34,925 nucleotides of DNA from assembly GCA_024698805.1 (NCBI GenBank), contig JAILQT010000036.1, forward strand, positions 1 to 34,925. Reading direction: 5' to 3'. Shown piece after piece: positions 1-34,925 of the stretch (position 1 is the first letter of the stretch; every line of letters starts with the position of its first letter). The notes below the pieces were generated by a model. That model was not told the origin of the DNA, did not search any database, and worked only from the letters and a program-made list of their open reading frames with translations. This stretch comes from Solobacterium sp. (GTDB lineage: Bacteria > Bacillota_I > Bacilli_A > Erysipelotrichales > Erysipelotrichaceae). Made by a program: the position numbers and the translations under genes.

Positions 1-564
1 GAAGCGTATTTCCTAGCCTGTTGTGATCCGGATCGGGGCATGGCCGTCCTGGACAGGCACAGGGACAGGGATTACCGGCTGCTGATGACATCCGATCATC
101 AGACCGGCCTGCTGGCTTTTGAAAAATACGGCTTTGCGGACAGGCTGGAGTGTTACCAGACTGCGTATTACGGGGCTTTGCCGGTATGTGATGACAGGCT
201 CACAGTACGGAAGGCGGATGAAAAGGACCTGCCGTTCCTGACAGGGACCTATCACCTGATCTCACCGGAAGAGATGGAAAAGGTCGTCCGGAGGGGCTGC
301 ATGTACCTGGGATATGCGGACGGGGAACCTGCCGGGTTCATCGGCGAGCATCTGGAAGGCAGTATGGGGCTCCTGTATATATTTCCGCGATTCCGCAGGA
401 AGGGATATGCATCCGCACTTGAAAAACACTATATACGCGATACGATGATACAGGGGATGACGCCGTTCGGCCAGGTCGAAACAGACAATACGGCTTCGCT
501 GCTGCTGCAGGAAAAGCTGGGCATGACCGTGTCGGACAATGTCATCTGCTGGATGTGGAAATGA
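1..564 (+). CDS. GNAT-family N-acetyltransferase, 5'-truncated by window edge
   Basis: The frame is open from the first base, so the gene begins upstream; 187 residues are visible. The C-terminal half is a GNAT fold: an acetyl-CoA binding segment (GLLYIFPRFRRKGYASALE) with the R-x-x-G-x-A signature, then a VETDNTASLLLQEKLGM segment typical of the last strand and helix of the family. The N-terminal half may be a second, degenerate domain. It would move an acetyl group from acetyl-CoA to an amine; the substrate cannot be read. The DUF4298 gene follows 15 bases later, so the two are probably cotranscribed. An ATG at 40 is an internal start candidate but has no ribosome site. Confidence 0.8.
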   Translation, partial: EAYFLACCDPDRGMAVLDRHRDRDYRLLMTSDHQTGLLAFEKYGFADRLECYQTAYYGALPVCDDRLTVRKADEKDLPFLTGTYHLISPEEMEKVVRRGCMYLGYADGEPAGFIGEHLEGSMGLLYIFPRFRRKGYASALEKHYIRDTMIQGMTPFGQVETDNTASLLLQEKLGMTVSDNVICWMWK

Positions 565-578
565 TACAGGAGGGGTAT

Positions 579-872
579 ATGAGTATTGATCGCATCAAAA
601 CGATGGAAGGGTATCTGAACGAATGCAAAGCGTCTTCCGCGGATCTTGCGCAGCAGGTCGGAAGAATGGAAGGCCTTCATGAACCGATGAAAAAGCTGTT
701 TGCGTATTACGGAAGCGAAGACTGGTTCGAAGACAGGGATGAGGAGATCCCTGCAGATGTGCCTGCCGGCGTGCTGTCGGAAGATGCTGTCTACACGCTG
801 GTCGAAGAGGTCCGTGAAACAGCGATCCGGATGCTGGAACTCAGTACGGATATCCTGAAGAACCGCATCTGA
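579..872 (+). CDS. DUF4298 family small protein
   Basis: 97 residues. The start at 579 is preceded by AGGAGG at 568-573; in-frame GTG 555 and ATG 561 lie upstream but do not have this spacing. The protein is acidic and helical. The segment YYGSEDWFEDRDEE followed by GVLSEDAVYTLVEEVRE matches my memory of DUF4298 proteins, which are common in Firmicutes and have no known function. No membrane segment or signal peptide is present, so it is probably cytoplasmic. It follows the acetyltransferase closely and is followed by a hairpin that may end the transcript. Confidence 0.75.
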   Translation: MSIDRIKTMEGYLNECKASSADLAQQVGRMEGLHEPMKKLFAYYGSEDWFEDRDEEIPADVPAGVLSEDAVYTLVEEVRETAIRMLELSTDILKNRI

Positions 873-890
873 TATCCCGGAGAAAAGTGC

Positions 891-926
891 CCCTGTCTTG
901 CGGCAGACGCGGACAGGGTCTATTAT
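891..926 (+). terminator. Possible terminator hairpin after the DUF4298 gene
   Basis: CCCTGTC (891-897) pairs with GACAGGG (912-918) around a 14-base loop. The following bases (TCTATTAT) are only moderately T-rich, so termination efficiency is uncertain. The element overlaps the putative promoter of the next gene. Confidence 0.4.
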
Positions 927-949
927 GTATATAGATTAGTTTAGACTAA
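898..949 (+). promoter_or_regulatory. Candidate promoter and operator dyad for the BAAT-like hydrolase
   Basis: TTGCGG (898-903) and TATTAT (921-926) are 17 bases apart, a sigma-A-like arrangement. Just downstream, TTAGT (936-940) and ACTAA (945-949) form a dyad with a 4-base centre, at about the expected transcription start, where a repressor would block. No regulator gene adjoins it, so the partner is unknown. Confidence 0.35.
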
Positions 950-967
950 CTTTAGTGGAGACAGGAT

Positions 968-1897
968 ATGAAAAGAACGGGAATACAGCAGTTCACAGCG
1001 GAAAGGAACGGTTTCTGCGGCGTGTGGTACCCGCATCCGGAAGGCAGTACGAAAGGCATGATCATGATGCTCGGGGACAGCAGCGATGACCGGATGGCAA
1101 CGTGCGGTGCCAGGTGGCTCCATGAGAACGGATGCAGCGTCATGGCGATGTCGCCTGCGAAGAAAGACTACGGCCATCACAGCTATCCGCTGGAGCGTTT
1201 CGGTATGGCGATCGGATTTATGAAAGCGCACGGCTGTGAGAAGATCGGGATCACCGGTGCTTCGACGACGGGCATGCTGGCACTTGCGGCAGCTTCCTTT
1301 TATCCTGAGATCACACTGACCGTCGCGCTGTCGCCGTCCGACTTCATCATGGAGGCATTCTACCGTGACGGAAAGGACGGCATGCGTGAGAGACCGGGCG
1401 ATCATGAATCGTCCCTGACATGGCAGGGGAAGCAGCTTCCGTACCTGCCGTATGCATACAGGCATCCCGAATACTGGCAGATGATCAGGAAAGAGTCAAA
1501 GGAGGGCGGGAACATGGTCGCTTCCAGGGAGCTCTTTGACGAATCGGAACGAAGGCATCCGCTGCAGGAAGAGGAGAAGATCAAAGTCGAGAAGATCCGG
1601 GGGAAGGTCATCTTCATCGGGGCCGAAGACGATGTCCTCTGGGATACATGCAGGTATATCCGCAGGATGGAGGAAAGACTGGCGGAAAAGCCGCACGAAA
1701 GCACCTGTGAATCCTGGCTGTTTGAACACGGCACGCATTTTGTCTTCCCTGAATCCATGCTGAAAATGATGATCCCTGCAGGCTCATCGCTGCTTGTCAG
1801 CCTGATGTTCAAAGCCGGGAGGGAGTTCCCGGAGGAATGCAGGAAGACCAGGCAGGAGATCGATATACGCCTGCGGCAAGCGCTGAAACAGTGGTAA
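968..1897 (+). CDS. Alpha/beta hydrolase, acyl-CoA thioesterase/BAAT C-terminal type
   Basis: 309 residues. The fold is alpha/beta hydrolase: nucleophile elbow ITGASTTG with Ser99, a strand ending in GAEDDVLWDT that supplies the acidic residue, and EHGTHF near the C-terminus that supplies the histidine. The segment SSLTWQGKQLPYLPY resembles the signature after the cap in bile-acid-CoA:amino acid N-acyltransferase and acyl-CoA thioesterase C-terminal domains. The elbow is G-x-S-x-x-G rather than the usual G-x-S-x-G. There is no signal peptide. The likely reaction is hydrolysis or transfer of an acyl (thio)ester; the substrate is unknown. GGAG at 957-960 precedes the ATG. It heads the 968-3322 group, although the next gene has its own promoter. 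Confidence 0.75.
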   Translation: MKRTGIQQFTAERNGFCGVWYPHPEGSTKGMIMMLGDSSDDRMATCGARWLHENGCSVMAMSPAKKDYGHHSYPLERFGMAIGFMKAHGCEKIGITGASTTGMLALAAASFYPEITLTVALSPSDFIMEAFYRDGKDGMRERPGDHESSLTWQGKQLPYLPYAYRHPEYWQMIRKESKEGGNMVASRELFDESERRHPLQEEEKIKVEKIRGKVIFIGAEDDVLWDTCRYIRRMEERLAEKPHESTCESWLFEHGTHFVFPESMLKMMIPAGSSLLVSLMFKAGREFPEECRKTRQEIDIRLRQALKQW

Positions 1898-1930
1898 GAC
1901 AGGAATCGCTGTGACGGCAGGTCTTTTTTC
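1894..1930 (+). terminator. Weak terminator candidate
   Basis: AAGAC just at the hydrolase stop can pair with GTCTT before a run of six T (1924-1929 region), but the stem is short and the loop long. It also overlaps the promoter of the lipoprotein gene. Confidence 0.3.
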
Positions 1931-1931
1931 T

Positions 1932-1945
1932 GCTATCGTAAAGGC
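1932..1945 (+). promoter_or_regulatory. Extended -10 promoter directly upstream of the lipoprotein start
   Basis: TGcTATCGT (1931-1939) has the TGn extension and a -10-like hexamer at 1934-1939. Only six bases separate it from the ATG at 1946, so the transcript would start at or next to the start codon. TGTGAC at 1910-1915 is a poor -35 candidate with an 18-base spacer. Confidence 0.45.
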
Positions 1946-2530
1946 ATGAAGACGGATCGTTACATACGGGGCACAGCGTTCATCCTGTTTCTCATGACTG
2001 CTTTGTCTGCCTCCGGCTGCTTTGTATCTGCGAAGCCGGAAGTGTACGAAGATATCGAAAGTTATGAAGAACGCCTCACTGCCGCAGGAAATCAGAAATG
2101 GCATAAATGGGGCATGGATGATTCGATCTGGCCCGCACAGATCACGGGGGATATGCAGGTCGAAGGGTACAGGACAGTGTATTATGATCCGTTCGATGCA
2201 CAGTATCTCGGCTGGCTGGAAGTTGTTTATACGCCGGAAGCGTATGAAAAAGAGATGGAAAGACTGCGTGCAATACCTTCCGATGCGTATGCCGGCATAT
2301 ACTCCGTTACGGAAGAGCAGACCTGCGAACCTGCAGCTGTACGCGCGGATCCCTATTACGGTTTCGTATATGCCCTGACAGACGGGGAGAGCAGGATCAT
2401 CTACTGCGAGCAGATCTTCTGCAATTATTTCATGGATCTGGATTATACGCAGTATATCCCCGAAGAATACCTGCTTGACGGCTTTGATGCGTCAGCAGAC
2501 AATCCGTACAGAAAGGAAAGAATGCAATGA
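1946..2530 (+). CDS. Putative lipoprotein of unknown function
   Basis: 194 residues. The N-terminus has basic residues, a hydrophobic stretch (about 10-22) and a lipobox-like LSASGC with Cys25, so it is probably exported and lipidated on the outer face of the membrane. The mature part is acidic and rich in aromatic residues (Trp, Tyr) and shows no domain I recognise. No Shine-Dalgarno site precedes the ATG; a -10 box lies six bases upstream, suggesting a leaderless mRNA. The stop overlaps the acylphosphatase start by ATGA, so at least these two are translated together. Confidence 0.7.
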   Translation: MKTDRYIRGTAFILFLMTALSASGCFVSAKPEVYEDIESYEERLTAAGNQKWHKWGMDDSIWPAQITGDMQVEGYRTVYYDPFDAQYLGWLEVVYTPEAYEKEMERLRAIPSDAYAGIYSVTEEQTCEPAAVRADPYYGFVYALTDGESRIIYCEQIFCNYFMDLDYTQYIPEEYLLDGFDASADNPYRKERMQ

Positions 2531-2796
2531 AGATCCGGAAACATTTCGTATTCAAAGGCATGGTGCAGGGCGTCGGTTTCCGCTGGCGGGCATGCATGGC
2601 TGCCGAGCGTCTCGGCTGCACGGGATGGGTCAGAAACGAATACGACGGTTCTGTTACGATGGAGATCCAGGGCGAAGAGGATGCGATCAGCCAGGTGGTC
2701 CTGGCACTGGAGAACGGCCGGTTCATCCAGATCGAAGACATGCGTGTGAAGACGATACCTGTCGTTGAGAACGAGTATTATTTCCTGCCGGGGTGA
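2527..2796 (+). CDS. acyP: Acylphosphatase
   Basis: 89 residues, the usual length of the family. It hydrolyses carboxyl-phosphate bonds of small acyl phosphates in the cytosol. The phosphate-binding loop VQGVGFR carries catalytic Arg19, and GWVRNEYDGSV carries catalytic Asn37; both residues are in place. It starts inside the stop of the lipoprotein gene (ATGA) and ends against the next small gene, so it is in the middle of a coupled run. Nothing here ties it to a specific metabolite. Confidence 0.95.
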   Translation: MKIRKHFVFKGMVQGVGFRWRACMAAERLGCTGWVRNEYDGSVTMEIQGEEDAISQVVLALENGRFIQIEDMRVKTIPVVENEYYFLPG

Positions 2797-2798
2797 TC

Positions 2799-3020
2799 AT
2801 GGCAGAACTCAGGAAAAAACAGCGGAATAAAGAGACCTTTACCGCGAAAAAACACAGAAGGGACGGGATCGAAGAATCTGAACCGGAGCAGGATGAACGG
2901 TTTGCGTATATCGCAGGATATACATCCGGCGGCTTCCCGTACGGTCTCACATGGGAGGAAGTAAAAGGGCTCCCGGATGATACAAAGACAGATATATGGG
3001 CAGACGATCTCCCGTTTTGA
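2799..3020 (+). CDS. Small conserved-looking protein of unknown function
   Basis: 73 residues. The start at 2799 is chosen because GGGG at 2790-2793 lies about five bases before it; an in-frame GTG at 2793 overlaps the acylphosphatase stop and is the alternative. The first third is strongly basic (KKQRNKETFTAKKHRR), then the protein turns acidic and contains YIAGYTSGGFPYGLTWEE. I recall this GYTSGGxPxGxTWEE motif from small hypothetical Firmicutes proteins but know no function. A basic tail could bind nucleic acid; that is inference. It sits in the operon of acyP. Confidence 0.65.
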   Translation: MAELRKKQRNKETFTAKKHRRDGIEESEPEQDERFAYIAGYTSGGFPYGLTWEEVKGLPDDTKTDIWADDLPF

Positions 3021-3022
3021 AT

Positions 3023-3322
3023 ATGAAGAAGAGATATGCAGTACGCGTCCATGAGGGGATGCGTATGAAAAAGGAATGCATGGATATCGCGCAGCAGTTT
3101 GTCGCCGAAGGCAGGATCACCGGCATGAGCGCCCTGTCCCTGGCGCAGGAACTGTATTTTCATGCATGGTTCAGCAGTGCCTTCGGCAAATACAGAGGCG
3201 TCAGCCGTTCCCTGGACAGACTCCTCGTGCATGCGGATCCTGCCGATCTTGAAGACAGCGGGGATAAATGGTACAGGCGCTGTGCATACGGGATCATCTG
3301 GTATCTGACAAAAGGCAGATGA
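3023..3322 (+). CDS. Small helical protein of unknown function
   Basis: 99 residues from ATG 3023, two bases after the previous stop, which suggests translational coupling. An alternative start is ATG 3065 (85 residues), preceded by GAGGGG at 3053-3058 with good spacing; the sequence cannot decide between them. The core MSALSLAQELYFHAWFSSAFGK and HADPADLEDSGDKWYRRCAYGIIWYL looks helical and globular, with no signal peptide. No family is recognised. The 3' end of the coding region forms one arm of the transcription terminator. Confidence 0.65.
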   Translation: MKKRYAVRVHEGMRMKKECMDIAQQFVAEGRITGMSALSLAQELYFHAWFSSAFGKYRGVSRSLDRLLVHADPADLEDSGDKWYRRCAYGIIWYLTKGR

Positions 3323-3332
3323 TCTTTTTTTT
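3292..3332 (+). terminator. Intrinsic terminator overlapping the end of the coding region
   Basis: GATCATCTG (3292-3300) pairs perfectly with CAGATGATC (3316-3324), followed by eight T (3325-3332). The 5' arm is inside the upstream gene and the stop codon (3320-3322) lies in the 3' arm. Confidence 0.8.
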
Positions 3333-3394
3333 CTGTGATTGCACATTATTATGAAAGCTTGTGCAGAATCGTGTATCCTTGATGCGGAGGGCTT

Positions 3395-4150
3395 ATGGAA
3401 CTGTATGCACAGATATTCAAAAGGAAATCATTCCATATCTTCCGGGATACGGAAACGGTCAGCGATGCGGAACTGGATGAGCTGAAAGACTTCATCCGGA
3501 CGGTCCGGCCGCTGGATCCGGATATCCGTACGGAGATAACGGTCGTCCCGGAAGCGGAAACGACCTGCAGAAGGGGTGCGCAGTACTGTATCCTGTTTAG
3601 GAGTGAAACAAAAGACGGGTACCTCAGGAATATCGGATATATCGGCGAGCAGATCGATCTGTATCTTGCGTCTGTGAACATCGGCGCACTGTGGTTCGGC
3701 ATCGGCAGACCGCTTGCGGGTGACGGGGAAGATCATGTGATCATGATCGCCATTGCGAAGATGCCGGAGAATAGATTCCGGAAAGACATGTTCCGCGCGA
3801 AGCGCAAACCGGTCGGGGAAATATGGCAGGGCGAAACGTATCCGTTTACGGATATCGTCCGCTTCTCGCCGAGCGCCTGCAATACACAGCCGTGGTTCAC
3901 CGTAAACAAAGACGGTGAACTGAAGGTATACCGGTACCTGAAGCCCGGGAAACGCGGCATCATGCCGAAGGACAAAGTCACATATTACAACCGCATCGAT
4001 ATCGGCATATACATGTTTATGCTGGAGACCTGTCTTGAACATGACGGATATGCATTCGAAAGGGAACTGTTCCGCGATCCCGGGGATCCGGACAGCGAAA
4101 TGACACTGAATGCGGTATACAGGACCGAAAGGAAAAGTGAGTGTTTATGA
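3395..4150 (+). CDS. Nitroreductase family protein, TM1586-like
   Basis: 251 residues. The architecture suits the single-chain nitroreductases of the TM1586 type, in which two tandem half-domains mimic the usual dimer and bind FMN. Supporting segments are the N-terminal FKRKSFHIFRDTETVSDAEL, the middle YIGEQIDLYLASVNIGALWFGIG (the helix that normally packs on flavin), and PFTDIVRFSPSACNTQPWF, where S-P-S-x-x-N-x-Q-P is the flavin-phosphate loop typical of the superfamily. The likely reaction is NAD(P)H-dependent reduction of an unknown substrate in the cytosol. GGAGG at 3387-3391 precedes the ATG. It heads a three-gene operon joined by ATGA overlaps. Confidence 0.8.
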   Translation: MELYAQIFKRKSFHIFRDTETVSDAELDELKDFIRTVRPLDPDIRTEITVVPEAETTCRRGAQYCILFRSETKDGYLRNIGYIGEQIDLYLASVNIGALWFGIGRPLAGDGEDHVIMIAIAKMPENRFRKDMFRAKRKPVGEIWQGETYPFTDIVRFSPSACNTQPWFTVNKDGELKVYRYLKPGKRGIMPKDKVTYYNRIDIGIYMFMLETCLEHDGYAFERELFRDPGDPDSEMTLNAVYRTERKSECL

Positions 4151-4911
4151 GAGAATATTTTACCGTTGAAAAAGACGGTCATGTCATAACCTGCAGGATC
4201 TGCAGGCATGAGACAGTCCGGAATGTGATCCTCTGCGGGCACGGGTTTGCCGGTTCCAAAGACAGCGGGTCTGTCGACCAGCTCGCATCCCGGGTGCTGA
4301 AGAAGTGCCGTGATACGGCTGTTGTTTCGTTTGACTGGCCCAGCCACGGGGCTGATGAAGAAAAGCAGCAGCGCCCGGAACTCAATTCCGCCTATCTCCG
4401 CGCAGTTATTGCGTATATCCGCGAAACATACTGTCCGGAAGAACTGTTCGGCTTCGGCGTCAGTTTCGGCGGCTACCAGTTCCTGCGGTATATCGCGGAA
4501 AACGGGTCGCCGTTCAGAAAGACGGCGTTCCGCTGTCCGGCCGTGAACATGCATGACGTGCTGACGGAAACGATCATGACGAAAGAACAGCTGGAACAGT
4601 GCGGAAACGGCAGGACCGTACAGGCGGGCTTTGCGAACAAAGTCCCTGTTGATGCGGAATTCATCCGCCGGCTGCAGGCCTGTGATATCACGAAGAATGA
4701 TTACAGGGGATATGCAGGGGATATGCTCATCATCCACGGTACTGCGGATGAAGTCGTTCCGTTTGACGTCGTCAAAGCGTTTGCCCAGAACAACGGGATC
4801 CGCTTTACCGCAGTTCCCGGATCCGATCACCGGTTCACAAAAAAAGAGGACATGGATCTCGCGGTACAGCAGGTCATCGCTTTCTTCGGCCTGGCCGGGG
4901 AGGACGCATGA
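4147..4911 (+). CDS. Alpha/beta hydrolase
   Basis: 254 residues. The start at 4147 overlaps the nitroreductase stop (ATGA); an in-frame GTG at 4141 is the alternative. The canonical order is present: oxyanion-hole HGFAGSKDSG (32-41), nucleophile elbow GFGVSFGGY with Ser106, the acidic residue in HGTADEVVPF, and histidine in PGSDHRF. This matches small cytosolic serine hydrolases of the Hydrolase_4/feruloyl-esterase-like type. There is no signal peptide. The substrate is unknown; cotranscription with a nitroreductase hints at a detoxification role but does not prove it. Confidence 0.85.
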   Translation: MREYFTVEKDGHVITCRICRHETVRNVILCGHGFAGSKDSGSVDQLASRVLKKCRDTAVVSFDWPSHGADEEKQQRPELNSAYLRAVIAYIRETYCPEELFGFGVSFGGYQFLRYIAENGSPFRKTAFRCPAVNMHDVLTETIMTKEQLEQCGNGRTVQAGFANKVPVDAEFIRRLQACDITKNDYRGYAGDMLIIHGTADEVVPFDVVKAFAQNNGIRFTAVPGSDHRFTKKEDMDLAVQQVIAFFGLAGEDA

Positions 4912-5627
4912 GGGGAACGCTCATCAACACTGCGGCTATCATCCTCGGCGGCCTGTTCGGCAATATCACGGGGAAGCTGTTTAAGGAAGACCAGCAGGAT
5001 GCCCTGACGAAAGCCTGCGGCATCAGCGTTCTCTTCATTGCCATCGCAGGCGCGATGGAAGGCATGCTGAAGATCGAGAACAATGCCCTGAGCGGCACGG
5101 GTTCGATGCTTGTCGTCCTGTGTCTTGCGATCGGAACGATGATCGGCGAACTGGCCGGCATCGAAGGATGGTTCGAACGGTTCGGCGAGTGGCTGAAGCA
5201 GAAAACAGGAAACAGCTCGGACAGACACTTCGTGGATGCTTTCGTTACGGCATCCCTTACGGTATGCATCGGCGCAATGGCGATCGTCGGCGCGATCCAG
5301 GACGGCCTGCTGAATGATTATTCCACGCTGGCAGTCAAATCCGTGCTGGACTTCATCATCATTGCCGTGATGACGTCCTCCATGGGCAGGGGCTGTGTCT
5401 TTTCCGCAGTTCCGATCTTCCTGTTTGAAGGATCGATCACACTCCTGGCAAAGCTGATCGCACCGCTGATGACGGAACTTGCGATATCCTATCTTTCGCT
5501 GATCGGTTCCGTCCTGATCTTCTGCGTCGGCATCAACCTCGTGTTCGGAAAGAAGGTAAGGGTAGCCAATATGCTGCCGGGAGTTGTGCTGGCCGTGCTC
5601 GCCGCGTATCTGCCTTTCGGCTTCTGA
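4908..5627 (+). CDS. DUF554 family membrane protein
   Basis: 239 residues, nearly all hydrophobic, with about seven membrane segments. The opening GTLINTAAIILGGLFGNITGK and the central FVDAFVTASLTVCIGAMAIVGAIQDGL are the hallmark segments of DUF554 (YdfK-like) proteins. The family is widespread in Firmicutes; transport has been proposed but I know of no established substrate. It begins inside the stop codon of the hydrolase (ATGA), so the three genes from 3395 form one operon. No clear terminator follows. Confidence 0.9.
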   Translation: MRGTLINTAAIILGGLFGNITGKLFKEDQQDALTKACGISVLFIAIAGAMEGMLKIENNALSGTGSMLVVLCLAIGTMIGELAGIEGWFERFGEWLKQKTGNSSDRHFVDAFVTASLTVCIGAMAIVGAIQDGLLNDYSTLAVKSVLDFIIIAVMTSSMGRGCVFSAVPIFLFEGSITLLAKLIAPLMTELAISYLSLIGSVLIFCVGINLVFGKKVRVANMLPGVVLAVLAAYLPFGF

Positions 5628-5659
5628 CAGATCTGTGCACGAAAGGACAGGATTTGTTT

Positions 5660-5671
5660 CCGGATATCCGG
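5660..5671. promoter_or_regulatory. 12-base palindrome upstream of the AraC regulator
   Basis: CCGGATATCCGG is perfectly self-complementary and lies 29 bases before the regulator start. CACAAT (5672-5677) next to it could be a -10 box, but no well-spaced -35 was found. It may be an autoregulatory operator. Confidence 0.3.
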
Positions 5672-5700
5672 CACAATACAGGTGAAGGAGGGAACAGGAT

Positions 5701-6594
5701 ATGGAATGGCTGACATGCATCCGAAAGGCGATCGGGTATATCGAAGCACATCTGCAGGACGACATCAGTGTACAGGATGCCGCGGAAGCAGTGCATATCT
5801 CGCCGTTTTTCCTGCAGAGGGGTTTCTCTGTCATGACCGGCATGGGCGTAGGGGAGTATATCCGCTCCCGCAGGCTGTATGAAGCCGCGCTGGATCTGAA
5901 ACGTACGGAAGACAAAGTGATCGACATCGCGCTTCGCTTCGGGTATGACACGCCGGAAAGCTTCGCAAAGGCCTTTGCGAGGTTCCACGGTTCGTCCCCG
6001 ATGCAGGTACGGAATGCAGGCGCTCCCATACATGTATTCCTTCCTCTCAGGATCAATGTTCAATTGCACGGAGGTAACGAGATGAACTGCAGGATCAGGA
6101 AACAGTTTTCCATGAAAGTGATCGGCTTTCAGAAAGTATTTGAGAATGAAACGGCGTATGCTGAGATCCCGGCATTCTGGGATGAGGTCATTGCGAAGTA
6201 CACAAAGAATATCTATGCAGGCGATCCGCCCGCAAATGCGTATGAAAAGGCGGTGGCTGACAACAGCATCGGTGAATACGGCATCTGCATCGATGATCTC
6301 GGTGACGGCAGGTTCCGCTATCTCATCGCCGGCAGATATGCAGGCGGACAAGTGCCTGAAGGGATGGTGGTCTATGAGGTCCCCGCAGGCGACTGGGCGG
6401 TATTCGAATGCTGCGGCCCGCTTCCGCAGGCGCTGCAGAGCGTGAATACCAGGATCTGGCAGGAATGGCTGCCCGGGAATGAAGAATATGAACTTGCCGG
6501 AAACGTGAACATCGAATGGTATGACAGCACCGGCAAAACGACCGATGAGGATTACCGCAGTGCGATCTGGGTCCCGGTAAGGAAAAAAGCATAA
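5701..6594 (+). CDS. AraC-family regulator with C-terminal GyrI-like effector-binding domain
   Basis: 297 residues. Residues about 5-105 hold two helix-turn-helix units of the AraC/XylS DNA-binding domain, with DISVQDAAEAVHISPFFLQRGF and the second-helix signature DIALRFGYDTPESFAKAFARFHGSSP. Residues about 125-297 form a GyrI/BmrR-C-like domain (MNCRIRKQFSMKVIGFQ..., IPAFWDEV..., YEVPAGDWAVFECCG...), which in relatives binds hydrophobic or cationic small molecules. With the DNA-binding domain first, this is the Rob/YdeE-like arrangement. GGAGGG at 5686-5691 sets the start. Its target may be its own promoter or neighbouring operons. A terminator follows. Confidence 0.9.
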   Translation: MEWLTCIRKAIGYIEAHLQDDISVQDAAEAVHISPFFLQRGFSVMTGMGVGEYIRSRRLYEAALDLKRTEDKVIDIALRFGYDTPESFAKAFARFHGSSPMQVRNAGAPIHVFLPLRINVQLHGGNEMNCRIRKQFSMKVIGFQKVFENETAYAEIPAFWDEVIAKYTKNIYAGDPPANAYEKAVADNSIGEYGICIDDLGDGRFRYLIAGRYAGGQVPEGMVVYEVPAGDWAVFECCGPLPQALQSVNTRIWQEWLPGNEEYELAGNVNIEWYDSTGKTTDEDYRSAIWVPVRKKA

Positions 6595-6599
6595 CAGTG

Positions 6600-6639
6600 A
6601 AGGCTTTCCTGTCTGCCTCGGGCGGGAAGGCTTTTCTTT
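6600..6639 (+). terminator. Intrinsic terminator after the AraC regulator
   Basis: An A-rich, GCTTTCC-containing arm (6600-6609) pairs with GGAAGGCTT (6625-6633), with one T-G wobble in the core, followed by TTTTCTTT. A small inner GCC/GGC pairing sits in the loop. Confidence 0.7.
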
Positions 6640-6746
6640 GTCTCATGAATGAAAACGGAACAAATCAGTAAAGGAACAGGACGCATCGCATCAGAAATGC
6701 AGAGGCTGCAGCTGGATACCACCGGTATGAAGTATGGAATTGTATA

Positions 6747-6782
6747 ATATATCGGCAATTTATTTACATATTGCCGATATAT
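6747..6782. promoter_or_regulatory. Perfect 13-base inverted repeat upstream of the AbiE-like pair, candidate operator
   Basis: ATATATCGGCAAT (6747-6759) and ATTGCCGATATAT (6770-6782) are exact inverted copies separated by 10 bases. A third, near-identical copy, ATTACCGATATAAT, lies at 6799-6812 over the -10 box. In AbiE systems the AbiEi antitoxin is known to bind inverted repeats in its own promoter; that it binds here is inference. Confidence 0.65.
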
Positions 6783-6783
6783 G

Positions 6784-6812
6784 TTGTTTGATCCCGGCAT
6801 TACCGATATAAT
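6784..6812 (+). promoter_or_regulatory. Sigma-A-type promoter of the AbiE-like operon
   Basis: TTGTTT (6784-6789) and TATAAT (6807-6812) are 17 bases apart, giving a start near 6819 and a leader of about 23 bases. The -35 abuts the inverted repeat and the -10 lies in its third copy, so an occupied operator would shut the promoter. A second TATAAT at 6743-6748 overlaps the left arm. Confidence 0.7.
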
Positions 6813-6841
6813 CTGCATAAATAAATGGGTTTGGTGAATAT

Positions 6842-7570
6842 ATGGGTAATAACAATATTGTCAGGTATCTTGATGAGCAGCGTACATATACAAGGAAGGA
6901 ACTGTATACCGTTTTTCGTGATGCGGCAGAGGGGTATTCGTATAACAGGTTCAGCTGGGATCTCGGACTTCTGCTGTCGGCAGGCAAAATCCACAGGATC
7001 GGCCGGAACGCCTATCGGGCCGGTCCGTCAGCGAAGAAGATATATCAGCCGCGGTATTCGGCGAAACTGATGCAAACAGCTGAATTCATGGAAAGGGAAT
7101 ACGCCGATGCAGAGTATTCATTGTTTGAGACTGTCATGCTGAATGAATTTCTCAATCATCAGATCGCAAACAATACTCTTTATATCAGTGCAGAGAAAGA
7201 CTTCAGTGAGTTTGTTTTCAGGAGTATTCAGGGAAATATCCCGGGTATGGTTCTTTACAGACCGGGGAAGGATGATCTGAGGAAGTACTGGGAGCCGGGC
7301 TGTATCATAATCATTGACCGTATCAGCGAAGCGCCTCAGGGGATCAATCATTATGACACGCCGCTGGAAAAAATGTTTGTGGATATCCTGGCAGATCCTT
7401 CACTGCTGTATATGTACAGTAAAAGCGAGTATGCAGAGATGCTGCGGACTGCAAACGATAAATATCATATCGATTACAGAAAAATGCTCCGATATGCCGG
7501 AAGGCGCGGAAAAAGAACGGAAATAAAGGCGCTGATTGAAGAAAGGGGAATCGGTTCTGATCATACCTGA
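6842..7570 (+). CDS. AbiEi-like winged-helix antitoxin/repressor (DUF6577-like)
   Basis: 242 residues. The N-terminal 65 residues (VRYLDEQRTYTRKELYTVF, WDLGLLLSAGKIHRIGRNAYRAG) look like a winged helix, and the rest (SLFETVMLNEFLNHQIANNTLYISAEKD, TPLEKMFVDILADPSLL) resembles the core of AbiEi-type antitoxins paired with nucleotidyltransferases. By analogy it would neutralise the downstream toxin and repress the operon through the repeats at 6747-6812. The coding region is visibly richer in A+T than its neighbours, which fits horizontal gain. Only a weak ribosome site (TTTGGTGA) precedes the ATG. Family assignment is from memory of AbiE pairs and the partner gene. Confidence 0.7.
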   Translation: MGNNNIVRYLDEQRTYTRKELYTVFRDAAEGYSYNRFSWDLGLLLSAGKIHRIGRNAYRAGPSAKKIYQPRYSAKLMQTAEFMEREYADAEYSLFETVMLNEFLNHQIANNTLYISAEKDFSEFVFRSIQGNIPGMVLYRPGKDDLRKYWEPGCIIIIDRISEAPQGINHYDTPLEKMFVDILADPSLLYMYSKSEYAEMLRTANDKYHIDYRKMLRYAGRRGKRTEIKALIEERGIGSDHT

Positions 7571-8668
7571 GAATTATTCACTTGAACACATCGACTGGAT
7601 CGCCGGTAATTTCAGCAGTGACAGGTTTATCGCGGAAAGGGCGATGTATGCATTTGGACTGCTGGAAGCTGTAAGCAGGACAGGACTGAAGTTTATATTT
7701 AAGGGCGGAAGTTGTCTTATGCTTCTGCTGGACAGACCGAAGCGATTATCCACGGACATTGATATCATTGTTGATCCGGGAACAGATATTGATGCGTATT
7801 TAAAAAGAGCAGCGGGAATGTTTCCTTTCACAGATTATGAAGAAAGCATACGGCCTGTTCACGGGAATATCGTAAAAAGACATTTCCGGTTCTTTTATCA
7901 GTCTCCCGTCATGGATGACAGAATAACGATCCTTTTGGACGTACTGTATGAATATGACGGATATCCTTCCGTAATCGAAAAGCCAATAGAGGGTGATCTG
8001 CTTCTGACTGTAATGAACCGGTCTATGTCAGAATGCCTGATGTCAATTGTATTCTTGGAGATAAGCTCACTGCTTTTTCACCGCATACAACAGGTATACC
8101 GTTACTGGCCGGCAAAGAGATGGAGATTATCAAACAATTCTTTGACTGCTCAGTCTTGTTCCGGGAAATGAATGATTTCAATACTGTTAAGAAAGCGTTC
8201 ATTTCCGCAGTGATTTGCGAAATAGGATACAGAGATCTGAAGATCACACCTCAGGATGTTCTTGAAGATATTATGGAAAGCTGTATATGCATAATCGGCA
8301 ATGGCAGGATCAATACTCCGGAATATGAGTTCTACAGCTCCGGTGCAGACCGGATCCGCGGGCATCTGTTTGAGACTGGCCTCAACAGGAATAAAATTGC
8401 ATACAGTGCCTGTGAATTACTGTATCTTTGTGCATGTATCTGCAGGGACACGGATCATTGCGATAATACTATGAAAGCATCTGGTATAATACCTGCGATC
8501 GGTAATACAAAGGTGTCAAAGGCTGTCAGTTATATCCGAAAGGCAGATAAGACAGCAGGATTGTATCTGAAAGAGGCAGTTTCATTACTGGGGGATGATT
8601 TTGAGCGTCTGCAGAAACATGCACAGGACCGTCCCCTGGAACTGTATTCATTGTCTGATCGGAAATGA
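7536..8668 (+). pseudogene. AbiEii-like nucleotidyltransferase toxin, frameshifted
   Basis: The first part (from TTG 7536, overlapping the antitoxin gene by 35 bases) contains FKGGSCLMLLLDRPKRLSTDIDIIVD, the G-S-x(n)-T-D-x-D motif of AbiEii/MNT nucleotidyltransferases. That frame then runs into unrelated sequence, while another frame continues the family pattern: NEPVYVRMPDVNCILGDKLTAFSPHTTGIP and MEIIKQFFDCSVLF, then a helical C-terminal half to 8668. The switch falls at about 8009-8014 (ACTGTAATGAA); one missing base, such as an A from GTAAAT, explains it. The catalytic half remains. It is either a decayed gene or a sequencing/assembly slip. The start is also unclear: GAAAGGGG at 7542-7548 precedes IIPENY, where relatives often begin with Met, but no ATG is there. 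Confidence 0.75.
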
Positions 8669-8741
8669 TCGACGGCTCATGGGCAATTTGATGTTTTCAA
8701 AACATGCCGGCATAAGTGATGAATATGATCGTCCCGGTACA

Positions 8742-8770
8742 TTCGTAAAACTGCGCGGATGATGTAAAAT
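8742..8770 (+). promoter_or_regulatory. Candidate promoter of the DUF89 gene
   Basis: TTCGTA (8742-8747) and TAAAAT (8765-8770) are 17 bases apart. The leader to the start at 8844 would be about 67 bases. Between the toxin gene and this promoter a small dyad, ATGTTTT-C-AAAACAT (8691-8705), is the only other structure seen. Confidence 0.4.
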
Positions 8771-8843
8771 GGTTGTGCCGGAAAAGAACTGCTGCCGCAG
8801 AAAGACCGGCTTGTCCGGGCTGTCCCGGAGGAATGAGGGAATT

Positions 8844-9689
8844 ATGAGAGTGATCGAAAGCTGTGCGGAATGCCTGTACGGGAAACAGAGGAATATCAGT
8901 GATGATCCGGATTTCCTGAGCGAGATCAAAGAGATCATCGACAGCAGGAAGGAAGGGGATACAGCCCCGTACCTGATCTGGAAGTTCAGTGCTGTCCAGG
9001 AGAAGTATCTCGGCAAAAGACAGCCGTTCCGAGAGATCAAAAAGAGATACAATGACCTCGTTCTCTCCATGGAGGAGGGGATCCGGCAGAAGATCGAAAG
9101 CAGTCCGGACCCGCTCCATACCGCGCTTTTGTATGCCAGGGCCGGCAATTATATCGATTTCGGGGCGATGGATACCGTGGACGAAGAGGAGTTTTTCTCA
9201 CTTCTTGATGAGGCCTCATCCGCTGACAGGGATCAGGAGACATACGGTTCTTTCCTGAAGCAGTGTGAAACGGCGGACCGTTTCCTGCTGATCACGGACA
9301 ACTGCGGCGAGATCGTCCTGGACAGGCTGTTCCTTGAACAGCTGAAAAAGAGATTCCCGGGTATGGAGCTTACCGTGCTCGTGCGCGGAAAAGAAGTGCT
9401 GAATGACGCAACGCGGGAAGATGCAGTTTATACGGGTCTTGAGCAGATCGCAGAGATCATTGACAACGGGGAAGCGATCGCCGGGACGATCTTTGAATAT
9501 CTGCCGGATCATGCGAAGAAAGCCATCGGGGAAGCGGATGTCATCCTCTCCAAGGGACAGGCGAATTACGAATCATTATGCAGGCAGGGATGGCATATCT
9601 TCTATTCCTTCCTGTGTAAATGCGAACTGTTCACAGACCGTTTCAATGTCCCCAGGCTCACCGGCATCTTTATTGAGGAACGGGAATGA
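8844..9689 (+). CDS. DUF89/ARMT1-like damage-control phosphatase, class I
   Basis: 281 residues from ATG 8844, preceded by GAGGGA and GGAGG. It opens with CAECLYGKQ, the CxxC of class I DUF89 proteins (Cys7, Cys10). The family core is clear: ITDNCGEIVLDRLFLEQL, corresponding to the D-N-x-G-E-x-x-x-D metal site, LTVLVRGKEVLNDAT, and ILSKGQANYESL. DUF89 proteins are metal-dependent phosphatases proposed to remove damaged or surplus phosphometabolites; the substrate here is unknown. It converges on birA, with 11 bases between the stop codons. Confidence 0.88.
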   Translation: MRVIESCAECLYGKQRNISDDPDFLSEIKEIIDSRKEGDTAPYLIWKFSAVQEKYLGKRQPFREIKKRYNDLVLSMEEGIRQKIESSPDPLHTALLYARAGNYIDFGAMDTVDEEEFFSLLDEASSADRDQETYGSFLKQCETADRFLLITDNCGEIVLDRLFLEQLKKRFPGMELTVLVRGKEVLNDATREDAVYTGLEQIAEIIDNGEAIAGTIFEYLPDHAKKAIGEADVILSKGQANYESLCRQGWHIFYSFLCKCELFTDRFNVPRLTGIFIEERE

Positions 9690-9711
9690 AAAAAGGAGAC
9701 TCAGATCTCCT
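9688..9711 (-). terminator. Intrinsic terminator of birA
   Basis: Read on the minus strand, AGGAGA and TCTCCT form a stem around TCTGAG, followed by six T (complement of the A run at 9688-9693). The birA stop lies in the loop side. There is no T run in the plus direction. Confidence 0.7.
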
Positions 9712-10669
9712 GAAATCTTACGGATATCTCACCGGACTGCAGCACATCGGCCGTGCCGTCCGGTTTTTCTATGACCAGGTCCCCATGCTCATTGATCGTT
9801 TTTGCAATGCCGGTATAACGGACACCGTTACGGAAATAGAAGATCTCTTTTCCGAGGACCGGGGAGTGTTCCCTGTTCAGTTCCACTACCCACGGCCTGG
9901 TAAGGTCTGCAGTATTCTCCAGCAGTTTTTTCCAGAGCACGCCTGCGAGCGCAGCCCTGCATACGGTGTCGCATGAGAAAGAGCAGGCGATGTTTTTCAG
10001 TTCATCCGGAAACCCCATCGTCCTCCAGTTGATGCCTATGCCCTCTACGACGACGTCGCAATAGCGGTTAAGGCTGACAGTCTCCGAGAGGAAGCCAGCG
10101 CATTTGCGGTCTTTGATATACATGTCGTTCATCCGTTTGAACCTGCAGTGGATGCCGCTGAGCAGGGCGCAGGCTTCATATGCGGCGATCAAAGATGCGG
10201 GCGTGATCCGGAAGAGCTGTGCAGGGGTCACATCGATCGGATTGCCGGCAGGCCGGACGATCATGGAAAGATACAGACCGGTCTTTGCCGGGGAATAGAA
10301 GCTTTTCCCCTTGCGGCCTTTTCCTGCAGTCTGGCTGTCAGCGATGACGATCGTCCCATTCGGGGCGCCCTTGCGCACGAGTTCTTTTGCGTAATCATTT
10401 GTCGAGCCGATCGTTTCAAAGGTATATACAGGCAGACCGGGATCCGGCACAAACAGCCTGATCAGTTCTTCCGATATCCGGTCGTTGGCATCGGTGAAAC
10501 AGTATCCGTCTTTATTCTTCAGGATCTCATATCCTCGTTCACGCAGTTCTTCCATGCAGACGGGGATTCGCTCCCGGTCAATGCCGCATTCATCCGCGAT
10601 CAGGTCTGCAGGGAGGCTCCTGTTCATATTGACTGTGAAATACTTCAGTAATATATCTGTCTGTTTCAT
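9701..10669 (-). CDS. birA: Biotin-[acetyl-CoA-carboxylase] ligase, bifunctional type
   Basis: 322 residues. It makes biotinoyl-AMP and biotinylates carrier proteins such as AccB. Residues 1-60 form a winged helix (ILLKYFTVNMNRSLPADLIADECGI), so it can also act as a repressor. The catalytic domain has FETIGSTNDYAKE, the biotinoyl-AMP loop TAGKGRKGK, and KDRKCAGFLSE with the conserved lysine; a C-terminal SH3-like domain follows. The usual K-W-P-N-D motif reads K-R-M-N-D here, an odd replacement. The start is ATG at 10669; no Shine-Dalgarno site is present and a -10 box lies only nine bases before it, suggesting a leaderless mRNA. Confidence 0.92.
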   Translation of the reverse strand: MKQTDILLKYFTVNMNRSLPADLIADECGIDRERIPVCMEELRERGYEILKNKDGYCFTDANDRISEELIRLFVPDPGLPVYTFETIGSTNDYAKELVRKGAPNGTIVIADSQTAGKGRKGKSFYSPAKTGLYLSMIVRPAGNPIDVTPAQLFRITPASLIAAYEACALLSGIHCRFKRMNDMYIKDRKCAGFLSETVSLNRYCDVVVEGIGINWRTMGFPDELKNIACSFSCDTVCRAALAGVLWKKLLENTADLTRPWVVELNREHSPVLGKEIFYFRNGVRYTGIAKTINEHGDLVIEKPDGTADVLQSGEISVRFQEI

Positions 10670-10678
10670 ACGTGTTCC

Positions 10679-10707
10679 ATGGTAAAGAACAATATGTAAA
10701 AACACAA
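10679..10707 (-). promoter_or_regulatory. Promoter of birA
   Basis: On the minus strand TTGTGT (10707-10702) and TACCAT (10684-10679) are separated by exactly 17 bases. The predicted start is within about three bases of the ATG at 10669. Confidence 0.55.
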
Positions 10708-10710
10708 GTA

Positions 10711-10719
10711 TGGTATGAT
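10711..10719 (+). promoter_or_regulatory. Extended -10 promoter of the 10759 operon
   Basis: TGGTATGAT is an extended -10 element. It lies 39 bases before the start at 10759, which has its own AGGAGG. The region is divergent with birA and the two promoters overlap. Confidence 0.55.
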
Positions 10720-10758
10720 GGGGATGCGGAGTCTTCCCGTTTCTCCAGGAGGTATCCT

Positions 10759-11565
10759 ATGCTCTATAACGCAAAAAACGGTTCTGTTGCGATCGGTGAA
10801 ACAAATATGTATTACGCATCATTCGGGCACGGCGCAAAGTCTTTCGTGCTGCTGCCGGGCCTGTCCGACGGCCTGGCGACGGTAAAAGGGAAAGCGCTCC
10901 TTCTTGCGAAGCCGTATGAGAAGTTCTTTGATGATTTTACTGTTTATATGTTCAGCCGGAAGAACGTGATGCCGAAAGGGTATACGATCGAAGATATGGC
11001 GGACGACCAGGCGGAAGCGATGAAGAAACTGGGCATCGTGCCCGCATCCGTCATGGGTGTCTCGCAGGGCGGGATGATCGCGCAGATGCTTGCGGTGCGC
11101 CATCCGGAATGCTTGGACAGGCTCGTGCTTGCCGTGACTGCGCCGGATGTGAATGATCTGGGCCGTGCCTGCATCGCCAGATGGAAGGAATATGCGGAAG
11201 CGGGCGATCATAAACAGCTGATGATCGATACGGCAGAAAACAGCTACAGTGCTGCGTATCTGAAGATCTACAGGAAGATGTATCCTGTCATCGGCCGCAT
11301 CGGCAGACCGAAGACATATGAAAGATTTGAACGCAATGCGGATGCGATCCTCTCGTTTGACGCGAAGCCATACCTGTCCGGCATCCGCTGCCCGGTCCTG
11401 ATCCTCGGCGGCGAAGAAGACCGGATCGTCGGCGCGGAAGCTTCAAAACAGCTCCATGAAATGATCCCGGGCAGTGAGCTGTATATGTATCCGGGACTCG
11501 GCCACGCCGCATATGAGGAAGCGAAAGACTTCAATGACAGGGTGCTCGCATTCCTGCAGGGGTGA
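10759..11565 (+). CDS. Alpha/beta hydrolase
   Basis: 268 residues from ATG 10759, set by AGGAGG at 10747-10752; the frame is open further upstream across the promoter but that part is not coding. The oxyanion segment is LLPGLSDGL (31-39), the nucleophile elbow is VMGVSQGGM with Ser102, the acid is in ILGGEEDRIVG, and the histidine is in YPGLGHAAYEEA. This is the classical fold seen in haloperoxidase-like and pimeloyl-ester-hydrolase-like proteins. No signal peptide is present. It is the first of seven closely spaced genes to 17971. The divergent neighbour is birA, and a link to biotin synthesis (a BioH-like role) is conceivable but nothing else supports it. Confidence 0.85.
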   Translation: MLYNAKNGSVAIGETNMYYASFGHGAKSFVLLPGLSDGLATVKGKALLLAKPYEKFFDDFTVYMFSRKNVMPKGYTIEDMADDQAEAMKKLGIVPASVMGVSQGGMIAQMLAVRHPECLDRLVLAVTAPDVNDLGRACIARWKEYAEAGDHKQLMIDTAENSYSAAYLKIYRKMYPVIGRIGRPKTYERFERNADAILSFDAKPYLSGIRCPVLILGGEEDRIVGAEASKQLHEMIPGSELYMYPGLGHAAYEEAKDFNDRVLAFLQG

Positions 11566-11567
11566 AT

Positions 11568-12026
11568 ATGATCGTAAAAGCGGAAGACAGGCAGTTTAAG
11601 GCAGATACGGCGCGGCGGATCCTGGAAGATCTGCCGGAATGGTTCGGCATCGAAAGCGCGAGGGAACAGTATATCCGCAATACGGCGGACGAAGTCATGT
11701 TCGTAAGTGATGGCAAAGACGGACCGGAAGGCTTTCTCTGCCTGAAAGAGACAGGCAGGGATACTGCGGAGATCTCCGTCATGGGCGTAAGGAAAGAATG
11801 CCAGGGACAGCGTATCGGGACACAGCTGTTTGAAGCAGCGTACCGTTATGCGAAAGAAACAGGTTATTCGTTCCTGCAGGTCAAGACGGTAAAGAGCGGA
11901 TGCTATCCGGAATATGATCAGACGAACTGTTTCTACAGGAGCCTCGGCTTCAAGGAATTTGAAATCATTGAGACATTGTGGGATGAAGCGAATCCCGCAC
12001 AGATCTATGTCATGCATATCAGCTGA
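11568..12026 (+). CDS. GNAT-family N-acetyltransferase
   Basis: 152 residues; the ATG follows the previous stop by two bases and CAGGGG lies just upstream. A complete single GNAT domain is visible: ISVMGVRKECQGQRIGTQLFEAAYRYAKE holds the acetyl-CoA pyrophosphate loop Q-x-x-x-x-G-x-x, and YDQTNCFYRSLGFKEFEIIETLW is the usual terminal N-x-x-F-Y-x-x-x-G-F segment. The substrate cannot be told from sequence. It is coupled to the hydrolase upstream and the esterase downstream. Confidence 0.88.
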   Translation: MIVKAEDRQFKADTARRILEDLPEWFGIESAREQYIRNTADEVMFVSDGKDGPEGFLCLKETGRDTAEISVMGVRKECQGQRIGTQLFEAAYRYAKETGYSFLQVKTVKSGCYPEYDQTNCFYRSLGFKEFEIIETLWDEANPAQIYVMHIS

Positions 12027-12040
12027 AAGGGAGTGACAGA

Positions 12041-12736
12041 ATGACGCGGAATATTTCCATACTCGGTGATTCCATCAGTACATATGAAGGATACAACCCG
12101 GCCGGTTATGCCGTGTTCTATGACAGCGCATGCGCAGTCAGGAACGGCATGCGTTCCGTTTACGACACATGGTGGGCACAGGTCATCCGTTCAATGGGAG
12201 GGATGCTGTGTTCCAACGGTTCCTATTCCGGTTCCACCGTCTCCGGCTACAGGTTCCCTGCAGGCTGCAGCGAGCAGAGGGTCAATGCACTGCGCGGCAA
12301 GTATGACCCGGATATCATACTGATCTATCTCGGATTCAATGATTTCGGCATGGGACTGCCGCTGCGGCGCCTGTCCGGCTCAAAGAGGGATCCGTATTTC
12401 TTTGAGGATGCGTACGATATCATGCTGGAGCGGATAAGGAAAACATATCCGTCCGCCCTGGTGATCTGCGGCGTGCCGATGCGCACGGTCATCCGTGACA
12501 GCTCGTTCACGTTCCCGGAGTATTTCGCAGGGCTGCCGTTTGAAGATTACCTGAATGTGATCCGCAGGGTATCGTATCAGTACGGCTGTCTTACGGCAGA
12601 CCTGAATACGGCAGCGGATCATTATACAACGCTGGACGGCACGCATCCGGATGTGCTCGGGCATGCGGAGCTTGCGCAGGCGTGGATATCCTGTCTTGGG
12701 AAACTGCGCGTGATACAGGGGGGAAACGGTCAGTGA
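12041..12736 (+). CDS. SGNH/GDSL-type hydrolase
   Basis: 231 residues. Block I is ISILGDSIST with nucleophile Ser11, block II has the glycine in SNGSYSGSTV, block III is IYLGFNDFG with the oxyanion Asn, and block V is DGTHPDVLGH with the catalytic Asp and His. All SGNH residues are present. No signal peptide is visible, so it probably works in the cytosol on an ester or acetylated small molecule or sugar. GGGAG at 12030-12034 sets the start. Its stop overlaps the GTG start of the next gene. Confidence 0.88.
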   Translation: MTRNISILGDSISTYEGYNPAGYAVFYDSACAVRNGMRSVYDTWWAQVIRSMGGMLCSNGSYSGSTVSGYRFPAGCSEQRVNALRGKYDPDIILIYLGFNDFGMGLPLRRLSGSKRDPYFFEDAYDIMLERIRKTYPSALVICGVPMRTVIRDSSFTFPEYFAGLPFEDYLNVIRRVSYQYGCLTADLNTAADHYTTLDGTHPDVLGHAELAQAWISCLGKLRVIQGGNGQ

Positions 12737-13593
12737 AAAGGGAACTTTCATTTATCCAGAAGACGGAACAGTCGCTGCACAAGAAATACAGGAAAGAGAT
12801 CTGGGCCCCGTTCCTGACCGCGGTCAATACCTATAAACTGATCGAAGAAGGCGACAGGATCGCCGTATGCATATCCGGCGGGAAGGATTCCATGTGCCTG
12901 GCAAAGCTGATGCAGATGCTTCAGAGGCAGAGCGATTTCCCGTTTGAGACCGTATTTCTCGTCATGGACCCGGGCTACAACACCGCAAACAGGAAAAAGA
13001 TCGAAGAGAATGCGGAAAAGCTCGGCATACCCGTGCATATTTTTGAAACGAATATCTTCGCTGCCGCGGATTCGGAAGCCAGGTCGCCGTGCTATCTGTG
13101 CGCAAGGATGCGCCGGGGCCATCTGTACAATGAGGCAAAGAAGCTCAATTGCAACAAGATCGCCCTCGGACACCATCTGAATGACGTCATTGAAACAGCC
13201 GTCATGTCCATGTTCTACAGTTCGAAGCTGGAGACGATCATCCCGAAGGCTGCCAGCGAGAATTTCGAAGGCATGGAACTGATCCGCCCCCTGTACCGTG
13301 TCAAAGAAAAAGACATCGAACGCTGGGCGGCATACAACGGTCTGGAATTCATCCGCTGCGCCTGCAGGATGACGGAGATCTCCGATATGGAGAGCAGGTC
13401 CAAGCGGAAGGAAGTCAAGGAACTGATCGCAGAACTGAAGAAAAACAACCCGGATATCGAAGACAATATCTTCCGTGCCATGCATGCGGTATATCTGAAG
13501 ACATTTCCGGGACTTGTCTGTGCCGATGCGAAATACAGCTTCCTGGATTTCTACCCGGAAGGCATCCGGCCCGGGAAAAAGACCGGATCATAG
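12733..13593 (+). CDS. TtcA-like PP-loop ATPase, tRNA thiolation family
   Basis: 286 residues from GTG 12733, which overlaps the preceding stop; a G-rich ribosome site lies at 12718-12723. The PP-loop ISGGKDSM (48-53 core) binds ATP. Cys120 and Cys123 (CYLC) with Cys209/Cys211 (CAC) match the cysteine layout that holds the [4Fe-4S] cluster in TtcA, and ALGHHLNDVIET is the second family motif. TtcA makes 2-thiocytidine at tRNA position 32. Many Firmicutes carry TtcA/TtuA-like paralogues whose target is less certain, so the exact tRNA or other substrate is inference. Confidence 0.85.
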   Translation: MKRELSFIQKTEQSLHKKYRKEIWAPFLTAVNTYKLIEEGDRIAVCISGGKDSMCLAKLMQMLQRQSDFPFETVFLVMDPGYNTANRKKIEENAEKLGIPVHIFETNIFAAADSEARSPCYLCARMRRGHLYNEAKKLNCNKIALGHHLNDVIETAVMSMFYSSKLETIIPKAASENFEGMELIRPLYRVKEKDIERWAAYNGLEFIRCACRMTEISDMESRSKRKEVKELIAELKKNNPDIEDNIFRAMHAVYLKTFPGLVCADAKYSFLDFYPEGIRPGKKTGS

Positions 13594-13608
13594 AGAGGTT
13601 GGGGATTT

Positions 13609-14988
13609 ATGAAATATGACGTAATGATCATCGGTGCAGGTCCAGGCGGGATCTTCTCCGCCTATGAACTGATGAAAAAAGATCCGGATCTGAAGATCTG
13701 CGTATTTGAATCCGGCTCGCCGCTGGAAAAGAGACACTGTCCGATCGACGGGAAAAATGTGAAAAGCTGCGTGCGCTGCAGTACCTGTGCGATCATGAAC
13801 GGCTTCGGCGGCGCGGGTGCTTTCAGCGACGGCAAATACAATATCACGAATGATTTCGGCGGTACGCTGTACAAATATATCGGCAGGGAAAAGGCGATCG
13901 AACTGATGAAATATGTCGACCGGATCAATCTCGACCACGGCGCTGAAGGCACGACGCTCTATTCGACGGCAGGCAGTGAATTCAAGAAGCTGTGCATGCA
14001 GAACAGGCTGACGCTGCTGGAAGCGTCCGTAAGGCATCTGGGTACGGATATCAACTACATCGTCCTGAAGAACCTGTATGAAGAGATGAAGGACAGGGTG
14101 GATTTCTTCTTCTATTCGCCTGTTGAGCATATCGGGATCATTCCCGGCGGCTTCAGGGCCGTGCTGAAGGACAGGACGGAAGATGCGGGAAAATGCATCA
14201 TATCCGCAGGCAGGTCCGGCTCCAAGTGGATGGAGAAGATCTGCAGCGAACTCTGTATCCGTACTTCCAGCAACCGCGTCGATATCGGCGTGCGCGTCGA
14301 GATCCCGGCTGAGATCTTCTCGCATATCACCGACAAGCTGTATGAAAGCAAGATCGTCTACCGGACAAAGAAATTCGAAGACCCGGTGCGTACTTTCTGC
14401 ATGAACCCGTACGGGATCGTCGTCAACGAGAATACGAACGGCATCGTGACGGTGAACGGGCACAGCTATGAGGATCCCGAACGGAAGACAGGCAATACCA
14501 ATTTCGCCCTGCTTGTAAACAAGCGGTTCTCCGAGCCGTTCCGCGACAGCAACGGCTACGGCGAGAGCATCGCAAGGCTTTCCAACATGCTCGGCGGCGG
14601 CGTGATCGTACAGCGTTTCGGCGACCTGGAACGGGGCAGGAGGTCCACGGAGAAACGGATCGCGGAGTCTACGGTACGGCCGACGCTGAACGCGACGCCG
14701 GGAGACCTTTCGCTCGTGCTGCCGAAGCGTATACTTGACGGCATCATCGAAATGATCTGGGCGCTTGACAGGATCGCGCCGGGCACGGCGAACGACGATA
14801 CGCTGCTGTACGGTGTCGAGGTCAAGTTCTACAACATGGAGGTGGACCTCGATGAGCACCTGCAGACCTGCTATGAAGGCCTGTACGTGATCGGCGACGG
14901 CAGCGGCGTCACGCATTCCCTCTCCCATGCCAGTGCCAGCGGCATCTATGTTGCGGATGAGATCCTGAAGCAGAGGGGGAAACTGTGA
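13609..14988 (+). CDS. FAD-dependent dehydrogenase, COG2509 family
   Basis: 459 residues. The N-terminal YDVMIIGAGPGGIFSAYEL is a dinucleotide-binding Rossmann motif (GxGxxG at 9-14), and GLYVIGDGSGVTHSLSHASASGIYVADEI at the C-terminus is the second FAD contact. A cysteine cluster at 44, 54, 57 and 60 precedes the family segment GFGGAGAFSDGK; the set may hold a metal or Fe-S cluster, though I know no proof. COG2509 proteins are common in anaerobes and uncharacterised. It is followed by the alcohol dehydrogenase with a GTGA overlap, so both redox enzymes are made together. Confidence 0.88.
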   Translation: MKYDVMIIGAGPGGIFSAYELMKKDPDLKICVFESGSPLEKRHCPIDGKNVKSCVRCSTCAIMNGFGGAGAFSDGKYNITNDFGGTLYKYIGREKAIELMKYVDRINLDHGAEGTTLYSTAGSEFKKLCMQNRLTLLEASVRHLGTDINYIVLKNLYEEMKDRVDFFFYSPVEHIGIIPGGFRAVLKDRTEDAGKCIISAGRSGSKWMEKICSELCIRTSSNRVDIGVRVEIPAEIFSHITDKLYESKIVYRTKKFEDPVRTFCMNPYGIVVNENTNGIVTVNGHSYEDPERKTGNTNFALLVNKRFSEPFRDSNGYGESIARLSNMLGGGVIVQRFGDLERGRRSTEKRIAESTVRPTLNATPGDLSLVLPKRILDGIIEMIWALDRIAPGTANDDTLLYGVEVKFYNMEVDLDEHLQTCYEGLYVIGDGSGVTHSLSHASASGIYVADEILKQRGKL

Positions 14989-16193
14989 ACCGTGAAAAGG
15001 CATGGCGGCTCCGCCAGCGGATGATGAGCGCAGCCCTGCGCGTCATGAAGCAGCGCGAACCGCATCTGCTTGAAGGACCCGGCAGCGTCCTGCAGATACC
15101 GGCTGTCCTGGAAGAAAAAGGCATCACCAGGGTCATGCTTGTTACTTCGGCAGGCTTTATCCGCAGGGGCACGCTGATCCCGCTCATGGATAAGCTTGCG
15201 GGCATGGATATCGGCTGTGAAGTATTCAGCGAAGTGATGCCGGATCCTTCCGTGCACTGTGCGGAAAAGCTGCACAGCCTGTATAAGGCTACCGGATGCG
15301 AAGCCTTCATTGCGGCAGGCGGGGGAAGCGTCATCGACTGTACGAAGATCGCTGCGGCGCTGTGTGTCCGTTCAAAGACGGTCCGGCAGATGCGCGGCAC
15401 GCTGCAGGTCATGCATAAGCTGCCGCTGCTCATCGCGGTACCGACGACTGCAGGCACCGGCTCGGAAGCGACTGCCGCAGCCGTCATCACGGATACCGTG
15501 AAAGGCGTGCATTACAAATATGCTGTTTCGGATCCATGCCTGATCCCGCATATCGCCGTGCTCGATCCCGTCCTGTCCCTGTCCCTGCCGCCGCACCATA
15601 CGGCTGCCACGGGCATGGACGCACTGACGCATGCGGTCGAGGCATATACGAACCTGTACGCATCGGACAATGTGAAGAAACATGCGCTCACTGCCGTAAA
15701 GATGATCTTTGCGGATCTGGAAAAGACATATGAAGACGGAAGCGACCTTGGCCGCAGGGGAAGGATGCTGAAGGCATCGTACGAGGCAGGCATCGCCTTT
15801 ACGAACAATTTCGTCGGTTATGTTCATGCGCTCTCGCATGCGTGCGGCGCCCTGTACGGGCTTGGTCACGGGGAACTGAATGCGGCGATCCTGCCGGCCG
15901 TTCTTGAAGAATACGGCGAAGCTGTATACGGAAGCCTCAGTGAGATCGCAGAAGCCGCGGGTATCGAAGGACAGGATCAGAAGGAAAGGGCACGGAACCT
16001 GATCAGCAGGATCCGTGCGATGAACCGGTATATGGGACTGGATGAAAAGATCCGGCCGCTGAAGCAGGAAGATTTTGAAGAGATCATCACAAGGGCACTT
16101 TCCGAAGCCAATCCTGCATATCCGGTCCCGGTCATCTGGGGATATAAAGAAGCTGAGTCCGTTCTCAGGAGACTGCTCGCTGGGAATAACTGA
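14985..16193 (+). CDS. Iron-containing alcohol dehydrogenase
   Basis: 402 residues from GTG 14985, inside the stop of the preceding gene. The group III alcohol dehydrogenase layout is intact: AAGGGSVIDCTK for NAD(P) binding, PTTAGTGSEATAAAVI, the metal-binding stretch TGMDALTHAVEAY, and NNFVGYVHALSHACGALYGLGHGELNAAILP with further metal histidines. It reduces an aldehyde or oxidises an alcohol with NAD(P); substrate unassigned. Length fits the family. Confidence 0.93.
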   Translation: MNREKAWRLRQRMMSAALRVMKQREPHLLEGPGSVLQIPAVLEEKGITRVMLVTSAGFIRRGTLIPLMDKLAGMDIGCEVFSEVMPDPSVHCAEKLHSLYKATGCEAFIAAGGGSVIDCTKIAAALCVRSKTVRQMRGTLQVMHKLPLLIAVPTTAGTGSEATAAAVITDTVKGVHYKYAVSDPCLIPHIAVLDPVLSLSLPPHHTAATGMDALTHAVEAYTNLYASDNVKKHALTAVKMIFADLEKTYEDGSDLGRRGRMLKASYEAGIAFTNNFVGYVHALSHACGALYGLGHGELNAAILPAVLEEYGEAVYGSLSEIAEAAGIEGQDQKERARNLISRIRAMNRYMGLDEKIRPLKQEDFEEIITRALSEANPAYPVPVIWGYKEAESVLRRLLAGNN

Positions 16194-16210
16194 CAAAGGG
16201 GGTGTCAGAA

Positions 16211-17971
16211 ATGCTTTACTGGATCATTTTTACGGTGCTTTCGCTGCTGTTCGGCGTGTTCCTGGAACTGAATCACAATACGCTTGCAGGATGGGGGATG
16301 TTCATCATCTGGATCATTGCATTTGTCCTGTTTCATAAGAACAGGCTCGCCGGCAGCGCCTGGTATGTGAAGGGTATTGCACTGCTCGGTTACGGGGCTG
16401 TCTTCGCGCTGATCGTTTATCTGACATGGCCGCCGGTCAAAGCAGTACCGGCAGTCGATGTGAAGGACCCGGATGTGACCGGTGTCATTCATACGGGAAA
16501 CGGGGATATCACCGGTGTGTACAATGCGGATCATACCGTGGAAGTCTATGCCGGGATCCCTTATGCGGCACCGCCGGTCGGGGACCTGCGCTTCCGGAAG
16601 CCGCAGGACCCGGAATCCTGGGAAGGCGTGCGTGCCTGCGATACGTTCGCGCCGATGTCGATGCAGGCGGTGAACCCGCCGTTCATCGGTTCGCTGGCAC
16701 GGATCATCGGCTATCATGACTATAAGGTCTCGCTGAAGGACAATTACCGCGAACCGGTCTCGGAAGACAGTCTTTATCTGAATATCTGGAAGCCGGCAGG
16801 GGAAGTGAAGGATCTGCCTGTGCTCGTCTATATCCACGGCGGCTCCCTGCAGACCGGCCAGCCATGGTATGCGGACTACAGCGGCGAAGGCTTTGCGAAA
16901 GACGGCGTGATCACCGTCAATATGGGCTACAGGCTCGGCGTCTTCGGTTTTTATGCGGACGATGAAGTGCTGGAAGAAGAAGGAACTGCCGGCTGCTGGG
17001 GACTGCTCGACCAGATCAAGGCGCTCGAATGGGTGCGTGACAATATCGCTGCGTTCGGCGGGGACCCTGCCAATGTGACCCTCGCCGGGGAATCGGCAGG
17101 CGCAGTCTGCGTTGACGCACTCTGCGTATCACCCCTGGCCGAAGGGCTGTTTGACAGGGCGGTCCTGGAGAGCAGCACGGCATCGGCACCGGATGTGCCG
17201 CATTCCTGGAGATCACTGGAAAATGCACTGGCATCCGGGAAAGACCTGAAGCAGAGATACGGGTGTCAGACTGCGGATGATCTCAGAAAACTCGATGCGG
17301 AGACGATCGTGAACGAGATGAACACCCAGCATCATATTACGGCTGACGGCTGTGTCCTGCCGGATGACCCGTACGTACGCCGGAAACAGGGCATCCATAA
17401 TGAAAAAGCCATCCTGCACGGTTTCAATACGGAGGAAAGCGGACCGTTCATCCTGTTCTCAAAAGCAGACATGAAAAACTTTGAACAGAAGATCCGGGGC
17501 GCATTCGGGGAATACGCAGACGATGTGCTGAAGCTGTATCCCGTAACTTCCGATCAGGAAGCTGCAGAAGCCTGGGCAGAGATCTACGGTGTGCTGTTCT
17601 TCAATTATTCGCATTACTGCCTCAACCGGCTTGCGGCAGGAAACGGCATCCCGGTCTACGAATACCTGTTCGCGAAGACGAACAGGCGTCTTTCCTGCTG
17701 GCACAGCGGCGAGCTTGTCTACGCTTTCGGCATGATCCCGGAAGACTCGAAGCTCTATGATGATTCCGACAGGGAGCTTTCCGCCACGATGCACCGGTAC
17801 TGGGTCAATTTCGCAAAAACAGGCGATCCCAACGGGGAAGGCCTGCCGGTGTTCGAAGAGAATACGGATTCCCGCAGGATGATGCTGTTCGGAAACAGGA
17901 CGGAGATGACGGACGAACCGTACATGGATCTGTATGCCATCCTGGACAGGATGCACGGATACGGCAAATAG
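16211..17971 (+). CDS. Membrane-anchored type B carboxylesterase
   Basis: 586 residues from ATG 16211, with AAAGGGGG at 16195-16202; a GTG at 16202 is in frame but sits in the ribosome site. The first 75 residues hold three hydrophobic segments (about 1-19, 26-42, 50-74), then a complete esterase domain: AGIPYAAPPVGDLRF, SEDSLYLNIWKPA, oxyanion YIHGGSL, nucleophile TLAGESAGA, acid in FNTEESGPF and histidine in CWHSGEL. Type B carboxylesterases are usually soluble or secreted; a three-helix membrane anchor is unusual. The catalytic domain should lie outside, tethered to the membrane. It ends the seven-gene cluster from 10759. Confidence 0.9.
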   Translation: MLYWIIFTVLSLLFGVFLELNHNTLAGWGMFIIWIIAFVLFHKNRLAGSAWYVKGIALLGYGAVFALIVYLTWPPVKAVPAVDVKDPDVTGVIHTGNGDITGVYNADHTVEVYAGIPYAAPPVGDLRFRKPQDPESWEGVRACDTFAPMSMQAVNPPFIGSLARIIGYHDYKVSLKDNYREPVSEDSLYLNIWKPAGEVKDLPVLVYIHGGSLQTGQPWYADYSGEGFAKDGVITVNMGYRLGVFGFYADDEVLEEEGTAGCWGLLDQIKALEWVRDNIAAFGGDPANVTLAGESAGAVCVDALCVSPLAEGLFDRAVLESSTASAPDVPHSWRSLENALASGKDLKQRYGCQTADDLRKLDAETIVNEMNTQHHITADGCVLPDDPYVRRKQGIHNEKAILHGFNTEESGPFILFSKADMKNFEQKIRGAFGEYADDVLKLYPVTSDQEAAEAWAEIYGVLFFNYSHYCLNRLAAGNGIPVYEYLFAKTNRRLSCWHSGELVYAFGMIPEDSKLYDDSDRELSATMHRYWVNFAKTGDPNGEGLPVFEENTDSRRMMLFGNRTEMTDEPYMDLYAILDRMHGYGK

Positions 17972-17985
17972 CAGGCTGCCCATTG

Positions 17986-18021
17986 CATTTGCGTGGCATC
18001 GCAAATGAAAAGTGCTATGCT
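17986..18021 (+). promoter_or_regulatory. Promoter with operator dyad for the MATE transporter
   Basis: CATTTGCG (17986-17993) and CGCAAATG (18000-18007) are perfect inverted 8-mers separated by six bases. An extended -10, TGCTATGCT (18013-18021), follows at once, so the dyad lies where the -35 region should be. TTGCGT (17989-17994) is a poor -35 with a 21-base spacer. No T run follows, so this is not a terminator. Confidence 0.5.
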
Positions 18022-18028
18022 TATGTAC

Positions 18029-19372
18029 ATGGGCAAAGCTGAGGACAGAAACCTGCTGACAGTCGGAGATTTCCGCAAGAAGATCATTCTTTTTGCGCTT
18101 CCGATCTTTATCGGAAACCTGTTCCAGCAATTGTACAATACAGTCGATTCCCTGATCGTAGGAAACTATCTGGGGCCCCGCGCGCTTGCGGCGGTCAGCT
18201 CCACCGGTTCCTATGTATTTCTGGTGATCGGCTTTTTTATCGGCCTTTCGATGGGTGCGGGCACCGTCATCGCCAGGAATATCGGAGCCGGCGACCGGAT
18301 CCAGGTCGAAAGATCCGTGCATACGGCGGTAGCGCTCGGACTGACCGCAGCCGTGCTGATGAGTTTTTTCGGCGTATTCTGTTCGGAAGCGGTCCTGAAG
18401 CTGATGGGTACGCCTGCAGATGTGTTCCCGCTTTCCGCTGCGTATCTGAAAGTCTATTTTGCTGGTGCCGCGGGTCTGGTCATGTACAACACATTTGTCG
18501 GTATCCTGCAGGCGGCGGGGGATTCCAGACATCCGCTTGTCTATCTGATCGTCAGCTCCGTCATCAATATCTTCCTCGACCTGCTGTTCGTGGCTGTCTT
18601 CCATATGGGGGTGGAAGGTGCCGCGCTCGCAACGGTCATCTCGCAGATCTTCAGTGCGCTGCTGGCGATGCGCAGGCTGGTCCGGACCGACGCAAACTAC
18701 GGGCTCCGCATCCGGAAGATCGGTTTCGACCCGTTTAATCTGAAGGAGATCCTGCGGTTCGGCGTACCGACTGCCGTACAGGCATGCGTCGTTGATCTTT
18801 CCAATATGATGATCCAGACCTATATCAATTCATTCGGTTCCATGGCCATGGCAGGGATCGGTGCCTATTCCAAGCTGGAAGGATTCGCATTCCTCCCTGT
18901 CAGTTCCTTCTCGATTGCCATGTCCACGTTCGTATCGCAGAACATCGGCGCGGACAACAGGGAGCGTGCCGGGAAAGGCATCGTGTTCGGCCTGCTGACA
19001 GCGGTGCTCCTGATCGAAGCGATCGGGCTTACGATGTACCTGTTCGCGCCGCAGCTGGTTTCCTTCTTCAGCCGTGATCCCGAAGTGATCGTATACGGCG
19101 TCGGCAGGGCAAAGGTATGCACGCTGTTCTTCTGCCTGATGGGCTTTTCAAATATCTCCTCTTCGATCATGAGGGGACTTGGCAAGCCGGTAGCCCCGCT
19201 GGTGATCATGCTGGTATGCTGGTGCGCCGTACGCGTCATCGTCCTGATGACGGTCGGACAGGTCTGGCACAACATACTGCTTGTCTACTGGATCTATCCG
19301 TTCACATGGACGCTCAGCAGCGTGACCTATATCCTGTATTACGGCCGGCTGAAAAAACAGGGGGTTTTCTGA
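18029..19372 (+). CDS. MATE-family multidrug/metabolite efflux transporter
   Basis: 447 residues, about 12 membrane helices. The start LLTVGDFRKKIILFALPIFIGNLFQQLYNTVDSLIVGNYLG is typical of the MATE fold, and the second half repeats it (EILRFGVPTAVQACVVDLSNMMIQTYINSFG). MATE proteins expel cationic drugs or metabolites using sodium or proton gradients. The frame is open back to 17993 with several Met codons; ATG 18029 is chosen because the -10 box ends at 18021, putting the transcript start at the ATG itself, and because MATE proteins usually begin this close to the first helix. No Shine-Dalgarno site is present. A strong terminator follows. Confidence 0.92.
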   Translation: MGKAEDRNLLTVGDFRKKIILFALPIFIGNLFQQLYNTVDSLIVGNYLGPRALAAVSSTGSYVFLVIGFFIGLSMGAGTVIARNIGAGDRIQVERSVHTAVALGLTAAVLMSFFGVFCSEAVLKLMGTPADVFPLSAAYLKVYFAGAAGLVMYNTFVGILQAAGDSRHPLVYLIVSSVINIFLDLLFVAVFHMGVEGAALATVISQIFSALLAMRRLVRTDANYGLRIRKIGFDPFNLKEILRFGVPTAVQACVVDLSNMMIQTYINSFGSMAMAGIGAYSKLEGFAFLPVSSFSIAMSTFVSQNIGADNRERAGKGIVFGLLTAVLLIEAIGLTMYLFAPQLVSFFSRDPEVIVYGVGRAKVCTLFFCLMGFSNISSSIMRGLGKPVAPLVIMLVCWCAVRVIVLMTVGQVWHNILLVYWIYPFTWTLSSVTYILYYGRLKKQGVF

Positions 19373-19396
19373 AAATACGCAGGGATGCGTATTTTT
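19372..19396 (+). terminator. Strong intrinsic terminator after the MATE gene
   Basis: AAAATACGCA (19372-19381) and TGCGTATTTT (19386-19395) make a 10-pair stem around GGGA, ending in five T. Confidence 0.85.
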
Positions 19397-19399
19397 ACC

Positions 19400-19405
19400 T
19401 ATAAT
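19400..19405 (+). promoter_or_regulatory. -10 box of the creatininase-family gene
   Basis: TATAAT at 19400-19405, with an AAAGGAG ribosome site (19417-19423) and the ATG at 19430 downstream. No good -35 is visible because the terminator occupies that region. Confidence 0.5.
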
Positions 19406-19429
19406 GGATATGAATAAAGGAGCACGGAA

Positions 19430-20203
19430 ATGAGACTTGAAAGACTGACATGGCCGAAAGCCAAAGCCTATTTTGATGCGAATGATACAGTGGTCGTCCC
19501 CATCGGTTCCCTGGAATGCCACGGCAGGCATATGCCGCTCGGGACGGATACGATGATCCCGAACCGTATACTTGATAAACTCGAAGAGAAGAGCGATGTG
19601 CTGATCGCACCGACCGTGCCGTACGGCAATACGGATTATCTGGCTTCCTTCCCGGGGACAGTGAGTCTGGGACCGGAAGTGACGTACCAGGTCATGTACC
19701 GGATCCTGGACGGTCTCAGAAAGCACGGCGCCAGAAGGTTCGTCATCCTGAACGGCCACGGCGGCAATAACCCTGTGCTGGACAGGCTGTCTGTGGATAT
19801 GCAGGAAAAAGACTGCATCCTCGTACAGATGAACTGGTGGATCATGGTATGGGATCTCGTGGAAGACTGGAAAGGGGACAGACCCTGGCGCAGCGGACAC
19901 GGCGGTGCGGAAGAGACTGCAGCGGTCATGGCGATCGACCCGTCGCTGATCGACACGGATGAGATCCGTGACCTTTCCCTGAAAGAACTCAGTGAAGACC
20001 TTCCTTTTTCGACCATGGCCCATGTACGCTACAAAGGCGTGGATATCCCTGTACGGCGGTTTACGACAGACGTATCCGACAACGGCTGGGTCGGACCGGA
20101 TCATCCGAAATACGCGACAGCCGAATGGGGTGAGAAGATGATCGAAGCCTCAGCGTCCTATATCGCGGATTTCATCGAAGTCCTGAAGAAAGTACAGCTC
20201 TGA
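19430..20203 (+). CDS. Creatininase-family amidohydrolase
   Basis: 257 residues. The metal-binding motif of the creatinine amidohydrolase superfamily is present: PIGSLECHGRHMPLGTD (Glu29, His31, Asp40), then LNGHGGNN and SGHGGAEETA with further His/Glu ligands. The family includes creatininase, mycofactocin MftE and formamide hydrolases of riboflavin and F420 synthesis; which substrate applies here is not shown, and no mycofactocin genes adjoin it. The protein is cytosolic by sequence. It stands alone between a terminator and the XRE gene. Confidence 0.9.
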   Translation: MRLERLTWPKAKAYFDANDTVVVPIGSLECHGRHMPLGTDTMIPNRILDKLEEKSDVLIAPTVPYGNTDYLASFPGTVSLGPEVTYQVMYRILDGLRKHGARRFVILNGHGGNNPVLDRLSVDMQEKDCILVQMNWWIMVWDLVEDWKGDRPWRSGHGGAEETAAVMAIDPSLIDTDEIRDLSLKELSEDLPFSTMAHVRYKGVDIPVRRFTTDVSDNGWVGPDHPKYATAEWGEKMIEASASYIADFIEVLKKVQL

Positions 20204-20262
20204 TCCGGCAGTGCGCGTGTTAATGGAAGGCGCAACTGCGTAAAAGAGCCGATGTTAATCCG

Positions 20263-20297
20263 CGTTGCTTGCGGCAACGGCGATCCGGAACTACGCT
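20263..20297 (+). promoter_or_regulatory. Candidate promoter and dyad for the XRE membrane protein
   Basis: CGTTGC (20263-20268) and GCAACG (20274-20279) form a hairpin or operator dyad overlapping a possible -35 (TTGCGG, 20269-20274); TACGCT (20292-20297) is 17 bases on. TGTTAAT occurs twice upstream (20218 and 20253). The -10 match is weak. An AGGAGG ribosome site precedes the ATG. Confidence 0.3.
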
Positions 20298-20320
20298 GAG
20301 ACTGAAAAGGAGGCATACAC

Positions 20321-21025
20321 ATGCTTGGAGAAAACATCAGGGAACTCAGAAAAGAGAAAGGGATCACACAGGAGGAACTGGCAGTAAGGCTCCACGTCGT
20401 CCGCCAGACGGTATCGAAATGGGAAAAGAACCTTTCCGTGCCGGACGCTGTTACACTGCAGAATATCGCGGATGAACTGGATACGGATGTCAGCAGGCTT
20501 CTCGGCGAAGTGCCTGCAGTAAAGGAAGACCGCAATGAACTGGCGCAGCAGCTGGCACGCATCAACGAACAGCTGGCTGTACGGAACAGGAGGTCGCGCA
20601 GGATCTGGACCGTCATAGCAGTCGTCTTTGCGCTGCTGATCCTGATCCCGGCTGCCGGCGCATTCTTCGGAGCTGTGGATTATTCGCATCATGTAAGCGA
20701 AGCAACCACGCTGACAGACGACCCTGTTTATACGGAGACAGAGGTCAGGGAAGCGTTCGACACAGTTAAGACATATTTCAATAAGAACTATAAAGGATGC
20801 ACGATGGAGAGCCTGTCCTACGATGAGACGGCTTCTGTTTCGGAAGCGGAAAAACTGACCGGTCTTTCCGCCGATGAGGAAGCACTCATTATCCTGACAA
20901 CGTTCAAGACCGGCAAAAAGGCGTCAGATACAGGTCTTCCTGCCGAAACGAGGTATAAGGACTGGAAATGGGTGCTCGTACGCACGGCGGGCGGTCCGTG
21001 GAGAGTCCTGACGGAAGGCAGATAA
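20321..21025 (+). CDS. XRE-type HTH protein with membrane anchor and extracytoplasmic domain
   Basis: 234 residues. Residues 4-60 are a Cro/C1-type helix-turn-helix (IRELRKEKGITQEELAVRLHVVRQTVSKWEKNLSVPDAVTL). A coiled, charged linker (67-92) leads to one membrane helix at about 95-117, and the remaining 117 residues lie outside the cell. This is the layout of one-component membrane regulators found in Firmicutes. The outer domain (DDPVYTETEVREAFDTVKTYFNKNYKGCTMESLSYDE) is not one I recognise with confidence; its Y-K-G-C-T motif occurs in XRE-membrane proteins I have seen. It is closed by a strong terminator, so it is not in the ExbB-like operon that follows. Confidence 0.82.
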   Translation: MLGENIRELRKEKGITQEELAVRLHVVRQTVSKWEKNLSVPDAVTLQNIADELDTDVSRLLGEVPAVKEDRNELAQQLARINEQLAVRNRRSRRIWTVIAVVFALLILIPAAGAFFGAVDYSHHVSEATTLTDDPVYTETEVREAFDTVKTYFNKNYKGCTMESLSYDETASVSEAEKLTGLSADEEALIILTTFKTGKKASDTGLPAETRYKDWKWVLVRTAGGPWRVLTEGR

Positions 21026-21033
21026 GTATTTAA

Positions 21034-21060
21034 GGTGGATCGGATGATCCATCTTTTTTT
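21034..21060 (+). terminator. Strong intrinsic terminator after the XRE membrane protein
   Basis: GGTGGATC (21034-21041) pairs with GATCCATC (21046-21053), with one G-T wobble, around GGAT; seven T follow. Confidence 0.85.
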
Positions 21061-21092
21061 CGGCTTATATAACGACTTCGGCGGGAATTCTG

Positions 21093-21098
21093 TATAAT
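21093..21098 (+). promoter_or_regulatory. -10 box of the ExbB/ExbD-like operon
   Basis: TATAAT at 21093-21098, with TTGGAGGAC as ribosome site (21115-21123) and ATG at 21128. The -35 is poorly defined. Confidence 0.55.
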
Positions 21099-21127
21099 GA
21101 AGAAGTAAGAAGTCTTGGAGGACAGTC

Positions 21128-21634
21128 ATGTTCAAGATCCTTTTAAACAATTTGATCGGACTGGACGGGGTCATTATCATCCTGGCTTTTGTCAACGGGT
21201 ACATCCTGTATCTGTGCAAAAAGAATGCGGACAGTGTATATGATCACTTCAATAAAAAAGACTATACAGCCAATCTGACGGATGAGCAGAAAGAAGCTTT
21301 CATGACAGAACATGCTGCGGAGGATACGCTTACGCCGCAGGACCTTCTGAAATACAGGGAAAAGACCAACCGTCTTTATGCGCTGTTTACAAACTTTACA
21401 TCTGTTTTTCCGCTTCTGGGTATGTTCGGAACAGTCATCTCGCTGCTCAGGATGGGTGAACTGATCGGTTCCGAGGTGCAGGGCGCATTCTTTACGGCGC
21501 TGACATCCACATTCTGGGGCATCTTTGCGGCAATCATTTTCAAGATGCTCGATTCTGCTGTATCCTACAGGATCGACGACAACGAAAAACATCTGGAATA
21601 CCTGTTCAATCCGAAAAAGGGTGAGATATCATGA
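21128..21634 (+). CDS. MotA/TolQ/ExbB-like proton-channel protein
   Basis: 168 residues, shorter than typical ExbB. One membrane helix at about 10-30, a cytosolic stretch (31-85, with a helical charged region), then two helices: FTSVFPLLGMFGTVISLLRM and ALTSTFWGIFAAIIFKML. The P-L-L-G-x-x-G-T-V motif and the A-L-x-S/T-T-x-x-G helix are the defining features of the ExbB/TolQ/MotA superfamily, which forms a pentameric ion channel around paired ExbD/TolR/MotB helices. The next gene overlaps by ATGA and encodes an ExbD-like partner. Such motors drive TonB or Tol in Gram-negatives; there is no sign of an outer membrane here, so the load is unknown. Confidence 0.85.
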   Translation: MFKILLNNLIGLDGVIIILAFVNGYILYLCKKNADSVYDHFNKKDYTANLTDEQKEAFMTEHAAEDTLTPQDLLKYREKTNRLYALFTNFTSVFPLLGMFGTVISLLRMGELIGSEVQGAFFTALTSTFWGIFAAIIFKMLDSAVSYRIDDNEKHLEYLFNPKKGEIS

Positions 21635-22188
21635 GGAAAAAGGATATCGTCCTGGATTTCACATCCCTGCTGGATGTGATCATGATCCTGCTGTTCATCG
21701 TCATCTCCAATACGGCGACCGCATCCGCGAAAGTCAGCGAAGAAGCACAGCAGACAAAAGACGACCTTGCCGCCGCCGAAGCAGAGATCTCCGACCTGGA
21801 ATACCGCCTGCAGGCAAAAGAAGCCGCGGAAGAGAGCTATGCGATCTATACATCCGAAGCTGTCATCGTCACGATGTTCAATTCCGAAAAAGACGATGCG
21901 CATATCCTGACAGTCTTCACCGGTGAAGACAGCGAAGATGCCGTGACGATCACCATGGGGGAAAACAGCACGCTGAATACGAAAAACAGGATCCGGTCCT
22001 ATATCGGGGAGATCCTGAACAGTACCGAAGGCCAGCCTGTCTACATCGTATTCCGCTATGACAAATATACGATCTACCGCTCGGAATTCGAAGCGGTCCG
22101 GGAAGAACTCGGCAGACTGAGCCGGGAGCACAAGGAAGTATTTTTCAAGGAGAAGGATCTCGCTGAAGATCCGGAAGGGAAGGAATAA
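21631..22188 (+). CDS. ExbD/TolR-like membrane protein
   Basis: 185 residues. The N-terminal helix VLDFTSLLDVIMILLFIVIS has an aspartate (Asp15) in the position of the proton-carrying Asp of ExbD and TolR (their motif is P-L-x-D-V-x-x-x-L-L). A predicted coiled coil (about 33-70, alternating Glu/Ala/Lys) joins it to an extracytoplasmic domain ending VYIVFRYDKYTIYRSEFEAVREELGRL, which resembles the last strand and helix of the ExbD fold. The coiled coil is not usual in ExbD and recalls a stretched or plugging linker. It is coupled to the ExbB-like gene (ATGA). Confidence 0.78.
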   Translation: MRKKDIVLDFTSLLDVIMILLFIVISNTATASAKVSEEAQQTKDDLAAAEAEISDLEYRLQAKEAAEESYAIYTSEAVIVTMFNSEKDDAHILTVFTGEDSEDAVTITMGENSTLNTKNRIRSYIGEILNSTEGQPVYIVFRYDKYTIYRSEFEAVREELGRLSREHKEVFFKEKDLAEDPEGKE

Positions 22189-22191
22189 CAT

Positions 22192-22587
22192 ATGGCAAAT
22201 GAAAAGACAACACCTCAGAAAAATCATACAGTGAGGAATGTCGGCATCGCCGCAGTGCTGATTGCCCTGCTCGGAGGCGGATACGGATACGGTACCGGCA
22301 TGTTCGGCACCGGTGACGGCGTCATGCCGGGCAGCAGCCAGGCAGAAGTCGAACCGCAGGAAGGCCAGACCGAAGAGATACCGGATACGATCATCATCCG
22401 CATCGAAGAGGATGAAGTGACTGTCAACGGCACTGTCTGCAAAGACGCCGCAGAGTTGAAGGCCTATCTGGAAAAGGTGCTGACGGATGACAGGATCTTC
22501 GTTCTGGAAGATGAAAAAGCCATTCTCGCAAGCTATGAATGGGTAGAGGATACCTGTAAGGAACTCGGGATCGATCTTAAGAAATAA
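22192..22587 (+). CDS. Single-pass membrane protein with ExbD/TolR-like outer domain
   Basis: 131 residues, starting three bases after the ExbD-like gene stops. One glycine-rich membrane helix at about 14-36 lacks an aspartate, so it cannot replace the channel-lining helix. A Pro/Glu linker (45-62) leads to IIIRIEEDEVTVNGTVCKDAAELKAYLEKVL...RIFVLEDEKAILASYEWVEDTCKELGI. Its strand-strand-helix-strand-helix order and V-N-G...E-L...L pattern match the periplasmic domain of ExbD/TolR. The likely role is a third, load-contacting subunit of the motor. Function is inferred from position and this resemblance only. Confidence 0.7.
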   Translation: MANEKTTPQKNHTVRNVGIAAVLIALLGGGYGYGTGMFGTGDGVMPGSSQAEVEPQEGQTEEIPDTIIIRIEEDEVTVNGTVCKDAAELKAYLEKVLTDDRIFVLEDEKAILASYEWVEDTCKELGIDLKK

Positions 22588-22604
22588 GACCGGTCTTTTT
22601 CTTT
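22579..22604 (+). terminator. Probable terminator of the ExbB/ExbD-like operon
   Basis: AAGAAA and AAGA pair with TCTT and TTTCTT around CCGG, with one bulged T, giving about ten pairs and a T-rich tail. The stop codon lies in the 5' arm. The central AAGACCGGTCTT is a perfect palindrome, so a protein site is an alternative. Confidence 0.45.
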
Positions 22605-22606
22605 CT

Positions 22607-22632
22607 TTTCCATGGAAAGATGATGGTATGAT
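22607..22632 (+). promoter_or_regulatory. Extended -10 promoter of the phosphoesterase, with upstream palindrome
   Basis: TGGTATGAT (22624-22632) is an extended -10 box ending eight bases before the ATG at 22641. TTTCCATGGAAA (22607-22618) is a perfect palindrome in the -35 region and may bind a regulator. Confidence 0.5.
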
Positions 22633-22640
22633 TATCCTTG

Positions 22641-23516
22641 ATGAAGAAGAAGACCGTATTAAAAGCGATATTGATCCTGCTGTGTGCCGCCGTGATCCTG
22701 GCTGCAGCGGAACTGTGGGCCTCCGCCAACATGCTTGTCAGCAGACGGTATGAGACTGTCTCCGCAAAGATCACGGAAGACATGGATATCGTGATCCTTT
22801 CCGACCTGCACGGCTATGATTTCCGCGGGGCGCTTGAAAAAAAGATCCGCAGTGCGGAGCCCGACCTGATCCTGATGGACGGGGATATGGTCAACAGTGA
22901 CGGCAGCGGCCTGGATATCGTCTGTGACCTGATCCGTGAGCTGCAGGCGGCGGCGCCGGTGTTCTATTCCTGGGGGAACCATGAGGTGTCGTGTCTTAAA
23001 GTCATACCGGATCTGAAGGAACGCATGGAGTCTGCCGGGTGCACAGTCGTGGAAAAGAACTATGCGGATATCTCCGCCGGAAACAATACGCTGCGGATCG
23101 GCGGGCTCTATGAGTATGCATTCGGTCATAATTCGGGCGGCTATAATAAAGCCGGCAGCGCCCCGGATGACGTCCGCCTGTTCCTGGAGGATTTCACGGA
23201 TACGGAAAGATACACCCTCATGCTGGCACACCGGCCGGACTCGTTCATCTTCGGCGATGTCTCGGAGACGTATGCAATCGATATGGTCGTCTGCGGGCAT
23301 CTGCACGGCGGACAGATCGTCGTCCCGTTCAAGGGCGGTCTTGTCGGCGGCGACCAGGGATGGTTCCCGGAATATGTCCACGGCCTGTACGAAAAGGACC
23401 TGCTGCATATCCTGATCACGAGCGGCCTCAGTGCCGGGAAAAGAAAGTACCCGCGTATCTTCAACCGCCCGGAGGTCATGATCCTGCATCTGAAGGCAGG
23501 CACCGGGGAAGAATAA
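22641..23516 (+). CDS. Membrane-anchored calcineurin-like metallophosphoesterase
   Basis: 291 residues. A basic N-terminus and one helix (about 8-28, TVLKAILILLCAAVILAAAELW) anchor the enzyme with its active site outside. The metallophosphoesterase motifs are in order: ILSDLHGYDF (D-x-H), ILMDGDMVNSDG (G-D), WGNHEV (G-N-H-E), MLAHRPD (H) and VCGHLHGGQI (G-H-x-H). The family (YkuE/YaeI-like) includes UDP-2,3-diacylglucosamine-type and lipid or nucleotide phosphoesterases; substrate unassigned. No Shine-Dalgarno site precedes the ATG, and the -10 lies eight bases upstream, so the mRNA is probably leaderless. Confidence 0.9.
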   Translation: MKKKTVLKAILILLCAAVILAAAELWASANMLVSRRYETVSAKITEDMDIVILSDLHGYDFRGALEKKIRSAEPDLILMDGDMVNSDGSGLDIVCDLIRELQAAAPVFYSWGNHEVSCLKVIPDLKERMESAGCTVVEKNYADISAGNNTLRIGGLYEYAFGHNSGGYNKAGSAPDDVRLFLEDFTDTERYTLMLAHRPDSFIFGDVSETYAIDMVVCGHLHGGQIVVPFKGGLVGGDQGWFPEYVHGLYEKDLLHILITSGLSAGKRKYPRIFNRPEVMILHLKAGTGEE

Positions 23517-23550
23517 AAAAGCTTTCGGCTGTTTTACCGAAAGCTTTTCT
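23517..23550. terminator. Bidirectional terminator between convergent genes
   Basis: AAAAGCTTTCGG (23517-23528) pairs perfectly with CCGAAAGCTTTT (23537-23548). The flanking A and T runs let it act for the phosphoesterase on the plus strand and the kinase on the minus strand. Confidence 0.85.
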
Positions 23551-25010
23551 TAACCGTTCACAAGCAGGAAGATCCTCTCTGTTTCCTCCAGATAATTCTG
23601 ATAGAAATCACAGTGATCCGGGATCGGCGTAAATACGTAGGGGACAGATTCTTTCCTTACGGCGGCGAAAGCCTCGTACAGGCTGTCATAGATCCCCAGG
23701 TGCACGGCAGCGTTCATGAACGCGCCGATCGCTGTTGCCTGCGTATCTGAATAGCGCAGGAGCTTTTTGCCTGTCATGTCCGCAAGGATCTGGTCGAAGA
23801 AATCACACTTCGTCATCCCGCCGCCGATGTAGACCGTATCTGCTTCCCTGACCTTTTTCGGCATTGCCAGGATACTTTTGGCGATCTCCGCGGCGATGCC
23901 CTCATACATGGCACGCGCGAGATCCGCCCTTGTATTGCCCAGTGAGATATTGGAGAAGCTTGCCCTTGCCTCATTATTCCAGTGACGCGTGCCGCATCCC
24001 TGGAAGAGGGGGACGCAGAGCACGCCGTTCGCGCCGATCGGGGAGGAGGCGGCGATGTCGTTGAATGTATCGAAATCGATCTGGCCCCTGTGCCATTCAT
24101 CGGGGAAGATCTCCCGGATGAGCCAGTTCAGCGCTGCAGCCGATGCGAGTACGTTGGATTCGACCGTATATTTGCCCGGTACGGCGGATATATTGCATAT
24201 CATCGTGGAGTTTGTGAGTTCAGGTTCATCGGATAGGGAAAGGATGAAGGATCCGGTGCCGCAGTTGATCACCAGGGAGCTGTCATCCAGCTGTCCGAGA
24301 CCCAGTGCGGAATTCTGCTGGTCGCCGCCGGACGTGATCACAGGGATGCCCTGCGGAATACCGCTCTCCCTGGCGAACGAAGTGGTCGTCCTGCCCGCTA
24401 TACCGGGCTGGATGATATCCGGGAGCTTGTCTTCATCGATATTGAACAGCTCCAGCATCCTCTTATCCCATCTGCATGTCTTCAGATCCATGAGGTTTGA
24501 GCGGCTGCCGTAGGTAGCGTCTGTCGTCCATGTCCCGCACATATAGTTAAGGAGGTAATCCGGGACGATCAGGGCTTTGTATGCTCTGTCATATATATCC
24601 CGCATGTTTTCCTTCATCCAGGTCAGTTTTGAACCGGTGAATACGGTGTTGACGGATGAACCTGTCGTCGTGTAGATCTCGCCGTTATGCGGGGTCAGGC
24701 TGCTGCAGATCGCTGTATTCCTGGTGTCCTGCCACATGATGAAATTGGCGAGCGCTTTGCCGGAGGCATCGCACAGCGTCGGTACGGAACGCAGTGATGT
24801 CAGCGATATGGCATCGATATCCCCGAACCTCTGTATGTGGTCGCAGATATCCAGAAGCCCGTTCACGTAGACCCGGGGATCCTGTTCGATCCATCCGTTT
24901 TTATGGATCAGCGGTGTAAGGATGCTTTTGATCCCCTTGATGGAACCGGTATCTGAAAAAAGGATGCCGCGCATGCTGGTAGTGCCGATATCTATGCATA
25001 ATATGTTCAT
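23550..25010 (-). CDS. FGGY-family carbohydrate kinase
   Basis: 486 residues, the normal family length. The phosphate-1 loop CIDIGTTSMRG opens the protein; WIEQDP, MWQDTRN, TSGGDQQNSALGLGQ (catalytic Asp in the G-x-x-D region), INCGTGSF, and the C-terminal IGGGMTKCDFFDQILADMTGKKLLRYSDTQATAIGAF (adenosine motif) complete the fold. It phosphorylates a sugar, polyol or related acid with ATP. Start: ATG 25010, seven bases after GAGGT; ATG 25016 would touch the ribosome site. It is divergent from ulaG-ulaE-ulaF, so an L-xylulose/L-ribulose-like pentulose or a lactone/aldonate is a reasonable guess for its substrate. Confidence 0.9.
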   Translation of the reverse strand: MNILCIDIGTTSMRGILFSDTGSIKGIKSILTPLIHKNGWIEQDPRVYVNGLLDICDHIQRFGDIDAISLTSLRSVPTLCDASGKALANFIMWQDTRNTAICSSLTPHNGEIYTTTGSSVNTVFTGSKLTWMKENMRDIYDRAYKALIVPDYLLNYMCGTWTTDATYGSRSNLMDLKTCRWDKRMLELFNIDEDKLPDIIQPGIAGRTTTSFARESGIPQGIPVITSGGDQQNSALGLGQLDDSSLVINCGTGSFILSLSDEPELTNSTMICNISAVPGKYTVESNVLASAAALNWLIREIFPDEWHRGQIDFDTFNDIAASSPIGANGVLCVPLFQGCGTRHWNNEARASFSNISLGNTRADLARAMYEGIAAEIAKSILAMPKKVREADTVYIGGGMTKCDFFDQILADMTGKKLLRYSDTQATAIGAFMNAAVHLGIYDSLYEAFAAVRKESVPYVFTPIPDHCDFYQNYLEETERIFLLVNG

Positions 25011-25067
25011 GGTCATGACCTCATCAAAGAAAATGTACCATGAGCATACGTAAAATGAAAGTATCGT

Positions 25068-25096
25068 TTGACAAGCCGGGTAAGAACCGATAGGGT
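25068..25096 (+). promoter_or_regulatory. Sigma-A promoter of the ula-like operon
   Basis: TTGACA (25068-25073), a 17-base spacer and TAGGGT (25091-25096) form a clear promoter; GGAGG (25120-25124) and the ATG at 25131 follow. On the other strand TTTCAT and TACATT, 17 bases apart, are a possible kinase promoter. The 120-base gap between the two genes therefore carries divergent promoters. Confidence 0.65.
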
Positions 25097-25130
25097 TAAG
25101 ACAGAACAGTTAGAAATACGGAGGATAATT

Positions 25131-26234
25131 ATGAGTTTGATCGATACAATCACCAGGGAGTCGTGGATCAAAAAGACGTTCCCCGAATGGGGCACATGGC
25201 TTGTCGAGGAGATCGAGGAGAAACAGGTCCCCAAAGGCAATGTCTCGATGTGGTGGCTGGGATGCGTAGGCATCTGGCTGAAGACAGAGAACGATACGAA
25301 CATCACCGTTGATCTGTGGACAGGCAACGGCAAGCGTACACACGGCAACGGCAAGATGGCTGTCGGCCATCAGATGGCAAACATGTCCGGTGCGAGGATG
25401 ATGCAGCCGAACCTCAGGAACGTCCCGTTCGTGATCGACCCGTTCGCATTCAAGAAGGTCGACGCTGTACTGGCAACGCATTATCATCATGACCATATGA
25501 GCGAGGAATGGGCTGCGCATGTCATCCATTCCGGCATGACGACAGTTGACGATGAAGGAAACGAGATCCCCGTACCGTTCATCGGACCGAAGAAATCCGT
25601 TGAACTGTGGGTCAGCTGGGGCGTTCCCGAAGACAGGTGCAGGGTCGTCAAGCCCGGCGATGTGATCAAATTCAAGGATCTGGAGATCGTCTGCCTCGAA
25701 TCGTTCGACAGGACATGCCTCGTTACGACCGATTCAACAGGACCCGACCGTGAAGAGCTTTGGGGCAAGTGCCCGGATGACATGGATGACAAGGCTGTCA
25801 ACTATCTCATCAAGACACCCGGCGGCAATATCTATCACTCCGGCGATTCGCATTTCTCCATCTATTTCGCAAAACACGGGAAAGACTACGATATCGACGT
25901 CGCTTTCGGCGCGTTCGGCGAGAACCCGGTCGGCATCCAGGACAAGATGACATCCGTTGATATCCTGCGTATGGCGGAGAGCCTCCGCTGCAAGGTCGTC
26001 ATCCCCATCCACCATGACATCTGGGCGAACTTCCAGGCGGACACGGAAGAGATCCGTCTGCTGTATGATTTCAAGAAACCGAGGAACAACTACCGGTTCC
26101 GTCCTTTCTTCTGGCAGGTCGGCGGCCAGTATACATATCCGCAGGACAAGGACATCATGTATTACCACCATCCGCGCGGCTTTGACGACTGTTTCGAAAA
26201 CGAGCAGAACGTACCGTTCCGTTCGATCCTGTAA
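25131..26234 (+). CDS. ulaG: L-ascorbate-6-phosphate lactonase, UlaG-type
   Basis: 367 residues, closely matching UlaG as I remember it throughout: [19 protein letters not shown] is mirrored by [19 protein letters not shown], and [51 protein letters not shown] and [19 protein letters not shown] all agree. The metallo-beta-lactamase-fold metal site THYHHDHMS and later His/Asp ligands (SGDSH, PIHHDIW) are present. UlaG opens the lactone ring of L-ascorbate 6-phosphate in the cytosol. It carries one insertion against E. coli UlaG around [18 protein letters not shown]. No ulaABC transporter adjoins it. Confidence 0.92.
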
Positions 26235-26245
26235 GGTGCGGCGCG

Positions 26246-27103
26246 ATGAGACCGTACTTGCTCGGGATATACGAGAAGGCAATGCCTTCCTTCCTGACAT
26301 GGAAGGAAAAAATGATCTGCGCGAAGGAAGCCGGATTCGATTATATCGAGATCAGCATCGACGAAACGGATGACAAGCTCTCCCGTCTGGAATGGACAGA
26401 ACAGGAAAGAAGCGAATTCATTGACCTGATGCGCGGGATGCAGATGCCGGTGCGCTCCATCTGTCTGAGCGGGCACAGGAAATACCCGTTCGGATCGCAT
26501 GATGAAAGCGTGCGCGCAAGATCCATGGAGATCATGGAAAAGGCAGTCGTGTTTGCGCATGACCTCGGCATCCGGACGATCCAGCTTGCCGGATACGATG
26601 TCTATTATGAGGAAGGCGACGAACAGACGCGCGCCATGTTCCTGGAGAACCTGAAAAAAGCGGCGGGCATCGCTGCGGTATACGGCATCGTGCTCGGCTT
26701 TGAGACGATGGAGACCGACTTCATGAACACGGTCGCTAAAGCCATGGCATATGTGAAGAAAGTCGATTCACCGTACCTGCATGTGTACCCGGATCTCGGG
26801 AATATCACCAATGCATGCCTGCAGGCCGGAACGTCCGTAACGGATGATCTGGAAACAGGCAGGGGGCATCTGGTCGCCATGCATCTGAAGGAGACCGTAC
26901 CGGGCGTGTTCCGCGAAGTGCCGTTCGGAAGCGGCCATGTGGACTTTGAGGCAGGCATAAACAAGGCATGGGAGCTCGGTGTCCGGCGCTACCTGACGGA
27001 GTTCTGGTATACAGGCGAGGAAAACTGGAAAGAGATCGTCAAAGACGCGAATGACAGGATGCGCCTCATCCTGGACAGGGTCAGCGGAGGAGAGACATGC
27101 TGA
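26246..27103 (+). CDS. ulaE: L-ribulose-5-phosphate (L-xylulose-5-phosphate) 3-epimerase, UlaE-type
   Basis: 285 residues, a TIM barrel of the xylose-isomerase-like superfamily. LLGIYEKAMPSFLTWKEKMICAKEAGFDYIEISIDETDDKLSRLEW is nearly diagnostic of UlaE/SgbU, as are ICLSGHRKYPFGSHD, GFETMETDFMNT (metal Glu), YPDLGNITN (Asp) and VPFGSGHVDF. It converts L-xylulose 5-phosphate to L-ribulose 5-phosphate. It starts 11 bases after ulaG and overlaps the next gene by seven bases, so it is in the same operon. Confidence 0.94.
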   Translation: MRPYLLGIYEKAMPSFLTWKEKMICAKEAGFDYIEISIDETDDKLSRLEWTEQERSEFIDLMRGMQMPVRSICLSGHRKYPFGSHDESVRARSMEIMEKAVVFAHDLGIRTIQLAGYDVYYEEGDEQTRAMFLENLKKAAGIAAVYGIVLGFETMETDFMNTVAKAMAYVKKVDSPYLHVYPDLGNITNACLQAGTSVTDDLETGRGHLVAMHLKETVPGVFREVPFGSGHVDFEAGINKAWELGVRRYLTEFWYTGEENWKEIVKDANDRMRLILDRVSGGETC

Positions 27104-28125
27104 AATGCAGGAAAAAAGTGATCGGGCATCTGAACAAATGCTACTCACTGGCAGAATATGACGAAGACGGCAGACGGTATATGCTGTGTGCCGCAGAGAA
27201 AGAAGATCCCTGTTATCAGTTTGACAGGGAAGGAAACCGGACAGGCGTCATGTGGGAAGGCCCCGGGGGCGTCATGTCGATGGAACAGTACAATGACGTG
27301 CTGCTGGCTACGTGGAAGTTCTATTCGCCGAACAATTCCGCGGAAGCGAAGATCGTCTATTACACAAAGGGTGAAGACGGTTATGACTGCCATGTCCTGT
27401 GCGACCTCCCGTTCGTACACCGGTTCGGCATTATTTCCGCAGAAGGAAGGAGCTGGCTGGTCGCCTGCACGCTGAAGTCGGCGCATGCATTCAAGGATGA
27501 CTGGACATGCCCGGGCAGGATCTGGGCTGCAGAGCTTCCGGAAGACCTGAAGGTGTTCTCCGCAGAAAACCAGCTGGTCATGAAGCCGCTGGTCAGCGGC
27601 CTGTACAGGAACCACGGCTTCGTGAAAGTTACGGAAGACGGCAGGACATTCGCGCTGGTTGGCACTGAGAACGGCATCTACCGGGTCGATCCGCCTGCGG
27701 GCGGTGATGATCCCGTATGTGAAAAGATCCTGGACGCGCCGGCAAGCGATATGCTGTATACGGATCTCGACGGCGACGGGGAAAGGGAACTCTTTGTCCT
27801 GTCACCGTTCCACGGCGATACTGTCAGCATTTTCAAAAACGGTGAAGAGGTTTACCGCTATCCCGAAAAGCTTCCTTTCCTGCATGCGATCACGGAAGTG
27901 AAGACCGGTGAAAAGACCTATGCCGTAACAGGGAACCGGCAGGGCAGCAGGGATCTGCTCGCATTCAGCTGGGATCCTCAAACGAAGACCTACACATATG
28001 ACCTGCTGGACCGGGGTGCCGGCGCAGCGAACTGCTATTTTTACAGGGAAGGGGACAAAGACCTTCTCATGGCTGCCAACAGGGAAACAGACGAGATCGC
28101 TCTCTATGAGCTTTGGGAGGAATGA
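27097..28125 (+). CDS. Beta-propeller-like protein of unknown function inside the ula operon
   Basis: 342 residues, ATG 27097 with GGAGGAG just before. No signal peptide or membrane segment, so it is cytosolic. Repeated short strands (for example [109 protein letters not shown]) recur every 45-55 residues, suggesting a six- or seven-bladed propeller. [15 protein letters not shown] has the D-x-D-x-D-G calcium loop of FG-GAP/VCBS repeats. I do not recognise the family. Its place between ulaE and ulaF, overlapping both, argues for a part in the pathway, either as enzyme (a lactonase or isomerase-like propeller) or as sensor; this is inference. Confidence 0.75.
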
Positions 28126-28814
28126 TGCTTGAAGAACTGAAACAGAAAGTATACGAAGCGAACATGCTGCTGCCGAAGTACGGACTTGTCGTCTTTACCT
28201 GGGGCAATGTATCCGGCATCGACAGGGAGAAGAACCTGATGGTCATCAAGCCTTCAGGCGTGGAATACGATGTCATGAAACCGGAAGACATGGTCGTCGT
28301 CGATATCGCCACAGGCGAAAAGGTCGAAGGGAAGCTCAAGCCTTCTTCCGACACGGATACGCATCTTGTCCTTTACAGGAATTTCAAAAACATCGGCGGT
28401 ATCGTCCATACGCACAGCGAATGGGCTGTATCGTTCGCGCAGGCGGGTATGGGCATCCCGGCAATGGGTACGACGCACGGCGACTATTTCTACGGGGAGA
28501 TCCCGTGCACGAGGAAGATGACGCCGGAAGAGATCGCCGGTTCCTATGAACTGGAGACAGGCAATGTCATCGTCGAGACGTTCAAAGATATCGACCCGGA
28601 CATGGTGCCAGGCGTGCTGGTCAACAGTCACGGACCCTTCACATGGGGGACGGACCCGTTCAACGCTGTGCACAATTCCGTCGTTCTCGAAAAGGTCGCC
28701 TTCATGGATCTGCATGCAATGATGCTGAATCCCAAGGCAGGACCCATGCAGCAGGAACTGCTGGACAAGCATTTCCTCAGGAAACACGGACCGAACGCAT
28801 ATTACGGACAGTGA
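28125..28814 (+). CDS. ulaF: L-ribulose-5-phosphate 4-epimerase, UlaF/AraD-type
   Basis: 229 residues. Start ATG 28125, four bases after GGGAGG; ATG 28122 is equally in frame and overlaps the upstream stop. [44 protein letters not shown] is the family opening; metal histidines lie in IVHTHSEWA and the later [24 protein letters not shown] and the C-terminal [15 protein letters not shown] match UlaF and AraD closely. It converts L-ribulose 5-phosphate to D-xylulose 5-phosphate, which enters the pentose phosphate pathway. The closeness to UlaF rather than AraD is judged mainly from the operon. Confidence 0.94.
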
Positions 28815-28839
28815 AAAAGTGCTCAGGCACTTTTTCTTT
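28814..28839 (+). terminator. Strong intrinsic terminator of the ula-like operon
   Basis: AAAAAGTGC (28814-28822) pairs with GCACTTTTT (28827-28835) around TCAG, followed by CTTT. Confidence 0.88.
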
Positions 28840-28858
28840 CGCTATGAACATCTTGGAT

Positions 28859-28864
28859 TATAAT
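28859..28864 (+). promoter_or_regulatory. -10 box of rarA
   Basis: TATAAT at 28859-28864, 16 bases before the ATG at 28881, with GAGGTG between. TTTCGC (28837-28842) is a possible -35 with a 16-base spacer, next to the upstream terminator. Confidence 0.5.
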
Positions 28865-28880
28865 AATTCTGAGGTGCACG

Positions 28881-30218
28881 ATGAATCTATTTGAAGCAGC
28901 CGGCGAAGAAGCCAGGAAAAAGGAAGAACCGCTTGCATACCGCATGTGTCCCGAAACACTGGATGAAGTCGTCGGTCAGAAACATATTATCGGAAAAGAC
29001 AAGCTGCTTTACCGCGCGATCAAGGCCGACAAGCTCGGTTCGCTGATCTTTTACGGTCCCCCCGGAACAGGCAAAACAACGCTTGCCAGGGTGATCGCAA
29101 GCTCGACGAGCGCAGCTTTCCGGCAGGTCAATGCCGTGTCTGCGGGGAAAAAGGATCTCGAGAATGTCATCGCCGGGGCGAAGGACAGACTCGGCCTGAG
29201 CGGGAAAAAGACGATCCTGTTCATCGATGAGATCCACAGATTCAACAAAGCCCAGCAGGATTACCTGCTTCCGTTCGTGGAGAACGGCACGGTGACACTG
29301 ATCGGGGCAACGACGGAGAACCCGTATTTTGAAGTCAACGGCGCCCTGCTGTCACGCTCGCGCATATTCGAACTGAAGCCGCTTGAGAAGGAAGACCTGG
29401 CCGAACTGATCACAAGGGCGGTGAACGACCCGGTCAAAGGCATTGCCGGCGAGATGGTCAGTTTTGATGATGAAGCGGTCGATTTCCTGGCGGAAGCGGC
29501 GGACGGGGATGCACGCGCAGCGCTCAATGCCGTCGAACTGGCTGTGCTGACGACAGACCGCAGTGATGACGGCCTGATCCATGTGACGCTGGAAACAGCG
29601 GAGGAATGCATCCAGAAGCGCCATATACGCTACGACAAGAACGGGGACAACCATTACGATGTCATCTCCGCGTTCATCAAATCGATGCGGGGATCCGATC
29701 CCGATGCGGCGCTGTATTATCTGGCGCGGATGCTGAAGGCAGGGGAGGACGTCAAATTCATCGCGCGCAGGATCATGATCGCGGCTGCGGAAGAATGCGG
29801 CATCGCCGATGCAAGGGCCCTGACGGTCGCGACGGACGCAGCTCTGGCTGTGGAACGCGTCGGCATGCCGGAAGGGGCGATCATCCTTGCCCAGGCTGCC
29901 GTCTATGTCGCATGCGCACCGAAATCCAATGCGTCGTCGCAGGGAATCTTCAAGGCAATGGCGGAAGTGGAGAGAAGCGGCAGTCTGCAGATACCTCCTT
30001 ATCTTCAGGATGCGCATTATCCCGGTTCGAAAAACCTGGACAGGGGCACCGGGTACAAGTATGCGCATGACTACCCGAACCATTATGTCGACCAGCAGTA
30101 TCTCCCGAATGAGATCAAAGACATGCGTTTCTTTGAGATCAGCGATATCGCCTATGAGGGAAGGCTGCAGAAATATTTTGATTTTATCGGCAAGACCTAC
30201 GGAAAGGAAAAGAAGTGA
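28881..30218 (+). CDS. rarA: Replication-associated recombination protein A, AAA+ ATPase
   Basis: 445 residues, standard for RarA/MgsA/WRNIP1. N-terminal LAYRMCPETLDEVVGQKHIIG is the clamp-loader-like leader; Walker A is YGPPGTGKTT, Walker B ILFIDEIHRFNKAQQDYLLPFVE, sensor 1 LIGATTENPYFEVNGALLSRSRIF. The C-terminal tetramerisation domain (DVISAFIKSMRGSDPDAALYYLARML, RRIMIAAAEECGIAD, PPYLQDAHYPG) is intact. RarA acts at stalled replication forks, opening DNA ends on SSB-coated templates. The stop overlaps the GTG start of the lipid kinase. Confidence 0.95.
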   Translation: MNLFEAAGEEARKKEEPLAYRMCPETLDEVVGQKHIIGKDKLLYRAIKADKLGSLIFYGPPGTGKTTLARVIASSTSAAFRQVNAVSAGKKDLENVIAGAKDRLGLSGKKTILFIDEIHRFNKAQQDYLLPFVENGTVTLIGATTENPYFEVNGALLSRSRIFELKPLEKEDLAELITRAVNDPVKGIAGEMVSFDDEAVDFLAEAADGDARAALNAVELAVLTTDRSDDGLIHVTLETAEECIQKRHIRYDKNGDNHYDVISAFIKSMRGSDPDAALYYLARMLKAGEDVKFIARRIMIAAAEECGIADARALTVATDAALAVERVGMPEGAIILAQAAVYVACAPKSNASSQGIFKAMAEVERSGSLQIPPYLQDAHYPGSKNLDRGTGYKYAHDYPNHYVDQQYLPNEIKDMRFFEISDIAYEGRLQKYFDFIGKTYGKEKK

Positions 30219-31123
30219 CAGTTATCCGCAGAAAAAAAGTTCTTGTGCTCGGAAATACCGTTTCCGGTGTCGGCGCATTCGCCAGATACCTGCCCCGCAT
30301 CGTTGAGACGCTTGCGGTGCACGGCTGCGAGGCGACCGTATACCCGATCATCCCTTCCAGGGGACTGACAAGCGGGAATATCCTGAAAGAGTGCACCGGT
30401 GATTACGATGTGCTCCTTGTATGCGGCGGCGACGGGACGCTCAACTATGTCGTCAACGACATGCAGGCGATGGGCATTCAGAGACCTGTATGCTATATCC
30501 CGTGCGGCACGACGAATGATTTCGGAAGATCCATCGAGGAGAATATGTCGGCGGACCAGATCTGCCGCTGTGCCGCGATGGGCCGGATCAAGGAACTCGA
30601 TATCGCCAATTTCAACGGCAGGTATTTCAATTATGTCGCCGCGTTCGGCGCATTCACGAAGTCAAGCTACAGCACGCCCCAGAATGTGAAGAACGTCCTC
30701 GGCTACAGCGCCTATGTTCTGAATTCGATCGGTTCGTTCCCCGACAGCATCGGCTACCGGAAACATGTGAAGCTGACGCATGACGGCATCACGGAAGAAG
30801 GTAACTATATGTACGGCGGCATATCCAACTCCCTGACGATCGGCGGCATACGCTTCCCGTTCGCAGACAATCCCGCGCTGGACGACGGCCTGCTGGAGGT
30901 CGTGCTTGTCCGGTCACCGGACAATCCCGCGGATTTTGCGGCGATCATCGGCAATCTCGCAACGGGCTATGTCGACCAGAATATGATCCGCTGCTTCCAG
31001 GCAAAAGAGATCACGGTAGAATGCAGTGACCCGCTGGAATGGACGATCGACGGGGAAGACGGCGGCAGGCACAGGAAAGCAGAGATCGCTGTCTGTCCGA
31101 AAGCACTGCAGATACTTGTTTGA
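30215..31123 (+). CDS. YegS/DagK-like diacylglycerol (lipid) kinase
   Basis: 302 residues from GTG 30215, overlapping the rarA stop, with AAAGGAAAA upstream. VLVLGNTVSGVG, then VCGGDGTLNYVVND (the G-G-D-G-T nucleotide motif) and PCGTTNDFGRSI are the hallmarks of the DAGK catalytic domain; FNYVAAFGAFTKSSYSTPQ and DGLLEVVLVR belong to the second domain. The family phosphorylates diacylglycerol or related lipids at the inner membrane face; DgkB of Bacillus recycles diacylglycerol from teichoic acid synthesis. Which lipid is used here is not shown. Confidence 0.92.
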   Translation: MTVIRRKKVLVLGNTVSGVGAFARYLPRIVETLAVHGCEATVYPIIPSRGLTSGNILKECTGDYDVLLVCGGDGTLNYVVNDMQAMGIQRPVCYIPCGTTNDFGRSIEENMSADQICRCAAMGRIKELDIANFNGRYFNYVAAFGAFTKSSYSTPQNVKNVLGYSAYVLNSIGSFPDSIGYRKHVKLTHDGITEEGNYMYGGISNSLTIGGIRFPFADNPALDDGLLEVVLVRSPDNPADFAAIIGNLATGYVDQNMIRCFQAKEITVECSDPLEWTIDGEDGGRHRKAEIAVCPKALQILV

Positions 31124-31125
31124 TA

Positions 31126-31153
31126 TTGCACAGAAAAGGAATGGTGATATACT
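31126..31153 (+). promoter_or_regulatory. Promoter of purC
   Basis: TTGCAC (31126-31131), a 16-base spacer and TATACT (31148-31153). The leader is about 15 bases and holds GGAGG (31165-31169). Confidence 0.6.
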
Positions 31154-31174
31154 TTTTTGCGTATGGAGGAGAAT

Positions 31175-32044
31175 ATGAAAGAATACACACCCGTTAAAGA
31201 AGGAAAAGTCAGAGAGATCTATGATATCGGCGACGCGCTCGTTATGGTCGCTACAGACCGTATCTCCGCATTTGATATCATCCTGAAGAATGACATTTCA
31301 AAAAAAGGCGTCATCCTGACGCAGATGTCAGCTTTCTGGTTCGATCTGACGAAGGATATCGTTAAGAACCACCTGATCAGCACGGATGTTAATGACATGC
31401 CTGAATTCTTCCGCAATGAGAAGTTCGAAGGCAGAAGCACGCTCTGCAGGAAACTGGAGATGCTGCCGATCGAATGCATCGTCAGAGGCTATATCACCGG
31501 AAGCGGATGGGCAAGCTACAAAAAGGATCAGACCGTATGCGGCATCAAACTTCCCGCCGGACTGCAGGAATGCGAAAAGCTCCCTGAAGCGATCTACACG
31601 CCGAGCACAAAAGCTGAGATCGGTGATCATGATGAGAATATCAGCTTTGAAAGATCCGCCGAGGTACTTGAAAAACTCTATCCGGGAAAAGGAACGGAAT
31701 ATGCGCAGAAGCTGAAGGATTACACGCTGGCGCTATATGAGAAATGTGCGGAATATGCACGTACCAGGGGTATCATCATCGCCGATACGAAATTCGAATT
31801 CGGTCTGGACGAAGAAGGAAATATCGTCCTGGCAGACGAGATGCTCACACCGGATTCCAGCCGTTTCTGGCCTGCGGATACATATGAGCCCGGCCAGGGC
31901 CAGCCTTCCTTTGACAAGCAGTATGTCAGGGACTGGCTGAAAGCCAATCCTGGCAATGACGGTCACCTTCCCGATGAAGTCATCGCGAAAACGATCGCAA
32001 AGTACTGTGAAGCATACGAACTGCTCACAGGCAAAAGCATCTGA
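31175..32044 (+). CDS. purC: Phosphoribosylaminoimidazole-succinocarboxamide synthase (SAICAR synthetase)
   Basis: 289 residues from ATG 31175 with GGAGG five bases upstream. It joins aspartate to CAIR using ATP in purine synthesis. Family segments in order: EGKVREIYDIGDALVMVATDRISAFD, CIVRGYITGSGWASYKKDQTVCG, ADTKFEFGLDEEGNIVLADEMLTPDSSRFWPAD, and SFDKQYVRDWL. All are close to consensus. It stands alone with its own promoter and terminator, rather than in a pur operon, and no purine riboswitch is visible in its short leader. Confidence 0.96.
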   Translation: MKEYTPVKEGKVREIYDIGDALVMVATDRISAFDIILKNDISKKGVILTQMSAFWFDLTKDIVKNHLISTDVNDMPEFFRNEKFEGRSTLCRKLEMLPIECIVRGYITGSGWASYKKDQTVCGIKLPAGLQECEKLPEAIYTPSTKAEIGDHDENISFERSAEVLEKLYPGKGTEYAQKLKDYTLALYEKCAEYARTRGIIIADTKFEFGLDEEGNIVLADEMLTPDSSRFWPADTYEPGQGQPSFDKQYVRDWLKANPGNDGHLPDEVIAKTIAKYCEAYELLTGKSI

Positions 32045-32056
32045 ATAAGGAACAGA

Positions 32057-32086
32057 AGGGTACAGCGTGCGCTGCACCTTTTCTAT
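32057..32086 (+). terminator. Intrinsic terminator after purC
   Basis: GGTACAGCG and CGCTGCACC (about 32059-32078) pair with one A-C mismatch, followed by TTTTCTATT. Confidence 0.65.
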
Positions 32087-32113
32087 TGCCAAAACCAATA
32101 CTCACAGTATAAA
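32086..32113 (+). promoter_or_regulatory. Promoter with operator-like repeats for the XRE/helical-repeat regulator
   Basis: TTGCCA (32086-32091) and TATAAA (32108-32113) are 16 bases apart. Between them ATACT-CAC-AGTAT (32098-32110) is a 13-base dyad; a third AGTAT half-site follows at 32129-32133, within AGTATTG that mirrors CAATACT (32096-32102). A second possible promoter is TTCAGT (32144-32149) with TATGAT (32167-32172). The 155-base gap holds nothing else. Confidence 0.5.
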
Positions 32114-32199
32114 AATCTATATCTTATCAGTATTGCAGGTGTATTCAGTTCTGCATCGTTTTCATTTATGATTGAAGCAGGAAACGAGGGGTACCGATC

Positions 32200-33270
32200 A
32201 TGAAAATGAAACTTTCCGAGAATATCCGCGCTTTCAGGAAACAGCGCAGGCTGACACAGGAACAGCTGGCTGAAGTGCTGAACGTGACGACTGGCGCGGT
32301 ATATAAATGGGAATCCGGGATGTCCGTCCCGGAGCTGAACCTGATCATCGAAATGGCTGATTTCTTTGATACTTCCGTAGATGCGCTGCTCGGTTACCGG
32401 ATGAAGGACAACCGTCTGCAAGCGACCGTGGAAAGACTGCAGGAATTCATGCGGAACGGGGATCCGGAAGCGATGAATGAAGCCGAAAAAGCACTGAAAA
32501 AATATCCGAATTCGTTTAAGGTCGTTTATGCCTGTGCATCCGTGTATCTGGTCTTCGGATCACAGACACGCAGCCGGCCGCAGCTTCTGCGTTCGATCGA
32601 ACTGATGGAACATGCGCTTAAACTCATTGCCCAGAACACGGATCCGCAGATCAGCGCACATACGCTCAGCGGGTTCATGGGTGCCGCCTGTGTAGCGATG
32701 GGGGAATATGAAAAAGGCCTGGATATCCTGAAGAAGAATAACGCCGGCGGGATGTTCAGCGATTCAATTGGATCAGCGCAGGCCATATACCTGCACCGCT
32801 GGGAAGAAGCGGAAAAGTACCTCGCGGATGCCCTGATGCAGGGTGCCGGCCATCTGGTCAATACCGTCATCGGTTTTGCGTTCGTATATGATGCGAAGGG
32901 GGAATACAAGCTTCTGAAAGAGATCACGGAATGGGGCCTTGCGGTCTGCCGTGTCCTGAAGACAGGGGATACTGTGAGTTTTGCGGACAAGGTCCATGCG
33001 ATCCTGCTGGTCCTGCTGGCGCATGCGCAGATCATGACGGCGGACAAAGGCGAAGCACGCATCTCACTGCGGGAAGCTGCGGAACATGTAACACGCTTTG
33101 ACAGGATGCCGGACTTCAGTATGAATGCCATACGTTTCGCCGTGCTTCCCGAAAGATACAGCATGTATGACGGCTTCGGCCTTACAGCGGGGGAATCTGT
33201 TGAGAACCTGATCGGCCTTCTGAAAGATCCGGATCTCAGGGAGATGTGGAAGGAGGAATACAATGTCTGA
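32200..33270 (+). CDS. XRE-family regulator with C-terminal helical repeats
   Basis: 356 residues. GAGGGG lies upstream of ATG 32200; ATG 32206 is an alternative. Residues 5-67 are a Cro/C1 helix-turn-helix (ENIRAFRKQRRLTQEQLAEVLNVTTGAVYKWESGMSVPELNLIIEMADFF). The rest is helical with TPR-like spacing (DPEAMNEAEKALKKYPNSFKVVYACASVYL, GAACVAMGEYEKGLDIL, AIYLHRWEEAEKYLADAL), as in regulators that sense peptides or ligands through repeat domains. It overlaps the transporter start by eight bases, so it probably regulates that operon through the repeats at 32098-32133. Confidence 0.88.
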   Translation: MKMKLSENIRAFRKQRRLTQEQLAEVLNVTTGAVYKWESGMSVPELNLIIEMADFFDTSVDALLGYRMKDNRLQATVERLQEFMRNGDPEAMNEAEKALKKYPNSFKVVYACASVYLVFGSQTRSRPQLLRSIELMEHALKLIAQNTDPQISAHTLSGFMGAACVAMGEYEKGLDILKKNNAGGMFSDSIGSAQAIYLHRWEEAEKYLADALMQGAGHLVNTVIGFAFVYDAKGEYKLLKEITEWGLAVCRVLKTGDTVSFADKVHAILLVLLAHAQIMTADKGEARISLREAAEHVTRFDRMPDFSMNAIRFAVLPERYSMYDGFGLTAGESVENLIGLLKDPDLREMWKEEYNV

Positions 33271-34567
33271 AACAGCCGTAAAAAAAGACAATGTCTTCCG
33301 GAACCGGAATTTCCGGCTCGTCTTCTTCGGCGCGCTTGTGTCCGACCTCGGGGCTGTCCTCTACAGCTTTGCGGTCAGTTTCTATATCCTGGAGATCAGC
33401 GGGAACAATGCATTCCTGCAGGGGATATACCTCGCGCTCTGCAGCGCTGTCCTGCTGTTGAGCACGCCGGTAGGCGGGGTGCTCGGCGACCGCTTCAGCA
33501 AAGCCGCGATCATGTTCATCTGTGATTATCTCAAAGGAGGACTGATCCTCCTGGCAATGGCCGGGATCCTGGCTTTCCCCGCCCCGCAAATGCAGATGGC
33601 TGTCCTGTTTGCGGCAGGGATCATCGGCAATGTGATCAGCGGCATCTTCTCGCCGTCTGCAGGGGCGATCCTGCCGCATATCGTTGCGGAAGACCGTCTG
33701 CAGCAGGCAAATGCATATTTTTCCGCGAAGAGCTCGCTGCAGTCCGTAGCCGGCGTCATCCTTGCGGGCATCCTGTATGCCGCGCTGCCCGTACACCGGC
33801 TGTTCCTCATCGTCGGGATCTGCTATCTGCTCTCCGGCGTATCGGAGATGTTCATCCGCTGCAGCTTCAGCAGTCCGGAAGAAAAACTGACCGTCCGGCT
33901 CGTCTTCGAAGATATGAAAGACGGACTGCAGTATCTGAAGCAGCAGAAAGCCATCCTGGCGCTGCTGTCCGCGATCCTGTTCGTGAATTTCTTCCTGAAC
34001 CCGGTCACCGGGAACTTCATACCGTTCTTCGTGAAAACGGACATTTCCGGTGCGGGCACATACCTGTTCGACCGGTTCCTGACGCCGGAATTATGGTCAT
34101 CGGTTTTCAGCATGCTGGCAGGCATCGGTATGCTGGCGGGTTCCATGGTGCTCAGTGCAGGGAAGACAGAAGAAAAATGCGGCCGAAAGACAGCGGTCCG
34201 GCTGTGCGTGATCGCTGTAATGATGCTCCTACTGACAGCCTGTTACCGGGTGCTCGTCTATGCAGGCGTATCCCTGAATGTCTTCCTGAGCCTGTTCTGT
34301 GCGGGATGCCTCCTGCTCGGCTGGCTGCTCGCGAGCATCAATATCCCGATCAATACTGCCGTCATGCGCATCGTTGAAAGGGACAAGCTCAGCAAGGTCA
34401 CCAGCATGATCTCCATGATCTCGATGGGGCTGCTGCCGGTCTCCTCCGTACTGGCCGGGGCCGTACTGCAGTATGCCGGGAGCACGCTGCTCCTGCTGGT
34501 CTGTTCACTTGGTTTTACGGCTGCTGCGCTTTCCCTGCTGTTCAGCAGGGCAGTGCAGGAGATATAG
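33263..34567 (+). CDS. MFS transporter, MefA/macrolide-efflux-like
   Basis: 434 residues, 12 predicted helices. NRNFRLVFFGALVSDLGAVLYSFAVSFYILEISGN is the first helix of the MFS_3/MefA-type exporters, and the loop GGVLGDRFSKAAIMFICDYLKGG is the family motif A (G-x-x-x-D-R-x-x-x). AGAILPHIVAEDRLQQANAYFSAKSSLQSVAGVILAG is typical of the same group. Export of drugs or small metabolites is likely; no substrate can be named. GGAGG at 33250-33254 lies inside the regulator gene. A terminator hairpin follows. Confidence 0.9.
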   Translation: MSETAVKKDNVFRNRNFRLVFFGALVSDLGAVLYSFAVSFYILEISGNNAFLQGIYLALCSAVLLLSTPVGGVLGDRFSKAAIMFICDYLKGGLILLAMAGILAFPAPQMQMAVLFAAGIIGNVISGIFSPSAGAILPHIVAEDRLQQANAYFSAKSSLQSVAGVILAGILYAALPVHRLFLIVGICYLLSGVSEMFIRCSFSSPEEKLTVRLVFEDMKDGLQYLKQQKAILALLSAILFVNFFLNPVTGNFIPFFVKTDISGAGTYLFDRFLTPELWSSVFSMLAGIGMLAGSMVLSAGKTEEKCGRKTAVRLCVIAVMMLLLTACYRVLVYAGVSLNVFLSLFCAGCLLLGWLLASINIPINTAVMRIVERDKLSKVTSMISMISMGLLPVSSVLAGAVLQYAGSTLLLLVCSLGFTAAALSLLFSRAVQEI

Positions 34568-34570
34568 GAA

Positions 34571-34598
34571 AAGAGGGACCGTGCGAGGTCCCTCTTAA
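34571..34598 (+). terminator. Terminator hairpin after the MFS gene
   Basis: AAGAGGGACC (34571-34580) pairs perfectly with GGTCCCTCTT (34587-34596) around GTGCGA. The T run stops after two bases and the group II intron begins about five bases later, so the insertion may have split the original tail. Confidence 0.65.
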
Positions 34599-34601
34599 CA
34601 G

Positions 34602-34925
34602 GTGTGTCGGGCATGACACATCTTCAGCTGGTGTGAGTCCAGCCACAGGTATTTATCGCCAAGTGTAGCGAACCCCAAGTCGAAAGCAGTAATGCTGGGA
34701 TGAAGGAAGGGGCTAGCGAAACTTCCGAGCCTACGCACAGAAACCTGATGAGGCTAAATGGTGGATGAGGTTGCCTGTCAAACTGAAGTCCGAAAGGTAA
34801 ACGTAAAACCAAGACAGTAAATCAGGAGGTTGTGGAAGAAAGAAGGAGATGTGCCTTACCCCGAGAGATCCTGCGGACGGTTAAGCCCAGACGCTTTCAA
34901 ACAGATATGGTAAAGCCGGTCGGAA
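34602..34925 (+). mobile_element. Group II intron, 5' part of the ribozyme; continues past the window edge
   Basis: The sequence begins GTGTGTC, a G-U-G-Y-G group II 5' end, and TGTGTC/GACACA (34603-34608/34615-34620) form the first stem. GCTGGTG-TGAGTCCAGC, CGAACCCCAAGTCGAAAGCAG, GGGATGAAGGAAGGGGCTAGCG, CCTACGCACAGAAACCTGA, AAACTGAAGTCCGAAAGGT and the later TTACCCCGAGAGATCCTGCGG segment are the domain I landmarks I recall from bacterial group II introns. No protein gene is present in this stretch; the reverse transcriptase/maturase (LtrA-type) should lie in domain IV, beyond 34925. Structural class not determined. Confidence 0.85.

Follow-up and report, generated by a model that had tools for sequence, protein, structure and literature searches.

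Among the described motors that resemble the locus reported here, AglRQS, the gliding motor of Myxococcus, offers a precedent for its make-up, since one TolQ-like and two TolR-like proteins are encoded together, as far as the available text of two papers goes (PMC3169522, PMC9389320). In the same excerpts AglQ and AglS, both of them PF02472 proteins, are each described as bearing the Asp, whereas in our locus one of the two partner proteins alone does so (PMC3169522, PMC9389320). Agl also differs in operating in a diderm and together with additional Glt proteins. A channel gene followed by one or more ExbD-type proteins is likewise the arrangement of the ExbB-ExbD-TonB and ExbB-ExbD1-ExbD2 systems; ExbD1/ExbD2 pairs feature in the published literature, and plasmids of Variovorax and Aquabacterium carry ExbD genes annotated one after the other. 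Conserved Pro, Gly and Thr core positions of MotA/TolQ/ExbB channels have a role in ion passage. Zorya systems, whose ZorAB proteins are of the same broad channel class, combine a ZorA with a long tail and a ZorB with ZorC/D or ZorE.

A 2022 review of 5:2 motors states, in its available part, that some Gram-positives have annotated ExbB-family proteins and that whether and how these work in the absence of ExbD is still to be tested (PMC9389320). According to the accessible text of another paper, complete and incomplete Ton systems are found now and then in monoderms, probably without function, an argument against a wide role (PMC12204202). Non-flagellar A subunits bear varied extra domains and B subunits are difficult to detect from sequence, as a further partly available source has it (PMC12505986); excerpts of one more paper were also consulted (PMC4646322). 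No description of a trio such as the present one was found in the literature searched, a search that had most subscription journals and preprints outside its scope.

The locus consists of three head-to-tail genes on the + strand at 21128-22587 of the window, by which we mean the whole 34,925-nucleotide stretch analysed (Solobacterium sp., contig JAILQT010000036.1 of assembly GCA_024698805.1; Table 1). Its coordinates and reading frames were confirmed exactly. Between genes 1 and 2 there is a 4-base overlap (ATGA), between genes 2 and 3 a gap of 3 bases, and a metallophosphoesterase-family gene begins 50 bases downstream of the trio. Terminator-like sites number six in the 2 kb region, against 1.8 expected in shuffles. 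We read the three genes as probably encoding an ion-driven ring-and-shaft motor that acts outward on the wall or surface of a monoderm, and that is AglRQS/Tol-like rather than Zorya-like. The channel family match and the homology of the Asp helix both support the ExbB/ExbD-type motor proposed in the initial annotation.

Table 1. Features of the three-gene locus and its upstream border, in window positions.
Feature	Position	Strand	Remarks
Gene 1, minimal channel assigned to the MotA/TolQ/ExbB family	21128..21634	+	168 aa, three hydrophobic segments; PF01618
Gene 2, ExbD/TolR-type Asp15 helix, heptad stretch and conserved outer domain	21631..22188	+	185 aa; hhalign, shuffles, four-copy alignment
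Gene 3, acid-free helix, Gly-rich linker and outer domain, the last weakly ExbD/TolR-like	22192..22587	+	131 aa
Terminator-like hairpin, lying past the upstream HTH gene and before the trio	21032..21055	+	10 pairs, then a T run

Gene 1, first described as an ExbB/TolQ-like channel, is confirmed by sequence comparison as a minimal channel of the MotA/TolQ/ExbB family. It scores well over the curated Pfam cut-off of PF01618 (40.5 bits against 22.9; E 2.7e-10), and its four-row profile has a MotA chain as best match in the PDB (8gqy, E 6.3e-6), with PomA and TolQ chains also found at E about 0.001-0.002. When gene 1 and the G026 copy (genomes of relatives are given G numbers) are aligned with E. 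coli TolQ and E. coli ExbB, 13 columns are invariant. These include P95, G98, G101, T102, A124, L125, T128 and G131, of which all except A124 and L125 are core Pro/Gly/Thr residues of the last two helices that gene 1 has in common with the E. coli proteins. About 65 residues separate the first and second hydrophobic segments, and there is no long tail. Scanning the window's own genome with PF01618 yielded no channel besides gene 1.

The first 30 residues of gene 2 align with the ExbD/TolR helix, with Asp15 in register, when compared by hhalign with the 15-sequence ExbD/TolR alignment used as target for genes 2 and 3, from which a sixteenth sequence, L045, had been left out because of a wrong reading frame. 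The score of 32.3 compares with 19.3 for the best of 100 column shuffles and 20.2 for the reversed control. Tested as single sequences, the four copies that hold the helix behaved similarly: for the window, G026 and G065 copies none of 100 shuffles came up to the observed score, and for G032 four did. These alignments confirm the Asp15 helix, which the initial annotation had called ExbD-like, as being of ExbD/TolR type. Against Pfam ExbD (PF02472) the protein remains under the cut-off (12 bits against 25.4; E 0.23), and in the PDB its profile meets TolR chains over the helix stretch at E 0.5-0.9, ranked behind unrelated chains. A heptad stretch follows the helix in all four copies that hold this region, in keeping with the added coiled coil noted earlier, on a simple count without control. 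Beyond it lies an outer part of about 110 conserved residues, with PVYIVF in all four aligned copies. This outer domain is conserved but not clearly ExbD-like, its profile score of 15.0 against ExbD/TolR being reached by one of 100 shuffles, and 15 to 46 of 100 shuffles doing as well when single sequences are used.

Gene 3 has a helix without acidic residue in all six copies, as had been read from the window copy for the Asp, and the Asp-bearing N-terminal helix typical of ExbD/TolR is accordingly not found in it. Searches of Pfam, NCBIfam and PADLOC, taken up to E 1, gave nothing for the protein, and Cys83 is identical in the six aligned copies. The outer domain can be aligned to that of ExbD/TolR along 55 columns at a score of 16.9, which none of 100 shuffles reached, though the probability is 4.7% and the reversed control comes to 14.6; with the six copies taken as single sequences, between 0 and 7 of 100 shuffles equal the observed score. 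We treat the weakly suggested ExbD/TolR-like character of this domain, claimed at the outset, as a lead and not as proof. The profiles of genes 2 and 3 do not match each other (probability 1%). A division of the Asp helix and the TolR-like outer domain between two proteins, the feature first singled out as unusual, fits the sequence tests, but the ExbD likeness of the gene 3 domain is weak and gene 2 itself possesses a conserved outer domain, so the 'split' may be a matter of 'two different shaft proteins'. It is conceivable, though doubtful, that the trio is a self-contained monoderm motor with the ion helix and a wall-directed ExbD-like domain on two proteins, as a heteromeric shaft or with a separate force transducer.

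A gene 2-type Asp helix also occurs outside the trio. The genome G010 matches the gene 2 profile at E 6e-8 through a 348-aa protein (L033 634-1680, G010:C100) that has such a helix and an unlike outer part. Residues 15-61 of this protein match PF02472 at E 0.0015 and 19 bits, again under the 25.4 cut-off, and nothing in Pfam rises above its cut-off for the remainder. The contig ends about 130 bases upstream of the Asp-helix gene, cutting off that side, and no channel gene was found elsewhere in G010. The same helix on an unlike outer part suggests that it may be a module powering different extracytoplasmic devices.

The distribution of the trio is narrow. Gene 1 was found in four of 149 relatives and in four of 315 genomes of the order, all of one genus, and genes 2 and 3 in the same six of 70 genus genomes (the window genome, G032, G026, G065, G016 and G066), so that the trio serves no core function of the genus. 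Seven genus genomes matched each of genes 2 and 3, and one was set aside in each case: G010, left out of the six as carrying another protein with the same helix, and G046, a partial gene 3 match (E 7e-4) inside a 625-aa frame. Relatives were searched mainly within the phylum; the one scan reaching further, of genome contigs with short peptide patterns of gene 1, found a single locus, so absence elsewhere is not implied. PF01618 matched only three of 295 genomes of the sampled phylum, making such a motor rare there. The other two matches, in G426 and G474, adjoin genes that look F1-ATPase-like by eye, and visual inspection of the listed frames showed neither a gene 2 nor a gene 3; they were dropped as unrelated. 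The gene 3 profile matched five of 392 phylum genomes, four of these matches being dropped as weak (E 0.0015 to 0.006) and part-length.

The full trio, in the same order and with tight spacing, is present in four genomes (window, G032, G026 and G065), so the conservation in other genomes on which the initial annotation had made its reading depend does exist. The G032 versions of genes 1, 2 and 3 are 63, 50 and 53% identical to those of the window, the G026 and G065 versions 28-36%, and the four-copy alignments retain 32, 36 and 31 invariant columns in genes 1, 2 and 3 despite identities of about 30%. Between G026 and G065, dN/dS is 0.095, 0.069 and 0.112 for the three genes, against 0.045-0.114 for their neighbours; between the window and G032 it is 0.13-0.18, with dS near saturation. 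The trio is under purifying selection. The G016 and G066 contigs begin inside gene 2, and gene 1 was not found elsewhere in either genome. Carrier assemblies are fragmented (146 to 380 contigs). Three of the six carrier contigs (G032:C49, G016:C15 and G066:C25) end inside the trio, the chance of at least three in six being about 0.04 with rounded contig counts; such breaks possibly reflect differences between strains or a repeated sequence there.

The six carriers show five genomic contexts, G026 and G065 being syntenic and the other four each different. No constant fourth gene occurs in the visible flanks, three of which (G032, G016 and G066) lack the upstream side. Neighbours cross-match between contexts only as weak large-family hits of 22-37% identity, by our reading MATE-type transporters and iron alcohol dehydrogenases, and as a distant HTH pair. 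With no constant neighbour, the cassette looks self-contained. Past some genes downstream of the trio, G026 and G065 have transglutaminase-like and T2SSF genes, G026 also T2SSE, and such a surface-machine cluster lies near the trio in only these two of six carriers. In G026 the transglutaminase-like, T2SSF and T2SSE genes (L016 12869-17623) form a pilus or competence-type cluster, with a short gene and one of the sodium-symporter family lying between it and the trio.

Carriage of the trio by mobile elements was considered and rejected: plasmids searched by tblastn with genes 1 and 2, and phages searched with gene 1, yielded nothing, and profiles of all three genes found no relative on viral contigs. 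We likewise rejected a compositionally foreign origin, the trio's distance of 0.261 lying within the range of window slices (0.205 to 0.431). A misbinned contig was dismissed on the best matches (76-77%), inside the genus, of a window gene that we take to be RarA-like, and on the G+C content of six other contigs of the genome (0.49-0.55 against 0.53).

The organism seems to lack an outer membrane, i.e. to be a monoderm, as first supposed. Omp85 was found in none of 70 genus genomes (control positive in seven of 14 known genomes), TonB_C (PF03544) was not found in the window's own genome, which is about 91% complete (control positive in three of 14), and the OmpA/MotB domain (PF00691) was found in none of the six carriers (control positive in five of 14). 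The initial remark that neither TonB nor a MotB peptidoglycan-binding motif adjoins the trio is in line with this for the genomes covered, and none of these searches points to a diderm lineage. PF02472 also found nothing in the window's own genome, about 91% complete, though the profile misses gene 2 as well, so that a divergent ExbD could escape it.

Membership of the Ton, Tol-Pal, flagellar-stator and Zorya systems was tried and failed in each case. The trio differs from ExbB-ExbD systems in having no TonB_C in its own genome and no outer-membrane marker in the genus, a gene 3 without Asp, and genes 2 and 3 that both fall short of the Pfam ExbD cut-off; a place in a Ton system was rejected on the absence of PF03544. 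The PDB profile searches with genes 1 and 2 do bring up TolQ and TolR chains, TolR only at E 0.5-0.9, but the six carriers gave no OmpA-domain match and hence no Pal-like protein, and with Omp85 in 0/70 genus genomes a Tol-Pal assignment was discarded. Gene 1 resembles the MotAB/PomAB stator in its best PDB match, yet it is much shorter (168 aa), and a MotB-type anchor or flagellar stator was rejected on the PF00691 result. As to Zorya, PADLOC matched ZorA to gene 1 alone (E 0.034), with no ZorB match; the long ZorA tail has no counterpart in gene 1, and no ZorC, ZorD or ZorE, and so none of the adjoining effectors whose lack had been remarked on, stood among the scanned neighbours.

How the parts might work together can be sketched from their families. 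As a small membrane motor driven by ions and belonging to the MotAB/ExbBD/TolQR class, the trio would act outside the cytoplasmic membrane. Gene 1 would make the channel ring, probably a pentamer as in its family, and gene 2 the shaft, whose Asp15 helix would carry the ion inside the ring and whose heptad stretch may pair two copies and pass motion outward. Gene 3 may be a second outer subunit, its acid-free helix docked on or in the ring and its flexible Gly-rich linker and putative ExbD/TolR-like domain holding or pulling a partner in the cell wall or at the surface. The output is taken to lie outside, as in AglRQS, Tol and Ton, and not to be an inward signal of the Zorya kind, because gene 1 lacks an extended cytoplasmic region. 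Against this reading stand the weak similarity of the gene 3 domain, the rarity of the trio and the presence of a nearby surface-machine cluster in only two of six carriers.

A defence or envelope-sensing device, in which disturbance of the wall or membrane, for example by phage entry, would open the trio's own ion channel with no separate effector, resembles the trigger suggested as one option in the initial annotation. Patchy presence (6/70), strong divergence and varying context are typical of accessory systems and would suit it, as would the sub-threshold ZorA match of gene 1. We nevertheless consider it unlikely, and less supported than when it was raised, with gene 1 leaving no room for a long tail, genes 2 and 3 unmatched in PADLOC, no Zorya effector among the scanned neighbours, and nothing found for genes 1 and 2 in plasmids, for gene 1 in phages or for any of the three on viral contigs. 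A different arrangement would be a heteromeric shaft, with one helix from gene 2 and one from gene 3 in the ring, the product being either a motor with one Asp or a simple gated channel for ions. In all six carriers gene 3 stands beside gene 2 with its single helix and its weakly ExbD-like domain retained, and AglQ/AglS leave the same question of homo- or heterodimer open in the available text (PMC9389320); its helix, however, has neither the ExbD helix motif (by eye) nor an acid, and the heptad stretch, suited to a homodimer, is confined to gene 2, which makes this arrangement improbable to us.

That the trio is a decaying, non-functional remnant of a Ton/Tol system acquired from diderms would fit the occasional incomplete Ton systems of monoderms including Bacilli, called likely non-functional in the available part of the source (PMC12204202). 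Frames are intact in all copies not cut by contig ends, however, dN/dS is as low as 0.07-0.11, and the invariant columns persist through divergence to about 30% identity; the selection test already disfavours decay, and we give this explanation very little credence. Under the outward-acting motor that we prefer, the trio supplies a monoderm example in which a channel goes with an Asp-helix partner and a third protein that is conserved, and its small size would allow expression and testing. As a natural variant it asks whether such a motor needs its Asp and its wall-directed domain on one shaft.

Elsewhere in the window, a DUF6577 gene followed by an AbiEii-type nucleotidyltransferase gene (6842-8171) forms an AbiE-like toxin-antitoxin pair, which sits in the window's most deviant tetranucleotide stretch. 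Downstream of the trio, genes for an FGGY kinase, a metallo-beta-lactamase-fold protein, a xylose isomerase-like TIM barrel and a class II aldolase (23550-28814) presumably belong to an ascorbate or pentulose (Ula-type) pathway.
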